A stretch of DNA of 64,000 nucleotides, taken from assembly GCF_000745015.1 (NCBI RefSeq), contig NZ_JQNA01000002.1, positions 5,766,001-5,830,000 on the forward strand. The letters run 5' to 3'. Positions within the stretch are counted from its first letter, which is position 1; the number at the start of each line of letters is the position of its first letter. A program made the translations under genes and the position numbers. A model generated the notes under the pieces. That model saw only the letters and a list, made by a program, of their open reading frames with translations, searched no databases and was not told where the DNA came from. The DNA comes from Burkholderia sp. 9120. GTDB taxonomy: Bacteria; Pseudomonadota; Gammaproteobacteria; Burkholderiales; Burkholderiaceae. Shown here in pieces: positions 1 through 64,000 of the stretch.

Positions 1-161
1 TGTTGATCGATGGGACGATGGACGCGTTGATTACGCAAACGCCGCAGTCGATGGTGGGGAATTGTCTGCGGATTTTCCGCAACGTGCGGGAGAAACGCGA
101 GGCGATGCACGACGTGAAGCCGGTGCAATTCAGTATTGTTCTGCGGGAGAACTTACCTTGA
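1..161 (+). CDS. LacI-family transcriptional regulator, C-terminal fragment
   Basis: The open frame (reading from base 3) enters from the left edge and ends at a TGA at 159-161. The visible 52 residues contain GTMDALITQTP, then a helix, then a terminal strand ending FSIVLRENLP. This is the usual C-terminal end of the periplasmic-binding-protein-like effector domain of LacI/GalR regulators of sugar genes. The DNA-binding domain and most of the sensor domain lie outside the window, so ligand and targets cannot be inferred. Confidence 0.75.
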   Translation, partial: LIDGTMDALITQTPQSMVGNCLRIFRNVREKREAMHDVKPVQFSIVLRENLP

Positions 162-287
162 CCTGGCGGCCGGGAGAAGCACCGCCAGCAAGGCCGGCAG
201 CGTCAAACGTAGCGTCGTATCAGGTCAGGCACGCCGGATGCTCAATCACCTTCGTATTCAAACTTCAACACGAAAGGAGATCACATC

Positions 288-362
288 ATGCCTTATCTTC
301 TCGGCTGGCTTCTTGGCGTCCCGCTGATCGTACTGGTCATCCTGTACCTGATTTTTCACTGA
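288..362 (+). CDS. 24-residue single-span membrane peptide
   Basis: A short ORF begins at ATG 288 behind a strong Shine-Dalgarno (AAAGGAG, 7-8 bases upstream) and encodes MPYLLGWLLGVPLIVLVILY followed by LIFH. Almost the whole product is one hydrophobic helix with an N-terminal Pro-Tyr and a C-terminal His. An intrinsic-terminator-like hairpin follows at 404-437, so the gene looks like a compact monocistron. Function is unknown. Peptides of this size often modulate a larger membrane protein, but nothing here names a partner. The strong RBS and the terminator are the main reasons to call it real. Confidence 0.6.
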   Translation: MPYLLGWLLGVPLIVLVILYLIFH

Positions 363-806
363 TTCTCAGCAACGTCTCTCAGCGCCCGGCGCGCTGACTC
401 GTGAAAGGCGACGCCCGCGATCTGCGGCGTCGCCTTTCGCGCATCCGGCACGCGCGCAAACGTCGTCCCGCGATCACCGCCGTCGATGCCACCTCCACCA
501 GGCATTCGGTTAGGAACATGCGTCCATGCCCGGCGAGCGCGCCTTCCGGCGCGGTTGACGCCGGAATTCGCCCGCGTGCCGCCTTCTTGCTGGGAAGGCA
601 GCGAGACACCGGATAACAGCTTGTGGCTAAACGAGGCCGTGGGCGCGAAGCCCGCGGCCCGGGCGGTTGTCCCGGGCATGAATGCACCCTGAAAATATAC
701 CCGGAGGCAGGCTGGATAGGCTTCTTAAAGCCCTGCGCCGGAACCGTCATGTCAGGACGATATTCCGCTAGAATAGGATTTCACAGAACATACTTCCGAT
801 AACGCT
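363..806. other. Intergenic region with two hairpins; no further gene seen
   Basis: Apart from the 404-437 hairpin, this stretch contains a second perfect stem (GCCCGGG/CCCGGGC, 657-677, 7-base loop). A TAGAAT at 769-774 may be the -10 element of the Lrp gene that starts at 807, but no good -35 is evident. Overlapping open frames on both strands have Arg/Pro-rich composition and no RBS, so they are not called as genes. Confidence 0.5.
404..437 (+). terminator. Intrinsic terminator-like hairpin after the 24-residue peptide
   Basis: AAAGGCGACGCC and GGCGTCGCCTTT form a perfect 12-bp stem around a 10-base loop. The A-start/T-end of the stem makes it usable in both directions. Confidence 0.75.
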
Positions 807-1280
807 ATGACAACCCGAAATCGCCCACTCGACAACCAGGATCGCAAGATCATGCGCGAGTTGCAGAAAAACGCGCGTCTGAGCAATGCGGAACTGGCCG
901 AGCTGGTGGGCATGTCGACCACCGCGTGCTGGAATCGCACGCGTCAGTTGGAAACGGAGGGATACATCCGCGGCTATGTCGCTTTGCTCGATCAGCAAAA
1001 GCTCGGTTTCGCGGATGTGGTGTTGCTGGAGGTCACGCTCGACCGTCACGACGACGACGCCCTCGCCCGCTTCGGCGCCGAACTCGCGACGCTGTCGGAA
1101 GTGCTCGAGGCGTATCTGGTGTCGGGCGACTACGACTATCTGGTCAAGGTGGCCGTGGACGGCACCGCGGGTTACGAGCGCTTTCTGCGCGAGAAGCTCT
1201 ACAAGATTGCCGGCATCCGGCATAGCCGCTCGATGTTCGCGCTGCGCTGCATGAAGAGCATTCCGTCGATTGCGGTGTAG
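807..1280 (+). CDS. Lrp/AsnC-family transcriptional regulator
   Basis: The 157-residue length is standard for the family. Residues 8-60 hold the N-terminal winged helix-turn-helix (LDNQDRKIMRELQKNARLS, then ELAELVGMSTTACWNRTRQLE). Residues 70-150 form the alpha/beta RAM effector domain with the family signature VSGDYDYLVKV. Lrp-type proteins form octamers or dimers and respond to amino acids. The gene is convergent with the TauD-type hydroxylase gene downstream (71-bp gap), so it need not control it. The effector is unknown. Confidence 0.9.
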   Translation: MTTRNRPLDNQDRKIMRELQKNARLSNAELAELVGMSTTACWNRTRQLETEGYIRGYVALLDQQKLGFADVVLLEVTLDRHDDDALARFGAELATLSEVLEAYLVSGDYDYLVKVAVDGTAGYERFLREKLYKIAGIRHSRSMFALRCMKSIPSIAV

Positions 1281-1350
1281 CGGGTTGCTGCGTCGCGCTT
1301 CGTCGGCTGCATCAGCGCATTAGGCAGATCGCTGTGACCGTGCCCCGCGC

Positions 1351-2337
1351 TCACGCGCCGTGCGCTTCCGCCATCGCCACGACAATTCGCCGAGGCCCCG
1401 AAAACGGCGCTCGGCCGTGCGTCAACAGCATGTTGTCGAGCATCATCACGTCGCCGCGTTGCCACGCGAAATCGAGTCGATGCGCGTCGTACACCGCACG
1501 CACGCTATCGAGTTCGGCGTCGGCGATCGGCGTGCCATCGCCGTAGTACACGTTGCGCGGCAAATCTTCTTCTTCGACGAGGTCGAGCAGCGCCTCGCGC
1601 GTCGCGTCTTCCAGCGACGACACATGAAACAGATGCGCCTGGTTGAACCACACGTCCTCGCCGGTACGCGGATGCCGCGCGACCGCCTGGCAAATCTGCC
1701 GGGTGCGCAGATCGCCGTCTTCTTTCCACTCCCATTCGATCTGATGCGCGCGGCAATAGGCTTCGGCGACCGCCGTGTCTTCGGTGTTGAAGACCTGCTG
1801 CCACGACAGATCGAGTCCACTGCCGTAGTTGCGCACGTACATCAGCTTGCGATTCGCGAAGCGTTCGCGCAGCGCGGGATCGATGCCCTGATATACGGCG
1901 CGCGCGTCGGCTACCGGTGTTTCGCCGCGATCGCCAGGCGCGACGTCGCAGTAGAACCAGATTTTCATCGGCCAGTTCGTCGTGTACGCCTGCTCGTTGT
2001 GCTGCGGAATCCACTGATGCGCCGGATAGTCGGTCGACGAATAGACACCCTTCGTCACTTCGCTGCGCGGCGTCGAGCCGAACTCGTACGACAGCAGTGG
2101 CGAGCCAAAGCTCTTGGCGAATTCGTGAAAGCGTTCAATGCTCATGTCGGCGAAACCGCGCAGCAGCACACCGCCGTCGCGGGCGAGATGCTCGTGGATC
2201 GAAGCGTGCCAGCCGCGATCGAGAATGTCGCTGGCGTCGGCGGGTGCGTTCATGACCGGCAAACGCGTGCGGCCTCGCTGGAACGCGGTATCGGCGAGCT
2301 GGATCTCAGCGGGTGCTTCCCGGATGTCATTCGACAT
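1351..2337 (-). CDS. TauD/TfdA-family Fe(II)/2-oxoglutarate dioxygenase, clavaminate-synthase-like
   Basis: A 328-residue non-haem iron hydroxylase of the double-stranded beta-helix fold. The iron triad is visible as H113-x-E115 (PQHNEQAY) and H307 (LLTHGRAPF), with R316/R317 placed to hold 2-oxoglutarate. HxE instead of HxD is the hallmark of the clavaminate-synthase-like branch (AsnO, VioC and SyrP-like enzymes), which beta-hydroxylates amino acids, often for siderophore or NRPS precursors. A predicted Fur box lies about 140 bp upstream, inside the end of the preceding MFS gene, which supports an iron-acquisition role. Substrate unknown; aspartate or another amino acid is an inference. Confidence 0.85.
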   Translation of the reverse strand: MSNDIREAPAEIQLADTAFQRGRTRLPVMNAPADASDILDRGWHASIHEHLARDGGVLLRGFADMSIERFHEFAKSFGSPLLSYEFGSTPRSEVTKGVYSSTDYPAHQWIPQHNEQAYTTNWPMKIWFYCDVAPGDRGETPVADARAVYQGIDPALRERFANRKLMYVRNYGSGLDLSWQQVFNTEDTAVAEAYCRAHQIEWEWKEDGDLRTRQICQAVARHPRTGEDVWFNQAHLFHVSSLEDATREALLDLVEEEDLPRNVYYGDGTPIADAELDSVRAVYDAHRLDFAWQRGDVMMLDNMLLTHGRAPFSGPRRIVVAMAEAHGA

Positions 2338-2473
2338 ACGTGGCTCCTGAATTGAGTGAGTCGATTCGCGCCGCGAAGCGCACCGGCCGACGCGTACCTA
2401 AGTCGATTCGATGCAACTCCGGGATGACTCAGCGAATGCAACCCGGTGGTAAATCGATTTTTGCGATGATACT

Positions 2474-2492
2474 GATAATGATTCTCATTTGA
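2474..2492 (-). promoter_or_regulatory. Predicted Fur box upstream of the TauD-type gene
   Basis: GATAATGATTCTCATTTGA matches the 19-bp consensus GATAATGATAATCATTATC at 14 positions, including the whole left half. It overlaps the stop codon of the MFS gene (2485-2487) and lies 137-155 bases before the dioxygenase start. This suggests a separate iron-repressed promoter for that gene inside the operon. Confidence 0.7.
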
Positions 2493-3726
2493 TAGTGGCA
2501 CGCAACGGCTTCTGACACGCGGCCAATACCGCGCCGGCCGCGAGCAGTAGCGCGGAGTAGACGAGCCCGCGCGCGAGACCGGCGCCGTCCGAGACCCAGC
2601 CGATCACCATCGGCCCGACGATCTGCCCGAACGCGAAGACGATCGTGAACGCGCTGATGCCTTTGGCCCAGTGACTCGCGGGCAGGTTGTGGCGCACGAA
2701 TGCGGTGGTCGACGCGACGGCCGACAGGAAGGTCGCGCCGAACAGCACGCCGGACACGAACGCCACCCACGGCTGAGTAAACAGCGCGGGCAGCAAGGTC
2801 GCGATGGCGAGCAGCGCGTTGAGCACCGCGAGCGCCTGGCCGCCTCGCATTCGGTCGAGCAGGCTGGACCATATGCGCGCCGACATCACCGTCGCCACGC
2901 CGAGCAGCAGATAAAACCCCGTGACGACGACCGCGCTCATGCCCGCGTTGCGCAGCAGCGCCACGATGAACGTCATATAGCCGATGTAACCGACACCGAA
3001 CAGGCCATAGCCCGCCAACGCGAGGCCGAAACGCGGCCAACGCGGCGCGTCGGCGTGAGCGGTTGCGCGCGTCGCCGGATGGGCGGCGGGATGTACGCGC
3101 TCGATCTTGCGCGCCGCCTGAATCGCCACCGCGGCGAACGCCGCGCACGCGACGGCCAGCGCGAACCACGCGAACTGCCAGCCGTGCGCAACGTTGATGA
3201 TCGTCACCGGCACCAGTACCGACGACGCGACGATTCCCCATCCCGTGCCGCCGTAGTACAGACCGAGCACGAGACCGGCGTCGTGCGGTCTCGCCGACGC
3301 CAGACGCGCCGCCAGCACGCCGCCGCTGATGAAAATCGCCGCGCTGGTCGCGCCGGTGATCACCCGCAAGGCAAGCAGCGAATGCGTGTCCGCAAGCAGG
3401 CCGCTGACGGCCATGAGCAGCGTCGTGGCCGCGCAGCCGACACCAAACAGGACGCCCGACGACCAGCGGCGCGCGAGCGGCGGGAACGCCAGCGCGCCGA
3501 GCAGATAGCCCAGCGCGTTGGCGGTGTTCATCGCGCCGGCCTGCGCGAAGCTCCAGCCGAGGTCGAGCTTCATCGACGGCAATAGCAGCGCGTAAGCGAA
3601 GCGGGCGAGTCCCAGCGCGATCGCGCTGCCTAGTGAGAGCGCGGCGGCAAGCATCAGGGTCGGGAGACGGTGCGCCGCTTCGGAGTCCGTGGCGGACACG
3701 GCGGCGTCGAGTGATTTTGTCGGCAT
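2485..3726 (-). CDS. YbfB/YjiJ-type MFS transporter
   Basis: A 413-residue, 12-helix major facilitator. The first helix region reads GSAIALGLARFAYALLLPSM, the signature of the YbfB/YjiJ group, and the LGYLLGALAFPPLARR segment corresponds to the conserved loop 2-3 region. These are inner-membrane proton-driven exporters of mostly unknown substrates. It is transcribed from the intergenic region holding the second Fur box and precedes the dioxygenase gene on the same strand (147-bp gap). Export of a small product such as a siderophore is a reasonable inference from context only. Confidence 0.85.
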   Translation of the reverse strand: MPTKSLDAAVSATDSEAAHRLPTLMLAAALSLGSAIALGLARFAYALLLPSMKLDLGWSFAQAGAMNTANALGYLLGALAFPPLARRWSSGVLFGVGCAATTLLMAVSGLLADTHSLLALRVITGATSAAIFISGGVLAARLASARPHDAGLVLGLYYGGTGWGIVASSVLVPVTIINVAHGWQFAWFALAVACAAFAAVAIQAARKIERVHPAAHPATRATAHADAPRWPRFGLALAGYGLFGVGYIGYMTFIVALLRNAGMSAVVVTGFYLLLGVATVMSARIWSSLLDRMRGGQALAVLNALLAIATLLPALFTQPWVAFVSGVLFGATFLSAVASTTAFVRHNLPASHWAKGISAFTIVFAFGQIVGPMVIGWVSDGAGLARGLVYSALLLAAGAVLAACQKPLRATIK

Positions 3727-3939
3727 GGGCGGGCGGAAGTGGGCAAGGAAGCTGCAGACCGGTTGTGCCGCAAACGCTGATTACGGCACCTCGCCATCAT
3801 ATCCGGGGACGCCGGGCGGGGCTGACAGTTAGTTGCTTTTTATGAGTCGAGCCGATTCCGTTTGGCTCGACCTCCGGCCGCGAACGGCTTAACGGACAAG
3901 CCCAAGGCCAACAACTATCATTACTGACACCCAAGACTA

Positions 3940-3958
3940 AATGCGAATGATTTGCATT
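3940..3958. promoter_or_regulatory. Predicted Fur box in the divergent nitroreductase/MFS promoter region
   Basis: AATGCGAATGATTTGCATT is a near-palindrome (outer arms AAATGC/GCATTT at 3939-3959) typical of Burkholderia Fur sites. It lies 53-71 bases before the nitroreductase start and about 215-230 before the MFS start. A possible plus-strand promoter, TTGCAT (3952-3957), 17 bases, CATTAT (3975-3980), would be occluded by Fur bound here. Confidence 0.7.
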
Positions 3959-4010
3959 TACGAGATAATTAGCCCATTATTCAGCCCATACCTTCAGTCG
4001 AATACACGCC

Positions 4011-4670
4011 ATGACCACGCTAGACATCAGCCGCCTCGAACCCGCACTTCCCGCGACCGCGAAACCCGGCGCCACCGCCACGCCCCATGCATCGGCAGCG
4101 CTCGAGGTGCTGCTGTCGCGCCAATCGCATTGGCCGCTCACCGAACCCGGCCCGGCCGACGCCGAACTCGATCTGATCTTCGACGCCGCGTTGCGCGCGC
4201 CCGATCACGGCAATCTGCGGCCATGGCGCTTCGTCACGATTCGCGGCGAAGCACGCGGTGCGCTCGGCGACCTGCTGGTCGATCTGGCCAGCGCGCGTTC
4301 GCCCGAGGAACCGCGCTCCGCGCACGCGCATCGGCGGCAAAAGGCCTTCGCGGCGCCGCTCGTGATCGCACTCGGCGCGGCCGTGACGGCGCATCCGAAA
4401 GTGCCGGAAATCGAGCAACTGCTGGCGGCCGGCGCGGCAACGATGAACATGCTCAACGCGATTCATGCGCTCGGCTACGGCGGTTTCTGGGCCACGGGAC
4501 CGGACAGCTATGAAACGCGTCTGCACGACGCGCTGGGCTTCGCGTCGAACGAGCGTCTGCTCGGCTTTCTTTTTGTGGGCACGGCGAAAACGCCCGGTCA
4601 GGCACCGGTGCGGCCGTCGCGTAGTGCGCACGTGCGTGAATGGTTGCCATCGCAACCAGCCCGAAACTAA
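4011..4670 (+). CDS. YdjA-type nitroreductase-family flavoprotein
   Basis: A 219-residue FMN-dependent nitroreductase-fold protein with a roughly 30-residue N-terminal extension. Family marks are LLSRQSHWPLTEPGP (compare RRS near the YdjA start), ALRAPDHGNLRPWRF (phosphate/FMN contact), the mid-protein helix AAGAATMNMLNAIHALGYGG with FWATG, and LLGFLFVGT near the end. YdjA-group enzymes are small, often lack a known substrate, and reduce or dehydrogenate small molecules with NAD(P)H. It is the first gene behind the Fur box and is followed by a 159-residue unknown protein, so it is probably made under iron limitation. Confidence 0.88.
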   Translation: MTTLDISRLEPALPATAKPGATATPHASAALEVLLSRQSHWPLTEPGPADAELDLIFDAALRAPDHGNLRPWRFVTIRGEARGALGDLLVDLASARSPEEPRSAHAHRRQKAFAAPLVIALGAAVTAHPKVPEIEQLLAAGAATMNMLNAIHALGYGGFWATGPDSYETRLHDALGFASNERLLGFLFVGTAKTPGQAPVRPSRSAHVREWLPSQPARN

Positions 4671-4797
4671 TACAAGCCATTGACGCACACGTTGCGTCAT
4701 CGCCCTTGCGTCGCAAGCGACAAGCGCTGGCCTGCGACGCGGCAGCTACTCAATCCGGCCGGCGCGACTCATGGACCGTGTCCATTCAGGAGCCTCG

Positions 4798-5277
4798 ATG
4801 AACTTTCGCTCTCACTACAGCAGCCGTCCCGAACTGATCGACGATCATCCGACCGACACCACCGACGCGCCCGAGCGCACCGTCCTCAGCGCCGTTCGCA
4901 CCTGGCTGCGGCCGGCCTGCGAATCGGCACGCGGCGGCGTGCAATGGCGCGACATTCTGAGCGGTGTCGGCTTGCGACAGGACGGCATAGAACATTTTGA
5001 TTTGCTGATGCGCTCGCTAATGCACGTGTCCTATCGTCCGCTCGACATGCGTTGCCGTTGCGCCAGCGATCTCGGCAAGGACGAAGCCGTCATTTTGCAG
5101 ACCATCGCGTTGCTGCAAAAAACGCATAGCGGCGCCGCGTTGCGCATGTTGAGCGAGTGGCTGCCCTCGCCCGCGGTCAGCGGCGTGCTGAAGCTGATCC
5201 GCTGGTTCGCGATCGATCTGCTGGACGCCGGCATGGAACTCGACGTGCAAGCGCGTCGCGTGACCTACATGCATTGA
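4798..5277 (+). CDS. Unknown 159-residue, mostly helical protein
   Basis: ATG 4798 is chosen because AGGAG sits 7-8 bases upstream and the following residues begin the soluble protein (MNFRSHYSSRPELID). The C-terminal two thirds are amphipathic helices with a conserved-looking centre CRCASDLGKDEAVILQTIAL and an ending LIRWFAIDLLDAGMELDV. A CRC motif could bind metal, but no complete binding site is evident. It lies between the nitroreductase and the PPTase-like gene (11-bp gap to the latter) and almost certainly shares their transcript. I do not recognise the family; function unknown. Confidence 0.7.
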   Translation: MNFRSHYSSRPELIDDHPTDTTDAPERTVLSAVRTWLRPACESARGGVQWRDILSGVGLRQDGIEHFDLLMRSLMHVSYRPLDMRCRCASDLGKDEAVILQTIALLQKTHSGAALRMLSEWLPSPAVSGVLKLIRWFAIDLLDAGMELDVQARRVTYMH

Positions 5278-5288
5278 GGACGCAGCCC

Positions 5289-6107
5289 ATGTCACTGGAA
5301 TTGGACCTGGCTGCGCCGACGTCCTCGCGCGTGCGCGACGGCAGCGATGCGCGTGCGACCGAACCCGCGGCGAACAGCGCCCGAATCGCGCACGCTATCG
5401 TCACTGCCGCACCGCCCGTTTTCTCTTCTCACTCACTGACGCGCCACTATCCGCGTGGCGTCACCGCGCCGCGCGCGGGCGAGTTGCATCTGTGGCGATT
5501 TCGCTGCGAATGGTTGCCGGTGCCGGTGCAGGAGGGCGACGGCTGGCTGTCGAAGACCGAGCGCGAACGTGCGCGATTGCATCCGAACGCCGCGTTGCGC
5601 AAGCGCTTTGTCAGCGCGCGCGTGGTGGCGCGCTGGATCGTCGCGAATCTGTTCGACTGCGCGCCGCGCGACGTCGATCTGCAGGACGACGGCAACGAGA
5701 AACTGCGCGCACGTCATCCTCATGACGGCCGCGGCATGACCATCGACATCGCTTACGGCGGTATCTGGATCGTGGTGGGCGTTGCATCGGCCACGCTGGG
5801 CTTGAGCGTCATCGTGCCGTCACCCGGCGCAAGTGCCGACGAGACGCCGGAAGGCGCGCGCCGGCGTGCACGTTATGGCAGCCTCTGTAATGCGCTGCGT
5901 TATGCGCCGGTGGATATCGACATGGATCTGCTGTTGAGCAACACCGCGAGTTGCGCATTCGACCTCGCGGAGCATGGCCGCTGGCATGTGTTCGATCTGC
6001 CGATGGGCGGCAAGATTCGCGCGGCGGTGGCGCTCGCGCAGCCGGTTACGCAAGTGCATACCTTCGGTTGGCCGAAGTCTCTGGCGATCGGCGAAATCAA
6101 CCCCTAG
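5289..6107 (+). CDS. Degenerate 4'-phosphopantetheinyl transferase-like protein
   Basis: A 272-residue protein starting at ATG 5289 (GAGGA upstream). Residues about 64-175 follow the N-terminal half of Sfp-type PPTases: HLWRFRCEWLPV, then SKTERERARLHPNAALRKRF with a long helix VSARVVARWIVANLF, then IDIAYGGIWIVVGVA where NVSHS...VAV is expected. The catalytic pieces are missing: GVDIE is replaced by GLSVIV (171-176) and there is no WxxKEA segment. It may be a catalytically dead scaffold or regulator. It ends 21 bp from the tail of an intact PPTase on the other strand. The PPTase relation is inferred by eye. Confidence 0.6.
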   Translation: MSLELDLAAPTSSRVRDGSDARATEPAANSARIAHAIVTAAPPVFSSHSLTRHYPRGVTAPRAGELHLWRFRCEWLPVPVQEGDGWLSKTERERARLHPNAALRKRFVSARVVARWIVANLFDCAPRDVDLQDDGNEKLRARHPHDGRGMTIDIAYGGIWIVVGVASATLGLSVIVPSPGASADETPEGARRRARYGSLCNALRYAPVDIDMDLLLSNTASCAFDLAEHGRWHVFDLPMGGKIRAAVALAQPVTQVHTFGWPKSLAIGEINP

Positions 6108-6128
6108 CCGGCCAACGTCTATCGCGGT

Positions 6129-6830
6129 CTATCGCGCGAAGGTGGCGGTTGACCACGCCACGCACGCCGAATAGGCGTCTGGCGCTGCGATCCACTGTGC
6201 GGCGATTTCGCGCATATCGTCCGGAATCCGATTGCTCAACGTCACCTGGCTACCTTCACGCGGCAGCACCGTCAGGTACTGCAAACCACGCGAGATGCCC
6301 GCGCCCGTTGTCTTGACGAGCGCTTCCTTCGCCACCCAGGCTTCGTAAAACGCAGCGGTCTGCTGCATCGCATCGCGGCGTTCGAGCCATGCCACTTCGG
6401 TGGGGTCGAGCGTCAACGCTGCAATCGAACGCCAATCGAATCCATCGCGCTGCTGTTCGATATCGACGCCGACGCGCCGAACCGGCGACATCGCGATCAA
6501 GCCATGCGCCCCCGCGTGCGATACGTTGAAATCGAAGCGGGCCGAGTCCGCCAGACGCGGACGGCCATTTCCGTCCTGAGCAAAACGTATGGCGTGAGCG
6601 GTGATGCCAAGGCGTTGCGCGAGCAGTTCACGCAGCGCGGCACGCACGCTCGCGAAACGCACCGTGTCCTCATGGTGGAGAAATCTGCGGGCACGGGCAC
6701 GCTCGTCGTCGCTAAGGGAGGCGAAGACGGTCGCGTCGCTCAGCGACGCATCAAAGGCAAAATCGATCCGCCACAACGAAATATCGGACGGACCGTCGTG
6801 CGGCAAAAGAACAGGTTCGATGGAATGCAT
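6129..6830 (-). CDS. Sfp-type 4'-phosphopantetheinyl transferase
   Basis: A 233-residue enzyme that transfers phosphopantetheine from CoA to the serine of carrier-protein domains of NRPS, PKS or fatty-acid synthases. All motifs are present: NVSHAG at 102-107, GVDIE at 121-125 (Mg2+ ligands) and FYEAWVAKEALVK at 161-173. The size fits the short Sfp/group I class; PobA of Burkholderia cenocepacia, needed for ornibactin and pyochelin, is a precedent. It is convergent with the degenerate paralogue. No NRPS lies in the window, so its carrier proteins must be encoded elsewhere. Confidence 0.92.
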   Translation of the reverse strand: MHSIEPVLLPHDGPSDISLWRIDFAFDASLSDATVFASLSDDERARARRFLHHEDTVRFASVRAALRELLAQRLGITAHAIRFAQDGNGRPRLADSARFDFNVSHAGAHGLIAMSPVRRVGVDIEQQRDGFDWRSIAALTLDPTEVAWLERRDAMQQTAAFYEAWVAKEALVKTTGAGISRGLQYLTVLPREGSQVTLSNRIPDDMREIAAQWIAAPDAYSACVAWSTATFAR

Positions 6831-6925
6831 CGCAAAGATTCGGACGATCTACGTACGGTAGAAAAGGAACACGAAAAGACCATTCGCGACTCTACCCGAT
6901 ATCACGCCCGATTCCACCTCTGCCT

Positions 6926-8254
6926 TCAGATGCGCTTCATGTCCTTCGGTACGCCGAGCAACAACGCCACGCCGCTCACGAACAGCAACCCGCTCAGCAG
7001 ATACAGCGCGTTATCCATACTGCCGGTGTGCGTCTTGATCAGTCCGATCACCCACGGACTCACAATGCCGCTCGTAATGCCGATGCTGCTGATCAACGCG
7101 ATCCCCGCCGCCGCCGCCGTGCCGGACAGATAACCCGACGGCACCGTCCAGAAGATCGGCAGCGCCGCGAAGATCAACACCGAGGCCAGCGAAAGAATCG
7201 CGAGCATCGCGGGAAAGCTGCTCAGATGCAGCGTCAGCAGCGAAAGCGCCACGCCGCCGCCAATCGTGCAAACGGCAAAATGCCGGCGACGTTCGCCGCG
7301 GCGATCCGAGTGACGCGCGATCAGAATCAACCCGACCGCCCCGATTGCATTGGGAATCACGGTGTACAGACTGATCGCCACCACGTCATGCACGCCGAAG
7401 TCGCGGATCATCAGCGGCATCCAGAAGTTCAGCGTTAGCGAGGCGCAGGTCAGCGAGAAGTAGATGAACGCGAACAGATAGACGCGCGGATTGCGCAACG
7501 CGTGCAGAAACGAGCGCGACGAATGCGCATCCGACGAAGCCCGGCGCCCTTCGTCGCGTTGCGCGATCAGTTGCGCTTTTTCGTCGGCGCTCAGCCAACT
7601 GGCGTGCTGCGGACCGTCCACCAGATAGAACGCGGCGAGCAGGCCGAGCACGATCGCGGGCGCGCCTTCGATCACGAACATCCACTGCCAGCCGAACAGG
7701 CCCAGCACGCCGCCCATGTCGCGCATGATCCAGCCGGATACGAGACCGCCGAGCACGCCCGCCACCGCGACGCCCGCGAAAAAGATCGACAGCACGGCCG
7801 CACGCCGCCGCGCCGGATACCAATACGTCAGATACAACACGATGCCGGGAAAGAACCCCGCTTCGAACACGCCGAGCATGAAGCGCAGCAGATAGAAGTG
7901 CGACGGCTTCGACACCAGCATCATGCCGACCGACGCAATGCCCCACAGCAGCATGATCCGCGTGAACGTGCGGCGCGCGCCGAAGCGTGCCAGAAGCATA
8001 TTGCTCGGTACTTCACAGATCACATAGCCGACGTAGAAAACCGCCGCGCCGAGGCCATACATGGCGTCGCTGAAACCGAGGTCGTGCTTCATCTGCAATT
8101 GCGCGAAGCCGATATTGATGCGGTCGAGAAACGACACTACGTAGCAGAGAAACAGAAACGGAATGATCCGCAGCGAGACCTTGCGATATAACAGGTCGTC
8201 GTGCGCGGCAGCGGAGGCGCCCGGCTCGAGCGCGGGGGCGAGGGATTGGCTCAT
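6926..8254 (-). CDS. MFS transporter, anion:cation symporter (phthalate/glucarate permease) family
   Basis: A 442-residue 12-helix permease with RIIPFLFLCYVVSFLDRINI in helix 1 (the DR-NIG signature of the ACS family) and FGARRTFTRIMLLWG in loop 2-3. ACS members import organic anions such as aromatic acids and sugar acids. A clear RBS (GGAG) precedes the start. It is the last gene of the unit MBL protein - FAD hydroxylase - DUF2783 - MFS, so it likely imports the aromatic substrate of the hydroxylase. A tandem degenerate repeat occupies the 254-bp gap before it. Confidence 0.9.
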   Translation of the reverse strand: MSQSLAPALEPGASAAAHDDLLYRKVSLRIIPFLFLCYVVSFLDRINIGFAQLQMKHDLGFSDAMYGLGAAVFYVGYVICEVPSNMLLARFGARRTFTRIMLLWGIASVGMMLVSKPSHFYLLRFMLGVFEAGFFPGIVLYLTYWYPARRRAAVLSIFFAGVAVAGVLGGLVSGWIMRDMGGVLGLFGWQWMFVIEGAPAIVLGLLAAFYLVDGPQHASWLSADEKAQLIAQRDEGRRASSDAHSSRSFLHALRNPRVYLFAFIYFSLTCASLTLNFWMPLMIRDFGVHDVVAISLYTVIPNAIGAVGLILIARHSDRRGERRRHFAVCTIGGGVALSLLTLHLSSFPAMLAILSLASVLIFAALPIFWTVPSGYLSGTAAAAGIALISSIGITSGIVSPWVIGLIKTHTGSMDNALYLLSGLLFVSGVALLLGVPKDMKRI

Positions 8255-8407
8255 CGATTATCTCCAAACGTGAGGGTCCAACGGACCCGCCGGGTCCGGC
8301 GTCTTGATGCGCCGCGTTGTCGTCGTCTACGTGGACGGCAGGCGGCGTTGTTACGCCGCGTCGCCGCTGTGAATGGCGCGCGGCTCGAATGGCCACGCGC
8401 GTGTTTG

Positions 8408-8515
8408 TGCTGCTTTTAACGGTGCTTTTTTAATGCTGCGTTTTAATGCGGTTTTCTAACGCTGCTTTTTAACGCCGCGGGCTTAAACCGCTGGCTTAAA
8501 CCACTCGCTTAAGCC
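8408..8515. repeat. Eight degenerate 13-14-bp tandem units with TAA cores
   Basis: AT-rich cores recur with near-perfect spacing. The first A of each TAA is at 8418, 8432, 8445, 8458, 8471, 8485, 8498 and 8511 (steps of 13 or 14). The first five units read like GCTGCTTTTTAACG and the last three like CGCTGGCTTAAAC. The final unit overlaps the stop codon of the DUF2783 gene. Confidence 0.65.
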
Positions 8516-8745
8516 GCGAGCGAATGCGCCTGCGTGTCTCGCGCTGAAACGTCGATTACCCCGTCGCGCGCATGCTGCACGGCTTCGAGTAGCGTCGCGT
8601 GATCGCCAATATGGTTGGCGAGCAATAGAATCAGTTGCGCATTCGCCGACTGGCTCTGCGCCTCGTCGAGATCGCGATGCATGTCGATCAGCGCTTCGTA
8701 GAAATCGTCGGGGCGCGTGAGATTCGGTTGCGTGTTCAGTGTCAT
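8509..8745 (-). CDS. DUF2783-family small protein
   Basis: A 78-residue helical protein (PDDFYEALIDMHRDLDEAQS, then LILLLANHIGD) with an excellent RBS (AGGAGA). DUF2783 proteins regularly sit beside an FAD-dependent aromatic hydroxylase and an MBL-fold protein, exactly as here. Their role is not established; an accessory or regulatory subunit is a guess. It lies between the hydroxylase (93 bp upstream) and the MFS gene. Confidence 0.8.
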   Translation of the reverse strand: MTLNTQPNLTRPDDFYEALIDMHRDLDEAQSQSANAQLILLLANHIGDHATLLEAVQHARDGVIDVSARDTQAHSLAA

Positions 8746-8837
8746 GTCTGTCTCCTGCTATTTTTTGCCGATGCCTTGCCGTGGTCGCAACTGTGCCGCG
8801 TGCCTGGGCCAACGGTCCAAGCTCCAGGCTCCAGACT

Positions 8838-10577
8838 TCAGGCCGTCCCTTCGACGCACAATGCGCGTTTCAGCGCCTGCGTTACCGCGTCCGCATCGAG
8901 CTGCCGCCAACGCGCGCACACATGCTGGTCCGGCCGGATCAGATAGAACGTGCCGGGTTTGGCGTCATAACGTGCGTTCGCATGACCATCCGCGTCGTGA
9001 GCGACTCTCACACTCGCCGAATGCGAAACTGAAATCGACGCGGAGGCCAGAACAGCCGCCTGCAGATCACCGCTCGTCACCACGACAAGCTTCAACGGAA
9101 TCGGCCCGGTGTTCAGCGCATCCAGCGCGGCGCGCGTCGCCTGATCGACACCTTGCTCACCGCAGAACAACACGCCGGTGAACTGCTGACCGAGTTGCTG
9201 CAACAACCAGGCCGGTTGCGCGGCCACCAGAACCGGCGCATCGACGCACGACGCGCCCGGCACCATCGCCCCTTCGAAGCGATCGCCGTCCGCGGTATTG
9301 AGCGGCGAATCGCGCAACACCGCCGGCACCGACAGGCGCCCGCTATTCGCCAATTGCCGCGCAAACGGATGCTGCCGCGAGAGCTTCAGCACCGCATCGC
9401 GGAACACGCGACTCACGGGACTCTTCGGCGTAATGAAATCGGTGGAGCGGGTGGAGTTGCGGATGTTTTCATCGGCGGCGAATTCGCGTTCGCTCGCGTA
9501 GGTGTCGAGCAGCGCGTCGGACGCGTTGCCTTCGAGCACCATCGCCAGTTTCCACGCGAGATTTTCCGCGTCCTGTACGCCACTATTCGCGCCGCGTGCG
9601 CCGAACGGCGACACGCCGTGCGCGGAGTCACCCGCGAACAGCACGTTGCCGTGCCGGAACCGATCCATGCGCAAACACGAAAACGTGTAGACGCTGACCC
9701 ATTCCAGTTCGAACTTCGCATCCGCGCCGAGCAACGCGCGCACGCGCGGAATCACCCGCTCCGGGGTCTTTTCGAGTACCGGATCGGCGTCCCAGCCCAA
9801 CTGGAAATCGATCCGCCACACGTTGTCCGGCTGACGATGCAGCAACACCGATTGGTTCGGATGGAACGGCGGATCGAACCAGAACCAGCGCTCGGTTGGA
9901 AAGTCCGCTTCCATCTTCACATCGGCGATCAGGAAACGATCCTTGAACGTGACGCCCTTGCTGTCGAGTCCCATCAGCGTGCGCATGGGGCTGCGCGAGC
10001 CGTCGGCGGCAACGACATAGCGGCCGCGCAACGGGTACGGTCCGTTGGGTGTATCGACCGTCAACGTCACGCTGGCATCGTGTGTGCCCGGCGCGCCGTT
10101 CTGCTGCACGCCCACCACTTTGCTCTTCCAGCGGATCTCGAGATTCGGCAATGCCTGCGCACGTTCGAGCAGAAAACCTTCGACGTAATACTGCTGCAGA
10201 TTGATAAACGCGGGCCGGTTGTGACCCGCTTCCGGCTGCAGGTTGAACGTGTAGACCAGCTCGTCTTTCAGAAACACTTTGCCGACGTTCCAGCTAATGC
10301 CCTTCTCCACCATCCGCTGACCGCAACCCAGTCGATCAAAAATATCGAGCGACCGCTTCGAAAAGCAGATTGCCCGCGAGCCGGTGGACAACGAACAATC
10401 GTCGTCGACCAGCACGACCGGCACGCCCTGCTGCGCGATATCGATCGCGGTGGCCAGGCCCACTGGGCCCGCACCGACCACGATCACCGGATAAGCCGCC
10501 TGCTCCGCGCCGCCGTGCGCGCTTTGCTCGCGGCACGGCTGGTAGTCGAACGACAGCGTCTGGTAGTTGATGCTCAT
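8838..10577 (-). CDS. FAD-dependent aromatic hydroxylase (MhpA/phenol-hydroxylase-like)
   Basis: A 579-residue class A flavoprotein monooxygenase. Residues about 29-50 hold the dinucleotide-binding VIVVGAGPVGLATAIDIA. The second FAD motif is NVLFAGDSAHGVSPFGARGA around residue 310, with the expected DAENLAWKL helix after it. A C-terminal thioredoxin-like domain ends in FYLIRPDQHVCARW, as in 3-(3-hydroxyphenyl)propionate hydroxylase and phenol hydroxylase. It should use NAD(P)H and O2 to hydroxylate a phenolic compound in the cytoplasm. The exact substrate is unknown. It follows the MBL gene with a 49-bp gap. Confidence 0.88.
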   Translation of the reverse strand: MSINYQTLSFDYQPCREQSAHGGAEQAAYPVIVVGAGPVGLATAIDIAQQGVPVVLVDDDCSLSTGSRAICFSKRSLDIFDRLGCGQRMVEKGISWNVGKVFLKDELVYTFNLQPEAGHNRPAFINLQQYYVEGFLLERAQALPNLEIRWKSKVVGVQQNGAPGTHDASVTLTVDTPNGPYPLRGRYVVAADGSRSPMRTLMGLDSKGVTFKDRFLIADVKMEADFPTERWFWFDPPFHPNQSVLLHRQPDNVWRIDFQLGWDADPVLEKTPERVIPRVRALLGADAKFELEWVSVYTFSCLRMDRFRHGNVLFAGDSAHGVSPFGARGANSGVQDAENLAWKLAMVLEGNASDALLDTYASEREFAADENIRNSTRSTDFITPKSPVSRVFRDAVLKLSRQHPFARQLANSGRLSVPAVLRDSPLNTADGDRFEGAMVPGASCVDAPVLVAAQPAWLLQQLGQQFTGVLFCGEQGVDQATRAALDALNTGPIPLKLVVVTSGDLQAAVLASASISVSHSASVRVAHDADGHANARYDAKPGTFYLIRPDQHVCARWRQLDADAVTQALKRALCVEGTA

Positions 10578-10626
10578 CTTATGTCTCCGTCCTGCTCTTC
10601 TCGGCGTCGCTATAGTGCGGTGGGGA

Positions 10627-11586
10627 TCAGGCTTGCAGCGCGTCCCACATGTCCTTGTCGCGTTGCGCGGTCCAGATGCGCGGATGCGTAATGCCGCTCG
10701 CTTCGTCGAATGCGCGCGACACGTCGAACGGCAGGCAATGCTCGTAGATGAACACGTGGCCGAACTTCGGGTCCATTGCCTTGCGCGTGTGCGCCATTGC
10801 GGCCTTCAGATCGAGTTTCTGTTCGACGGCTTCACGACCTTGCTGCAGCAGCGTGGTGACGAAGTCTTTCGTGTAGTCGAGACCCTTGTTGACATCTTCC
10901 GGCGTGGTCAGCGCGGGGCCACGGCCCGGCACCAGCTTGTCGGCCTGCAGCGCGCGCAGCGCTTCGAGCGTGGCCGGCCACTGTTCGAGTTGGGCGTCGC
11001 CGCAATAACACGCTGCGTCGTACTCGACCAGATCGCCGGAGAACAGCACCTTCTGCGACGGCAGCCACACGACCGTGTCGCCCTTCGTGTGCCCGGCGCC
11101 GAGATGCGCGATGCGCACTTCGAGCTTGCCGAGAAACAGCGTCATTTCCTTCTCGAACACCAGCGTCGGCCACGTCAGGCCCGGCACTGTTTCGACACCG
11201 GCAAACAGACGCGGGAAGCGTTCGATTTCCGACTTCATGTCCGCCTCGCCGCGCTCGACGATCATCTCGTACGTGCCGCGGCTCGCGATCACCTGTTGCG
11301 CGCCTTCTTCGAAATACGCCGACGCGCCGAGCACACGCACCGCGTGGTAATGCGACAGCACGACGTATTTGATCGGTTTATCGGTAACGCTGCGGATCTT
11401 CGCGATGAGGTCTTGCGCCATGGCCGGCGTGGCGGTGGTGTCGACGATCAGCACGCCGTCGTCGCCGATGATCACGCCCGAGTTCGGATCGCCTTCCGCG
11501 GTGTACGCGTAGGCGTTCTCGGACAACTTCGTCCACGTGACTTTCTTGACTTCCAGATCGGCCTGGGATGCGAATGCCTTTGCCAT
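10627..11586 (-). CDS. Metallo-beta-lactamase-fold hydrolase-like protein with altered metal motif
   Basis: The start at 11586 (MAKAFASQ) is preferred over one five codons upstream because GGGAG sits at the right distance. The 319-residue protein has the MBL fold: IIGDDGVLIVDTTATPAMAQ, then SHYHAVRVLGAS, then LGAGHTKGDTVVWLPSQKVL and FSGDLVEYDA. In the key loop the usual HxHxDH reads HYHAVR, so the first two histidines are kept but Asp and the third His are lost. This affects the second zinc site. It heads the hydroxylase operon, divergent from the IclR pair. Role unknown. Confidence 0.82.
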   Translation of the reverse strand: MAKAFASQADLEVKKVTWTKLSENAYAYTAEGDPNSGVIIGDDGVLIVDTTATPAMAQDLIAKIRSVTDKPIKYVVLSHYHAVRVLGASAYFEEGAQQVIASRGTYEMIVERGEADMKSEIERFPRLFAGVETVPGLTWPTLVFEKEMTLFLGKLEVRIAHLGAGHTKGDTVVWLPSQKVLFSGDLVEYDAACYCGDAQLEQWPATLEALRALQADKLVPGRGPALTTPEDVNKGLDYTKDFVTTLLQQGREAVEQKLDLKAAMAHTRKAMDPKFGHVFIYEHCLPFDVSRAFDEASGITHPRIWTAQRDKDMWDALQA

Positions 11587-11740
11587 GCTTGTCTCCCTCA
11601 AAAGTTGGACGTGAGGCGAGACGGCCGGCTGCGCACGGAATGCGCGGGCTGACGGTATTGGAGGATTGTCTCGCCCCGTTTTGACTCTGTGACTGCGCCG
11701 GTGTGTCGGGGTGAATGCATCTTATGGCTGCGCGAGTTTA

Positions 11741-11774
11741 TTTGTCAATAGCGAAATGTATCGCTATACACAAA
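11741..11774. promoter_or_regulatory. Palindromic operator between the MBL operon and the IclR genes
   Basis: ATAGCG (11748-11753) and CGCTAT (11762-11767) form an inverted repeat, extended by TTTGT (11741-11745) and ACAAA (11770-11774). Its placement in the divergent promoter region makes it the likely IclR binding site. Confidence 0.55.
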
Positions 11775-11845
11775 TCTTCATGCGCCTAAGATGGAGACGG
11801 GCAATGCGGCAGTCGCTTAGGCTTTCGGCAAGGCCATCGGTTAAC

Positions 11846-12760
11846 ATGGACCCTTTTTTACGGACGGGCGCGAGGGTGAGCAAAGCAGCGAAACCGGCCG
11901 TGGGCAAAGGCGCGGGCGGCGACGACAGCGCGCCAGGCGGCAAGCCGCAGCGTGGCATTCAGAGCGTGGAAGTGGGCGGCCGCGTGCTGCTGGCGCTCGC
12001 GCAGGCGCGCACGCCGCTGGCGTTGTCGGATCTCGCTACCGCCGCGCAACTCGCGCCGGGGCAGGCGCACGCCTACCTGGTGAGTTTGAGCCGGCTGGGT
12101 CTGATCAAGCGCGACGACCTGTCGGGCCGCTACGAACCGGGGCCGTTATCGCTGCGGCTCGGTTTGCTGCATCTGGAAAACCAGCCGGCGTTTCGCGCCG
12201 CCGTGCCGCGCGTCGCGACGCTCGCGGAAGCGATCGGCTTCAGCGTGGCGATCTGTATTGCCGGGCCGCAAGGGCCGACCATCGTCCGCTATGAGCACGC
12301 GGGGTTTCCGCTGCACGTCAATTTGCATGTAGGCACGGTGATGTCGCTACCGGCGACGTCGACGGGACGCGTGTTTTGCGCTTATCTGCCGCGTGAGGTA
12401 TTAGACGCGATGTGGGCGAATCAGACGGGCGCAACGAATGGCGCGACGAGCACGATGAGCACGATAAGTGCGATGACGCCGCCCGACGAAAGCGCCGCGT
12501 TCGAAGCCGCGTTGAACGAGATTCGCGCGCGCGGTCTGGCACGCAGCGTGGATGCGCCGAGTCCGGGCATCAGCAGTTTGAGCGCGCCGGTGCTCGATGG
12601 CGACGGCGGTTTGTCGCTGGCGCTGACGGTGATCGGCTCGACCGGCGCGATTGATGTCGCCGCCGACGGTCCCATCGCCCGCGCGCTGCTCGCGGCGGCT
12701 CATGACATTAGCGTTGAACTCGCCGCTGCGCCTTCCCTGTTAGCTTCTTCTGCCACGTGA
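11846..12760 (+). CDS. IclR-family regulator, first of a tandem pair
   Basis: IclR regulators have an N-terminal winged helix and a C-terminal effector (GAF-like) domain. Here GIQSVEVGGRVLLALAQART starts the helix-turn-helix, and FSVAICIAGPQGPTIVRYEH with VGTVMSLPATSTGRVFCAYL marks the effector domain. A low-complexity insert (Thr/Ser/Met, coded by 12436-12477) interrupts that domain. The start is uncertain: ATG 11846 (about 304 residues) has no strong RBS, and a GTG at 11875 follows GAGG. The gene lies divergent from the aromatic operon and overlaps the next IclR gene by four bases. Confidence 0.85.
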   Translation: MDPFLRTGARVSKAAKPAVGKGAGGDDSAPGGKPQRGIQSVEVGGRVLLALAQARTPLALSDLATAAQLAPGQAHAYLVSLSRLGLIKRDDLSGRYEPGPLSLRLGLLHLENQPAFRAAVPRVATLAEAIGFSVAICIAGPQGPTIVRYEHAGFPLHVNLHVGTVMSLPATSTGRVFCAYLPREVLDAMWANQTGATNGATSTMSTISAMTPPDESAAFEAALNEIRARGLARSVDAPSPGISSLSAPVLDGDGGLSLALTVIGSTGAIDVAADGPIARALLAAAHDISVELAAAPSLLASSAT

Positions 12761-13665
12761 CCGATTCTTTCGACCTCTCTCTCGCCGCTTCCGCCGATGC
12801 CAAACCGCAGCGCGGCATCCAGTCGCTCGACAGCACCGGCGAGTTGCTGGCGGCGCTGGTCTCGGCGGCGCGCCCGCTGAACTTGCGCGATCTTGCGGCG
12901 GCTGCCGGCATGCCGCCGGCCAAGGCGTTTCCGCATCTGGTGAGTCTCCTGAAAATCGGTTTGCTCAAGCGCGATGCGTCGGGCTGTTTCGAAGCGGGGC
13001 CGCTCGCGCTGGAACTCGGGTTGATCGGCTTGCAGCGCCTCTCGCCGGCGCGTGAGGCGGAACCCGAGGTGGTCGAGCTGGCGGCGTCGACCGCGATGAG
13101 CGTCGCGATGGCGGTGCTGGGGCCGCTGGGGCCAACCGTTGTGCGTCTGGAGGAATCGGCGCGGCCGCTGCATGTGAGCTTGCGGGTCGGCACGGTGATG
13201 TCGCTGGTGAATACGGCGATTGGCCGCGTGTTCGCCGCTTATGTCGCCGACGACGTGCGCGCCGGTCTGCTAGCGCAGGATCATCTGCGGCTGGCGGGGG
13301 CGGACGCGGCGGATATTTTCGCGGCGAAAGCGCGCGGAGTTGGAGCGGGTGTGTCGAAGACGGTCGATGCAAACGCCGGCGCGACCTCAGCGTTAACGCC
13401 TTTGACTCAAGCCTACGCGCAGCGTCTCGCGCAAATCCGCGCGGACGGTATCGATACTGCGTTGAGCCGACCTGTGCCTGGCATCAATACGCTGGCCGCA
13501 CCGGTGCTGGATCACACCGGCAGCATCTGTCTCGTGCTGGCGCTGATGGGACCGAGCGGCAGCTTCGATAGCGATCCGACGGGTGGTCCGGCGCAGACCT
13601 TGCGCGCCGCGACGCTGAGATTGTCGCGGCGGTTTGGGTGGATGGCGGCGACGAGCGGGGCGTGA
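12757..13665 (+). CDS. IclR-family regulator, second of a tandem pair
   Basis: Starts with GTG at 12757, overlapping the stop of the preceding gene (GTGA), so translation is likely coupled. It is a clear paralogue: both proteins share PQRGIQS at the N-terminus, the LVSL..GL.KRD turn, and VGTVMSL followed by GRVF.AY in the effector domain. The 302 residues include a linker of extra residues (about 190-210) absent from typical IclR proteins. Two co-translated paralogues could form heteromers. Effector unknown, presumably an aromatic acid from the neighbouring operon. Confidence 0.88.
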   Translation: MTDSFDLSLAASADAKPQRGIQSLDSTGELLAALVSAARPLNLRDLAAAAGMPPAKAFPHLVSLLKIGLLKRDASGCFEAGPLALELGLIGLQRLSPAREAEPEVVELAASTAMSVAMAVLGPLGPTVVRLEESARPLHVSLRVGTVMSLVNTAIGRVFAAYVADDVRAGLLAQDHLRLAGADAADIFAAKARGVGAGVSKTVDANAGATSALTPLTQAYAQRLAQIRADGIDTALSRPVPGINTLAAPVLDHTGSICLVLALMGPSGSFDSDPTGGPAQTLRAATLRLSRRFGWMAATSGA

Positions 13666-13705
13666 CGCTCGACGCCTCATTGCAGGTCAGTCTTTTGGCA
13701 ATGCG

Positions 13706-16417
13706 TTAAGACGTAGGCCGGTTGCGGCCGGTCGCCCGCCGCCGATACCACCACCAGCCAGCCCCCATCACACCGGCAAGCACCAGCACCCCAATCAACG
13801 CAACGCGCTTCTTATGCCGCCCGGCGTCACGCCGCACGTCACGCCAAGCCTGCGTATAAGTGAAGGTCGCCGCCGCCTTGAAATCCGGCTCCGGGCACAG
13901 CGAGCCAAACGCCCCGCCGAAGTCCACGTACGCCCCCTCCTTCACATAGCGCTTGTAAAAACCCTGCGCGCGCTCGGGATCGTAGTTGTGCATCCAGTCC
14001 GTCCCGCGACACAACACGGCAGCAAACGCCTGCGAGCGCGCCGGCAATGCGTCGGCCGCTTTCGCGATGTACCCAGCAGCAATCTCGCGGTAATGAAAGC
14101 GCATCAACGGCTGGCTCTCGCTTGCCGCGTAGCGGCGCTTTTCGTCGGCGGTGACGAACGGTCCTGCCAGATCGTCCTCCGCGCGCGTCGCGGGCGTTTC
14201 CGGCGTGTTCGGCTGTTTCGCTGACGCGGCGGCTGCGTCGCTGGCCGCGTTCGCATCCGAACCCCGCGCCACATGCGCGCCGATCACACCCGAGCGCCCC
14301 GAGCCACCCTCGAAATCGCCGTCGATGTCGTGATAATCCGGCCCCTGCTCGTAGCCCATCAATTCCATGCCGAACTGTTTCGCGAGCGTCGCCGCGGCGA
14401 ACCAGCCACGCGCGCGATTCGTGCGGGTCCACGCGTGCTGCGCCTGGTCGAGCGCGGCGCCATAGTCGTGCGCGAGCTCACGCAGATGAAGTTGCGTGCG
14501 CGCCGTCTGGCCGTTTTTCCAGTCGTAGGCGCTGTAACGCGGGTCGTCGTCGGCGGGAAAATACGGCAGCGCTTCGTCGATACGGCCATCTCTCACGAGA
14601 CGGCGTGCCAGCAGATAACGCAACGAGTCGCCGGCAGACGGCCGCGCTGCGTAATACGCGTTCGGATCGGTCGGCAGCGGCGGCGCGGCGGACCATGTCG
14701 GCACGCGCGTATCGACAAAGTGCTTCAACTCGTCCGTGGTGAGCACGCGCTCCGCGATGTACGCCATATCGCTGCCGTACGCGATATCGGTCACCGAGCC
14801 GTCGTTCACACTCGCATCGTCGCTTCGCGACGCGGCGTCGAACAGATAACCGAGTGCCTCGACATACTGTCCGCGCGACAAGGTCAACACCGCCTGCTCG
14901 CCTTTGATCAGTCGTACGCCCGCCGGCTCCACGCTCGAATCGGCGGCCGGAAAACCCTTCGAAGCCTGCGCGTACGCCTGCACGGCCGCGGCCGTATCGC
15001 CCCGGCGCAGCGCGAGTTTCGCGTTCACCCAGCTAGCCAGCGCGCTGTGTTCACGCGCCGCCAGCATGCCGGCGAAATCGTAACGGCCGACTCGATAAGC
15101 CAGCGCGGCGAGACGATCAGCGCCCGCTACATGATCGATGCCGCGTTGCCGGATCGCCTCCACCAACGAGGTCAACGCCGGATTCGGTTTGATGCCGTGG
15201 TCGCCGCGCGCGGCATCGGCATAGCCGGTCGGCCCGAAACTGTTGTCGTAGCCGCCGTAGTATTCGGACGCGCTCGCCGGCTGGTCGTTGACGATATCGC
15301 CTTCCCGCGCGAGCGCATACGCCACCAGCAGACGTTGCGCGACCGGATCGTCGATCAGCGACGCGACCCGCGCCTTGCCTGCCTTGCCGGCCAGCGCCCA
15401 TGCCGCGATGAATTGCAGCGACTCCACGCCGCTCACGCCACCGCGCACCGCCTGTTGCGCATAGAGGCCGATGGCCCGCTTCAGGTCCGCGGGCGCGATC
15501 GCCGTCGCGCAGGGCGTGTCGTTCAGGAAGCTGCGGTAATCGCACTGCATGTCCGATTTCGGATTGTGCAGATAGGTCAGCGCTTCATCGCCGAAACTGG
15601 CGACCGCGAGGCCCTGCGGGTCGGGCGCGCCGTTCGCGGCGAGTGCGCGCGGGCGGGCGTACGCCGCGGGCAACGCGGCGGTGAGGGTCTTGCATGTGGC
15701 GGCATCCGTGCAGCTGTCGGCTCGCGCCTGGGCTATCGCCGCGAGTTCGGTTGCCGCTGCGACCGAGCGCGGCGCGCCGGATGAGCCAGGTAGCGCAAGC
15801 ACCGCTTCGAGGCGGGTCGTGGCGCGGGTCAGGAAGGATTCTTTGCTGGCGCAGGCGGATGACGTCGTCGCGGCGCTCGACGACGCACCGCCTGAGTCGG
15901 GCGCGGCGTGATTCGCAGGGTCGGCACCGGAAGCCGCCGCGCTGGATGCCGGCGCATCGGCCGTTGGCGCGGACGAGCCGGACGCCGCCGACGCAACCGC
16001 CGTACTCGCGCAACCCGTCAGCGCGTGCGTATAGTCCACGTCGGCCGCGGCATAGAGACGTTGCGCGTCCGGCACGCCCGTTCCTAGCGCATACGCCGCG
16101 TCGCCGTCGGCGGCTTTGGCCATTGTCGCGAGTGTCGCGATCTGCGCGGACGTCAGACCGGCCAACACCGCCTTCGCCGGATCCACCGCTTGCGCGCCCG
16201 CCGCAACCCGCACGGCTTCGGGCGCCAGCAAATGATCGCTCGGCGTCACGAGCCGCGCCACCTCATAAGCGAACGAATTGTTCGGCGTGCCCGACAACGT
16301 GCCCGCGCGATTGTCGAGCAATTGCAGCGGAAAAAACGGTCCGCATGCGTGGACGATCACAGCGCCGGCCAGTAGCGCGAACGCGCCGCCGAATGCGACA
16401 TATTTACGGTTCAACAT
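13706..16417 (-). CDS. Large envelope protein of unknown function (about 903 residues)
   Basis: A longer upstream frame exists, but ATG 16417 (MLNRKYVAFGGAFALLAG) begins a proper signal sequence ending VHAC, which may be a lipobox. A hydrophobic C-terminal helix (VALIGVLVLAGVMGAGWWWY) followed by RRR suggests a second membrane anchor. The middle is Ala-rich and helical, reminiscent of TPR-like solenoids (LARRLVRDGRIDEALPYFP, TLAKQFGMELMGY), plus a low-complexity Ser/Ala insert near residues 150-190. It overlaps the upstream DUF3142 gene by 14 bases, the third gene of an operon. Function unknown; an extracytoplasmic scaffold is possible. Confidence 0.75.
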   Translation of the reverse strand: MLNRKYVAFGGAFALLAGAVIVHACGPFFPLQLLDNRAGTLSGTPNNSFAYEVARLVTPSDHLLAPEAVRVAAGAQAVDPAKAVLAGLTSAQIATLATMAKAADGDAAYALGTGVPDAQRLYAAADVDYTHALTGCASTAVASAASGSSAPTADAPASSAAASGADPANHAAPDSGGASSSAATTSSACASKESFLTRATTRLEAVLALPGSSGAPRSVAAATELAAIAQARADSCTDAATCKTLTAALPAAYARPRALAANGAPDPQGLAVASFGDEALTYLHNPKSDMQCDYRSFLNDTPCATAIAPADLKRAIGLYAQQAVRGGVSGVESLQFIAAWALAGKAGKARVASLIDDPVAQRLLVAYALAREGDIVNDQPASASEYYGGYDNSFGPTGYADAARGDHGIKPNPALTSLVEAIRQRGIDHVAGADRLAALAYRVGRYDFAGMLAAREHSALASWVNAKLALRRGDTAAAVQAYAQASKGFPAADSSVEPAGVRLIKGEQAVLTLSRGQYVEALGYLFDAASRSDDASVNDGSVTDIAYGSDMAYIAERVLTTDELKHFVDTRVPTWSAAPPLPTDPNAYYAARPSAGDSLRYLLARRLVRDGRIDEALPYFPADDDPRYSAYDWKNGQTARTQLHLRELAHDYGAALDQAQHAWTRTNRARGWFAAATLAKQFGMELMGYEQGPDYHDIDGDFEGGSGRSGVIGAHVARGSDANAASDAAAASAKQPNTPETPATRAEDDLAGPFVTADEKRRYAASESQPLMRFHYREIAAGYIAKAADALPARSQAFAAVLCRGTDWMHNYDPERAQGFYKRYVKEGAYVDFGGAFGSLCPEPDFKAAATFTYTQAWRDVRRDAGRHKKRVALIGVLVLAGVMGAGWWWYRRRATGRNRPTS

Positions 16418-17651
16418 GAACGGAGACCTTGTGGTGATCGGTTTCGCCGCAGCGAAGCCAGCCGATGTCGCGGCGCATGCCCGCGCGCAACAAGCCGGGT
16501 TGTACGCGACGCAGCAGCATGCCGCGCGCGTCGTAATCGAGTGCATAACCGTTGATGCCGTCCGCGGCCTGGCAAGCGGCGTCGGTGCGCACGACCGCCG
16601 GCAGCGTCGAATCGGCGTTGCCGCTGCTCACTAGCGACACGTCGAACAAGCCCGGCTGCTGCGCGTTCGGATGGACGTCGACGCTCATCGCTGAAGTCAG
16701 CGGTGCGCGGCTCAAGACAGCGCGCCAGGTTGTCAGACTCCACGCGCGCTCGTCGGCGTCGGTGGGCAAGCGGAACCAGACGATGCCCGCCAGACCGCGC
16801 AATTCGTCGCGTTGAATTTGCGCGACGAACACCGCCATCTGCCCGGGCTGCGCGACCAGTTCATGCGACAGGCCTTGCGCGAAACCGTTCGCGAGCAACA
16901 TCGGGCGTTCGCTTTCAATGCCGGCCACGCGGCCATCCGCACCCCAGGTCACGCGCGAGCCGTAAGTGGGCAACGCGACGCGCCATGGCCGCTGCGTGCG
17001 TCGCGCGAAAGCATGCAGCCACGTGCGCGCTTGCGCTGGATCGAACAGGCCCTGCGCCGGGTTCATCACCGCGTGGACCTGAAGGATGGCGGCGTCGGCT
17101 TGCTTCAGCAGCGCGTCGAGCGCGGGGCTGTCGAGCCAGGTGGGCAACGCAGTGATCGTCAGTTTGATGGCGGGATCGAGCTGCGCGCGCAGCGCGGCGA
17201 GAAACCGCGTGTAGGCCGCGAGTTTCGAGGTCGCGCAGTCATGGTCGATTTCAATGGCCGCGAGTGGCACACCGTGCTGTTTCCAGTCGTCGGCGAGTTG
17301 AGTAATGCGTGCGACCGGCAAGCTGTCCAGATCGTCGAGTTGGCCGTCGATTCGCACCACGGCCGTGATCGGCACACCCGTTGCCGCGAGCGTCGCCCAG
17401 TCCGGCGACACGGCGGTCCAGTCGTTCCGGCTGTCTTTCTCGGCGGCGAGCACGTGCCACGACTGCACCAGGCCACGGCTCTGCTGGATCGCCGCGTTGA
17501 CCGACGGCGTCCATTTGCGCTGCCAGACATAGGCGTCGTTCGGTAACGGCGTGACCGGACGGCTACACGCAGCGACCAGAACGATTAGCGACAACACGAC
17601 AAAAACGGCGAACGTGCGTCGCTTGTGTCGCAATGTGCCGCTGTCACTCAT
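16404..17651 (-). CDS. DUF3142-type lipoprotein
   Basis: A 415-residue protein with an N-terminal lipoprotein signal (FVVLSLIVLVAACSRP; VAAC lipobox near residue 29). The body has a TIM-barrel-like pattern: PNDAYVWQRKWTPSVNAAI at the start, PLAAIEIDHDCATSKLAAYT with acidic residues typical of a barrel active site, and LRGLAGIVWFRLPTDADERA near the end, matching DUF3142. Known examples sit beside the same two neighbours in other Proteobacteria. It overlaps the genes on both sides by 8 and 14 bases. Enzymatic activity on glycans is a guess. Confidence 0.75.
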   Translation of the reverse strand: MSDSGTLRHKRRTFAVFVVLSLIVLVAACSRPVTPLPNDAYVWQRKWTPSVNAAIQQSRGLVQSWHVLAAEKDSRNDWTAVSPDWATLAATGVPITAVVRIDGQLDDLDSLPVARITQLADDWKQHGVPLAAIEIDHDCATSKLAAYTRFLAALRAQLDPAIKLTITALPTWLDSPALDALLKQADAAILQVHAVMNPAQGLFDPAQARTWLHAFARRTQRPWRVALPTYGSRVTWGADGRVAGIESERPMLLANGFAQGLSHELVAQPGQMAVFVAQIQRDELRGLAGIVWFRLPTDADERAWSLTTWRAVLSRAPLTSAMSVDVHPNAQQPGLFDVSLVSSGNADSTLPAVVRTDAACQAADGINGYALDYDARGMLLRRVQPGLLRAGMRRDIGWLRCGETDHHKVSVHVEP

Positions 17652-18402
17652 AGTGCAGGGCTTTCGGCACGCTGTAGGCGGCGCCGTTGTAGTTCAGCGT
17701 GGTGGTCGAGCGTTTCGGCGCGCCATCCTTCGACACGCAATCGCTGCTCGTCTGCTTGCTCACGCGCTTTTTCGAGGTTTCGCCGACGCGCAACGTGGCA
17801 TAGCCGGACGCGTTGGCCGGACCGACGGCGAGCGAACGCGCGATCGACGAAAACGTTCCCGCGCAATTGCCATCCCATTCGCCGGAGTCGTTCGCGACGA
17901 GCATGTCGTCGAGCACGCGGCGCAGCGTGTGGCCGTCCTGTACATACAGGCTCAGCGCCTGCGCTTCGTAGGGATTGACGCGCGACGAACCTTCGTACGT
18001 CACGCGCACGCCGAACGCGCGCAGTTGCGGCGTCAACTGATAGCGCGCCGTGTCGAGATCGATCGAACTGAAGCGAACCGCGTCCGACGTGATCGCCGAC
18101 GGTTCATAGAAGTGCGCGACGATCGCACCGGATTGGCTATCGGCAACGAGCACTTCGACGTCGTAGACGGCTTCATCGTCGGTGGCGCCGGCCTGGGGCA
18201 TCGGCTGCACGGCCAGAGTCAGCGACGGGTCCGCCGGCCAGACTTTGCACGCCGCGTGCTCGCTATCGAGTTGGCGGCCGGGGTGCAGCGTTTTCATCCA
18301 TTGGCTCAGATTGGCCTGGCAAGCCGCCTTGGCATCGGTATCGGCGTCGGCATGGGCGAACATGGGCAGGCACAGCACGGCTAAGGCGATGAGTTTTTTC
18401 AT
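17644..18402 (-). CDS. Secreted protein of unknown function
   Basis: A 252-residue protein with a classic signal peptide (MKKLIALAVLCLPMFAHADA, cleavage after AHA) and a strong RBS (GGGAG). The mature part has six cysteines, suited to disulfides in the periplasm, and beta-rich segments such as AVYDVEVLVADSQSGAIVAH. It is the first gene of the three-gene envelope operon with the DUF3142 lipoprotein and the 903-residue protein. No family recognised. Confidence 0.75.
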   Translation of the reverse strand: MKKLIALAVLCLPMFAHADADTDAKAACQANLSQWMKTLHPGRQLDSEHAACKVWPADPSLTLAVQPMPQAGATDDEAVYDVEVLVADSQSGAIVAHFYEPSAITSDAVRFSSIDLDTARYQLTPQLRAFGVRVTYEGSSRVNPYEAQALSLYVQDGHTLRRVLDDMLVANDSGEWDGNCAGTFSSIARSLAVGPANASGYATLRVGETSKKRVSKQTSSDCVSKDGAPKRSTTTLNYNGAAYSVPKALHYE

Positions 18403-18625
18403 TGTTCTCCCGGTTTGCTTTATTGGACGTTCTGCCGCGCGCTCGCGAATCGAGCTATTGCCGCGGATTTTAGGGCGAGCGCTGTCCGTTGTAAAACGAT
18501 GGTGAGGCGGGAGTGTGAATAGGGGCGTTTCAGCGTGGTATCGCCGATAGCCAGGAGAATGGGATTAATGCGGAACGCAACAAGCGGGGCGACCGTCGCC
18601 AGGTTCCAATACAGCTACGTGACGA

Positions 18626-19489
18626 TCAATCCCCGGTCGCCTCCGGTTCATGCGACGCCAACCGCGCCTTCGCGTGGCGCATCTTCTCAAGCGTCTTCGG
18701 ACCGGCTTTAAGCGCGACGCCGATCGCGAGCGCGTCCATGATGCACAGATGCACGAGCCGCGACACGCCCGGCGTATTCGGATCGATCGGGCTCGGCACG
18801 CGCAGCAGCAGCGGAATATCGACTAGCCACGCCAGCCGCGAACCGACGTTGGTCAGCGCAATGGTGGTCGCGCCGCGCTCCTTCGCGATCTGTATGCTCT
18901 CGTTCACTTCGACGCTGCGGCCCGAATGCGAAATGGCGAATGCCACATCGCCCGGCTCCATCAGCCCCGCGTAAAGACGCTGCAAATGACCGTCCGTAAA
19001 AGCAGTCGACGCAATGTCGAGCCGCAGAAAGCGCAACGCCGCGTCTTGCGCCACGAGGCCCGACCCCGAGCCGACGCCGAAGAAGAACACCCGCCCCGCG
19101 CTCGACAGCGCCGCGATCGCGCTCTCCACGACCGCGGGGTCCAGCGCGCCGCGGGCATGCGTGATGCCGTCGATGGCCGCTTCGCCCACCTTGTCCATCA
19201 AGGTCTGCACGTCGTCGTCGCGCGCCACCGCGGTCGACGCGTACGGCATGCCGCCCGCCACGCTCTGCGCCAGTTGCATCTTGAAGTCGCGCAGACCATG
19301 CGCCCCGATCGCGCGGCAAAAACGCGTGACGGAGGGCTCGGACACGTCGGCGCGCTGCGCGAGTTCGGTGATGCTCGCGCGCATGGCGAAGTCGACGTCG
19401 CTCAGCACCATATCGGCGACCTTGCGCTCGGCAGGCCGCAAGTTCGCCAACGCGCTGCGAATGTGGGGAATCAAGTTCGGTGCGGACAC
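18626..19489 (-). CDS. RpiR/HexR-type transcriptional regulator with SIS domain
   Basis: A 287-residue regulator starting with GTG 19489. Residues 1-75 form the HTH_6 domain (LRPAERKVADMVL, then ITELAQRADVSEPSVTRFCR). Residues about 120-260 form the phosphosugar-binding SIS domain (VFFFGVGSGSGLVAQDAALR, AISHSGRSVEVNESI). Such proteins sense sugar phosphates. It heads or borders the ABC sugar-import locus on its right, and TGTA-N7-TACA sites of RpiR/HexR type occur in that locus's central promoter region, so local control is likely. Confidence 0.9.
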   Translation of the reverse strand: MSAPNLIPHIRSALANLRPAERKVADMVLSDVDFAMRASITELAQRADVSEPSVTRFCRAIGAHGLRDFKMQLAQSVAGGMPYASTAVARDDDVQTLMDKVGEAAIDGITHARGALDPAVVESAIAALSSAGRVFFFGVGSGSGLVAQDAALRFLRLDIASTAFTDGHLQRLYAGLMEPGDVAFAISHSGRSVEVNESIQIAKERGATTIALTNVGSRLAWLVDIPLLLRVPSPIDPNTPGVSRLVHLCIMDALAIGVALKAGPKTLEKMRHAKARLASHEPEATGD

Positions 19490-19684
19490 CCGGTGTTCCT
19501 TAAAAGCGCCCTCAGACCTGTCGCTTCGCGCCGGCCGCCGAAGGGGACTTCCTTCGGGGCGGTGGACGTCCTGCGGAGCGGAAAACGTGGGACGTCCCGG
19601 CGTTTTCTTACGGGTTAAATGAATCCGCGTCGCGGTTGCCGTTGCGGCCGGAACCGGAATCGGAACCGGACGGCAACACGCGGC

Positions 19685-20767
19685 TCAGACCAGCCTGCGT
19701 CCACTCTCCGTATCGAACAGATGAATATGTTCCGCCGGCAAACGCAGCGCGATACGTTGGCCAGGCTCGATTTTCGAGCGCTGGCGCGTCGTCACGCACC
19801 ACGTGCTGCCGCCTATTTTCCCGTACAAGTGGGTCTCCGCGCCAGTCGGCTCGACCACTTCGACTTCCATCGTGGCGTCCGGCGTCTGCGCCATGGTCTC
19901 GATGTGTTCGGGGCGCACGCCGAGCGTGACTTTCGCACCGACTGCCGCCGAAGCCGACGCGCCTTCCAGCACGATCTCGCCGCCGCCGGTCAGCTTCAAC
20001 GTGAGGCCCTGGCCTTGCGCGCCGCTCGCCACCACGCCTTCGGCAAAATTCATCGACGGCGAGCCGAGGAAGCTCGCGACGAACAGATTCGCCGGACGAT
20101 CGTACAACTCCAGCGGACGACCCATCTGCTCGATCCGCCCCGCGTTCATCACGACGATGCGATCGGCCATGGTCATCGCCTCGATCTGATCGTGCGTGAC
20201 GTAGATCACCGTATTCTTCAGGCGCTGATGCAGCGCCTTGATTTCAGTGCGCATCTGCACGCGCAGCTTGGCGTCGAGATTGGACAGCGGCTCGTCGAAC
20301 AGAAACAGCGACGGCTCGCGCACCACCGCGCGGCCCATCGCCACGCGTTGCCGTTGACCGCCCGAGAGCGCGCGCGGCAAACGGTCCAGATAACCGCTGA
20401 GATTCAGCATCTTCGCGGCGGCTTCGATCCGCGGCTTGAAACTCGCCGACGATTCCTTGCGAATGCGCGGTCCGAAGGCGATGTTTTCGTAGACCGACAA
20501 GTGCGGATAGAGCGCGTAGCTCTGGAACACCATCGAAATATTGCGCTGCTGCGGCGCGAGCGTGTTCGCCCGCGTGCCGCCAATCATCAGATCGCCGCCG
20601 CTGATCTCTTCGAGGCCGGCCACCATCCGCATCAACGTGCTCTTGCCGCAGCCCGACGGACCGACCAGCACGACGAACTCGCCGTCGTCGATGTCGAGAT
20701 CGATGCCGTGCACGACTTGCGTGTCGCCATAGCGTTTGAAGATGCCGCTTAGTTGCACTGCTGCCAT
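19685..20767 (-). CDS. UgpC/MalK-type sugar ABC transporter ATPase
   Basis: A 360-residue ATPase with Walker A GPSGCGKST, signature LSGGQRQRVAMGRA, Walker B SLFLFDEPLSNLD and the switch histidine in VIYVTHDQIEA. The C-terminal 110 residues are the regulatory OB/TOBE region typical of MalK and UgpC (VTLGVRPEHIE). It energises the binding-protein-dependent permease encoded on the opposite strand (21.9-25.1 kb). RBS GAGGA precedes the start. The substrate cannot be told from the ATPase. Confidence 0.92.
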   Translation of the reverse strand: MAAVQLSGIFKRYGDTQVVHGIDLDIDDGEFVVLVGPSGCGKSTLMRMVAGLEEISGGDLMIGGTRANTLAPQQRNISMVFQSYALYPHLSVYENIAFGPRIRKESSASFKPRIEAAAKMLNLSGYLDRLPRALSGGQRQRVAMGRAVVREPSLFLFDEPLSNLDAKLRVQMRTEIKALHQRLKNTVIYVTHDQIEAMTMADRIVVMNAGRIEQMGRPLELYDRPANLFVASFLGSPSMNFAEGVVASGAQGQGLTLKLTGGGEIVLEGASASAAVGAKVTLGVRPEHIETMAQTPDATMEVEVVEPTGAETHLYGKIGGSTWCVTTRQRSKIEPGQRIALRLPAEHIHLFDTESGRRLV

Positions 20768-20836
20768 GCTGTCCTCATCGTCTTGCTTCGTTGACTCGAC
20801 CGGGAGTTGCGGGTTTTTGTTCGGGTGTCGCTGTGT

Positions 20837-21610
20837 TCAGATCTGTTCTAGCGTCAGTTCTTCCGCCATCAAACGATTGCCCGCCATCAGACCGCCGTCC
20901 ACCGGCAACGCGACGCCGGTAATCACGCGCGCCATCGGCGACGCGAGAAACTGCACGGCGTCGGCGATGTCGTCGGGCGTCGCGAAGTCGCGCAACGGGT
21001 ACCACTTCTTCAGATCCTCGAACACTTGCGGGTTCTTGTCGACGCGCGCCTGCCATGCCTGGGTCTTCACCGTGCCCGGACACACGATGTTGGCGCGAAT
21101 GCCATAGCGGCCGAGTTCCATGGCCAGCGCTTTCGTGTAGCTGATCAAGCCGGCCTTTGCCGCGCTATACGCGGGGTGCCCGAGCGCGGCCATGCCGTTC
21201 ACCGAACCGATCAGCACCAACGCGCCGCACCGGCGTTCGATCATCGACGCCCGCACCGCTTCCACCGTGTGATACGTGCCGTTCAGATTCAGATGAATGT
21301 CGCGTTGCCAACTCGCGGCGTCGGTGCTGGCAAGCGTCAGGCCTTGCGCAGCGCCGGCGTTCGCAACCAGCACATCCACCGGACCGCGCACCTTGACTGC
21401 GGCCGCCACCGCTTGCTGCACCGCGGCGGCATCGCCGAGGTCGACCGCGATCGGCGTGACGTGCGCGTCGCCGAGTTGCGCGGTCAATGCCTGAAGCGCG
21501 GCCGCGTCGATGTCGAGCGCCAGCACGGTATCGCCCTGCTCCACGAAACGCCTGCACAACACGCTGCCGATACCGCCGCAAGCGCCCGTTACCAACACCA
21601 CACGATTCAT
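20837..21610 (-). CDS. Short-chain dehydrogenase/reductase
   Basis: A 257-residue SDR from ATG 21610 (MNRVVLVTGACGGIG); an in-frame start six codons upstream is less likely because AGGCGG suits the inner one. Motifs are TGACGGIG for NAD(P), NAGAAQG, catalytic Ser in LIGSVNG and YSAAK, so it should be active. Together with the ABC importer and RpiR regulator it probably oxidises the imported sugar or polyol. It shares the minus-strand transcript with the ATPase (69-bp gap) and starts in the region holding the TGTA-N7-TACA operator. Confidence 0.9.
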   Translation of the reverse strand: MNRVVLVTGACGGIGSVLCRRFVEQGDTVLALDIDAAALQALTAQLGDAHVTPIAVDLGDAAAVQQAVAAAVKVRGPVDVLVANAGAAQGLTLASTDAASWQRDIHLNLNGTYHTVEAVRASMIERRCGALVLIGSVNGMAALGHPAYSAAKAGLISYTKALAMELGRYGIRANIVCPGTVKTQAWQARVDKNPQVFEDLKKWYPLRDFATPDDIADAVQFLASPMARVITGVALPVDGGLMAGNRLMAEELTLEQI

Positions 21611-21652
21611 GTCCGCCTCGCTCATCAACTGGTCATTCGCACCGGATTAGCA

Positions 21653-21667
21653 TGTAAATTTCCTACA
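21653..21667. promoter_or_regulatory. RpiR-type operator, site 1
   Basis: TGTAAATTTCCTACA has the TGTA-N7-TACA form of RpiR/HexR sites. It lies 43 bases upstream of the SDR start in the 334-bp divergent promoter region (21611-21944). Apart from the two operator sites, I see no other gene or element in that region. Confidence 0.55.
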
Positions 21668-21818
21668 AACTCGATGTCGGCCAGTTGTCTAGTCATCCCG
21701 AAGATTGGGTATCCGTGACTTCGCGTTACGCAGAATACCCCTGCTTTACAGCATCTTATGCACAAAACCGGCTGCAAAAAAATATGGCAGACCCTACGTG
21801 ACAAGCTATTTTGCGTCA

Positions 21819-21833
21819 TGTAGGATTTTTTCA
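21819..21833. promoter_or_regulatory. RpiR-type operator, site 2 (imperfect)
   Basis: TGTAGGATTTTTTCA matches the reverse complement of site 1 (TGTAGGAAATTTACA) at 12 of 15 positions. It lies about 110 bases before the binding-protein gene, so the same regulator may control both transcripts. Confidence 0.4.
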
Positions 21834-21944
21834 AACAATTTAACCCAAAGCGGCCGGCGATGGCAGCAGACCACCCCACCATCATCGGATGGGACCGGAG
21901 CCGGCGCTCAAGCGCCAATTCCGATCGACAACAGGAGAGAGAGA

Positions 21945-23177
21945 ATGTCGTTGCATGCCCGTGCTTCCCTCGCGCTAGGCAAAGTTGCCGTGGCGCTCGC
22001 GTTTGCAGGTATCGCCGTCGCGGCTCACGCCGACACGGTCCGCGTCACGGTCGCGCACTACAGCGACGCGACCGCGCCGTACTTCGAAAAAATGGCCCGC
22101 AACTTCGAGAAGGCCAATCCCGGCACCACCATCAAGATCGAAGACGTGAACTGGGACACGCTGCAACAGAAACTCCAGACGGACATTTCCGGCGGCGCCA
22201 ATGCCGACCTCGCGATTGTCGGCACGCGCTGGCTGCTCGACTTCGTGAAGGACGACGTGGCCGAACCGCTCGACGGATACATGGATGCGAGCTTCAAGAG
22301 CCGCTTCATCGGTCCGTTCCTCGCACCGGGCGAAATCAACGGCAAGGTGTACGGTCTGCCGATCGCGGCTTCCGCGCGCGCTTTGTACTACAACAAGGAT
22401 CTGCTGGCGAAAGTCGGCTATCCCGACGGTCCTAAAACGTGGAACGACGTGATCGACGCGTCGAAGAAACTGAAGGCGCAGGGCATTGCCGGCTTTGGCC
22501 TGCAAGGCAAGGAAATCGAAACGGACGTCTACTATTACTACGCGCTGTGGACCAATGGCGGCGACGTCGTCGGCAAGGACGGCAAGGCGGCGTTCAATTC
22601 GCCGGCCGGTATCAAGGCGGCCACGCTGTACAAGTCGATGATCGATCAGGGTCTCACGCAACCCGGCGTGACCGGCTATAGCCGCGAAGATGTGCAGAAC
22701 CTGTTCAAACAGGGCCGCGTCGCGATGGTGATCTCCGCGCCGTTCCTGTCGAAGCAGATCAAGAAAGACGCGCCGAACCTGAAGTACGGCATCGATCCGA
22801 TTCCGATGGGTACGACGCACGCCACGTACGCCGTCACCGATTCGATCGTGATGTTCAAGAACTCGAAGGTGAAGAAGTCGGCCTGGAAGTTCCTCGACTA
22901 TCTGTTCACGAAGGAACCGCGCGTCGAGTTCTCGACGACCGAAGGTTTCCTGCCGACCACCAAGGCTGAAGCGACCGATCCGGCGTTCAACGATCCGGAT
23001 ACGAAAGCGTTCGTCGCGTTGCTGCCGACGGCGCGCTTCGCACCGACCGTGACCGGCTGGGAAGACACCGCGAAAGCCGTGACCGATGCAATGCAGTCGA
23101 TCTACCTCGGCAAGGCGAAACCGGCTGACGCGCTGAATGCGGCAGCCACCCAGGCGAACAAGTCGCTCGGTCATTGA
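21945..23177 (+). CDS. Sugar ABC transporter substrate-binding protein
   Basis: ATG 21945 follows ACAGGAGAGAGAGA and begins a Sec signal peptide (VAVALAFAGIAVAAHA, cut before DTVRV). The roughly 385-residue mature protein is a cluster B/MalE-type binding protein: VAHYSDATAPYFEKMARNFE, NADLAIVGTRWLLDFV, VYGLPIAASARALYYNKDLL. It captures a sugar or polyol in the periplasm for the two permeases downstream. The stem-loop after it (23252-23285) probably keeps its transcript level above that of the permeases. Confidence 0.92.
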   Translation: MSLHARASLALGKVAVALAFAGIAVAAHADTVRVTVAHYSDATAPYFEKMARNFEKANPGTTIKIEDVNWDTLQQKLQTDISGGANADLAIVGTRWLLDFVKDDVAEPLDGYMDASFKSRFIGPFLAPGEINGKVYGLPIAASARALYYNKDLLAKVGYPDGPKTWNDVIDASKKLKAQGIAGFGLQGKEIETDVYYYYALWTNGGDVVGKDGKAAFNSPAGIKAATLYKSMIDQGLTQPGVTGYSREDVQNLFKQGRVAMVISAPFLSKQIKKDAPNLKYGIDPIPMGTTHATYAVTDSIVMFKNSKVKKSAWKFLDYLFTKEPRVEFSTTEGFLPTTKAEATDPAFNDPDTKAFVALLPTARFAPTVTGWEDTAKAVTDAMQSIYLGKAKPADALNAAATQANKSLGH

Positions 23178-23251
23178 TCGTGCTTTGATCGCTCGTTCTG
23201 ATCGCTCGGTTTTGATCGCTGAGTGATCTCGAGGTGATTTGCTGAACACGG

Positions 23252-23285
23252 AACGCGCGCCGCCATCGTGAAGGCGGTGCGCGTT
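23252..23285 (+). terminator. Stem-loop between binding-protein and permease genes
   Basis: AACGCGCGCCGCC and GGCGGTGCGCGTT pair over 13 positions with one mismatch. The position inside the operon suggests attenuation or 3' stabilisation rather than full termination, as in malE-malF-type operons. Confidence 0.55.
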
Positions 23286-23328
23286 TCGGTCGTAATGCAC
23301 TATCCGGCCCATCCCGGCGCGCGCGCGA

Positions 23329-24252
23329 ATGAGCGCAAGCGCGTCTTACGATCGAGCACGCATGAGCCGTTCCGCTTCTTCGCGCCTGCAGGCGCCCTGG
23401 TTGCTGATTGCGCCGAGTCTGGTACTCGCGCTCTTTATCATCAGCTATCCGATTTTCAACATCGTGTGGCAATCGCTGCACGAGGTCTCGCGTTTCGGTG
23501 CGATTCGCGATTTCACCGGCCTACAGAACTTTTATACGATTTTCGACGACCCCGCGTTTCTCGCGGCCGCGCGACGAACCGTTGTGTGGACCGTGTGCGT
23601 GGTGGGTGGCACCGTACTGATTTCAGTGCCGGTCGCGCTGATCCTGAACCAGGATTTTTACGGCCGCGGCATAGCGCGCACCATCGTGATGCTGCCGTGG
23701 TCCGTCTCGCTGACCATGACCGCCGTGGTCTGGCGCTGGGCCTTCAACGACGATTACGGCATGGTCAACGTCACACTGCAAAGGCTGGGGTTGATCAGCG
23801 GCCCGATCCATTGGCTCGCGACGCCGGATCTCGCGTTTCCGGTGGAGATCGCCGTCGGCATTCTGGTGTCGATACCCTTTACGGTGACGATTTTGCTGGG
23901 CGGGTTGTCCTCCGTGCCTGGCGATATCTACGAGGCGGCACGCATGGACGGAGCGAGCGCGTGGCAGCAGTTTCGCAAGCTGACCATGCCGTTGCTGCGA
24001 CCCTTCATCAACATGACGATCCTGCTGAATGTGATCTACGTGTTCAACTCGTTTCCGATCATCTGGGTCATGACGCAAGGCGGGCCCGACAACGGCACGC
24101 ATATTCTCGTCACTTATCTGTATGAGTTGGGCTTCCGGTTGGGACGTCCCGGTGAAGCCGCGGCGGTGTCGCTGATCATGCTCGTCATGCTGTTCGTTTT
24201 CTCGATCGCCTATCTGCGCCTGCAGCCCGCGAAAGAAGGAGATCCGTCATGA
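23329..24252 (+). CDS. Sugar ABC transporter permease (MalF/UgpA type)
   Basis: A permease of up to 307 residues with six predicted helices. An inner ATG at 23362 (MSRSASSRLQAPWLLIAPSL) is equally plausible because neither start has a clear RBS. The cytoplasmic EAA loop reads DIYEAARMDGASAWQQFRKL followed by TMPLLRP, which docks the ATPase. The end overlaps the next permease gene by four bases (ATGA). It should form the translocation pore together with the downstream gene product. Confidence 0.9.
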   Translation: MSASASYDRARMSRSASSRLQAPWLLIAPSLVLALFIISYPIFNIVWQSLHEVSRFGAIRDFTGLQNFYTIFDDPAFLAAARRTVVWTVCVVGGTVLISVPVALILNQDFYGRGIARTIVMLPWSVSLTMTAVVWRWAFNDDYGMVNVTLQRLGLISGPIHWLATPDLAFPVEIAVGILVSIPFTVTILLGGLSSVPGDIYEAARMDGASAWQQFRKLTMPLLRPFINMTILLNVIYVFNSFPIIWVMTQGGPDNGTHILVTYLYELGFRLGRPGEAAAVSLIMLVMLFVFSIAYLRLQPAKEGDPS

Positions 24253-25100
24253 GTCTCAGCATCAAGATGAAGCGCTCGCTGTGGTGCTGGCTCGCGCTGT
24301 CGCCTCTGGTTGTGGTGGTGTTGTTTCCGTTTGCCGTGATGCTGTTCACGGCATTGAAACCGGCCACGGAGATTTTTGTTTATCCGGCGCGCTGGTTGCC
24401 CGTTCATTGGCAATGGAGCAATTTCGTCGACATGTGGCAAGCGGCGAATTTCGGCGTGGCGTTACGCAATAGCACGGTGATCAGCTTGCTCTCGACCGCG
24501 CTCGCTTTGGCCGTGAGCTTGCCCGCCGCGTATGCGCTAGCCAGATTTCCGTTTCGCGGACGCGGTTTGTATCGACAGTTCCTGCTCGTCACGCAGATGT
24601 TGTCGCCCATCCTGCTCGTAGTGGGTTTGTTCCGCCTCGCCGCGATGATCCCTTATGGCGATGGCAATCTGGTCGACTCGAAGATCGGCGTGATCGTCTC
24701 TTATGCGGCGTTCAATATTGCTTTCGCCGTGTGGATGTTGTCCTCGTACTTTCAGACGGTGCCGCGAGACCTGGAAGAGTCGGCGTGGCTCGAAGGATGC
24801 GGACGCACCAAGGCCGTCTTCAAGGTCTTCCTGCCGCTCGCCGTGCCCGCGATCGTCGTAACCGCCATCTTCACGTTCATAAACGCGTGGAATGAGTTTG
24901 CCGTGGTGTATACGCTGATCCGCTCGCCGGAGAACAAGACGCTCACCGTGCAGGTGACCGATATGGTGGCGGGCAAGTACGTCGTCGAATGGCATCTCGT
25001 GATGGCCGCGACCTTATGCGCGACGCTGCCGGTTTCGATCGTGTTTGCGTGGTTGCAGCGATTCCTGGTGAAGGGTTTGGCGCTCGGAGCCGTGAAGTAA
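24249..25100 (+). CDS. Sugar ABC transporter permease (MalG/UgpE type)
   Basis: A 283-residue, six-helix permease. The EAA-like loop is LEESAWLEGCGRTKAVFKVF followed by LPLAVPAIV, and AWNEFAVVYTLI near residue 220 is the usual MalG-type NEF motif. Translation is coupled to the upstream permease by an ATGA overlap. A strong hairpin follows five bases after the stop codon. Confidence 0.92.
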   Translation: MSLSIKMKRSLWCWLALSPLVVVVLFPFAVMLFTALKPATEIFVYPARWLPVHWQWSNFVDMWQAANFGVALRNSTVISLLSTALALAVSLPAAYALARFPFRGRGLYRQFLLVTQMLSPILLVVGLFRLAAMIPYGDGNLVDSKIGVIVSYAAFNIAFAVWMLSSYFQTVPRDLEESAWLEGCGRTKAVFKVFLPLAVPAIVVTAIFTFINAWNEFAVVYTLIRSPENKTLTVQVTDMVAGKYVVEWHLVMAATLCATLPVSIVFAWLQRFLVKGLALGAVK

Positions 25101-25104
25101 ATTG

Positions 25105-25136
25105 GCGGGCGCGCTGGCCATTGCGAACGCGCCCGC
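25105..25136 (+). terminator. Terminator-like hairpin of the ABC import operon
   Basis: GCGGGCGCG and CGCGCCCGC form a perfect 9-bp stem with a 14-base loop right after the permease stop. There is no T-tract. A second inverted repeat, GCACCCT/AGGGTGC, follows at 25159-25189. Confidence 0.6.
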
Positions 25137-26282
25137 TCGACTACACTTGAACGCCGTCGCACCCTGAATTTCGAATTAAATTAGGGTGCGAATTCAATAA
25201 AATATCGAATAAAAAAGTACCGCAACGCGAATTATCTGTTCGCACCCCATTCTATTTTTAGAAATTCAAATAGCACGCTCCTATTTATATTAATAATATT
25301 AAATAGCGTACTTCTCGACGGAATGTCAAACACCACCAATCTGCTGACAAATCAAAGATTTACGTTTTCCCGTCGATCGTGAGGAAGAGATTTTCCTCTG
25401 CGGCGCATTTGGTTAGTCATAAGCCGCCCCATACGGCGGATTCTCGGCATTATCACTTATCGTCTCGAATTCCCGCCACGTTGCACTGGTGAAACGTTTA
25501 TAATTCCTCTGCCGAAAGCATCTGTAAGTAATACCAGATGCACGAGAAAGCACACCAGTGTCGGCAATAATTGCATTGGTGCAGGTTGCGCGAGGTTGAG
25601 CGTCACGTCTGATCTTTGGGCGCGCCTCAATTACCGTCGCACCGCTGCGTTCGTATCGGCGCCAGGCCGTCAGTTGCGAAGGAATGGGACTTAGCTGGAA
25701 CATCAGCTCTCCTGATTTCCTTCGTTGCGCGTGCCTACCAGAAATTTGTTTTCACATTCACGGCGCGCTGCTGTATCAACGCGAGCCTTGCCAAAGTTTT
25801 ACGAGTCACGTCATCGGCATGTCATCAGTGATTGTGTCGTTTATCCGGTCGCGCGTTCGCGAGTCGGAGGACGCCGGCTGGGAAGTCGACTGAGCTTTCA
25901 CGCAACGAATGGGTACGCTGAAGCGCTGCTACATGCCGCGCTCGATGCGTGGCGTTGCCTATTCAAAAGTGTGACCAGCGAGAGCGCTCTATCAAGTGAG
26001 TCTTTCGTAGTCAATAGTAAGTATTCCGTAATATAAACGCCGGCCGACATTTGATTGATTGTTCAGCATTCAATCGCCTGACAGGTCGTCGCACGAACGG
26101 CTGTCTAAGGGCTCTCGTTCTCATAACAACGGCGCGCTCGAGCGCTGGCTTCATCAGCAATGAACGCGGTTTCGGCGCGTTCTCTGGTTGACCTCTCTCT
26201 GTAGTCATAACGCCAACGCGGACGACTTTGATCGATCTTGCTGATTCCTCGGGGAAAACCTGCTTTTAGCGATACACGGACA
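25137..26282. other. Long AT-richer intergenic region, no convincing gene
   Basis: About 1.1 kb, clearly poorer in GC than the flanks, especially 25160-25330 (runs such as TTTATATTAATAATATTAAA). Short open frames of 60-100 codons occur on both strands but lack RBSs and show no domain or biased codon pattern. The stretch ends at the signal-peptide start of the glycoside hydrolase. It may hold a long 5' regulatory region for that gene, or the remains of deleted DNA; I see no insertion-sequence ends. Confidence 0.5.
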
Positions 26283-28580
26283 ATGATGAGATATTGGAAA
26301 CTTCTAGGCGTTGCCTCGGCAACGGTGTTGGCATCGTTTGGCGCGGAAAGCGCGCAGGCCGCTCAAAGCGGCACTATCACTGTGTCGGGCCAGCAGTACA
26401 AGCTGTGCGGACAAGAGAACGGCAACTGCTCGTTCCTCGGCACAGGCTCTGTGGTGTTCGGCGCGGTACCGCCTAATTCGCCGTCGGTCATGCTGACGGC
26501 GCCGAAGACCTTTAGTAATGGCGTCGGCTGCTATGTCGGCGCGGTTTCGCAGACAGATCCCGCCTATGGTTACGGCAAGTCGTGCTGGGTGAAGGCAGTC
26601 GCCGCTACGCCGACGCCGACACCAACGCCGGCACCTACCCCGGCTCCGGCTCCCACGCCCACACCGACTCCCACGCCAGCTCCGACGCCGACGCCGACTC
26701 CAGCGCCCGCACCGGCTCCAGCCCCCGCGCCCGCTCCGGCCCCGGCTCCGACGCCTACCCCAACGCCGACACCGACGCCCACTCCGTCGCCGGCACCGGG
26801 CAGCTCCACGCTTTCGTGCAGCACGCCGACGCAAGCGGCAGGCGGCACCGCCAACGGCGTGATCAGCGCCGACACGCCGACCACCGACGGCATGCGCATT
26901 TTCCAGAACAACGCAGCATTCAAGCTCGCGATCACGACGAACGTCCCGAGCGCGGACACGGTCGTCTGGTCCGTCGCGGACTCGAACGGCGCGATCAAAT
27001 CGCAAGGCAGCTTCGCGGTTAAATCCGGCGTGCAGACCAGCACGATTCCGTGTACCTCGACGTGGTCAGGCTACGGCGCGCTCACCGCGACGCTGCGCTC
27101 GAACGGCGGCACGTTGCCGAGCAGCGGTACGCGTCCCACGGGCATCGCAACGTTCGGCGTGTTGCCGAACCTGAACTCGGCACTGGGCACGGTTAGCTAC
27201 GCTCATCAGGACCAGCATCGCTTCGGCATGCAGGGTTTCAACGGCAACATCGCGGCATTGCACGATCTGGGCATTACGTGGACGATCGACGATCGCGAGC
27301 AATCGGCCATGGAACCCAACGGTCCGAATACGTACACGCCGAGCGTGAGCGACCTCGATCCGTTCTACAAGGCCAATCCGGATCAGATGCGTATCGTGCG
27401 TCTCGACGGCATCCCGGCATGGGATTCGAAGACCGGCCAGTTCAACGACAGCTACTACGCGCCGTCGAACATGACCGAGTTCCAGGGCTTCATGGCCAAG
27501 GTCGGCACCGACACGAGCCAGATCCGCGCCGCGAACTATCCGAACCAGCAGAGCAACTACTATCAGGTGACGTGGGAACCGAGCCTCGGCTGGGCCGATA
27601 GCGACGCGAATTTCGTCGCCATGTACAAAGCAGCGTATCAAGGCATTCACTCGACCGATCCGAACGCTGTCGTGATGGGCACCGCGAACCCGTTCGCGTC
27701 GAACTGCGACACGTGTACCACCGGCTATCTGCAGAAGTACGGCGCACTGGGTCTGTGGAATTACATCGACGCGGTTGCCACGCATGGCTACTGGAACGCG
27801 GGCACCTATCCGGCGCATCCGCCTGAGTTGCAGGATTCGGACCCGAGCACGGCGAATCAGGCCAACGCGCTCGACAATCAGATGACGCAACTGCGCGCAG
27901 TGATGCAGGCGGGCAAGCCGAATATGAAGCTCTTCTTCACCGAAGCCGGCGTGAGCTACGATCCGGGCCTTAACTACGGTCCTACTGTCCCGTCGCAGAA
28001 CCAGTTGTTTGCGCAAGCAGCAGTGGGCGTGCGGGCACACATCATCGTGCTGGGCGGCGGCGCGCAACTGACGACGCTGTTCTACGGTCCGGACTATCCG
28101 GGTGAAGTCGGTTACGGTACGTTCTTCGACCTGAACGACGCACAAGGCGCATTCGGTGCGACGAACCTGTCGCCGAAGCCGGAAGCCATGGTGTTCGCGA
28201 CGATGACGCGCGCGCTCGACGGTACGAATACGCTGGGTCGTGTGAACGGCACGCCGCAAGGCACGTATGCGTACTCGTTCCAGCAACTCGGCAACGGCAA
28301 GGTCGTGACCGCGGCATGGGCGCACAGCAATGCACAATGGCCGACGAGCGCCGGCGTATATAGCCAGAGCTACTCGACCAGCTACAAGCTGACGGTGGAC
28401 AACGCCGGCACGTCGGGCAATGTGACGGACATCGACGGCTACGGCAACATGACCACGCTGCCCTACACCAACGGCCAGGTCACGCTGACGCTCACCGAAG
28501 TGCCGCAGTACATCGTGTCGAGCAACGCAACGGTCGCCAAGGCCAATTCGACTGTTCCGGTCGGATACACCGGTCAATAA
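26283..28580 (+). CDS. Secreted GH-A-clan-like glycoside hydrolase with Pro-Thr linker
   Basis: Starts at ATG 26283 or the adjacent ATG 26286 and opens with a signal peptide ending ESAQA. Residues about 27-105 form a small domain with four cysteines ([15 protein letters not shown] ... GVGCYVGAV ... [10 protein letters not shown]). Residues about 110-172 are an uninterrupted Pro/Thr/Ala/Ser linker. The large domain after it has TIM-barrel hallmarks, with a likely acid/base E432 in VTWEPSLGW and a likely nucleophile E554 in [11 protein letters not shown], the order expected in clan GH-A. No GH family or polysaccharide can be assigned. It is isolated from other glycan genes. Confidence 0.75.
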
Positions 28581-28622
28581 GCTGACCGACAACCAGGTCG
28601 ACAGTCATTGAAGACCTCGGAC

Positions 28623-28647
28623 GCGCCGCCGCTCACCGCGGCGGCGC
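28623..28647. terminator. Bidirectional terminator-like hairpin
   Basis: GCGCCGCCG/CGGCGGCGC, a perfect 9-bp stem with a 7-base loop, lies between the convergent hydrolase and MarR genes. Confidence 0.6.
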
Positions 28648-28661
28648 ATCGATAGAGCGAG

Positions 28662-29117
28662 TCAGGCGTCTCCCGCCTGCTCGCTCATTCGTTCAATATT
28701 CGCGTTCACCCTCTCCAGCAGTTCAACCAGTTGCGTGACTTCGTCATCACTGAGTCCCGACAACGCGTCTTCACTTCCCGCAAACAGAATCGCCCGCGCT
28801 TTCGACAAGCGTTTTTCCGCATCGGCCGTTAGTGAAATCAACCGGCTACGTTTGTCCGCAGGATCGGGAACCCGATCGACGATCTCGTCGCGCTCCATAC
28901 GGCTCAGCAACTGGGCCATGGTGGGCTGCTCCACTCTCGCGAGCCTTGCCAGTTCAGACTGAGGCAACGCCTTGCCCCCTTTCAACGCATTCAGCACGGG
29001 AATCTGTCCAACGGCGAAACCGAGCTGGCGCAACTGCGCGTCGAAGATGCGCGTGAAGCCGCGGTTGATCAAACCGATCAGCGGCATGGGATTGGAAAGC
29101 TGTTTTCTGACCGGCAT
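28662..29117 (-). CDS. MarR-family transcriptional regulator
   Basis: A 151-residue protein with the MarR winged helix: ALPQSELARLARVEQPTMAQ forms the helix-turn-helix, and RVPDPADKRSRLISLT is the wing with the conserved D-x-R-S signature. The dimerisation helices are at both ends. It is divergent from the FAD monooxygenase gene, and a perfect inverted repeat lies in the 75-bp gap. Hence it very likely represses both genes and releases DNA on binding a phenolic or antibiotic-like ligand. Confidence 0.92.
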   Translation of the reverse strand: MPVRKQLSNPMPLIGLINRGFTRIFDAQLRQLGFAVGQIPVLNALKGGKALPQSELARLARVEQPTMAQLLSRMERDEIVDRVPDPADKRSRLISLTADAEKRLSKARAILFAGSEDALSGLSDDEVTQLVELLERVNANIERMSEQAGDA

Positions 29118-29137
29118 CGCATTCCTCTTGACGAAAC

Positions 29138-29172
29138 ATAGCTGCCTATGCTTAAACTACATAGGCAGCTAT
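29138..29172. promoter_or_regulatory. MarR operator, perfect inverted repeat
   Basis: ATAGCTGCCTATG (29138-29150) and CATAGGCAGCTAT (29160-29172) are perfect 13-bp arms around a 9-base spacer in the divergent marR/monooxygenase promoter. Confidence 0.8.
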
Positions 29173-29192
29173 TATATATCCGGAGCCGGTTC

Positions 29193-30371
29193 ATGAATGC
29201 ATTCCCTCGTATCGCGATTGTCGGCGGTGGCCCCGGCGGCTTGACGTTAGCGCGCATTCTGCATTGCCAGGGCATTGCGTCGACCGTGTTCGAGCGTGAG
29301 GCCGGCCCGGATGTTCGCCCTCAAGGCGGAACGCTCGATCTGCACGACGAGTCCGGCCAACTGGCACTGCAGCGCGCCGGACTCGACGCGGAGTTTCAGC
29401 GGATCGCGCGGTACGACGATCAAGGGTCGCGCCTATTCGACAAAACGGGCGAGCTGCTGTTTGAAAGCGCCGATACGACGAGCGGCAATCGTCCCGAAGT
29501 CGATCGCAGCGAACTGCGTCGTATCTTGCTCGATTCGGTGCCGCCCGGCTGCGTGCGTTGGAATAGCGAGTTGCGCGAGCTGCGCCAACCCGACGAAGGC
29601 GCGTGGCAGTTAAGCTTTTCCGATGGTCACGAGGTTTGCGCCGATCTGGTCGTGGGTGCGGACGGCACGTGGTCGCGCGTGAGGCCACTGCTGTCTCACT
29701 ACATGCCGCAGTACAGCGGATTGATGTTCATCGAATTCGGTATCGACGATGTCGACGCCAGTCATCCCGATGTCGCGAAGCTGGTAGGCCGCGGCAAGAT
29801 GGAGGCACTCGGCGATGCCCGTGCGCTGATCGCGCAGCGCAACGGCAACGCGCACATTCGTGTCTATGCGATCTTTCGCGTCCGGCAGGAGTGGGCGGCC
29901 GATACATTCGACTTCTCATCGCCCACAGCAATACGACACGACCTGCTCAACCAGTTCGACGGATTCGCCGACGAAATTCTCGCGTTGATTCATGCGAGCA
30001 ACGGCCACTTCGCAGCGCGGCCGATTTACGCATTGCCGGTTGGACACCGCTGGACGAATCGGTGCGGTCTGACGCTGATCGGCGACGCAGCACATGTGAT
30101 GTCGCCCTTTGGCGGCGAAGGCGTGAACGCCGCGATGCTGGATGCGGCCCAGCTCGCCCGCGCTCTAAGCGACGGTGTCGATTGGAAAGCGGCCGTGTCG
30201 GCGTACGAAACGCAAATGTTCGAGCGTGTCGTTGCGCCCGCCACTTTTTCGGCTGAGGCCGCTGCAGTGCAGTTGTCCCACGACGGTCTCGCGCACGCGC
30301 TAAGGCATCTTCGAATGCACGAGAGCGAAGCGCGCGATGAAGCGATCAAGCGGCCATCGCAGATGAACTGA
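29193..30371 (+). CDS. FAD-dependent monooxygenase (TetX/PHBH-like)
   Basis: ATG 29193 is preferred because GGAG is 9-10 bases upstream and the FAD motif follows at once (RIAIVGGGPGGLTLARIL). The 392 residues also contain the conserved DG motif (VVGADGTWSRVRP) and GDAAHVMSPFGGEGVNAAML, which closes the FAD site. This is the TetX-like single-component class that hydroxylates polycyclic or phenolic compounds using NAD(P)H. Its partner MarR regulator suggests induction by a toxic substrate, such as a plant phenolic or an antibiotic. The actual substrate is not inferable. Confidence 0.9.
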   Translation: MNAFPRIAIVGGGPGGLTLARILHCQGIASTVFEREAGPDVRPQGGTLDLHDESGQLALQRAGLDAEFQRIARYDDQGSRLFDKTGELLFESADTTSGNRPEVDRSELRRILLDSVPPGCVRWNSELRELRQPDEGAWQLSFSDGHEVCADLVVGADGTWSRVRPLLSHYMPQYSGLMFIEFGIDDVDASHPDVAKLVGRGKMEALGDARALIAQRNGNAHIRVYAIFRVRQEWAADTFDFSSPTAIRHDLLNQFDGFADEILALIHASNGHFAARPIYALPVGHRWTNRCGLTLIGDAAHVMSPFGGEGVNAAMLDAAQLARALSDGVDWKAAVSAYETQMFERVVAPATFSAEAAAVQLSHDGLAHALRHLRMHESEARDEAIKRPSQMN

Positions 30372-30646
30372 CCAACAATCACGCCCACCAATAGATCGAT
30401 TTGCGTTTTCCATATACGCAGACTGCGCAATGCATGATGCAAACCAACGTTGTCCCGCGCGAACCGCCGCTACGACATCGACCTCGTACTTTCGAGCATG
30501 AGAATCACGCGTTTTTCATCGGTCGATAGCAGATTTAATTGATTGATCCAGGGCGCATCCCTGCCATAGATTCGACCTGTGCGTCGCCAACCTTGGCGAT
30601 GATCCGCCGGAGTCTGCTCCGGTTTGCGAACGAACAGGGAGTCGAC

Positions 30647-31744
30647 ATGAGCGAGCGTCAGGAAGAGTTGAAATTTGCGTACTGGGTGCCGAACGTCAGC
30701 GGTGGTCTGGTGGTCAGCACGATCGAACAGCGCACCGACTGGAGTGTTGAGTACAACCAGAAGCTCGCGCAAACCGCCGAGCGCGCCGGCTTCGACTACG
30801 CGCTGAGTCAGATTCGTTTTACAGCGGGCTACGGCGCCGACAACCAGCACGAATCCGTGTCGTTTAGCCAGGCCTTGCTGCATGCAACGACGAAACTGAA
30901 AGTACTCGCCGCGATCCTGCCGGGTCCGTGGAGTCCCGCAGTGGTCGCGAAGCAGATCGCCACGATCGATCATATTTCCAACGGGCGTATCGGCATCAAC
31001 GTGGTCAGCGGTTGGTTCAAAGGCGAATTCACTGCGATCGGCGAACCGTGGCTGGAACATGACGAGCGCTATCGTCGCTCACGCGAATTCATCGAGGCGC
31101 TCAAAGGTATCTGGACGCAGGATAACTTCACCTACCGCGGTGACTTCTATCGTTTCAACAACTACACATTGAGTCCGAAGCCAGTACAAAAACCGTATCC
31201 GGAGATCTTCCAGGGCGGCAGTTCGCGCGCAGCCCGCGATAACGCGGCGAGCGTCTCCGACTGGTACTTCACGAACGGCAATACGCCTGAGAATCTCAAG
31301 CTGCAGATCGACGACATACAGACGAAGGCGGCGAAGAACGACCACAAGGTGCGCATTGGTGTGAACGCGTTCGTGATTGCACGCGATACCGAGGAAGAAG
31401 CGCGCGCTGTGCTTGACGACATCATCGCCCACGCGCACGTGGAAGCCGTTCACGCTTTCGGCGACGCGGCCAGACAGGCAGGCAGTGCATCTCCTGAAGG
31501 CGAAGGAAACTGGGCGAAGTCGACCTTTGAGGACCTGGTGCAGTACAACGACGGCTTTCGCACCAATCTGATCGGCACACCGCGTCAGATTGCAGAGCGC
31601 ATTATCGAACTGAAAGCGGCGGGGGTTGACCTCATATTGGCTGGGTTCCTGCATTTCATCGAGGAGGTCGAGTACTTTGGGCAGAAAGTACTGCCGCTCG
31701 TGCGCGAACTCGAAGAAGCCGCGCTTCGTCGCAAGGCAGCTTGA
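30647..31744 (+). CDS. sfnG: FMNH2-dependent dimethylsulfone monooxygenase
   Basis: ATG 30647 follows AGGGAG. The 365-residue luciferase-like (LLM) flavoprotein opens with FAYWVPNVSGGLVVSTIEQR and continues with SQIRFTAGYGADNQHES and VVSGWFKGEFTAIGEPW, the characteristic SfnG sequence. SfnG converts dimethylsulfone to methanesulfinate with reduced FMN, feeding sulfur assimilation when sulfate is scarce. The usual companions (flavin reductase sfnF, sigma-54 activator sfnR, msu genes) are not adjacent, so FMNH2 must come from a reductase encoded elsewhere. A terminator-like hairpin follows. Confidence 0.92.
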   Translation: MSERQEELKFAYWVPNVSGGLVVSTIEQRTDWSVEYNQKLAQTAERAGFDYALSQIRFTAGYGADNQHESVSFSQALLHATTKLKVLAAILPGPWSPAVVAKQIATIDHISNGRIGINVVSGWFKGEFTAIGEPWLEHDERYRRSREFIEALKGIWTQDNFTYRGDFYRFNNYTLSPKPVQKPYPEIFQGGSSRAARDNAASVSDWYFTNGNTPENLKLQIDDIQTKAAKNDHKVRIGVNAFVIARDTEEEARAVLDDIIAHAHVEAVHAFGDAARQAGSASPEGEGNWAKSTFEDLVQYNDGFRTNLIGTPRQIAERIIELKAAGVDLILAGFLHFIEEVEYFGQKVLPLVRELEEAALRRKAA

Positions 31745-31783
31745 TGCGGTAGTGGCCGCACCGCCGACTATGTTTCAGAACAT

Positions 31784-31806
31784 CACGCGGGCTTCACGCC
31801 CGCGTG
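31784..31806 (+). terminator. Terminator-like hairpin after sfnG
   Basis: CACGCGGGC/GCCCGCGTG, a perfect 9-bp stem with loop TTCAC, 40 bases after the stop codon. Confidence 0.65.
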
Positions 31807-31976
31807 GCGTATTCCTCTGTGCGTCATGAACCAGGTGAACCAGACGGCCGGGTCTCGCGTATGATGGAGCGACGTCTCAAGCGCTCGTGCCTGCGATCAT
31901 CCACCCTCAGGCGCGAACCCTTCCATTGCGCCTTACGCAGTCGTTACTGCGATCGAGGTGCGGCTTCTGCCCTACT

Positions 31977-32738
31977 ATGACAGCCAGCCCGTCCCCTTAC
32001 AATTCCCAGTTCATTTCATGCGTCATCTGCGCGTATAACGAAGCGCCACGGATTGCAAAGGTACTCGCCGTGGCCGCGGTCCATCCTGCGTTGGGCGAAG
32101 TCATTGTCGTCGACGACGGTTCCGACGACGGCACGGCGGATATCGTCAAACAGTTTCCCTCTGTGCGTCTGATCATGCGCGGCGTGAATGGCGGCAAGAG
32201 CGCGGCAATGGTGGACGGTATCGCCGCGGCGCAAGGCGACCTGCTCATGCTGCTCGACGCCGATCTGAAAGGCCTCGCCGCCGAGCATATCAGCGCACTG
32301 GCGGCGCCCGTGCTCAAAGGGCGTGCGGATGTCAGCATCAGCCTGCGGCAAAACAGCCTGACGCTGTTTCGCGCTATCGGGCTCGATTTCGTTTCAGGGG
32401 AACGTGTCGTTAAAAAGGCGTTGCTGCATGCGGCCCTCGAACAGATTCAGGCGCTCCCACGCTTCGGCATCGAAGTATTCATGAACCGCCTGATCATAGA
32501 GCGGCGTCTGCGAATCGCGGTGACGCACTGGCCTCATGTGACCCAGGCCCGCAAGACCGAAAAACTCGGCTACTGGCGTGGTGTTCGCGCCGAATGGCGA
32601 ATGATCGCCGACCTGCTGAAAGCGGTTTATCCGCTCGCATTGATCACGCAGACGGTTCGATTGCTACAACTGCGAATTCGCCACGGACGAGCTTCTTTCG
32701 CGACACGCATGAAAGGAACGCCGGATAGTTCGCAGTAG
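31977..32738 (+). CDS. Family 2 glycosyltransferase
   Basis: A 253-residue GT-A fold enzyme: FISCVICAYNEAPRIAKVLA, VIVVDDGSDDGTADIVKQF and LLMLLDADLKGL, where the Asp pairs bind the nucleotide sugar and the metal. The C-terminus has no strong membrane span, although ADLLKAVYPLALITQTVRLL may associate with the membrane. Polyprenyl-phosphate or glycan transfer is possible. The start is uncertain because no RBS precedes ATG 31977. It is convergent with the LPG-synthase-TM gene. Confidence 0.82.
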   Translation: MTASPSPYNSQFISCVICAYNEAPRIAKVLAVAAVHPALGEVIVVDDGSDDGTADIVKQFPSVRLIMRGVNGGKSAAMVDGIAAAQGDLLMLLDADLKGLAAEHISALAAPVLKGRADVSISLRQNSLTLFRAIGLDFVSGERVVKKALLHAALEQIQALPRFGIEVFMNRLIIERRLRIAVTHWPHVTQARKTEKLGYWRGVRAEWRMIADLLKAVYPLALITQTVRLLQLRIRHGRASFATRMKGTPDSSQ

Positions 32739-32787
32739 TCTGCGGATTCTCTACGGCATGCCGCTTCTCCGAAACGCCGCGTGACGT

Positions 32788-33786
32788 TCAACTCCGTCTA
32801 TTAACACGTGCCAGCGCCAGGGCAAGCATGCCGATGGCGCCCAGCACGAGAGGACAGAACAGCGTCGCGAAACGCCACAGTATGAGTGCAGCCCCAACCG
32901 CGGCATGCGGCACCCACGCGCCGAATGCGGCGGCGAGACCGAGGTCGCCGCCACCTCCACCGGCCGGAATACCGGTCCACAGCGCCGCGTGCAAAACCAG
33001 CGCCTGAACGGCCACAACGAAACCCGGCGGCAACGAATAACCCTGTTCGAGCAGAATGAACCACAATGCGCCGTAACGCAGCAGCCATTGCGTCGTTGTC
33101 AGAAGAAGCAAGGCACCGAGCCGCCAGCGCGACCCCGATAGCAGATGCCGCCATTCATCGCGCACATTGGCGACGAAAGCCGTCCATCGCGCAGGCGGCC
33201 AGCTCGGCATACCAACACGCCTGATCGCGCCGCCCGCACTCTCCGCGAGTTTTCGCCGGCACGTCCAGATTACGCAGGCCACCGCAATAGCCCCGATCGA
33301 TGCGCCCGCCACGATATGCAAGGACTTCGGCGTAATCAACCCGGCAATCAGGCCAATGCACGACACGAACGAAACGGGCACCGCGACGGTGAAGAACGCG
33401 AGGTCGAGCGCCTGATCGCCACTCACTACGGTAGTGGCCTGCGTCCACGAAGCGCCAGCGCGTTGCAACAGGCCGAGATTTACGCCATATCCCGCTGCGC
33501 CGAACGGAGAACTGAGAAACGCCGCGTCGGTAATAAAGGTAATGGCGAGCGTGCGCCGGAATCGTATGCGAAGACCCAGAGCCGTTTGCATCAACTGCTG
33601 TTTGCCGGCCTTGGCGGCGGCACTCACGAATGCGCTCGCGGCCAGCATAACGATCAAACGGGTCGACGCCGACTGAAGTCCGGCCAACGTCGCATGAACA
33701 CCCAGCAGGAACGGCGCACCAATCGCAAACACGACGCCCACTATGGCCAGAAGTACGGTCACACCGAATGCGAGCGGCTTCGTCAA
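32788..33786 (-). CDS. YbhN/UPF0104-type membrane protein (LPG synthase TM family)
   Basis: A 332-residue polytopic protein with about eight helices and family marks FITDAAFLSSPFGAAGYGVN and WTGIPAGGGGGDLGLAAAFG. This domain forms the flippase part of lysylphosphatidylglycerol synthases; stand-alone versions are of uncertain role, often near polysaccharide or lipid genes. The neighbouring GT2 gene on the other strand may be functionally linked, for instance in moving a glycosylated lipid, but that is inference. An 83-bp gap separates it from the upstream phosphoesterase on the same strand. Confidence 0.8.
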   Translation of the reverse strand: MTKPLAFGVTVLLAIVGVVFAIGAPFLLGVHATLAGLQSASTRLIVMLAASAFVSAAAKAGKQQLMQTALGLRIRFRRTLAITFITDAAFLSSPFGAAGYGVNLGLLQRAGASWTQATTVVSGDQALDLAFFTVAVPVSFVSCIGLIAGLITPKSLHIVAGASIGAIAVACVIWTCRRKLAESAGGAIRRVGMPSWPPARWTAFVANVRDEWRHLLSGSRWRLGALLLLTTTQWLLRYGALWFILLEQGYSLPPGFVVAVQALVLHAALWTGIPAGGGGGDLGLAAAFGAWVPHAAVGAALILWRFATLFCPLVLGAIGMLALALARVNRRS

Positions 33787-33869
33787 GAGAGCGTCCGTGG
33801 CAACGCCATTGGATGAACAGCGTTTATTACGCGAGCGATCCGGCGCGGCCGGCTACGAGCACCCATGCT

Positions 33870-35312
33870 TCAGCGCTTCAGCATCGCGCGGGCCGCTTTC
33901 GCGGCGCCCGGGCGGCCCATATCCACCGCGACGAAATGCGCGATCTTGCGCTCGCCGAGGTCGACCGCGACGTAGTCGTTCGGCGCTTTCGCGGTAAGGC
34001 CGTCCGACGCCGAATGGTATTCAATGCGCAGTTGTGAAGCGGTAACGACGAGCCGCAGATAACCGTAGTTGGTGTCATCGTAATTCTCGAGCACCACCAC
34101 GTCGTTTTTCGCCGATGCCGCCTGCAAAACCTGCGGCGCGCGAATCGGTGCAGTGCCACTCGGCGCCAGTTTGATCAGGCCATGGCCCCCGTTACCGCAC
34201 ACAATATAGGGAATCTGCGTGCCATCCGCGCGACGGGTCCGTGTGAAGCGCTGATAGTTATGCGCATGCCCGGAAAGAAACGCATGCGGCCAAACGCCAT
34301 TGGCTTCACAGACCTCATCGATCTGTTGCAGCATCGCGGTACTCGAGCCGTGGCCGCCCGCGCAATAGGGCGGATGATGATCGGCAATCAACAACGCACC
34401 CGTGAATTTTTCCGCTTTCACGCGTTTGAGCGCGGCGTCGAGGTAGTCGAGCTGACTGCGCCCAATGTGCGGATCCGAAATCACACCCGGGTCTTCGAGC
34501 GTATTGCTGTAGATCACCAGCACGCGCACGAACGGCGCCTCGAACGTAAAGAACACGCCGGGCTGAATCTGCGCGGTACGCGACAGACCACCGGCCTCCG
34601 GCGTCACAACGAAGTCTTCCGCGCAGAAGTTGCGCAGAAATGCCGCGAGACTCTTTGCATGCGCCTCGGGCGAGACCATGCCGTCGTGATTGCCCGCGCA
34701 TGCCAGAATCGGTGCGGGATAGTTTCGATAGGGCTCGTAAAACTGATCGTAGTAGTACTTGCTCTCGCCGAAGCTGTAGACCACATCGCCGAGTAACAGC
34801 GCGAACTGCGGGATTTCCGCAGCGTTCGGCTCGGCGAAGTCGGCCGTCATCTTGTCGGCGACTTCATTCTGCGTGGCCGGTCCCGTTGTGTTGCCGCAAT
34901 CACCGAGTGCGTGAAAGACGAGCTGTCCCGACGCCGTTACGGTATCGACCGCGCCGGTATTACCGCCAAACACCTCGGCGAGCGACAGTTGCGGTTCGAC
35001 GCCACCGCGCGGCGCGGGAAACGGCAGCGGAAAGAGCTTGTGCTCGGCGTTGAGTTTATCGATCTCTTTGTACGCCGCGTCGTCCGATGGATGAGAAACG
35101 CGGAACACAGTCGGGTCGGCGGTCGGTTGCGGCTGCGCGAACACGGGATGCGTCAGCGCGCGCTCGCGCAGCGCGACGGAGGATGCATCGGCATTGCCCG
35201 GCTGAGGCACAGGCACGGCAGCCGCCGCCTTGCCTTCGCGCGCCTCCTTTCGCTTCGCTTTCTTGCCGCTGTCTTTCGTTTCGCTCTTCTTCGACTCGCG
35301 TTTTGCCGGCAT
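33870..35312 (-). CDS. Purple-acid-phosphatase-like metallophosphoesterase
   Basis: ATG 35312 is chosen because GAGG precedes it and the longer frame has no RBS. The 480-residue protein has the calcineurin-like metal motifs in order: HALGDCGNT, LLLGDVVYSFGE, CAGNHDGMV, IADHHPPY and LSGHAHNYQRF, which bind two metals. The N-terminus is highly Lys/Arg-rich (MPAKRESKKSETKDSGKKAK) and lacks a signal peptide, unlike typical secreted purple acid phosphatases, so it may stay in the cytoplasm. An inverted repeat, CGACAC/GTGTCG (35384-35399), lies upstream. Substrate unknown. Confidence 0.85.
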   Translation of the reverse strand: MPAKRESKKSETKDSGKKAKRKEAREGKAAAAVPVPQPGNADASSVALRERALTHPVFAQPQPTADPTVFRVSHPSDDAAYKEIDKLNAEHKLFPLPFPAPRGGVEPQLSLAEVFGGNTGAVDTVTASGQLVFHALGDCGNTTGPATQNEVADKMTADFAEPNAAEIPQFALLLGDVVYSFGESKYYYDQFYEPYRNYPAPILACAGNHDGMVSPEAHAKSLAAFLRNFCAEDFVVTPEAGGLSRTAQIQPGVFFTFEAPFVRVLVIYSNTLEDPGVISDPHIGRSQLDYLDAALKRVKAEKFTGALLIADHHPPYCAGGHGSSTAMLQQIDEVCEANGVWPHAFLSGHAHNYQRFTRTRRADGTQIPYIVCGNGGHGLIKLAPSGTAPIRAPQVLQAASAKNDVVVLENYDDTNYGYLRLVVTASQLRIEYHSASDGLTAKAPNDYVAVDLGERKIAHFVAVDMGRPGAAKAARAMLKR

Positions 35313-35552
35313 GTGCGCCTCTTTCAAACTGATCGGTCGGGAATCTGGCAGGCAACGATATCCGTTGCAAACGTAGAACCTTACGACACACGCGTGTCGG
35401 AAAAGTGTCCGATCGAAGGCAAAAAGGGAGAGCACACCATTCAACACCGGCAGCGTTGAGCGCGCGGCGCGTTAGCAGGAATGCGCGTTCGTCGCGGCGG
35501 CCATGTACTGACTTGAATTTGTCACACACGCCCGTTATTTTTCAAGCGTAAT

Positions 35553-37106
35553 TTACGACGTCGTCGCGCCCAGCAGAACCATGCTGTGGATGCCGGCTAA
35601 AGCCTGCTGCCACGCGTCGCTATTTCGTTCCGCCTGGCCGTTTTCGAATAGCGGCTTCAACAGCGCCAGCAGATCTTTCGACTGCGATGAACTGGAAGGT
35701 GTGGTCACATCCGAAACCAGAACGCCCCGCACGTATTCGGATTGACGCGTCGATTGACTCGACGACTGATTCAATGACGCACTCAGCAATTTGCCCTTTT
35801 CAGTGGCGATCTGGGTGGTGCTATCGGCGTCGTCGTTGATCTGCATGTAGTCATAGTTCTGCGAGGTCTTCGACGTGTTGAGCACCGGCGCACCGGTTCC
35901 CGCGAGCGCCTGGTGATAGCTCGCGCTCAGATGCGATTGCTGAGTTTGCGAGATCGTGCCCTTCAGAAAATTGCCTTCGCTGCTGGTGCTTTGCGATAGC
36001 TGATACGCGAATGCATCGACCTCGCCCAAACGGAACCGATTTGACGACACCGGCGTTTCGGTAACCGAAGCGCTGAAATCGGCGAGGCCTGTCAGCATCG
36101 CGTGGTCCGACTGCGCGAGCCAGGGCGCGTAGGCCGTGCCGGCGAGTTGTTGCGACGGTGTTCCGTCACTGCTGTTCATTTGCGAGAACGCGTCTTTGAA
36201 CATGCTCATCAACGCCGCGTTGCCGTGACCGCGTGCGGTGGCATTGTCGATCTGCTTCAGATAGCTTGCAATGGCCTGGCTGCGCTGCGCGTCCGAGCCC
36301 CACAGCGCGGAATTGCTGGTATCGACGTCGACGTTCATCTTGCCCGCCGCGCCCGAGATACTCAGGGTTCTGGCGGTGCTGCTGGTAGAGAAATCGACCG
36401 CCAGATTGTTTGGCCCGTCGTTGGTGACATTGAACTGCAACTTCACCGATGACAACACCGACGGGTCCGTGTCCATCAAACCACTAAGGTCGATCGTGGG
36501 CGGTACGGCGCTCAGGCCGTTGATAGCCTGCTGAAAACCATCGGCCATTTTGGCCAATGCGCTGCGCTCGGCATCGCTGAGCTTGCCGCTGCTGTGCATG
36601 CTGACCGCGAGTGTGCCGCCGCCGCTATCCAGTGCGATATCCACTTCGACGCCGCTTGCGGTCTTAACCGTCAGTTTGATATCGCCTTGCGGACCCTGTG
36701 TCGATTGATCCAGGCCAGCGATCCCGCCTGTCGACGCGACATTGACCGATTGCGAGAAGTCGCTGCCCGTCGTCTTGAAGCGATCCAGCAGCGCACTGCC
36801 TAAGCCATAGAACTGACCGGAAATGGACTGCGACATGTCATTGCCCGCCATCGCCAAGGTCACGGCATCCGAGCTGTTTTGAGCCCATGTGACCGTTGAC
36901 GCAGCGTTCGCGAGTTTGCCCTCTGGCGTATAGACCACGGGTGCATCGACGCCAATCATCGACGGGATCGTCACGATGGTCGACGCGGAGGTCATGACCG
37001 ATTCCTGCGAAGCCGTCGCGCTCACGGAGGCCACGCTAGCGGTCGCATTCGATAACGGCGTCACTGTAAGTGCTGGCAGTGCATTCAACGGCGACAACGT
37101 GGTCAT
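35553..37106 (-). CDS. Cysteine-free 517-residue Ser/Thr-rich protein of unknown function
   Basis: A single 517-residue frame without any cysteine, very rich in Ser, Thr, Ala and Gln, with no signal peptide and no membrane helix. The N-terminal 60 residues are low in charge and Ser/Thr-rich (ALTVTPLSNATASVASVSA). The middle contains beta-like strands (DIKLTVKTASGVEVDIALDS), and the end has helices (LLALLKPLFENGQAERNSDA). This composition recalls proteins secreted without a cleaved signal (flagellar, type I or type III substrates), but no known domain is recognised. It stands alone between the phosphoesterase and small secreted proteins. Confidence 0.7.
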   Translation of the reverse strand: MTTLSPLNALPALTVTPLSNATASVASVSATASQESVMTSASTIVTIPSMIGVDAPVVYTPEGKLANAASTVTWAQNSSDAVTLAMAGNDMSQSISGQFYGLGSALLDRFKTTGSDFSQSVNVASTGGIAGLDQSTQGPQGDIKLTVKTASGVEVDIALDSGGGTLAVSMHSSGKLSDAERSALAKMADGFQQAINGLSAVPPTIDLSGLMDTDPSVLSSVKLQFNVTNDGPNNLAVDFSTSSTARTLSISGAAGKMNVDVDTSNSALWGSDAQRSQAIASYLKQIDNATARGHGNAALMSMFKDAFSQMNSSDGTPSQQLAGTAYAPWLAQSDHAMLTGLADFSASVTETPVSSNRFRLGEVDAFAYQLSQSTSSEGNFLKGTISQTQQSHLSASYHQALAGTGAPVLNTSKTSQNYDYMQINDDADSTTQIATEKGKLLSASLNQSSSQSTRQSEYVRGVLVSDVTTPSSSSQSKDLLALLKPLFENGQAERNSDAWQQALAGIHSMVLLGATTS

Positions 37107-37281
37107 ATCGAGCGGGCCTTATTTCCTGGTATGGGATAGAGGACGTCCGGCCGACATCCGCTTTGTCAGTCGCTATATCGGCAGTCGATACAGGATCTTT
37201 ATATGTCTGACGAATGTTATGCGAGATAACTTGGGTCGAAGCTTTGGAACTACGTAACGGCGTAGCGAATGACCCATTGTG

Positions 37282-37328
37282 GGATCCTGCTTACCCAGGT
37301 TGCTTATCCGGGCTACGTCGCAGGATCC
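37282..37328. repeat. Inverted repeat, REP-like
   Basis: GGATCCTGC (37282-37290) and GCAGGATCC (37320-37328) are perfect 9-bp arms around 29 bases that contain CCAGG and CCGGG. It lies just downstream of the DUF4148 stop codon on that gene's strand. Confidence 0.5.
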
Positions 37329-37342
37329 TGTGTGCGCACTAT

Positions 37343-37693
37343 TCAGCTACCGAAGTACAGATTGCAGTAGCTGACCGGCCCGACACAACCCGCGTTCATC
37401 GTCGTATGTACCGGACGGCCGGACGACGAGCTGCCGTTCTGAGCCACACCGCCATACGACGATTGCGTCGCTTGCTGCGGGTCTTGCGCGGCAACCTTCG
37501 CTTCGGCTGCCTGAATGTCGGCGGGGTAGGTGGCGTCGTCGCTCGTTGACGGGTTGTAGCCAGCCTGTTCGACACGTACCAGGTCGGCGCGCACTTCAGC
37601 GCGCGTCACCGGCGCATTCGATTGTGCGAAGCTGAGAACAGGGGTAGCCAATGCGCCAGCGGCGAGAGCGAAACAAACGAGAACGTTTTTCAT
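37343..37693 (-). CDS. DUF4148 secreted protein with CVGP-YFGS tail
   Basis: A 116-residue protein with a signal peptide (NVLVCFALAAGALATPVLSF, cut after AQ) followed by the DUF4148 pattern APVTRAEVRADLVRVEQAGY and a predicted helix with AAEAKVAAQ. DUF4148 proteins are abundant, short, periplasmic or secreted, and of unknown function in Burkholderiaceae. The last 14 residues, CVGPVSYCNLYFGS, are nearly identical to the tail of the neighbouring 49-residue protein. The two cysteines could form a small disulfide loop. Confidence 0.85.
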   Translation of the reverse strand: MKNVLVCFALAAGALATPVLSFAQSNAPVTRAEVRADLVRVEQAGYNPSTSDDATYPADIQAAEAKVAAQDPQQATQSSYGGVAQNGSSSSGRPVHTTMNAGCVGPVSYCNLYFGS

Positions 37694-37757
37694 GATTCAG
37701 TTTCCTTTATGACTTGGTGAATTAGAGGGCAACGATTGCCCTAATGAAGTTGATACG

Positions 37758-37907
37758 TTAGCTACCGAAGTACGGCGTGCAGTAACCTGCGGGGCCGACA
37801 CACTGCTGCGTTTTTGTGTGGGCGACTTCCTTCGCGGAAGCTTGCGTCATGACGCCGGCCGAAGCAGCAAAGACCAGCGCGAGAACGATAAAGAGTTTTG
37901 CTTTCAT
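37758..37907 (-). CDS. 49-residue secreted peptide with CVGP-YFGS tail
   Basis: A short reading frame from ATG 37907 to TAA 37758-37760. It has a clear signal peptide (MKAKLFIVLALVFAASAGVM, ending QASA), leaving a mature peptide of about 24 residues that ends CVGPAGYCTPYFGS. That tail aligns without gaps with the end of the DUF4148 protein 64 bp downstream (CVGPVSYCNLYFGS). This shared, otherwise rare motif is strong evidence that the tiny gene is real. The function is unknown; a secreted signal, a surface anchor or a toxin-like peptide would all be speculation. Confidence 0.75.
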   Translation of the reverse strand: MKAKLFIVLALVFAASAGVMTQASAKEVAHTKTQQCVGPAGYCTPYFGS

Positions 37908-37999
37908 CTGGATGCCTAACTAGTTTGAGATTGAAGAGTCCTATCTGCGTGCTTGAAAATACCTCCTCGCCCGCTTACCGCTGCGTACTGCTTGCGAGG

Positions 38000-38030
38000 C
38001 GAAGGCACCGTCTCTGCCCTGGTGCCTTCG
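38000..38030 (-). terminator. Terminator-like hairpin downstream of the LytTR regulator
   Basis: CGAAGGCACC/GGTGCCTTCG, a perfect 10-bp stem with an 11-base loop, 98 bases past the response-regulator stop. Confidence 0.5.
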
Positions 38031-38127
38031 TTCGCGGCGCTTGTGTTTGCCGCCGTCCATACAAGGGCAAACACATCGAATCGCTGCTTATTCCAATTAT
38101 TTTCTTGCCGACGAAATGACCCGAACC

Positions 38128-38949
38128 TTACATTCCCCTGAACAGGTGGGCGTACAGGCGGCTAACGATCAGCCGGGTCGGATTGCCGCGCAGGGTTAGC
38201 GTCAATTTCCCCGCCTCGTCCCGCTGGGCGGTCTCGATAGCCTCGCAGCGCACCACGGCGCCACGGTGGATCTGCCAGAATCGCTGCGGATCGAGTTGCG
38301 GCAACAGTTCGCGCAACGACACGCGGATCAGATGCTCGCGTTCAGCGGTCACGACACGAATGTATTTATCGGCAGCTTCGAAGAAGAGAATGTCGTCGAT
38401 CGGGACCATCGTGATCGTATTCCCGGCGCTCGCCTGAATCACTCGCAGCGGCGCAGCGGCCGGCATTCTGCGCGACGGTTCCGGTTGACCGCCGGCCAGC
38501 AGTTCGCGCATCTGATCGACAACGGTATTCAGCGAAGCGACCGCCGCTTGTGGCGGTTGGCGGTCTTGCAGGCGCTCCTGCAGACGTGCGCAGGTTTTGG
38601 CGAGGCGCTCGGTCTGCACCGGCTTCAGCACATAATCAAAGGCCGAGCGTTCGAATGCCTGCAGCGCATATTGGTCGTAGGCGGTCACGAACACGATCAG
38701 CGGAAAGTGCTTGCCGTCGTCGGGCCAGTCTTCGGTCAGCGCCTCGGCGCACTCCAAACCCGTCATACCCGGCATGCGGATATCGAGGAACAGAATATCC
38801 GGCTGCAAACTTAGCGCCTGCTCCGTCGCCGTTTCGCCGTCGCCGACACTGGCGACGATCTCCAGATCAGGCCACAGCCTGAGCAATTCGGCTTGCAGGT
38901 TGGCGGCCAGCAACGCCTCGTCTTCCGCAATCAAAGCTGTCGTCTTCAT
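38128..38949 (-). CDS. LytTR-type response regulator (LytR/AlgR family)
   Basis: A 273-residue regulator. The receiver domain (1-125) has the acidic pair at E9/D10, phosphoacceptor D56 in ILFLDIRMPGMTG, T89 and K109. A linker follows, and residues about 165-273 form the LytTR DNA-binding domain (VPIDDILFFEAADKYIRVVT, RFWQIHRGAVV). The start is 8 bases past the histidine kinase stop, so they form one operon. LytTR systems control autolysis, alginate, motility or extracellular products; the target here is not evident. Confidence 0.93.
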   Translation of the reverse strand: MKTTALIAEDEALLAANLQAELLRLWPDLEIVASVGDGETATEQALSLQPDILFLDIRMPGMTGLECAEALTEDWPDDGKHFPLIVFVTAYDQYALQAFERSAFDYVLKPVQTERLAKTCARLQERLQDRQPPQAAVASLNTVVDQMRELLAGGQPEPSRRMPAAAPLRVIQASAGNTITMVPIDDILFFEAADKYIRVVTAEREHLIRVSLRELLPQLDPQRFWQIHRGAVVRCEAIETAQRDEAGKLTLTLRGNPTRLIVSRLYAHLFRGM

Positions 38950-38956
38950 GATGGTT

Positions 38957-40036
38957 TTACCGTTGATACGGAAGCGTGACGGTCACGAGAGCGCCCCCTT
39001 CCTTGTCCGTTGCGGGAATCAGTTCGATGTGGCCGGCGTGGCCGTAGAGTGCTTCGAGGCGCTCGCGGACCTGTTGCAAACCGAAGCGGGCACCGTGCTC
39101 CGGCAGCGCGTCGAGTCCAACTCCGGTGTCGCGCACGGTGAGTATCAGCAACCCACCTTCAAGCATGGCCGTTACTTCGACCCGGCCGCCTTTCACCTTC
39201 GGCTCCAATCCGTGCTTGATCGCATTTTCGACCAACGGTTGCAGGAGCAATGGCGGCAATGGCAGCGTGGCGAGTTCCGCCGGCAGTTCAAGCCGTATTT
39301 GCAGCCTTGAGCCCATCCGGATCTGCATCAACGCGAGGTAGTCGGCAATGCGCTCGAATTCGGTTGAAAGCGGATGCAGTCCGGTACGCGACGCCTCGAG
39401 CGTAGCCCGCAAATAAGCGATCAAATGATCGAGCATGCCTTGCGCACGCGGTGCGTCGTGGCCGATCAGCACACGCAGATTAGCCAGCGTGTTGAACAAC
39501 ATATGCGGCTCGAGCTGCGACTCCAGCAACTTCAGGCGATTTTCCGCCGCTGTGCGCAGTGCCGCTTGTGTACGGGTTTCCATGGCAGCCATGCGAGCAC
39601 GTGCATAAAGAAAGTAGTTAATGCCGATGGCCGGGACCAGTGCCACGACAATGCTGAGAAGAACCATGCGCGTGTCCGCCGCGATGATCAGAGGCTCGCG
39701 ATGCGTGCCCGTGAGCAGATCGCCGAGAGCGACGCCCGCAAAGTACCCCACGATCAGCGAACCGACGATCCACGGCGCCATCAATCCCCAGCCCGGCCAG
39801 TTCCGCTTCGCGTCGAGGTTCTCGGGAAAGCGCTTACGCAGCCAGTAGGACAGCCCGTGACGTCCCGCGACAATCAGCGCCTGAGTGAACGACACGACGA
39901 GAAAGGCGTACATCAGATCTTTCATGAACGACTCCTCGTAGATCGTGCTGTACAGCCACGCGCTGCCGACGGTGGTCGGAATCGTCACCCGAAGCGTTCG
40001 CAGCAGCCATCGGGGTGGGGTCGGAAGTAGGTTCAT
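38957..40036 (-). CDS. LytS/YpdA-type sensor histidine kinase
   Basis: ATG 40036 (MNLLPTPPRWLLRTLR) fits the membrane domain better than the longer frame. The 359 residues hold four or so helices (FLVVSFTQALIVAG, WIVGSLIVGYFAGVALG, VLLSIVVALVPAIGINYFLY). The His_kinase domain follows with H178 in SQLEPHMLFNTLANLR, then an HATPase with PLVENAIKHGL and RDTGVGLDAL. There is no recognisable extracytoplasmic sensor domain, so the signal is probably membrane-borne. It is cotranscribed with the LytTR regulator. Confidence 0.92.
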   Translation of the reverse strand: MNLLPTPPRWLLRTLRVTIPTTVGSAWLYSTIYEESFMKDLMYAFLVVSFTQALIVAGRHGLSYWLRKRFPENLDAKRNWPGWGLMAPWIVGSLIVGYFAGVALGDLLTGTHREPLIIAADTRMVLLSIVVALVPAIGINYFLYARARMAAMETRTQAALRTAAENRLKLLESQLEPHMLFNTLANLRVLIGHDAPRAQGMLDHLIAYLRATLEASRTGLHPLSTEFERIADYLALMQIRMGSRLQIRLELPAELATLPLPPLLLQPLVENAIKHGLEPKVKGGRVEVTAMLEGGLLILTVRDTGVGLDALPEHGARFGLQQVRERLEALYGHAGHIELIPATDKEGGALVTVTLPYQR

Positions 40037-40666
40037 TGCGCAGTATCGAATCCGGGGGTTGATCAATAACTCAGATAACAGGTCGATGCTTATCACATTT
40101 CCCGCCATACCGACGAATCTTGTTCGTCGCGTGGTACACGGAAAGTTCGTCGATGGCATGTTGGCGTCCCGCTATCTGTGGATTAAACCTGCTGTGACGC
40201 CATCTTCGCGAACATACCGGTCTCACGCCATCGCGTTGCGACGAGCGGCGCCTGCATGTCGCGAAATGAACCTACGCGGCGCGAAGTGCAGGTCTCAAAC
40301 GGCTGAGCCGCATCAGCGCGTAACGAAAACGAAAGATGGAAACGCTCGCGGGCCTATCGGGTGCCGTCGTCGCCTGATCGTGTGATCGCCTGAAAGATAA
40401 ATCTCTGGACCAGTGAACACCGGTTTCAAACATGGCGACGCCGTTATGTTGAATATGCGAGAGATTTCCCATAGGCCTTTTCCGCTTCTCGCGTACCTCT
40501 CTATTTTGGCAGCTACGTAGCCCGGCAGGTGCGACCTATATTTCGACTGCGGTTCGCCCGGACCCTGCCGCGACAACGTCCCGGTACGCATGATTTTCAT
40601 GCACTGGCGGCCGTGCGATGCAAGTTCGTGCTGCGGCAAGACCCTCTACATTAATTAGGAGTTCCT
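40037..40666. other. Intergenic region upstream of the AidA/PixA genes
   Basis: It carries the promoter of the leftward kinase operon and that of the rightward aidA-like gene. A hairpin CGACGAA/TTCGTCG lies at 40111-40129. No lux-box-like 20-bp palindrome was found, and short frames on both strands lack RBSs. AGGAG at 40658-40662 serves the AidA/PixA gene. Confidence 0.45.
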
Positions 40667-41170
40667 ATGTCACGCGTGACCGATGTGCTCGTCTCATTCG
40701 ATACAGCGACGATTCTGCAGAAGTACCCGAACCCCAGTAAGAACCCTAACGCTCCGACGCAGATCGATGCGCGCTATGTCTATATGATCACCAATCAGGA
40801 CAACGTGATCTCGGGCCAGGCAGGCGGCGAACTCGACATCAAGGCACAGGTGGGCGATCTGATCCGGTGGCGCGAAACGAGCCTCTCGCTGGGCTTCGAG
40901 ACGCAGGCGATTTTCTATCGCTTCATCGGCAACGTGGGCAACGAGCTGATCTCGACGCCGACGCCGCGCATGGCGGAAGCCTCGATTCCGGTGCCGAACA
41001 CGAGCTCGCCGGCCACGCCGACTTGCCAGAAGGTGGCGAACTATTACTGGTCGTCGGAAATGCTGAAGGAGGGCCGCGTGACTTACCACTTCAACTTCCA
41101 GATTATCGACCGTAATTGCCAGTCCAACGGCTGCTTCTCGTGGGATCCGTTTATCTCGATCCACAACTGA
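40667..41170 (+). CDS. AidA/PixA-family inclusion-body protein
   Basis: A 167-residue protein: DVLVSFDTATILQKYPNPSK, then IDARYVYMITNQDNVISGQA, IRWRETSLSLGFETQAIFYR and YYWSSEMLKEGRVTYHFNFQ. This is the AidA/PixA family: PixA forms crystalline inclusions in Xenorhabdus, and AidA is a quorum-sensing-induced protein of Burkholderia cenocepacia needed in nematode killing. RBS AGGAG. A terminator-like hairpin separates it from its paralogue downstream. Molecular function is unknown in the family. Confidence 0.9.
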   Translation: MSRVTDVLVSFDTATILQKYPNPSKNPNAPTQIDARYVYMITNQDNVISGQAGGELDIKAQVGDLIRWRETSLSLGFETQAIFYRFIGNVGNELISTPTPRMAEASIPVPNTSSPATPTCQKVANYYWSSEMLKEGRVTYHFNFQIIDRNCQSNGCFSWDPFISIHN

Positions 41171-41180
41171 TGCTGACGGG

Positions 41181-41220
41181 CGGGCGATTGCTGCACGGCG
41201 ATCGCCCGCTTTCTTCTCTT
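41181..41220 (+). terminator. Terminator between the two AidA/PixA genes
   Basis: CGGGCGAT/ATCGCCCG stem (12-base loop) followed by CTTTCTTCTCTT, the best T-rich tail in the window. It probably limits transcription into the second paralogue. Confidence 0.75.
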
Positions 41221-41239
41221 GTCACGCCGGAGAGTGCCC

Positions 41240-41743
41240 ATGCCAGCTCAGCATGACGATGTCCTCGTCATCGTCGACGCCGCCGCGCTGCTCGCAGCGC
41301 ATCCCGACGCCAGCCTCGATGCCGACGCGCCCACGCCGATCGACGGCCGGCACGTCTATGTGATGAACGCCGGCGACGCGCAACAGATCGGTCGTAACGA
41401 CAGCCGGATAGCGGCCAGACTCAGCGCGGGAGATGAGTTGCATCTGCGCGAGAGCGCGATGTCGTTGAGAGCCGAAGAAAGCGTTGTCTTTTACCGTTTC
41501 GCTTTGGCGGATGAGGGCGTTATTACTCCGCTGGAGGCCGTGGCACACCATGCAACGCTGTCCGTACCGAATCCGGACGACCTGCTGCAGCCGAAAACCC
41601 AGCAGATTGGCGGGCATTACTGGCGCAGCGAAGTACTGGCGACAGGTAGCACGACGTGTGCGGCGGATTTCATCGTGGTCGGCAACGATGAGAAGGTGCG
41701 CGGTTATTTCCGCTGGGAGATCAGTATCGACATAGAGACGTAA
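41240..41743 (+). CDS. AidA/PixA-family protein, second paralogue
   Basis: ATG 41240 behind CGGAGAG gives 167 residues, the same length as the upstream copy. The order of motifs is kept (DDVLVIVDAAALLAAHPDAS, DGRHVYVMNA, LHLRESAMSLRAEESVVFYR, GGHYWRSEVLATGSTTCAAD), but sequence identity is modest, so the duplication is old. The terminator between the genes suggests independent or lower expression of this copy. Confidence 0.87.
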   Translation: MPAQHDDVLVIVDAAALLAAHPDASLDADAPTPIDGRHVYVMNAGDAQQIGRNDSRIAARLSAGDELHLRESAMSLRAEESVVFYRFALADEGVITPLEAVAHHATLSVPNPDDLLQPKTQQIGGHYWRSEVLATGSTTCAADFIVVGNDEKVRGYFRWEISIDIET

Positions 41744-41974
41744 CGCCGCACATTCGCGGCATTGAGAATTCAGCCGCACCGGCACGCTGGTCATCAGCCG
41801 TCGGTCGGCCCCTCGACCTTGAAGAACTCGAGTCGCGCAGACTCGTGGCACAGCACGCGCTCAACGCGGATATCCTGTCATCGCGTACTATCTGGACTAT
41901 CGAATTCGCCTGGCCGCTTCTCCGCCAGGCCGTCCTTCCGCGTTGCACGTCATCCCGTCATCAAGGTGAGACCC

Positions 41975-42514
41975 ATGTTCCAGCGTTTCCTGAAGCCGTC
42001 CCTGGCAATCGCCATGCTATCTGTGTTAGCCGCGTGCGCGACACCACCGTCCGCTCCCGTCAGCTCTTCCTCCAGTTCTTCCAATGCCAATACCTCCATT
42101 ACGCCGCCGCAAGGTACGCGAGCCATGACATTGGCCGCGGCCGGCGTGCAGAACTATTCGTGCGAGTTCGACGCGCAGCATCGTCTGGGATGGGTGTTCA
42201 AGAGTCCGCAAGCCATGCTGTTCGATACGAGTGGTCATGCGGCGGTTCGTCACGGCGCGGGCCCATCGTGGGAAGCGGAAGACGGCAGCAAAATCGTGGG
42301 TCATGTGCTTGCACAGCAACCGAGCGAAACGCCGGCAAGCATTCCCCAACTGCTGCTTGAAACGCATGGCACGGGCGCCAGCGGCACACTTGCGGATGTC
42401 CGCTACGTGCAACGTCTGCACACTGTCGGCGGCTTGGCGCCACAAGCATCGTGTTCGACGGAGCATCAGATCGGAAGCTCGCCCTATCTTGCCGACTACG
42501 TGTTCTACCGGTAA
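41975..42514 (+). CDS. DUF3455-type lipoprotein
   Basis: ATG 41975 follows AAGGTGAG. A lipoprotein signal (LKPSLAIAMLSVLAAC, lipobox LAAC) leads to a Ser-rich linker and a domain containing GVQNYSCEFDAQHRLGWVFK, HGAGPSWEAEDGSKIVGHVL and a C-terminal ADYVFYR, matching the DUF3455 pattern. Total length is 179 residues. The protein is expected at the outer membrane or in the periplasm. Function unknown. Confidence 0.82.
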   Translation: MFQRFLKPSLAIAMLSVLAACATPPSAPVSSSSSSSNANTSITPPQGTRAMTLAAAGVQNYSCEFDAQHRLGWVFKSPQAMLFDTSGHAAVRHGAGPSWEAEDGSKIVGHVLAQQPSETPASIPQLLLETHGTGASGTLADVRYVQRLHTVGGLAPQASCSTEHQIGSSPYLADYVFYR

Positions 42515-43177
<663 letters not shown>

Positions 43178-43220
43178 AGGCGGCAGCCGCGCGCGGCGCC
43201 GTGCAAAGAGCTTGCGGAAA

Positions 43221-44486
43221 TTAAAGGCTGGCGCCCGCACGGCGCGCCGTACTTGAGCGGCGGCAGTAAGCGCTCATCATCAGGAAGCTGATCACAAAGC
43301 TCACGCCGCCGACAAGAAGCAGGCCGGTCTCTCCGAACAGCGGCAGCAAATTCGTCAGCAGCCCGGTGACCACCCACGCCACCGCCATTACCGACCCGGC
43401 AATACCGAGTGCCCAGCCTTGCCGTTGTTCGCTGACGGCGTCGGAGTAAGCGGTGTACATCGTTGTGTACGCCACCATGTCGAAACAGCCGACTAGCGTG
43501 GCGAGACACCACAACACGATCTCCTGCGGAAATAGCGCGGACAGGATCTGACACACGCCGGCGATCAATAAGCCGGTCTTTGCAATGTCGACCACGCCCC
43601 AGACCCGGAGCATGAGCCGCACGACGAACAGCAGACCCAAAACGAAGCACACACCGATCAAGCCGCTGAACAGGCCGAGTTGCGAGCTCGAATAGTGGAA
43701 TTTCGTTTGCAGCAACAGCATGATGGTCTGCAAATACAGCCCATACCCCACCTGCATCAGAAAGAAGACGACCGACAGAAACGCCACCTCTTTGTGCATT
43801 GCCGCCTGATAGACGATACGCAGCGGCAGCAACAGATCGATGCGGGTCGCGCCCACTGCCTGCGCCGTGTCGCGATACGAGCATGCGGTCCAGATTGCGC
43901 ACGCGGCCGATAGTGCGCCGACCAGCAGGAAGGGGGTTCCATAGTTGAATATCGGCGCGATGGTTCGATCCGACGTGACGCCGCCCAGCACCGGGCCAAC
44001 GATCACACCGGCGCTAAACGCCAGCGACATGATGCTCATGTTGTAAGCCTTGTTGTCGGGCGTACTCATGTCGGTGATCGCCGCTTGCGCAATGCCCTGG
44101 CAGCCCGCCATCAGACCGCTCAAACCGCGCCCAACGAGCAGCAACCAGACGCTAGCCTGAAACACACCGAGCGCCATGAGAAAGTAGCTGGCCGATAGCC
44201 CGGCAATGCACAACAACAGGATCTTCCGTCGGCCATACCCATCCGATAAATTGCCCATCAGCGACGAGCCGAAGAACATAAAGAACGGATAAATGCCGTA
44301 ACCCAGCCCGAGGTAAAAGTTGCGGAGCTGCGGCGTAGCATCGGTCGCCAGAATACCGGCCTGCGGATCGTTGAATATCGCCGACATCATCGGATAGACG
44401 AGGCCGAATCCCATCGCATCGATCGCGATGGCGAGCAGACACGGGCCGAGAAGCTTGAGGTTGAGTTTCGATCTGGACAGGGACAT
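43221..44486 (-). CDS. MFS drug-efflux transporter (TetA/TCR-like)
   Basis: A 421-residue transporter with 12 helices. AIAIDAMGFGLVYPMMSAIF is the helix 1 D-x-G-x-G-x-x-x-P signature of DHA1 exporters, GNLSDGYGRRKILLLCIAGL is motif A, and AFSAGVIVGPVLGG is motif C, the antiporter signature. It should export a hydrophobic compound by proton antiport. It is divergent from the LysR gene with an inverted-repeat operator between, so the LysR protein is its probable regulator. Confidence 0.9.
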   Translation of the reverse strand: MSLSRSKLNLKLLGPCLLAIAIDAMGFGLVYPMMSAIFNDPQAGILATDATPQLRNFYLGLGYGIYPFFMFFGSSLMGNLSDGYGRRKILLLCIAGLSASYFLMALGVFQASVWLLLVGRGLSGLMAGCQGIAQAAITDMSTPDNKAYNMSIMSLAFSAGVIVGPVLGGVTSDRTIAPIFNYGTPFLLVGALSAACAIWTACSYRDTAQAVGATRIDLLLPLRIVYQAAMHKEVAFLSVVFFLMQVGYGLYLQTIMLLLQTKFHYSSSQLGLFSGLIGVCFVLGLLFVVRLMLRVWGVVDIAKTGLLIAGVCQILSALFPQEIVLWCLATLVGCFDMVAYTTMYTAYSDAVSEQRQGWALGIAGSVMAVAWVVTGLLTNLLPLFGETGLLLVGGVSFVISFLMMSAYCRRSSTARRAGASL

Positions 44487-44560
44487 TCGCGCTCCGTGGG
44501 CAATGACTCGATGCCCGCAACGGTAACGTTCACACTCACCCTGCCGGTAGGTCTCCGCAG

Positions 44561-44577
44561 CCGATAACAGCTATCGG
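44561..44577. promoter_or_regulatory. LysR-type operator between the MFS and LysR genes
   Basis: CCGATA-ACAGC-TATCGG is a perfect 6-bp inverted repeat 23 bases before the LysR start. It contains the LysR core ATA-N5-TAT. Confidence 0.6.
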
Positions 44578-44599
44578 TGGAACTGATACGATACGGCGC

Positions 44600-45580
44600 A
44601 TGGACCTACTGGCGGCAATGCGAATCTATGTGCGGGTAGTGGAACGCGGCAATATGTCGAGGGCCGCGCGCGACCTCGACATTGGCCAGCCTGCCGTTAG
44701 CGAACGTATTGAACGGCTGGAGCGACATCTCGGCGTCAAGCTGCTTCGCCGTAGCACCCGCGTCGTCTCGTGCACGGATGAGGGCAAGCTCTTTTACGAA
44801 CGCTGCAAGCAGGTGATCGACGCAGCCGACGAAGCCTGCGCCGCCGTGTCGCAACAGGATCCCAGGCTGCGTGGCGTGTTACGTATCGCGGCGCCGCAAG
44901 GTCTCGGCGAAATCGTATTGCCGCGCATTTTGCTGGGTATTCGTGAGCAGCATCCGCAACTCAACATCGATCTGATATTGAACGACCAGATGGTCGACCC
45001 CGTCACCGAGGGCGTGGATATTTCGTTGCGGCTGGGACAACTGGGCGAAGGGAGTTTTATCGCTCGTCCACTGGGACATGTTCGGCGTGTACTGGTGGCG
45101 GCCCCTGCCTATCTAGAACGATGCGGCCTGCCGGATCATCCCGATGAACTGATCGCGCATCCATTCATTCGCGTGATGGGTCTGTTCGGCGACGGCATGC
45201 TGAGGCTGTTCGATGAACAGAAGGCACTGATCTCCGCGCCGGTTTCGCCGGCGCTTAGCGTGAGCCATTGGCGGCCGGTTTACGAGTTGTTGTTGGCGGG
45301 TGCGGGTATCGGGGTGCTTCAGGAACCCGTCTGCGCCGAGGCAATTGAGAGCGGTCGTTTGATTCGGCTGCTACCTCGATATACCGTGCCGGGTTTTGAA
45401 TTGAATGCGCTGTGCGCGCGCCCTATTCCGTCAAGAACACGCACCATCATGACCGTGCTGGAAAGAGAACTTCCCGCTGCACTCGATAACTTCTCTGCCA
45501 ACTACACCGCACCGAGTACGGCAAGCAAAAAGCAACGCATTAAACCGACGCCGCTCGTGGCGGGCGATCCCAACGTTTGA
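44600..45580 (+). CDS. LysR-family transcriptional regulator
   Basis: A 326-residue LTTR. The HTH spans residues 1-60 (LAAMRIYVRVVERGNMSRAA, then QPAVSERIERLERHLGVKLL), followed by the periplasmic-binding-like effector domain (RGVLRIAAPQGLGEIVLPRI, YELLLAGAGIGVLQ). The C-terminal tail (KKQRIKPTPLVAGDPNV) extends beyond the usual domain and overlaps the convergent EamA gene by 41 bases. The divergent MFS exporter is its likely target. Confidence 0.92.
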   Translation: MDLLAAMRIYVRVVERGNMSRAARDLDIGQPAVSERIERLERHLGVKLLRRSTRVVSCTDEGKLFYERCKQVIDAADEACAAVSQQDPRLRGVLRIAAPQGLGEIVLPRILLGIREQHPQLNIDLILNDQMVDPVTEGVDISLRLGQLGEGSFIARPLGHVRRVLVAAPAYLERCGLPDHPDELIAHPFIRVMGLFGDGMLRLFDEQKALISAPVSPALSVSHWRPVYELLLAGAGIGVLQEPVCAEAIESGRLIRLLPRYTVPGFELNALCARPIPSRTRTIMTVLERELPAALDNFSANYTAPSTASKKQRIKPTPLVAGDPNV

Positions 45581-46433
45581 CGAGACTCGCGACCATCCCT
45601 ATCGTCACGACCGCAATACCAGCCAGCGTGAGCGAATGAGGCTGCTCTTTCAACAGTAGTGCGGCCTCAATCGTGGCGAGGAGCGGCACCAGCGCGGCGA
45701 ACGTCGCGCCAATAGCCGGTCCCAGGATCGAGACGGCTTTGCTGAAGAAGTACAGCCCCAGTATCGACACCAGCACACCTTGATAAACCGCCTGAATAGC
45801 GACGGCGGCGATCGGCGCATGCAGGAGCGGCGATAAACCCCGGCTCAACACATAGAACGGACTATAGAAAAGCGCCGAGCCGACCGATACGATTGCCGTC
45901 GCGCGAATTGCGCTGACGGCATATCGCTTCGTGGTGACGTTATAGATCGCCCAGAGCAGTCCGCCCAAAACGAATAGCGTGATGGAAAACGCGCCGCCCG
46001 TGTTGGACAGTACATCGAACGCGGCCATGCCCATGCCGAACAATACGGTCAGAATGCCGATTTTCTGTGCGGTGGAAAGCGTGTCCTTGATCACGAACCT
46101 GCCGAGAATGGCCGTGAATGCAATCATGCTGCCGGGCGTCAGCGCGAAATAGCCGACCGGCGCGCGGCTCACCCCAGTAGCGACTAGCAGGATATAAGGC
46201 GCGCCCACGCCGACGACCATCACCAGTGCGGGGACAAGGCCGAGTCCGTTGAGCTTGCCTCGTAGCAATACCGGTAATAGCAGAATGCCGGAAACGATGA
46301 AACGGACGAAAACGATGTCATAGGAATCCAGCGTCGAATGCGTGACGCCAAGACGCGTCACGACTGGAAACCCTCCCCAGATCACGGCCGCAATCAATCC
46401 ATAGCCAATCCCGGCCAGTCTCTCGTTTGTCAT
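45540..46433 (-). CDS. EamA/DMT-family transporter
   Basis: A 297-residue protein with ten hydrophobic helices arranged as two EamA repeats (GLIAAVIWGGFPVVTRLGVT in the first, VLGGLLWAIYNVTTKRYAVS in the second). Such proteins export amino acids or metabolites. The 3' end overlaps the end of the LysR gene on the other strand. No operon partner; the AraC gene upstream on the same strand is 121 bp away. Confidence 0.88.
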   Translation of the reverse strand: MTNERLAGIGYGLIAAVIWGGFPVVTRLGVTHSTLDSYDIVFVRFIVSGILLLPVLLRGKLNGLGLVPALVMVVGVGAPYILLVATGVSRAPVGYFALTPGSMIAFTAILGRFVIKDTLSTAQKIGILTVLFGMGMAAFDVLSNTGGAFSITLFVLGGLLWAIYNVTTKRYAVSAIRATAIVSVGSALFYSPFYVLSRGLSPLLHAPIAAVAIQAVYQGVLVSILGLYFFSKAVSILGPAIGATFAALVPLLATIEAALLLKEQPHSLTLAGIAVVTIGMVASLVKRWDRPPRAASV

Positions 46434-46554
46434 TGTTTTCCTTCCTCACGTTCCGTACCGTCAACCTACGGGTTCGAACTCATGCCGGAAGGATGCAGCG
46501 GCGCGTTGCGTGCGTCCAATACATTGTTGCCGTGTTATTAGGTCGGAAAAGCTC

Positions 46555-47514
46555 TTAGTGTTCCAGCGCCGACTCTCCCACCCGCCCCTCCGCCGACTGC
46601 GCATTCACCCGAAATCTCCCCGGACTCACCCCCGTGTACCGCTTGAACGCGATACTAAAAGCCGTATCCGACTGGTAGCCGATTCGTGAAGCGATCCCCG
46701 TCAACGATTCGTCGGAATGCTTGAGCGCGGAACGCGCGATCGTCATACGCCACTGCGCGAGATATTCGACCGGCGCAGTCCCCACCTGACTCCGAAACCG
46801 CTGCGCGAATGCCGTTCGCGACATCCCGACCGCCGACGCCAGACTCTCCACCGTCCAGCGCTCGCCGGGCTGCGCATGCATCATCGACAGCGCGCCGCCT
46901 ATCTTCGGATCGGCCAGCGCGCCGAGCCAACCTTCGGGCTCGCGCGCCGACGCCAGATAAGCGCGCAACACGTGAACCAGCACGAGCGCCGCCAGACCGC
47001 TGCGCGCCACGTCCGCACCGACATGCAAGTCGTCCGTCTCCCAGTTGAGCAGATCGAGCACACGCGATAACGCATGCGTGCCGACGTCCGACGCGCGCAG
47101 ATGAATCAGCGGCGGCAAGTGTCGCAGCAACAGATCGCTGACGTCGTTCTCGAACGTGAAGCGACCGCTCGCGAGACTAACGCTTTCGTTATCGCCCTCG
47201 CCCTGAAAACGCACCACGCCATTGCTGCTGCGAATCGGCTGAAACGCGGTGGGACCTTCGAGCGCGGGTCGGTTTGGGTCGCTGGCGGAATAGAACGGCT
47301 GACCGTCGGTGAGCATGTAGAAGTCGCCGCGTTCGAGCACAACCGGCTCCGCACTCCCTTCGATCCACAGAAAGGAGCGCCCTTCGAGCATGCCGCCGAA
47401 TTTGATGTGCTGATACGAAGGGAACCGGAAGCTCCATGCGCCTCGTCCCTCGAATCGCGATGTCAGGATACTGCTCACGCGCAGCATCGAGAGTACGTCG
47501 GATAGAGCATCCAT
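46555..47514 (-). CDS. AraC-family regulator with N-terminal cupin domain
   Basis: A 319-residue regulator. The N-terminal 170 residues form the cupin_6/AraC-binding domain (FPSYQHIKFGGMLEGRSFLW, VLERGDFYMLTDGQPF). The C-terminal pair of HTHs reads WTVESLASAVGMSRTAFAQR and LTGIASRIGYQSDTAFSIAF, followed by KRYTGVSPGRFR. This architecture is common for regulators of a divergent oxidoreductase, here the MDR gene starting 126 bp away. Confidence 0.9.
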   Translation of the reverse strand: MDALSDVLSMLRVSSILTSRFEGRGAWSFRFPSYQHIKFGGMLEGRSFLWIEGSAEPVVLERGDFYMLTDGQPFYSASDPNRPALEGPTAFQPIRSSNGVVRFQGEGDNESVSLASGRFTFENDVSDLLLRHLPPLIHLRASDVGTHALSRVLDLLNWETDDLHVGADVARSGLAALVLVHVLRAYLASAREPEGWLGALADPKIGGALSMMHAQPGERWTVESLASAVGMSRTAFAQRFRSQVGTAPVEYLAQWRMTIARSALKHSDESLTGIASRIGYQSDTAFSIAFKRYTGVSPGRFRVNAQSAEGRVGESALEH

Positions 47515-47640
47515 AAATGTACGATCGAATAAGAATCAGACCGTTTTGATTATAGCCAGCAACGAAGGCCAGCGCGATCATGAGCTCACTTTCACGACGC
47601 CATCCGTGTCGTTACCTGAACCTCATCAAGGAGCACTCGC

Positions 47641-48723
47641 ATGAAAGCCTGGCAACTCGAACGTCTCGGTGGAACACTCAGCCTGATCGACCTGCCCATT
47701 CCCGAACCGCGCGCGGGTGGCGTCGTGGTGCGCGTCGAAACGTCGTCATTGCTGTCGTATATGAAAGACTACGTGGACGGCAAGCTATCGATCTATCACA
47801 CGCCGGATCGTCCGTTCATTCCCGGCGGCAACGGTATCGGTTTCGTTCACGCAGTGGGCCCGGACGTCTGGCATCTGAAGCCCGGTCAACGGGTGGTGTT
47901 GTCGTCCCATTTCGTTGCGCAGGAGAACGTCGCGACGCCCGCGGAGATGCTGCTCGGCATCACGGCCATCAGTGCCGACTCGGGCCCGCTGCAGTCGGAC
48001 TGGCCGGATGGCACGCTGGCCGAGTACGCGTCGTTTCCCGCCAGCGCCGTGACGCCCGCGGACGACCTGGCGCCACTGAGCGCCATCCAGCTCGCCATGA
48101 CGACGCGCTGCATCGTGCCATTCGGTGGACTGTTGCGCGGTAGGCTCGCTGCCGGCGAGACCGTGGTCGTCTCGGGCGCGACGGGCGCCTACGGCACAGC
48201 GGCGATCATGGTCGCCCTGGCGATGGGCGCGGCACGCGTCGTAGCGCTCGGGCGCAATCCGCGTGCGCTCGAAGCCGTCGCGCAACTCGCCCCTGCGGGG
48301 CGCGTCACGACAGTCGCGGCAACCGGCGACGTCGACGCGGACCGCGACGCGATTCGCCGCGTCTGCGGCGGCGGTGCACAACTCGCGTTCGACATGGTCG
48401 GCAACGCGGGCGATCCGAACATGACGCTCGCCGCGCTGCGCAGTCTGTCGAGAGGCGGCCGCCTTGTCGTGATGGGTAGCATGAACGTGCCGTTGCCGGT
48501 GCCGTACACCGAAGTGATGTTGAACGGCTGGGAGATCCTCGGTCAGTTCATGTATCCACGCGATGCCTACCGGCGTCTGCTGGACCTGATCCGCAGCGGA
48601 CTGCTCGACATTGCGCCGCTACGCGCGCTCGTCTATCCGTTGAATGCGTTGCCTGAGGCGATGGCGGCCGCCGCCAACGCCGGCAATCTCGAGTGTGTCG
48701 TCATGAACCATCGCGATGAATGA
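47641..48723 (+). CDS. Zinc-free medium-chain dehydrogenase/quinone-oxidoreductase-like protein
   Basis: A 360-residue MDR protein behind AAGGAG. The N-domain has the GroES-like fold (PGGNGIGFVHAVGPDVWHLK, with GQRVVL) but lacks the structural-zinc cysteines and the catalytic Cys/His set of alcohol dehydrogenases. The Rossmann fold is VVVSGATGAYGTAAIMVALA. It therefore resembles quinone or enoyl reductases that use NADPH. The divergent AraC gene is its probable regulator. Confidence 0.87.
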   Translation: MKAWQLERLGGTLSLIDLPIPEPRAGGVVVRVETSSLLSYMKDYVDGKLSIYHTPDRPFIPGGNGIGFVHAVGPDVWHLKPGQRVVLSSHFVAQENVATPAEMLLGITAISADSGPLQSDWPDGTLAEYASFPASAVTPADDLAPLSAIQLAMTTRCIVPFGGLLRGRLAAGETVVVSGATGAYGTAAIMVALAMGAARVVALGRNPRALEAVAQLAPAGRVTTVAATGDVDADRDAIRRVCGGGAQLAFDMVGNAGDPNMTLAALRSLSRGGRLVVMGSMNVPLPVPYTEVMLNGWEILGQFMYPRDAYRRLLDLIRSGLLDIAPLRALVYPLNALPEAMAAAANAGNLECVVMNHRDE

Positions 48724-48742
48724 CGCACGGCCTGGCTTTGCA

Positions 48743-50317
48743 TCACGACAGCGCGCGCGCCAACGCGATCACCCCTGACGCGATATCGTCGACGCCGACC
48801 GACGCAAACCCAAGGACCAGCCCCGCCGGCGCTGGTCGGTCGACCGCGTGGCGCGACAGCGCCCGCGTTTCGATGCCTTCGAGCGCCGCGCGGCGCACTA
48901 CTTCGTTGTCGTCGGTGTCGCGCGGCAAGAAGGCCGGCGCGTCGAGTCCGGCAATGATCGGCGGCACCTCCAGCAAGCCGGCAAGATATCGCGTCACGTT
49001 GGCCGTCAACGCTTCAGCGCGCTCGCCGTAAAGCACGCGCATGCGCCGGATATGCCGGCCAAAATGGCCATCGGCGATGAACTCGTGCAGCACCGATTGC
49101 TGATCCAGCGGCACATGCCGTGCGGTCAACGACAACGCGGCCACGAACGGCCCGACGAGGCGGTCGGGCACGATCGCATACGCGGTTCGCAGCGCGGGAA
49201 ACAGTAGCTTGCTGAACGTGCCGCAGTAGATCACGTGGCCGTCGTCGTCGAGGCTCTTCAACGCCGCCAGCGGATTGCCCGCGAAACGGTATTCGCTGTC
49301 GTAGTCGTCTTCAATGATGACCGCGCCACGTTCACGCGCCCATTCGAGCAACGACAACCGGCGTTCGAGCGCGAGCGGTGGCCCCATCGGCGCTTGCCGC
49401 CCGGCCGTCACGAATGCGAGGCGCGCGTCGGGCGCGTGTCGGCGGGCCCATTCCACATCGAGGCCGCTGGGGTCGACCGGCACGCCGATCACGCGCGCGC
49501 CCGCTGCCTCGAGCACGAAGCGCGCGCCAACGTAGCCGGGATCTTCGATCCACGCGGCGTCGCCCGGATCGAGCAGCAGACGCGCGGAGAGATCGATCGC
49601 CTGCTGAACGCTGCCGAGCATCACGACGTGATCCGCCGAACACGCGATGCCGCGCGACATGCCCACATAGCCGGCGATCGCTTCACGTAGCGGCCGGTAG
49701 CCTTGTGCTTCGCCATCGCCGAGCAGATCACGCCGGGTGCGGCGCGCGCGTTTGGCCGCAATGCGCGCCCAGAGATCGAACGGAAACGCGTCGAGGTCCG
49801 GCTGGCTCGCGCGGAAAGCGCGTGCCGGGATCGAGCGGCCGCTGAGTTGGAAGGCGCTGCGGGCGAGCAGGCGTCCGCGGTTGGAGAGCACCACGGCTGG
49901 TCGCTGCGCGCCGCTCTCGTCGTCTTTGCTTTTGCTGTTGCTGTTGCTGTTGCTTTTGCGTTCACGTACCGATGAGCGGCCGTCGCGCTTCTTGATCGAC
50001 GTAGGTTCGCCTCGATCGCCACTGTCGATGCGCCGATCCGGCAATTCAGCCGCGACGAAACTGCCACGCCCTACCGCGCCTGCCAGATACCCTTCCGCGT
50101 CGAGTTGCGCGAACGCACCCAACACGGTTCCGCGCGACAGCTCGAAGCGCGCCGCGAGATCGCGTGTGGAAGGCAGCCGCGCGCCCGGCGGCAAGCGGCC
50201 GCTCAGAATCGCGGCGCGCAGTTCGTCATAGAGCCAGCGCTGCCGCGACACGCCGTCGGGTCGCGGCGCTAAGGCGAGTTCAATCTGTTCTGCCCGTCGC
50301 ACCGGTTTCTCCGTCAA
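48743..50317 (-). CDS. MocR/PdxR-type GntR regulator with aminotransferase domain
   Basis: A 524-residue fusion. Residues about 15-85 are a GntR winged helix (LYDELRAAILSGRLPPGARL, STRDLAARFELSRGTVLGAF). Residues about 150-524 form a fold-type I aminotransferase-like domain with the PLP-lysine region YCGTFSKLLFPALR. Between them a charged linker carries an (Asn-Ser)n run coded by a hexanucleotide repeat at 49921-49957. MocR proteins sense PLP or amino acids; targets often include pyridoxal synthesis or transport genes. It is divergent from the epimerase-cupin pair. Confidence 0.9.
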   Translation of the reverse strand: MTEKPVRRAEQIELALAPRPDGVSRQRWLYDELRAAILSGRLPPGARLPSTRDLAARFELSRGTVLGAFAQLDAEGYLAGAVGRGSFVAAELPDRRIDSGDRGEPTSIKKRDGRSSVRERKSNSNSNSKSKDDESGAQRPAVVLSNRGRLLARSAFQLSGRSIPARAFRASQPDLDAFPFDLWARIAAKRARRTRRDLLGDGEAQGYRPLREAIAGYVGMSRGIACSADHVVMLGSVQQAIDLSARLLLDPGDAAWIEDPGYVGARFVLEAAGARVIGVPVDPSGLDVEWARRHAPDARLAFVTAGRQAPMGPPLALERRLSLLEWARERGAVIIEDDYDSEYRFAGNPLAALKSLDDDGHVIYCGTFSKLLFPALRTAYAIVPDRLVGPFVAALSLTARHVPLDQQSVLHEFIADGHFGRHIRRMRVLYGERAEALTANVTRYLAGLLEVPPIIAGLDAPAFLPRDTDDNEVVRRAALEGIETRALSRHAVDRPAPAGLVLGFASVGVDDIASGVIALARALS

Positions 50318-50442
50318 ATTGGCTTAGTTATTTTCTCGATAATGGACCTTTTTTGCGACCATTAACAGCCCTATTCTGCTCTTCATCGGAAGCACGGCAT
50401 GCCGTCGCGGACGTTCGCTATCGCTTACGGGAGAGAAGAGGA

Positions 50443-51180
50443 ATGGCACACAAAATATTTGTTGCGGGCGCAACCGGCGCGATTGGCGCCGCGCTCACGC
50501 CGCTGCTGATCGAGGCGGGCTACAAGGTTTTCGGCAGCACGCGGCGTGCGGAGCGCGCGAAACAACTCGAAGCGGCAGGCGTCGTGCCGGTTGTCGTCGA
50601 TGTATTCGACGCGAGTGCGCTGCGGGATGCACTACGTTCCATCGCGCCGCATAGTGTGATTCATCAACTCACGGATCTGCCTGCGGGACTCGATCCTGCC
50701 CGGATGGCCGAGGCCGTGCGGAACAACGCGCGGATACGCGACGAGGGCACACGCAACCTGATTGCCGCCGCCATCGCGGCCGGCAGCAACCGGTTGATCG
50801 CGCAAAGTATTGCGTGGGCGTATCGGCCAGGCGCTACGCCGTACGACGAAACGTCACCGCTCGACGTCGACGCGGAAGGCGCGCGCGGTATCAGCGTGCG
50901 TGGCGTCGTGGCGTTGGAGCAGCAGGTTTTGGAAGCCGCGTCGTTGAATGGCACGGTGCTGCGATATGGACAGATCTACGGCCCTGGCACTGGAGCAGAC
51001 GCGCCGAAGGGTTCGAGCCCGCTACACGTCGAGGCTGCTGCGTACGCGGCCTTGCTGGCGCTTCAACAAGGCGCTGCGGGTGTGTACAACATCGCGCAAG
51101 ACGACGCGGAAGTCACCAGCGTGAAGGCAAAACGTGAGTTGCGCTGGCGAGCAAGCCTGTGTCGGGTGGCACGTGTATGA
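50443..51180 (+). CDS. NAD-dependent epimerase/dehydratase-family protein
   Basis: A 245-residue extended SDR from ATG 50443 (AGAGGA upstream). It opens with KIFVAGATGAIGAALTPLLI (GxxGxxG). The central regions SVIHQLTDLP and IAWAYRPG replace the usual YxxxK, whose tyrosine is not clear. The 3' end overlaps the cupin gene by four bases (ATGA), so the two proteins are made together. It sits opposite the MocR gene and is a likely target of it. Confidence 0.82.
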   Translation: MAHKIFVAGATGAIGAALTPLLIEAGYKVFGSTRRAERAKQLEAAGVVPVVVDVFDASALRDALRSIAPHSVIHQLTDLPAGLDPARMAEAVRNNARIRDEGTRNLIAAAIAAGSNRLIAQSIAWAYRPGATPYDETSPLDVDAEGARGISVRGVVALEQQVLEAASLNGTVLRYGQIYGPGTGADAPKGSSPLHVEAAAYAALLALQQGAAGVYNIAQDDAEVTSVKAKRELRWRASLCRVARV

Positions 51181-51734
51181 ACGCGCGCATGCTGTCGTGT
51201 CTGTCGAATCGGTCGAATCTGACGGCCGGCAAACCCGCGCTGTTTGCCGCGCTCGCGGTGGCCGTGCTGTCGCTCGGTCCGGCGGCGCCTCGCTCGGCGT
51301 TCAACTGGTTCGCTACGCTTTGTGGCGGTACCCAAGGCAGCGGTCCACTACTGTCCAACGGCTCGCCGAACACGAATGCGAATGCCAATGCAGCGAGCCG
51401 GCCGGCGTCGATTATCAAGGTGTTGTCATGCGAGGCGCTGCCCAATGCGCCGGGCAAATCAATCACGATGATCACCGTTGAGTATCCGCCGCTCGCGTTC
51501 ACGCCGGCGCATCGTCATCCGGGGTCGGTGACGGCCGTCGTGCTGCAAGGAACGGTGCGCTCGCAACTAGGTGGCGGAGCGGCGATCAATTACGCCGTGG
51601 GACAGACGTGGTTCGAGCCGCCGGGCACGCTTCATGTGTTTGCCGAGAATCCCGATCCGGTTCATCCGGCGAAACTGCTGGCGACGTTTGTCACGGATAC
51701 GGGGTGTGGAGCGTTGGTGTTGCCGCCCGATTAG
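51177..51734 (+). CDS. Cupin-domain protein with N-terminal membrane anchor
   Basis: A 185-residue protein coupled to the upstream gene by ATGA. Residues 20-45 are hydrophobic (ALFAALAVAVLSLGPAAP), probably a signal or anchor. An Asn/Ala-rich spacer (NTNANANAA) leads to a single cupin with AFTPAHRHPGSVTAVVLQGT (HxH metal ligands) and WFEPPGTLHVFAEN. Metal-dependent isomerase, dioxygenase or binding functions are all possible. The location is likely periplasmic. Confidence 0.82.
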   Translation: MNARMLSCLSNRSNLTAGKPALFAALAVAVLSLGPAAPRSAFNWFATLCGGTQGSGPLLSNGSPNTNANANAASRPASIIKVLSCEALPNAPGKSITMITVEYPPLAFTPAHRHPGSVTAVVLQGTVRSQLGGGAAINYAVGQTWFEPPGTLHVFAENPDPVHPAKLLATFVTDTGCGALVLPPD

Positions 51735-51830
51735 CACTCGACTAGCGGGGTGCCGCGGGCATACGCCGGTTGGCCACGGAGTCGACATCACCAGATCGGC
51801 CAGCGGCGGAACGCACCGACGTGAATGTCG

Positions 51831-52415
51831 CTACGCGTTTTTGAAGGTGCTAAACAAAGTCTTCGCCAGCGAACTCATATCGTCGCCGCCCTCGCGCAGC
51901 GACGCGATCCCGGCGCCGACGGCCATCGTCCTCTCCACTCTGCGTGCGTGATCTCGTTCGACGCTTTCCCGAATGGCCAGCGGAAGCGCCGCGACCTGAG
52001 CGACAACCTGAAAATCGCCGAGTCCTGCGAGCATCGGATTGTCGGAACCGCTGAGCATGGAGCGCGCGTCGGCCTTGAAAAGCACTAACGGCTTGCCCGC
52101 ATGCCAGGCGAGCGATGCTTCCACCACCGTGCCTTCATCGGCAACACGGCCATTCAGATTCGCGACAACAACATCGCAGCGTTCGAGCAGTTGATACGTA
52201 TCCAGGCTGAAGATCGCGCGATCGAGAATCTGCGCGGCTTCTTCAACCGACGCGCCCAACTTCTCGAGTTCCGGTTTGAGTCGCGCAAATTCCAGACCAT
52301 CGCGATGCGGCAGAAACGTCGCGAAACCGGCGGCTTCCAACGTGTGAGCAATCGAATCCATTTCCGCGCGTTCGGCCGCGTTGAAGAGCGGACCTGCGCA
52401 ATACACGCGTAGCAT
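51831..52415 (-). CDS. Nucleoside 2-deoxyribosyltransferase-family protein
   Basis: ATG 52415 has AGGAGA upstream and starts MLRVYCAGPLFNAAERAEMD, the family opening. The key acidic motif is NLNGRVADEGTVVEASLAWH, where the Glu after VV corresponds to the catalytic glutamate. The 194 residues are close to family size plus a C-terminal helix pair. The enzyme exchanges or hydrolyses nucleobases on deoxynucleosides or nucleoside monophosphates in the cytoplasm. It is not linked to other nucleotide genes here. Confidence 0.85.
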   Translation of the reverse strand: MLRVYCAGPLFNAAERAEMDSIAHTLEAAGFATFLPHRDGLEFARLKPELEKLGASVEEAAQILDRAIFSLDTYQLLERCDVVVANLNGRVADEGTVVEASLAWHAGKPLVLFKADARSMLSGSDNPMLAGLGDFQVVAQVAALPLAIRESVERDHARRVERTMAVGAGIASLREGGDDMSSLAKTLFSTFKNA

Positions 52416-52601
52416 TTTTTGCGTCTCCTGAAGGGTGGCCTTGAATCGCGAGACGCCTTCGCGGCATTCGCCGCATGAATCGTCCCACTGCCAGGAGCTT
52501 AACGCGCCGACAAACAACATGCTGAATCAGGCCACCTGTCGCTCATATTTGTCGCTCAGGCGAGGACGCTGAGCGAACCTCGCCGCGTTCCCTTCACCGC
52601 A

Positions 52602-53042
52602 TTAATCGTAGTGACGATGCCGATGATGCCGCTTGCCCGACCGATAGCCGCGCGAATAGTCGTCCGAGTACGAATTGGAGCGCGACATGTTGCCGCCGAG
52701 CGCCGACCCCGCGCCGCCGCCCAACGCCGCACCGACGAGGCCACCGCTGCGGCCGCCCATCGCATTGCCGGCCGCGGTGCCCGCGCCGCCGCCCAGCGCG
52801 CCGCCGATAATCGCGCCCGTGCGCTCACGACGGTTCGACGTCACCGCACCGCCCGCGCCGCCGCCGACCGCGCCACCGAGAATAGCGCCGGTACTGCCGC
52901 CGACCGCACCGCCCAGGGCAGCGCCGGCGACACCACCGAGCGCGCCGCCAAGGGCGTTGTTCATGTCACCGGCCATGGCCGGCAAAGAAGCCGCAGCGCT
53001 GAGCACGGCAATAGCAAGCATCTGAACGAGTTTCTTCGGCAT
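52602..53042 (-). CDS. Glycine-zipper secreted protein
   Basis: A 146-residue protein with a signal peptide (LAIAVLSAAASLPAMA) followed by about five Gly/Ala zipper repeats (ALGGALGGVAGAALGGAVGG, AIIGGALGGGAGTAAGNAMG). The tail is basic and His/Arg-rich (KRHHRHRHYD). Glycine-zipper proteins insert in, or attach to, the outer membrane and peptidoglycan. The basic tail may bind DNA, LPS or metal; this is inference. Confidence 0.82.
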   Translation of the reverse strand: MPKKLVQMLAIAVLSAAASLPAMAGDMNNALGGALGGVAGAALGGAVGGSTGAILGGAVGGGAGGAVTSNRRERTGAIIGGALGGGAGTAAGNAMGGRSGGLVGAALGGGAGSALGGNMSRSNSYSDDYSRGYRSGKRHHRHRHYD

Positions 53043-53164
53043 AAAAAAGCTCTTTTGTGTTTAGGACGGCGCCGAGTATAACCGGCAATTTGAAAGCTTT
53101 TTGTAACCGCCTAAACACACGTCCGTAAGACGTGTAACAAAAGATCTATGCCGTTTTACCGCCC

Positions 53165-54856
53165 TTATCCGCGTCGTTTCTTCTTCAACTCGATCGTCTC
53201 GAACAGCTCATAGTTTTGCGTCGGCGTCTGGTCCGCGCCGGGCGCGTGATAGTAGTTCATCGTGATCGTCGTCTCGCCGCCGTGCTCACCCGGATCGTGA
53301 TCGAACACGGCGATCCCGTAGCCCGTGCCGGTATCGCGCTGCGCGGACCAGATCGCGTCTTCAACCGCATCCGCGCCGGCGCGTACGAATGTGCCCGCCG
53401 TCGTGCCCGGAACCGGACGGTTCGGCCGCGTGAACAGGCGCGCTTGCGGCATGCCCGTGCCGGCGTCCACGCCGTACACATCCAGCGGCGCGCTGGTGCC
53501 GCCGCCGCCGAGAATCAGGTGAATCGTGCCGTGGCTCGTATCGAACGTCGACGCACCGGACGACACCGCCGACATCACCGGCTTCGGCTGCAACGTATCG
53601 ACCGGACGGCCCGTGGCGATGTCGGTGCCTTTGTTGTGATTGCAACCACGCACGGGGTAGCTGCGCTCGTAATCGTGATCGTGACCGCACAACACGAGGT
53701 CCACACCGTAGCGATCGAACAGCGGCAGCCACGCTTCGCGCAGACCCTTGTCCGAGCCGTTGCCGGTCTTCGACGAACTCAGCGCGTCCTGATGCATCTG
53801 CACGACGATCCAGTCGACTTCGCTGTCCTCCGCGGCATGGCGCAGGACGCGTTCGAGCCAGCGGGTTTGCTCGCCGTCGCTATAGCCGCGTACGTACAGC
53901 GAAGTGCCCGGTTGAATCGGCGGATTGCCGGTGCTGGCCACCGGCACCAGCGGGGCCGGGCCGGCGACGAAAGCGGCGGCGTCCTGATAGACGATATCGT
54001 CCGCATCGAGCGAGATGAACAGCACCGAGCTCACGCGGAAGCTGTACCAGCGCCCCTGAAAACGCGTGTGATTGTCCGGCAGCGTATAGCGCGCGAGGTA
54101 CGACGCGAGGCCCTGTTCGCCGTTGTGAAATTCGAGTTCGTGATTGCCGGGACACGGCATCCACGGACGATTGGCCGCCGAGGTCTGGCAGTTGTTGCCG
54201 AAGTCGCGCCATACATCTGGCTGATGCATCGGGTTCAGATTCGCGTAGCAAAGGTCGCCGTTGAGCAGATGGAACAGCGGCTCGAAACGCTCGACCGCTT
54301 GCACCGCGAAACGGCTTTGCGGCGACGACAAAACCCAACCGGTATTGGGCGTCGCGAGGTCACCGTAGCTGGTCCAGCGAAACGCCGCGCGGCCGCGCGG
54401 CGCGGTGCGAAAGTTTGCCGTGAAAGGCTGCGCCGCGTTGCTGTCGTTCTCGGCGGTAACTTCGTATTCGTAACTCATGTCGGACTTCAGGTCACGCAAA
54501 CGCGCGTGATACGCGAACACCACTTCGCCGTTGATGCCGTCGGTGTACGTGCTTTGCACAGCGTGCACCGTGTGCTTCGCGCCACCCGCGGCGCCGAAAC
54601 GCACTTGCGGCTTCACCGCTTGCGCAAGCGTCGCCCACGACACGGTGGCTTCGCTCGACGGATCGTTGCCCCACGTCAGGTGGATCTGTTCGGGCGTGCC
54701 GTCCGGCGTGCTACTCGCGGCACGCGCCGTCGACGCGAACGTGCTCGCTGCGGTAGCGAGGCTGGAGGCGCCGGCAAACTTCAAAAACCCACGACGCGAA
54801 ACGATGGAAGCGCCCTGTTCGGACGGCACAGCATTGGCGATTTTCTTGTTCGACAT
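53165..54856 (-). CDS. Tat-exported purple-acid-phosphatase-like phosphoesterase
   Basis: ATG 54856 (MSNKKIANAVPSEQGASIVS) precedes a twin-arginine signal SRRGFLKFAGASSL, so the 563-residue enzyme is exported folded. A fibronectin-like N-domain (QIHLTWGNDPSSEATVSWAT) is followed by the metallophosphoesterase motifs: LLNGDLCYANL, CPGNHELEF, VQMHQDAL and LCGHDHDYERSYPV. Two metals with possible Tyr ligation fit the purple acid phosphatase type. A Pho box about 130 bases upstream suggests induction by phosphate starvation. Confidence 0.9.
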   Translation of the reverse strand: MSNKKIANAVPSEQGASIVSRRGFLKFAGASSLATAASTFASTARAASSTPDGTPEQIHLTWGNDPSSEATVSWATLAQAVKPQVRFGAAGGAKHTVHAVQSTYTDGINGEVVFAYHARLRDLKSDMSYEYEVTAENDSNAAQPFTANFRTAPRGRAAFRWTSYGDLATPNTGWVLSSPQSRFAVQAVERFEPLFHLLNGDLCYANLNPMHQPDVWRDFGNNCQTSAANRPWMPCPGNHELEFHNGEQGLASYLARYTLPDNHTRFQGRWYSFRVSSVLFISLDADDIVYQDAAAFVAGPAPLVPVASTGNPPIQPGTSLYVRGYSDGEQTRWLERVLRHAAEDSEVDWIVVQMHQDALSSSKTGNGSDKGLREAWLPLFDRYGVDLVLCGHDHDYERSYPVRGCNHNKGTDIATGRPVDTLQPKPVMSAVSSGASTFDTSHGTIHLILGGGGTSAPLDVYGVDAGTGMPQARLFTRPNRPVPGTTAGTFVRAGADAVEDAIWSAQRDTGTGYGIAVFDHDPGEHGGETTITMNYYHAPGADQTPTQNYELFETIELKKKRRG

Positions 54857-54983
54857 GTCTGGTATTTTTCTATGGGTGGAAGGATGCCGGCGAATACGCG
54901 GAGAGACCATGCGGCTGCGTAGGCGGCAAGGATGCGGCTGAATGTGCACCACGAAGGTGACCCGCGATCCTAGCCGTGAAGCT

Positions 54984-55001
54984 ATGACAGCCGGATGAAA
55001 A
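54984..55001 (-). promoter_or_regulatory. Predicted PhoB box of the Tat phosphatase
   Basis: Read on the minus strand, TTTTCAT-CCGG-CTGTCAT has the 7+4+7 PhoB layout. The second half is a perfect CTGTCAT and the first matches at five of seven positions. A further GACTGT lies just upstream. Confidence 0.6.
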
Positions 55002-55203
55002 CAGTCATACGAAAAGTACCGTGAATCAGCGTGCGATTGAGAATGGCGAGCCAGAACAGGCGGCTTCGATGTCAGGCGAATAATTCTTACGAATTACCGA
55101 CATTTACGGCGCCGCAGTCACGAAAGTGAAAGGGGAGTTGACGCGCACGAGGGCGGGGTGAAGTGATGCGAGGTAATGCGAAGTGATGCGTTGATCGCGA
55201 AGC

Positions 55204-55246
55204 CGCCGGAAGCATGAATCCGTCATACGGACTCATGTTTCCGGCG
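55204..55246 (-). terminator. Long stem-loop downstream of the 74-residue protein gene
   Basis: Two 19-base arms (beginning CGCCGGAAGCATGAATCCG; partner CGGACTCATGTTTCCGGCG) pair with only two non-Watson-Crick positions around loop TCATA. It lies 13 bases past the stop codon on the minus strand. There is no T-tract, so RNA stabilisation is as likely as termination. Confidence 0.6.
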
Positions 55247-55258
55247 ACCTGCGTTCGT

Positions 55259-55483
55259 TCAGGCTTGGGGAGCCGTGTCGTCGGTGGCTTGCGTGTCGGC
55301 TGCGGCGTCTTGCGTCTGGTCGTCTTTCTTTTCGACCATTTCTTCCAGCTTACCGGCGCCTTCGAAACCGGCTACAGCCGCGATGCCTTTCGTCAGCAAG
55401 CCTGCGCCCGGATCCACTTTTTCTGCTGCTTCAACAGCGGCGAATGCCCCTGCAATCTTTCCTGCTTCGTCCAAGAGTCCCAT
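55259..55483 (-). CDS. 74-residue protein of unknown function, acidic tail
   Basis: Behind GGAGAG, a 74-residue product: an Ala/Gly-rich helical start (MGLLDEAGKIAGAFAAVEAA), a central hydrophobic GLLTKGIAAVAGFEGAGKLE and a disordered acidic tail (DAAADTQATDDTAPQA). No signal peptide. The composition resembles small stress or membrane-associated proteins, but no family is recognised. The strong RBS and the hairpin right after it argue for a real monocistronic gene. Confidence 0.7.
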   Translation of the reverse strand: MGLLDEAGKIAGAFAAVEAAEKVDPGAGLLTKGIAAVAGFEGAGKLEEMVEKKDDQTQDAAADTQATDDTAPQA

Positions 55484-55591
55484 GGCGCTCTCCTCGAAAA
55501 AAAGTGAATTAGCATCCTCTCACGAACTCGGCGGCTTGTCGTCAAATGTCAATTGAACATGACGATTGGCGGATAAGTCGGCGGCGACGCA

Positions 55592-56050
55592 CTATCGCTT
55601 CGGCGGTTGAGGATTGTTGGCAGGATTCGTATCGAACCTGGAGACGCTACTGATTCCGTCTTCGCTGACAAGCTTCAACAGATCGGCCTCCATGTCATCC
55701 GCAATGAGCTTGCCGTAGACCTCGTCGCCGTTCACGTAGACCGTAAACGATTGAAGGTATTTCGCCTTCTTCTGCGGATTCTCAATCGTCTCGCGGGTCC
55801 ACTGATAGAGCGGATAGTTTTCCGTGCCGAGTTTCTCCGCCTCGCTGACGTAATCGGCGAACGCATCGAACTGACACTTCAACGTGGCGTTGTGTTTGTG
55901 CAGAACATCACGCAACGCAGCGTGCGACGCGTACGTTGGGTCGGTGCGCAAAGCCTCCGCGAGCCCGCACGCAACCGTTATTCTGAGTTGAAATTGCAAC
56001 GTGGATTCCATGGCTGCCTGGGTGTCGGCGTTAACGTGCAACGTACGCAT
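55592..56050 (-). CDS. Unknown protein, about 152 residues
   Basis: The start is uncertain (ATG 56050 or 56011; neither has a strong RBS). The product is soluble and mixed alpha/beta: TLQFQLRITVACGLAEALRT, ALRDVLHKHNATLKCQFDAF, YLQSFTVYVNGDEVYGKLIA. It ends in a Pro/Asn-rich tail. Positioned 32 bp after the GGDEF-EAL gene on the same strand, it may share that transcript. No family recognised. Confidence 0.6.
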   Translation of the reverse strand: MRTLHVNADTQAAMESTLQFQLRITVACGLAEALRTDPTYASHAALRDVLHKHNATLKCQFDAFADYVSEAEKLGTENYPLYQWTRETIENPQKKAKYLQSFTVYVNGDEVYGKLIADDMEADLLKLVSEDGISSVSRFDTNPANNPQPPKR

Positions 56051-56081
56051 GCAGAACGGCAAGCGGGTCGCAAAACGTCGC

Positions 56082-58025
56082 TCATTCCTTATCCGCTAAC
56101 TGAGCAACAACCGGTTCGTCGATTCGCGCAATCTCGCTGCCCCGCACGGGCTTACCGAGCAGAAAGCCCTGAGCGTGCGTGCAACCGCATACCCGCACGA
56201 AGTCCAACTGTTCCTGCGTCTCGATCCCTTCCGCCGTGGTCGGAATGCCGATTTCGCGTGCCAACGCAACGATCCCGCGAACCACCGCGGCGGATTCGCG
56301 ACGATGCACCGACTCCTTGACGAAGGAACTGTCGATCTTCAGCTCGTCGAACGAGAAGCGCACGAGCGTCGACATGGTCGAGAAGCCCGTGCCGAAGTCG
56401 TCGAGCGCGAGTCCGATACCCAATGCGCGCAGCCTCGCGACGTTGCGCCGGGTGACGACGTCGTCATTCAGCAGTACGGTTTCCGTGACTTCGATATTCA
56501 ATCGCACGGGCGGCAGCTTCGTTTTACGCAGAATTGCCGCCACACTCGAAGCAAACGATTCTTCCCGCAATTGCACCGGCGATACATTCACGGCGACTGT
56601 GACTTTATCTTGCCAGGTCGCGGCTTCCCTGCAAGATTGCAGCAATGCCCATTCGCCCAGGGCGAGAATCAGGCCGGTACGCTCGGCCGTGGGAATGAAC
56701 GCGGAAGGAGGCAGCTCGCCACGCGTGGGATGCGTCCAGCGAATCAACGCTTCGCGGCCGGACACCGCGCCGCTGCTGAGATCGACAATCGGCTGATACT
56801 CCATGCGCAAGCCGCTATACGACTGCAATGCGCCTTCGAGGTCGCTGCGCAGCAAGCTCAGGCTCTCGTCCGACGCATGCTTGCCGGTATCGAACAGCGC
56901 GAACGCGCTTTTACCGCTGCGTTTGACCGAATACAACGCGCGGTCGGCGCAAATCAGCAATTGCGGTCCTGTTTGCGCATGCTCCGGATAGAGCGAGACG
57001 CCCACGCTCGCGCCGATATGCACCAGCGCCTCACGCAAAGCGAACGGCCGTGCCAATGTTTTGACGATGCGATCCGCCAGGATACGCACGTCGCGCGCTT
57101 GCCCGGTTGCGTCTGAAATGGCGACGAATTCGTCGCCCGCCAGGCGTCCGACGAGATCGCCGCTCGGCAGTACTTCGCGCAAGCGGATCGCGGCTTCCTG
57201 AAGGATCGGATCACCCGCTGCATGGCCTAGGCTGTCGTTGATCGCCTTGAAACCGTCCAGATCGATCAGCAGCACCGCGAATTGTTGATCTTCACGCAGC
57301 GCGCCCAATTCAGTGCGCTCCAGCAGCAGTTCGCTGAGCCGTGCGCGATTCGGCAAGCCCGTGAGACTGTCCTGACGCGCCAGACGATGACTGTTTTCAC
57401 GCGCAAGCAGCAAGGCGACCGTGTCGCGATTGCTGCGCAGCGCCACCGTGAAAAATCCGGCGGCGCAGAATGGCGCCTGAAACAGCAAGACGAGTTTGCC
57501 GGAGCCAGGCGACAGCGCCGCGCCAAGACCCAGCAGCCCGAGAATGAAAGTAATCTGCAACAGCACAAGCCGCGGGGTGCCGGCATTGCGTCCCGCCAGG
57601 CCACCAATCACACCGACGGCGCAAACGTTTCCCAGCAGAAATAGTGTTGAGTCTCCGCTCATATTGCACAGTAACGTGCCGAATCCGAATAGCGCACTCC
57701 AGAGCAGGCTGGCGAATAGAAACGCGGAGGTAGGAGTCGGCTGGCCGCGAGCGCTGCGGGTGCAGTTCAACCAGATTAGCGCGAGGCGGGCAATCAGCAG
57801 CGCGACGACAGCCACGCCCCAGCCGGCGTAGAGCGCATTGGGATAAAGATAGAACGCCGTCGCGCAAACGCTGATTTCACAGATCGACGCGAATATGATC
57901 GACGCGGTGCGTGTGAACAGATTGGCAAGCAGTACCTGCCGATTGTCCGCGCTCAGGTTCTGAGCGGAAGAAACGATCCACTTAAAAAACGGAGACCTTG
58001 GTTCGCTGAAAGCCATGACCTGCAC
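56082..58025 (-). CDS. Membrane GGDEF-EAL protein (c-di-GMP cyclase/phosphodiesterase)
   Basis: A 647-residue protein. Residues about 25-200 hold six to seven membrane helices forming a MASE-like sensor without a recognised periplasmic domain. The GGDEF domain follows (SLTGLPNRARLSELL; signature AGDEF near residue 300, compatible with activity). The EAL domain has all metal/catalytic motifs: REALIRW near 427, NVSPVQL, TETVLL, DDFGTGFS and AEGIET. It can therefore hydrolyse and perhaps make c-di-GMP. No adjacent effector is evident. Confidence 0.92.
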   Translation of the reverse strand: MQVMAFSEPRSPFFKWIVSSAQNLSADNRQVLLANLFTRTASIIFASICEISVCATAFYLYPNALYAGWGVAVVALLIARLALIWLNCTRSARGQPTPTSAFLFASLLWSALFGFGTLLCNMSGDSTLFLLGNVCAVGVIGGLAGRNAGTPRLVLLQITFILGLLGLGAALSPGSGKLVLLFQAPFCAAGFFTVALRSNRDTVALLLARENSHRLARQDSLTGLPNRARLSELLLERTELGALREDQQFAVLLIDLDGFKAINDSLGHAAGDPILQEAAIRLREVLPSGDLVGRLAGDEFVAISDATGQARDVRILADRIVKTLARPFALREALVHIGASVGVSLYPEHAQTGPQLLICADRALYSVKRSGKSAFALFDTGKHASDESLSLLRSDLEGALQSYSGLRMEYQPIVDLSSGAVSGREALIRWTHPTRGELPPSAFIPTAERTGLILALGEWALLQSCREAATWQDKVTVAVNVSPVQLREESFASSVAAILRKTKLPPVRLNIEVTETVLLNDDVVTRRNVARLRALGIGLALDDFGTGFSTMSTLVRFSFDELKIDSSFVKESVHRRESAAVVRGIVALAREIGIPTTAEGIETQEQLDFVRVCGCTHAQGFLLGKPVRGSEIARIDEPVVAQLADKE

Positions 58026-58425
58026 ATTTTTGTTGGTAAGTGGATCGGTATGCTGCGCAATTATTACGTAAACACAATGAATCGGGTTGATTCAGGCGTG
58101 GGGAACCGCGCATTGGGACGACGAGATCGTGAGTGACGGAGCGGCCATTCTGGAAGACAAAGATGTCAAGCTCAACTGCCTATTCGATTCACTGGAATAA
58201 ATTTATTCCGGCGTGCGGATAGTGTTCGCCAATAGAAACAGCCGGCTGGGCGCCGGCTGTGTGCTCTCCAAGATTCCGAAAAAATTGGTTGCGCATGCAC
58301 GAGTCCGTGCATAGGCCCTCTAGATGGCGCGAACCTGACGCTGCGATGGCCGTAATGACCAGGTGCGTCTATCGGAGAGGTGCATCGACAGTGAATCGAC
58401 AGGAAAGTCGGTTGCGCGACGCCAG
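58026..58425. other. Intergenic region with a palindrome and a possible gene remnant
   Basis: An open stretch from about 58081 to a TAA at 58198-58200 reads AWGTAHWDDEIVSDGAAILE then DKDVKLNCLFDSLE, protein-like in composition but without RBS or a proper start; it may be the tail of a lost gene. GGAATAAATTTATTCC (58194-58209) is a perfect 16-bp palindrome at its end. Downstream of the hairpin at 58238-58260 nothing else is visible. Confidence 0.4.
58238..58260 (-). terminator. Terminator-like hairpin of the sigma-ferredoxin operon
   Basis: ACAGCCGGC/GCCGGCTGT, a perfect 9-bp stem with a 5-base loop. On the minus strand it is followed by TTTCTATT, a weak U-rich tail, about 165 bases after the ferredoxin stop. 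Confidence 0.55.
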
Positions 58426-58728
58426 CTATGACGCTCTGGCTAGCTTGATCGCGCGTTCAGGGCAGGCCGTCACGCAAAGTCCACACGAACGGCAAGCGTC
58501 CGCGTTCGGCGTGTAGGCCACTTTCATTCCATGCACCCGCAACTTGAAGCGATTCATTGCGCCGAGCTTCGCGTAGTCGGCGTCGTCGATACGCCGAATC
58601 TCGAACACGTTCTCGGGGCACACCTCCAGACAGTCCCCCTTGCCTTCACAGCGGCGCAGGTCGACCACGGGCACGATCACACCCGCGTCCTGCTTGCACT
58701 CGGCGGTCGCTTTCTGGCGCATGCTCAT
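58426..58728 (-). CDS. Ferredoxin, probable [3Fe-4S][4Fe-4S] type
   Basis: A 100-residue two-cluster ferredoxin. The second site is canonical (CRSCGLCVTACP). The first reads CEGKGDCLEVCP, where the second Cys of CxxCxxCxxxCP is Lys, so a [3Fe-4S] cluster is expected, as in 7Fe ferredoxins. It is the last gene of an operon with a small membrane protein (4-base ATGA overlap) and an ECF sigma factor. An electron-transfer or redox-sensing role linked to that sigma factor is possible. Partner enzymes are not adjacent. Confidence 0.85.
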   Translation of the reverse strand: MSMRQKATAECKQDAGVIVPVVDLRRCEGKGDCLEVCPENVFEIRRIDDADYAKLGAMNRFKLRVHGMKVAYTPNADACRSCGLCVTACPERAIKLARAS

Positions 58729-59036
58729 TCTCCTTTGCGTCGGCCGAAACGGGTTTGCCAGGTCGCCTGGAATTGCTCGCGTTCTTCAGGCGTCATGGCC
58801 TGCCATTTGCGCCAATGCCGCCGTTCGCGCCAGCCGCCGCCGTGTCCGCGAAAGCCGCCGAACAGAATGCGGCTCAATATCAGCAGACCCAATGCGTGCC
58901 AGAAATCGATCAGGCGGGCGCCGACGAACAGAGCCGGCACCACCCAATTCCACAACGTCATCACCGCCCACCCGAGCACGGCGACGCCGACCACCACGAG
59001 CGGCACCAATGCAATACATTTGATTCGAGATTTCAT
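58725..59036 (-). CDS. Small two-helix membrane protein, possible anti-sigma partner
   Basis: A 103-residue protein with two hydrophobic segments (CIALVPLVVVGVAVLGWAVM and VVPALFVGARLIDFWHALGL) and a Gly/Arg/Trp-rich cytoplasmic tail (GGGWRERRHWRKWQAMTPEE followed by REQFQATWQ). The gene lies 12 bases after the sigma factor and overlaps the ferredoxin. It lacks the ZAS/HxxxCxxC motif of usual anti-sigma factors. Its place in the operon suggests membrane control of the sigma factor; this is inference. Confidence 0.75.
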   Translation of the reverse strand: MKSRIKCIALVPLVVVGVAVLGWAVMTLWNWVVPALFVGARLIDFWHALGLLILSRILFGGFRGHGGGWRERRHWRKWQAMTPEEREQFQATWQTRFGRRKGE

Positions 59037-59048
59037 CCGTCGACTCCT

Positions 59049-59630
59049 TTAAAGATCCAGTTCGTCATAAACCACTTGCAGGCGGGCGCGCAGATGCAAC
59101 ACCGCATAGCGTTTGCGCGCAAGTAAGGTATTGATCGCTACACCCGTTTCCGCTGCCAACTCCTTGAACGCGCGCCCCTCCAGTTCGTGCGCGATGAATA
59201 CGTCGCGCTGATTGGGCGGCAAATCGTCGAGTGCGTCCTGCAAGGTTTCGAGCAATGCGGCGCGCGCGTACAGCGCTTCGGGACCTGCGTCATGGGCGGG
59301 CAGCGCGAGATCGAGTCGATACTCGTAATCGGCTTCATCTCCGTCGTCGATGAGTTCCGATAACGGTTGCTCTTTCTTCTTGCGAAAACGGTCGATGATG
59401 CGATTGCGCGCCGCGCGAAACAGCCACGCGCTCGCCTGCTCAATGGGAGCGGGAAGCCGGTACGCCTGCACGAACTCGTAGAAGACGTCCTGCAAGATGT
59501 CCTCGGCCTCGCCGGGATCGCGCACACGACGCCGGATAAAATTCCCGAGCTTCATGCGCTCACGCACCACAGTCGCGGTGATATCGCTATCTCGGTCTTT
59601 CATCGTGTCCGGGGTGGGCTGCGGTTCCAT
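59049..59630 (-). CDS. ECF-type RNA polymerase sigma factor
   Basis: A 193-residue sigma factor. Region 2 reads MKLGNFIRRRVRDPGEAEDI, then LQDVFYEFVQAYRLP and ASAWLFRAARNRIIDRFRKK. Region 4 is LEGRAFKELAAETGVAINTL, with TLLARKRYAVLHLR as the recognition helix. An acidic loop (SELIDDGDEADYEYR) separates them. ATG 59603 is an alternative start. Operon order sigma - membrane protein - ferredoxin suggests an envelope or redox signal. No -35/-10 of its own class was securely found upstream. Confidence 0.9.
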   Translation of the reverse strand: MEPQPTPDTMKDRDSDITATVVRERMKLGNFIRRRVRDPGEAEDILQDVFYEFVQAYRLPAPIEQASAWLFRAARNRIIDRFRKKKEQPLSELIDDGDEADYEYRLDLALPAHDAGPEALYARAALLETLQDALDDLPPNQRDVFIAHELEGRAFKELAAETGVAINTLLARKRYAVLHLRARLQVVYDELDL

Positions 59631-59752
59631 GCGTCTGAAGACGTTTCAGGATCGCGGATATTGTGGGCCGTTTGAAGAATCTTTGGGGCCTGCCGAACGG
59701 CAGCCGGAAATGGTGTGACGCGCAGCGGCGTGCGAGCCGCCGCGCCACGTCA

Positions 59753-60625
59753 TCAGACGGCGTAGTAGCCGGGCTGATCGATATCGGTGAGCAGGTCGGG
59801 ACCTGTCGGCGACCAGCCGAGCAGCGAGCGCGTACGCGCGCTGGCGCCGGCCATGTCCGCGCCGACGAAACCCGCGAACCACCCGAAGTGCTCACGGCCG
59901 CGCGATTCGACCGGCACGCCGAGCCGGCGTCCAATCACTTCGGCGAGATCCTTGAACAACACACCCTCGTCCGCGACTGCATGGTAGACGGACTCGGTCA
60001 CGCCCTGCTCGACCGCCAGCCGGTAGACCCGCGCGGCATCCAGCCGATGCACGCCGCCCCAGCGGTTCAGGCCTTCGCCCAGATAGGCGGACACGCCCGT
60101 CTCGCGCGCCATGCGGATCAGCATCGGGACGAAACCATGATCGCCCGTACCGTGAACCGATGGCGCGAGCCGAACCGTCGCGGCGCGCACGCCGCGCTCC
60201 GCCAGCGCTCTTGCTGTGGCCTCCGACTTGCGGGGAAAAGACGGGTCGGGCACGTCCGCTTCGGTCGCAGCGCGGCCTGATGTGAGGTGCGCGAGCCCCG
60301 AGGTCACGAGAAGCGGACGGTCCGATCCTTGCAACGCGCTTCCAAATGCTTCGATCGCGCGGCGCTCCTGCTCGGCGTTCTCGACGAAGCGGGAGAAGTC
60401 GTGGTTGAAAGCGGTATGAATCACCGCATCCGCCGCCGACGCGGCGCTGTGCAACGCGTCGAGGTCTTCGAGCGTGCCGCGAATAACCCGTGCGCCGGTC
60501 GCGGCCAGCGCGGCCGCTTTGTCGTCGGAACGGACAAGGCCCGTCACCTGGTGGCCGGCGTCGAGCAACTCACGGACCACGGCGGAGCCGACCCATCCGG
60601 TGGCTCCGGTTACGAATACTTGCAT
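59753..60625 (-). CDS. Extended SDR / NAD(P)-binding epimerase-like protein
   Basis: ATG 60625 (MQVFVTGATGWVGSAVVREL) has AGGAG upstream and begins directly with the Rossmann motif. The 290 residues include HQVTGLVRSDDKAAALAATG and a downstream substrate domain (GVHRLDAARVYRLAVEQGVT). The group is often annotated as sugar-nucleotide epimerase-like or NAD(P)H-binding reductase. Gene order TetR - VOC - SDR on one strand suggests an inducible detoxification set. A short hairpin (59690-59703) lies downstream. Confidence 0.83.
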   Translation of the reverse strand: MQVFVTGATGWVGSAVVRELLDAGHQVTGLVRSDDKAAALAATGARVIRGTLEDLDALHSAASAADAVIHTAFNHDFSRFVENAEQERRAIEAFGSALQGSDRPLLVTSGLAHLTSGRAATEADVPDPSFPRKSEATARALAERGVRAATVRLAPSVHGTGDHGFVPMLIRMARETGVSAYLGEGLNRWGGVHRLDAARVYRLAVEQGVTESVYHAVADEGVLFKDLAEVIGRRLGVPVESRGREHFGWFAGFVGADMAGASARTRSLLGWSPTGPDLLTDIDQPGYYAV

Positions 60626-60686
60626 ATGCTGAAACTCCTGCATGTCCGCGCGGCCATCGGGTACGGCGGAAATGCGATTGAAGATG

Positions 60687-61088
60687 TCAAAGGTCGAAGG
60701 TGCCGCGATACGCTTCGTCGGCATCGGACCGGGTATTGATTTCCACGAGTACGCCGCCGGGCACTTCACAGAAAAACCGCGAGCCGCGTTCGTGTTTGAA
60801 CACGCCGGTTTTCATCACGACGCCGGCCGTGGCCATGCGGTCATAAAGCGCGCGAACGTCGTCGAGCGTGCCCAGTTCGAAGCCGATGTGAAAGTTGTGC
60901 GGCCACGCAACCGGATGGTCGCCGGCGTCGTCGATCACGATGTCGAAACCGGGGCGTTTCAGAATCCAGCTACCGTGCCGCCCGGTAACCGTGCAGCCGA
61001 GATGTTGTTCGAAGAAGGTCGCCGTTGCGCTAACGTCGGACGAGGGGAAGCTCATGTGATTGAGCTTCATGGTGGTGCTTTGGGTCAT
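60687..61088 (-). CDS. VOC-superfamily (glyoxalase-like) protein
   Basis: A 133-residue single-domain VOC protein with two beta-alpha-beta-beta-beta repeats: LNHMSFPSSDVSATATFFEQ and HNFHIGFELGTLDDVRALYD. Potential metal ligands are H11, H66 or H68, and E116 in GGVLVEIN. It could be a dioxygenase, glyoxalase or resistance protein. It sits between the TetR and SDR genes on one strand. Confidence 0.85.
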   Translation of the reverse strand: MTQSTTMKLNHMSFPSSDVSATATFFEQHLGCTVTGRHGSWILKRPGFDIVIDDAGDHPVAWPHNFHIGFELGTLDDVRALYDRMATAGVVMKTGVFKHERGSRFFCEVPGGVLVEINTRSDADEAYRGTFDL

Positions 61089-61206
61089 GTCGATCTCCGT
61101 TGATCCGGATCGCTCGTTGCGTTCCGTACGGAGAATGTTACGAGTAAAAGCTCGCGTTCAATACTCGCGTCGCCCGACGCTGTACCGACGACCGCTCAGG
61201 CCCGTG

Positions 61207-61938
61207 CTACGGGCGTTTCCGGGCATGCGGCGAGGTTTTGCGCGGGGCCTGCTCGCGTTTATCCTGAGATTGCGGCGGCTCTTCGGCGGGCGAAGCGGAA
61301 GAATCGCGCGCCAAGGCGGTCTCGGTGGCCGACATCATCGTGAGGTAGCCGAATGCGGCGGCTGTCACGCGGCGAATGAGTCCGGCCATGTCCGTCTCTT
61401 CCCGTTCGCCCGCCGCGTCGACGAGGCCGCGAATCATTGCCAGCAGATCGCGCGAGGCGACCAACGTGTCCTCTTGCGGCGGTAGACCGTCACGCGCGAG
61501 GATTTCCGTCAGCAAGGAGCGTATCGAACCCTTGGTGGAGAGTGCCGCGCGCATGTGCGGTCGGCTCTCTTCCACGTCGAGCAGGCGCGCGAGCGTGGGC
61601 CGCGCGAACTGCTGCCGCACCGATACGCCAATCAGATGATCGAGCGCGACCGGTCCGCTGGCATGGTCGAGCGCCGCCAGCGCCTCCTGATAGAAGCCTT
61701 CGCTTTCACGCTGCATCAGCCCGAACGTGAGCGCGTCTTTGCTGGGGAAGTACTGGTACAGCGAGCCGATGCTGACACCGGCGCGCTCCGCCACCGCGTT
61801 CGTATTGAAGCCTTCGAGCCCCTTGCTTTCTAGGACTTGGGCGGCCGCTTCGAGCAGGGTGGCGACCATGCGTTCCGAGCGGGCCTGGCTGGGTGCTCTG
61901 CGCGGTTTAACCGGCGACGAACTGGACGGTCGAGGCAT
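61207..61938 (-). CDS. TetR-family transcriptional regulator
   Basis: A 243-residue regulator with the N-terminal HTH in RSERMVATLLEAAAQVLESK, then AVAERAGVSIGSLYQYFPSK. The ligand-binding helices follow, and a disordered basic Pro/Arg/Lys-rich tail (SQDKREQAPRKTSPHARKRP) forms the end. It is the first gene of the minus-strand group TetR - VOC - SDR and likely represses it. Confidence 0.9.
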   Translation of the reverse strand: MPRPSSSSPVKPRRAPSQARSERMVATLLEAAAQVLESKGLEGFNTNAVAERAGVSIGSLYQYFPSKDALTFGLMQRESEGFYQEALAALDHASGPVALDHLIGVSVRQQFARPTLARLLDVEESRPHMRAALSTKGSIRSLLTEILARDGLPPQEDTLVASRDLLAMIRGLVDAAGEREETDMAGLIRRVTAAAFGYLTMMSATETALARDSSASPAEEPPQSQDKREQAPRKTSPHARKRP

Positions 61939-62050
61939 ACGGCGAGTGGAATGGAAAAGTGATTGGCGTTAAAGACGCAGTCTAAGCAATATCGGGCGGC
62001 GCGTTAATAGCGATTGTCGGCGATCGGCCAGGTACTTCGGTGACGCGCGG

Positions 62051-62350
62051 TTGCTGTCCAACGTAGCGTTCGGTGACGGCCGCATGGTCTATGAACTGAA
62101 TGACGGCAATCCGCACGACCACATTGTTTGCAATGCGTGCGGTGGCGTTCATGAATTCTTCGATGCTGAAATCGAGGCGCGACAACAGGCTGTCGCGGAG
62201 CAAATCGAATTCGCGGTGTTGGGGCGACGATTGGTGTTGTTCGGTTTGTGCGTCAACTGCAAAAAAGGGCAGCGCATCGGTCAGGCGGACGATCCGGAAA
62301 TAGCGGTTCGCTTCGCCTTTATGTGGCTACCCTCTTCACAACAGAATTAA
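62051..62350 (+). pseudogene. Truncated fur-family gene (C-terminal dimerisation/zinc domain only)
   Basis: The frame reads GDGRMVYELNDGNPHDHIVC, then NACGGVHEFFDAEIEARQQA and CVNCKKG. This matches the C-terminal domain of Burkholderia-type Fur, including HDH, the first CxxC and the second CxxC zinc ligands. The DNA-binding helix-turn-helix is missing: only about 110 bases separate it from the TetR gene, and that sequence resembles Fur only weakly just before 62051. No start with an RBS exists. It is most simply a decayed fur paralogue. Confidence 0.75.
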
Positions 62351-62367
62351 CCGCGGCCGTATTCCGA

Positions 62368-62679
62368 TTACGGCTTGCCTTTAAGCGTGAACGGCGCCAG
62401 CAGCGCCTGCACATCCACCCGCTGCCCCTGAAGCAGAAGCAGCCGTGCGTGAAGCACCGTGTTTTCCAGCACCAGCTTGGCGGTGCTCAACAGGTAAAGC
62501 GCGTGAATGTCGGACACGGCCATATTGCCCGCTTCGACCTGGTGGTGACGCTCAACCAGAGAACTCATCACAAGCTGCCTGAGTTCCTGCTCTCCAAATG
62601 GCAGGTCCGCGTAATCGATCGGGTCGTCGGCTTCGACCTCTCGCAGCATCTCAACGAGCGTTTCCGTGCTTACTTGCAT
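62368..62679 (-). CDS. Unknown 103-residue helical protein
   Basis: A soluble, helical, acidic protein: MQVSTETLVEMLREVEADDP, YADLPFGEQELRQLVMSSLV and a Leu-rich C-terminal helix (NTVLHARLLLLQGQRVDVQA). No signal peptide or membrane span, and no recognised domain. It lies 64 bases after the alpha/beta hydrolase on the same strand and may be cotranscribed with it. Confidence 0.65.
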   Translation of the reverse strand: MQVSTETLVEMLREVEADDPIDYADLPFGEQELRQLVMSSLVERHHQVEAGNMAVSDIHALYLLSTAKLVLENTVLHARLLLLQGQRVDVQALLAPFTLKGKP

Positions 62680-62743
62680 GTTTCGGCTCCACGTTGTCGG
62701 TTAGGGCCAGCATCACCAAGCTACGTCATCCAGCACGTCTAGC

Positions 62744-63694
62744 CTACTGCTTCGATTTAACCGCGTCCAGCGTACTGTCGTTTCCTGCGTTCGCGGTACG
62801 CAGCACCGAAGAAACAAAGCTCTCGAAGCCCGGCTCCCAGATCGGAATCGCACGGTCGACGGCGAACATGCCGTGACCATCCCGGCCAAACGGTTGCTCG
62901 ATCACCAACTGCCCCTGACCGCCCGCCGCCTGAAACGCGCTGAACCAGGTGCGGACGATATCCGGCGCGAAAAACATGTCGTTCTGCACGTAGTGCCAAT
63001 AAACCGGCACATGCGTTGTCGACGCATAGTGCCCAATCGTCTCGGCCATTCTGTCAGGCCCACACGGGTCGCCGGGGTTGGTGGCGGGACGCCCGCCACG
63101 CCCACCGGAGAAATTGACCACGGCGATAACGCCGGGCGGAGAATAACTGGCGGCAGCGAGCGACGCAAATCCCCCCGCCGACTGCCCCACCAGAATCACA
63201 TGATTTTTGTCGATTTGCGGCAACGTGTCGGCAAACGCAATCGTGGCCAGCAGATCCTGGGCCGCCGCGTTGCCGGCCGCCAGGAAGTCGGGCCGCTTGC
63301 ACGAGCCGGCGTCTTCGGCGAACGTGCCGCCCGTCTCGCCATAACCGCGGCGTATCGGCACGATGACCGCAAAGCCCATCCGTACGAACTCGCGAATCTG
63401 CGCAAGCTTGCGATAACGGCCGACCTTCACACGGTCTCGGGCATTCGGCGGATTGCCGTGACTGAGAACGATGAGTGGGAACGGACCCGCGCCGTCGGGC
63501 ATATAGGTCGTCGCGACGAGCTTGCGCTGGCCCATGCCGAAGAAGCTTTTCTCTGTCGTCGGCACCGACACGACGGTTTCGTGCAGGTCCGTCGCCGTCG
63601 GGTCCAATTCCCCCGCGATGGCGGAACATCGCCATAGCGCGAGCGTTAGTGCGCAGGAAAACAATCCAATGCGGAGCAGGTTCTTATTATTCAT
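62744..63694 (-). CDS. Secreted alpha/beta hydrolase (dienelactone-hydrolase-like)
   Basis: A 316-residue serine hydrolase with a signal peptide (LLRIGLFSCALTLALW, ending AIAG). Motifs: oxyanion loop PLIVLSHGNPPNARDR, nucleophile elbow GQSAGG and a late histidine in GRDGHGMF. The lid region has two Cys (GSCKRPD and GDPCGP), which may form a disulfide in the periplasm. It probably hydrolyses esters or a small peptide bond. Downstream of it lies the 103-residue unknown gene. Confidence 0.85.
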   Translation of the reverse strand: MNNKNLLRIGLFSCALTLALWRCSAIAGELDPTATDLHETVVSVPTTEKSFFGMGQRKLVATTYMPDGAGPFPLIVLSHGNPPNARDRVKVGRYRKLAQIREFVRMGFAVIVPIRRGYGETGGTFAEDAGSCKRPDFLAAGNAAAQDLLATIAFADTLPQIDKNHVILVGQSAGGFASLAAASYSPPGVIAVVNFSGGRGGRPATNPGDPCGPDRMAETIGHYASTTHVPVYWHYVQNDMFFAPDIVRTWFSAFQAAGGQGQLVIEQPFGRDGHGMFAVDRAIPIWEPGFESFVSSVLRTANAGNDSTLDAVKSKQ

Positions 63695-63851
63695 ATCGCC
63701 TTTCGAAAGACTTTATCTGCACGAGTTTGAAGAGAAGCCATCAAGGTCGTTCGTCGTCACCGACGCTACCTTACTGCTTTTTTCTTCATGCGTCGGCAGA
63801 TCTCGTCTTTTTAGGGCTAGTGGGCTTCTGTTCCGCTTCGGCAGCGCCGTG

Positions 63852-64000
63852 TCACGGCAGCGTAATCGGCACCGGGCGCGTCAGCAGATCGACATAGAGA
63901 CTGAAGAACCGGTTGTTATCGAACTGTGTGACATACGTAATCCTGTTCGGCGAAGCGCCGGACGCAGGCTGATCCGGATAGACCGTCACATGCCCTTGAT
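63852..64000 (-). CDS. C-terminal fragment of an unknown protein
   Basis: The frame enters from the right edge on the minus strand and stops at TGA (63852-63854). The visible 49 residues read GHVTVYPDQPASGASPNRIT, then YVTQFDNNRFFSLYVDLLTR and PVPITLP. This is beta-rich and looks like the end of a folded, possibly extracytoplasmic, domain, but no family can be named. Confidence 0.6.
   Translation of the reverse strand, partial: QGHVTVYPDQPASGASPNRITYVTQFDNNRFFSLYVDLLTRPVPITLP

What the first reader, a model, noticed from the sequence alone, without database searches (positions are those of the whole stretch)
1351..6830. Fur-linked cluster of hydroxylase, exporter, nitroreductase, unknown protein and two PPTase-fold proteins without an NRPS
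Two predicted Fur boxes (2474-2492, 3940-3958) flank a gene set that looks like siderophore accessory functions: an HxE amino-acid hydroxylase, an MFS exporter, a YdjA-type nitroreductase, an unknown 159-residue protein, a degenerate PPTase and an intact Sfp-type PPTase. No assembly line, receptor or TonB gene is present. Either it serves an NRPS encoded elsewhere, or it is an independent iron-starvation system built on amino-acid or carrier-protein modification.
Basis: partly seen in the sequence, partly recalled or inferred. Interest (0 to 1): 0.75.

Follow-up and report, generated by a model that had tools for sequence, protein, structure and literature searches.

The report
Stranded siderophore genes serving distant assembly line
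These iron-starvation genes look like a detached accessory set for an iron-scavenging molecule whose assembly line lies about 170 kb away, and one of them is an amino-acid hydroxylase left behind when an older siderophore cluster was deleted.

Summary
The genes are real and the Fur link holds for two promoters. Box 1 (TauD) matches the E. coli consensus at 16/19; box 2 (MFS/nitroreductase) matches the Burkholderia orbS box at 17/19. A Fur-like box (12/19 or more) precedes the nitroreductase at 50 of 55 loci, some genomes counted twice.

The assembly line is elsewhere. About 170 kb away lies a graminine (gramibactin-type) NRPS cluster with GrbD, GrbE, receptor and two Asp-type modules but no TauD. 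The window holds the only siderophore-type TauD and only Sfp-type PPTase found in the genome.

TauD is a relic. In a relative, a complete NRPS siderophore cluster sits between the window's Lrp and MFS genes. The window keeps TauD and that cluster's thioesterase promoter with its Fur box, with about 40 kb gone. TauD remains under strong purifying selection (dN/dS 0.06-0.10). A second, apparently independent case is the P. graminis group: nine genomes with grb clusters lacking TauD and a stranded TauD elsewhere.

Nitroreductase, U159 and a degenerate PPTase form a conserved Fur-linked module, sometimes beside grb clusters. U159 is a new Fur-linked family reaching Azospirillum. What these three do is unproven.

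The parts
807..1280 (+). Lrp/AsnC-type regulator; left anchor of the locus (flank, not claimed as part of the pathway)
   Evidence: PF01037 and HTH hits; syntenic anchor in G022 and in G127, G071, G146, G151; blastn
1279..1336 (.). deletion junction: in G146 the ECF sigma and MbtH genes of an NRPS cluster lie here
   Evidence: blastn: window 807-1278 = L050 12549-12078 and window 1337-2380 = L050 11090-10043; sigma and MbtH by Pfam
1351..2337 (-). TauD/OrbG-type Fe(II)/2-oxoglutarate hydroxylase, predicted aspartyl beta-hydroxylase for the distant graminine siderophore NRPS
   Evidence: PF02668; catalytic residues 39 of 39 rows; only homolog in the genome of an in-cluster TauD; tree; dN/dS
2381..2422 (.). 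deletion junction: thioesterase coding region lost
   Evidence: gap between the two blastn blocks 1337-2380 and 2423-2497 against L050
2423..2497 (-). relic of the thioesterase promoter of the deleted NRPS cluster, now upstream of TauD; it also covers the stop codon of the MFS gene
   Evidence: 78.7% identity to L050 9212-9286, sequences printed
2468..2486 (-). Fur box 1 (16/19; overlapping 15/19 at 2474-2492)
   Evidence: same box 149-157 bp upstream of TauD in the window, G022 and G127
2485..3726 (-). MFS_4 (YbfB-type) transporter, possible siderophore exporter (substrate not tested)
   Evidence: PF06779; box 2 at 12/19 or more upstream of 14 of 14 orthologs, window included; the two other rows labelled MFS4 are 28-29% paralogs and lack it
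3943..3961 (-). Fur box 2 in the divergent MFS/nitroreductase promoter (13/19 E. coli, 17/19 orbS)
4011..4670 (+). NTR: YdjA-type nitroreductase-family flavoprotein
   Evidence: PF00881 over cut-off; 59 of 144 genus genomes at 59% identity or more
4798..5277 (+). U159: helical protein of a new Fur-linked family
   Evidence: no Pfam or NCBIfam match, no significant PDB sequence match; AF2 pLDDT 79.8, no fold match; alignment A4
5289..6107 (+). dPPT: PPTase-fold protein without the ACPS catalytic domain signature
   Evidence: no PF01648 hit; weak HetI hit over its N-terminal part only, 20.7 bits; AF2 model matches Sfp at Foldseek E 5.8e-9
6129..6830 (-). Sfp/HetI-type 4'-phosphopantetheinyl transferase, the only one found in the genome; no Fur box of its own
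   Evidence: PF01648, PF22624; genome-wide PF01648 gives only this and an AcpS; Fur best match 11/19

Best explanation
The locus is an accessory module that works in trans with a graminine (C-diazeniumdiolate) siderophore NRPS about 170 kb away, with TauD and the MFS/NTR-U159-dPPT promoter under Fur. When iron is scarce, Fur leaves both boxes. TauD beta-hydroxylates the aspartate carried by the NRPS, giving the beta-OH-Asp iron ligand; the Sfp-type PPTase (no Fur box seen at this copy) charges the NRPS carrier domains; the MFS protein may export the product; NTR-U159-dPPT support the pathway in an unknown way (my guess: NTR reduces the ferric siderophore or its N-O group). TauD was not born with this cluster: it is the one biosynthetic gene kept when an ornithine-hydroxamate siderophore cluster between Lrp and the MFS gene was deleted, and it now sits behind that cluster's old thioesterase promoter. 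Shown computationally: gene content, boxes, deletion junctions, selection, distribution. Inferred: all catalytic roles, export and Fur binding.
For: (1) Genome context. GrbD- and GrbE-like, FAAL-NRPS, MbtH, TE, TonB receptor and ABC genes at C2:5555-5600 kb, two Asp-type and two graminine-type A domains read by eye, no TauD there. PF02668 hits twice in the genome at E 0.001: the window gene and a gene directly after a PvcA-family gene. PF01648 hits the window PPTase and an AcpS. (2) Origin. G146 has an NRPS cluster with Orn monooxygenase, GNAT acyltransferase, sigma factor and MbtH (Pfam), thioesterase, receptor and ABC genes between the same anchors; window pieces match it in order with three gaps and keep the TE promoter's Fur box; the tree puts window TauD with the three such cluster-borne copies, 100/99. 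(3) Use. dN/dS 0.06-0.10 among the three stranded copies. G135 and G071 grb clusters have TauD between TE and GrbD; those of G127 and G022 and G000 do not. (4) Distribution. TauD (40% identity or more) and MbtH: both 65, TauD only 2, MbtH only 5, neither 72 of 144. (5) A second case: all 9 genomes of the P. graminis group have a stranded TauD, 7 of 9 with an orbS-type Fur box of 16-17/19; in contrast, of 45 TauD rows only 8 reach 12/19 to the E. coli consensus, six of them stranded copies. (6) P. phosphatilytica carries relatives of TauD, PPTase, NTR, U159 and dPPT in the grb cluster itself.
Against: No expression, binding or chemistry was measured. TauD's substrate is inferred; the published siderophore-hydroxylase HMMs were not available. 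The A-domain codes were read by eye; one of eight is unassigned, and position 278 of the graminine code agrees only with a one-residue shift. 3 of 40 GrbD genomes have no TauD of 40% identity or more. The window PPTase shows no Fur box (11/19), and the P. phosphatilytica PPTase is only 37% identical. Nine of 59 NTR genomes and 42 of 94 U159 genomes lack MbtH, so these are not tied to NRPS siderophores alone. A second NRPS (frame of 2833 aa at C2:6.09 Mb) could also be a client of the PPTase. The MFS gene is absent from the P. phosphatilytica cluster and its substrate is unknown. Co-occurrence counts are not corrected for relatedness.
Confidence: 0.78

Rival explanations
1. TauD and its box are only decaying debris of the deleted cluster and do nothing now; the graminine siderophore of this strain carries plain Asp or uses another hydroxylase.
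For: The deletion junctions are real; 3 of 40 GrbD genomes have no such TauD.
Against: dN/dS 0.06-0.10 among three stranded copies, against 0.13-0.16 among three copies still in clusters; Fur box kept in all three; catalytic residues intact; no intact TauD was found in a genome without MbtH apart from G144, an 86% complete assembly (G008, the other TauD-only genome, has it in pieces); no other siderophore-type TauD in the genome.
Confidence: 0.13
2. The six genes are an independent iron-starvation system that modifies free amino acids or carrier proteins and has nothing to do with the NRPS 170 kb away.
For: NTR occurs without MbtH in 9 of 59 NTR genomes, and U159 as first gene is Fur-boxed in many genomes.
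Against: NTR and MbtH co-occur (50 both, 9 NTR only, 20 MbtH only, 65 neither; relatedness not corrected), NTR lies within 12 kb of GrbD in 13 of 40 GrbD genomes, and the P. phosphatilytica cluster unites five of the six genes with a grb cluster.
Confidence: 0.09
3. NTR-U159-dPPT form a general iron-economy module that merely hitch-hikes with siderophore genes; only TauD and PPTase serve the siderophore. (This rival concerns only part of the locus and can hold together with the best explanation.)
For: U159 is Fur-boxed as first gene next to cyo-like genes in L031-L036, in other genera, and in three Azospirillum plasmids next to pqi genes.
Against: NTR is present in 35 of 40 GrbD genomes against 24 of 104 others and is directly divergent from mbtH in P. 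graminis C4D1M and relatives.
Confidence: 0.4

Closest known systems
Gramibactin / megapolibactin / tistrellabactin biosynthesis (grb, mob clusters)
   Same: GrbD and GrbE homologs, graminine-type A domains, MbtH, TE, receptor; beta-OH-Asp ligand in the known products; GrbE fused to an NRPS N-terminus as in MobF (PMC10391617, passages)
   Different: Here eight A domains with two Asp-type ones; no TauD in the cluster, the candidate lies 170 kb away in the window; MobD of Tistrella is in its cluster
Malleobactin/ornibactin clusters (mba, orb), MbaH/OrbG hydroxylase
   Same: TauD-type alpha-ketoglutarate hydroxylase next to MbtH and ECF sigma in intact clusters; Fur box of the orbS type (PMC4786211, passages)
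   Different: In the window the NRPS, sigma and MbtH are gone and TauD alone remains; it comes from a related but distinct Orn-hydroxamate cluster (52-60% identical to the copies in mba-like gene order)
YdjA-type nitroreductases (PRK10828)
   Same: PF00881; best PDB relatives are NAD(P)H nitroreductases and YdjA
   Different: 130.5 bits against a PRK10828 cut-off of 183; Fur box and siderophore linkage
Sfp/HetI-type PPTases
   Same: window 6129-6830 has both PPTase domains; dPPT has the fold
   Different: dPPT lacks a PF01648 match and the catalytic ACPS motifs

Membership tests
Siderophore aspartyl beta-hydroxylase (TbetaH_Asp, OrbG/MbaH type) | TauD-family domain | tested here: met
   PF02668, 156 bits against cut-off 27
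Siderophore aspartyl beta-hydroxylase (TbetaH_Asp, OrbG/MbaH type) | H-x-E...H iron site and 2-oxoglutarate Arg | tested here: met
   H113, E115, H307, R316 identical in 39 of 39 rows; their roles are recalled from the family, not tested
Siderophore aspartyl beta-hydroxylase (TbetaH_Asp, OrbG/MbaH type) | groups with hydroxylases encoded inside siderophore NRPS clusters | tested here: met
   tree of 33 rows, window clade with three in-cluster copies 100/99
Siderophore aspartyl beta-hydroxylase (TbetaH_Asp, OrbG/MbaH type) | score over the published TBH_Asp/IBH_Asp HMM | not tested
   those antiSMASH models are not among the libraries on hand
Siderophore aspartyl beta-hydroxylase (TbetaH_Asp, OrbG/MbaH type) | hydroxylates carrier-bound Asp | not testable with these tools
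   needs enzyme assay
Graminine siderophore cluster (at C2:5555-5600 kb of the genome, not in the window) | GrbD: HDO plus cupin protein | tested here: met
   476 aa; P. graminis C4D1M copy 66% identical in the best segment; Cupin_2 hit just below cut-off (24.5 against 27.2); HDO part not tested by itself
Graminine siderophore cluster (at C2:5555-5600 kb of the genome, not in the window) | GrbE: YqcI/YcgG-type Arg hydroxylase | tested here: met
   PF08892 at the N-terminus of the first NRPS
Graminine siderophore cluster (at C2:5555-5600 kb of the genome, not in the window) | graminine-specific A domain | tested here: inconclusive
   two A domains read DVH(A/R)TGLVA by eye against DVHRTGLVAK in PMC10391617
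Sfp-type PPTase (6129-6830) | ACPS domain plus PPTase N-terminal domain | tested here: met
   PF01648 57.6 bits and PF22624 42.5 bits, both over cut-off
Sfp-type PPTase (5289-6107, dPPT) | catalytic ACPS domain | tested here: not met
   no PF01648 match at E 0.1; only 11 invariant columns among 23 rows of A3, none in the D-x-E / K-E pattern that the intact PPTase shows (read by eye)
Sfp-type PPTase (5289-6107, dPPT) | PPTase fold | tested here: met
   Foldseek against Sfp 4mrt E 5.8e-9, prob 1.00
PRK10828 YdjA equivalog (NTR) | score over NCBIfam cut-off | tested here: not met
   130.5 bits against 183; the broader PF00881 cut-off is met
Fur regulon (TauD; MFS/NTR promoter) | Fur box in promoter | tested here: met
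Fur regulon (window PPTase) | Fur box in promoter | tested here: not met
   best match 11/19 in 300 bp upstream; 13 of 29 PPT rows reach 12/19, 11 of them of the divergent grb-linked or NTR-linked type (one search list)
Fur regulon | Fur binding and iron response | not testable with these tools
   needs EMSA and RNA-seq

The most novel reading that the evidence does not exclude
NTR, U159 and the dead PPTase form a new iron-starvation machine: a flavin reductase, a previously undescribed helical Fur-linked protein (found from Paraburkholderia to Azospirillum) and a PPTase pseudoenzyme that acts as receptor for carrier-bound or ferric N-O/N-N siderophores, reducing them to release iron or recycle the graminine ligand.
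Probability: 0.2. Interest if true: 0.8.

Novelty: new variant of a known kind. Interest (0 to 1): 0.62.

Why it matters
Gramibactin contains D-threo-beta-OH-Asp, yet the grb cluster as described in the passages I saw names no hydroxylase, and I found none near grbD in P. graminis C4D1M or in the window genome's cluster. The data point to one specific stranded gene in each genome, testable with one deletion. They also suggest the same event twice: a siderophore cluster is lost, its Asp hydroxylase stays behind a leftover Fur box, and a graminine cluster without a hydroxylase of its own appears to use it. Cluster-based genome mining can miss such split pathways. U159 is a highly constrained Fur-linked family with no known fold or function, so it opens a new question in bacterial iron biology.
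Full report
WHAT IS THERE. The six genes and two Fur-like boxes are confirmed. The window lies at C2:5766001-5830000 of an 8.46 Mb two-contig genome. It is most likely a Paraburkholderia: relatives that I tied to named records include Paraburkholderia sp. BL21I4N1, P. bryophila and P. graminis. Box 2 equals the Burkholderia orbS Fur box at 17 of 19 positions (box sequence and the '13/19 may be functional' statement from PMC4786211, passages). The intact PPTase has no such box (11/19).

THE ASSEMBLY LINE IS ELSEWHERE IN THE GENOME. At C2:5555-5600 kb there are a periplasmic binding protein, ABC protein, TonB receptor, AraC regulator, three NRPS frames of 5590, 2575 and 4109 aa, a GrbD-like protein, a YqcI/YcgG (GrbE-like) domain fused to the first NRPS, a thioesterase and MbtH. 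By eye the eight A domains read Gra, Thr, Asp, Asp, unassigned, Thr-like, Gra, Thr. This is a graminine-type lipopeptide siderophore cluster, not that of gramibactin itself, which has six residues (PMC9679993, passages). A 14/19 Fur box lies 123 bp before MbtH. No TauD lies in the cluster.

THE WINDOW HOLDS THE MISSING PARTS. PF02668 finds two genes in the genome at E 0.001: the window one and one directly after a PvcA-family gene, so PvcB-like. The in-cluster hydroxylase of G027 finds only the window gene, at 62% identity. PF01648 finds only the window PPTase and an AcpS (the neighbouring pdxJ was recognised by eye).

TAUD IS A SURVIVOR OF A DELETED CLUSTER. In G146 an NRPS siderophore cluster sits between the same Lrp and MFS genes: sigma factor, MbtH, TauD 91%, thioesterase, GNAT acyltransferase, Lys/Orn monooxygenase, NRPSs, receptor, ABC (stretches L049, L095, L050 with about 0.5 kb unread between them). 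Blastn places window 807-1278, 1337-2380, 2423-2497 and 2503-4039 on four separate G146 blocks in the same order. The lost pieces are sigma plus MbtH, the thioesterase, and about 40 kb on the NRPS side. Window 2423-2497 is the old thioesterase promoter with its Fur box. G022 and G127 share the arrangement. In the tree window TauD groups with the three cluster-borne copies, 100/99. dN/dS among the three stranded copies is 0.063, 0.084 and 0.098, against 0.13, 0.13 and 0.16 among the three cluster-borne copies.

COMPLEMENTARITY. Of 144 genus genomes, 40 have GrbD. A TauD of at least 40% identity lies within 40 kb in 20, elsewhere in 17 and nowhere in 3 (contig breaks make some 'elsewhere' uncertain). 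Clusters of G135 and G071 have TauD between TE and GrbD; those of G127 and G022 and G000 do not. In nine genomes of the P. graminis group (G006, G012, G025, G075, G090, G105, G122, G123, G161) the genome search gives one TauD each, on another contig than GrbD. It sits alone at one conserved place, with no sigma, MbtH or NRPS in the stretches read. Seven of nine have an orbS-type Fur box of 16-17/19; the other two reach 13 and 10. Other species have an mba/orb-like order (sigma, MbtH, TauD, ABC, NRPS) around their TauD, and the five stranded copies in the tree nest among these, 100/100 (four were fetched later and are not in it). P. graminis C4D1M itself is one of the nine (G428 = G090 by coordinates). 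Thus two lineages, apparently independently, kept a TauD from a lost cluster while carrying a graminine cluster without one. TauD and MbtH: 65 both, 2 TauD only, 5 MbtH only, 72 neither (relatedness not corrected).

NTR, U159, dPPT, PPTase. NTR at 59% identity or more is in 59 of 144 genomes. U159 lies within 2 kb of it in 43 of these 59. NTR is in 35 of 40 GrbD genomes and 24 of 104 others, and within 12 kb of GrbD in 13. Among 66 GrbD loci from named records, many truncated and some very distant, NTR covers more than half of the reference in 19, plus one partial match at a contig end; the records are called Paraburkholderia, Caballeronia or Burkholderia sp. (this set overlaps the unnamed one). 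P. phosphatilytica has NRPS-ABC-TauD-GrbE-GrbD-TE-MbtH-PPTase, Fur box, NTR-U159-dPPT in one place, without the MFS gene. Upstream of NTR, 50 of 55 loci reach 12/19 and 42 of 55 reach 13/19, against 11.2% and 3.8% of 1103 unlabelled genes (window included, some genomes twice). Ten of ten loci where U159 is not preceded by NTR (L027-L036) carry a 13/19 box; six of them (L031-L036) share one gene neighbourhood and are not independent. In other Burkholderiaceae genera five of six U159-led loci reach 12/19 or more (the sixth has a truncated call). Three of four Azospirillum relatives (33-34% identical) were read and have 14/19, 14/19 and 12/19. U159 is in 94 of 144 genus genomes, one of them a partial match. 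It has dN 0 against G022 and G127 with dS 0.10 and 0.27. dPPT is a PPTase fold without the catalytic domain signature.

MECHANISM AND ITS LIMITS. Fur control, hydroxylation of Asp by OrbG/MbaH-type enzymes (PMC4786211, passages) and carrier priming by Sfp-type PPTases are established roles of these families, but none was measured here. What NTR, U159 and dPPT do is a guess. I favour reductive handling of the ferric siderophore or its N-O group, with low confidence.

Noticed in passing
window 4798-5277; L027-L036, L186-L195, L196-L198: U159 is a separate Fur-linked family, often without NTR (next to cyo-like genes, recognised by eye, in L031-L036; next to pqi genes in three Azospirillum plasmids), with no amino-acid change against two close species.
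   Followed up: partly
L026 (G029) 10148-10264: NTR is reduced to a 39-residue match while U159 and the PPTase remain, in a genome with no GrbD, TauD or MbtH match: the module may decay where no siderophore NRPS is left.
   Followed up: no
G000:C1:167.7-169.8 kb (L169 195-2290): A PvcA-family gene (PF05141) followed by a TauD-family gene, suggestive of an isonitrile pathway in the same genome.
   Followed up: partly
G000:C2:6090-6096 kb (L047): A second NRPS frame of 2833 aa with three condensation-domain hits; the genome's one MbtH hit lies in the other cluster. Product unknown.
   Followed up: no
L044-L046 (G000:C2:5555-5610 kb): Graminine-type cluster with eight A domains, two of them Asp-type, and GrbE fused to the NRPS as in Tistrella MobF: possibly a new siderophore congener.
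   Followed up: partly
window 30392-30410 and 37679-37697: Two more Fur-box-like matches (15/19 to the orbS box; 13/19 to the E. coli consensus).
   Followed up: no
window 6926-11595: MFS, small protein, MhpA-like hydroxylase and metallo-hydrolase genes, often syntenic beside the module but without Fur boxes (0 of 23, 16 and 15 rows for MFS, MhpA-like and hydrolase at 12/19).
   Followed up: partly
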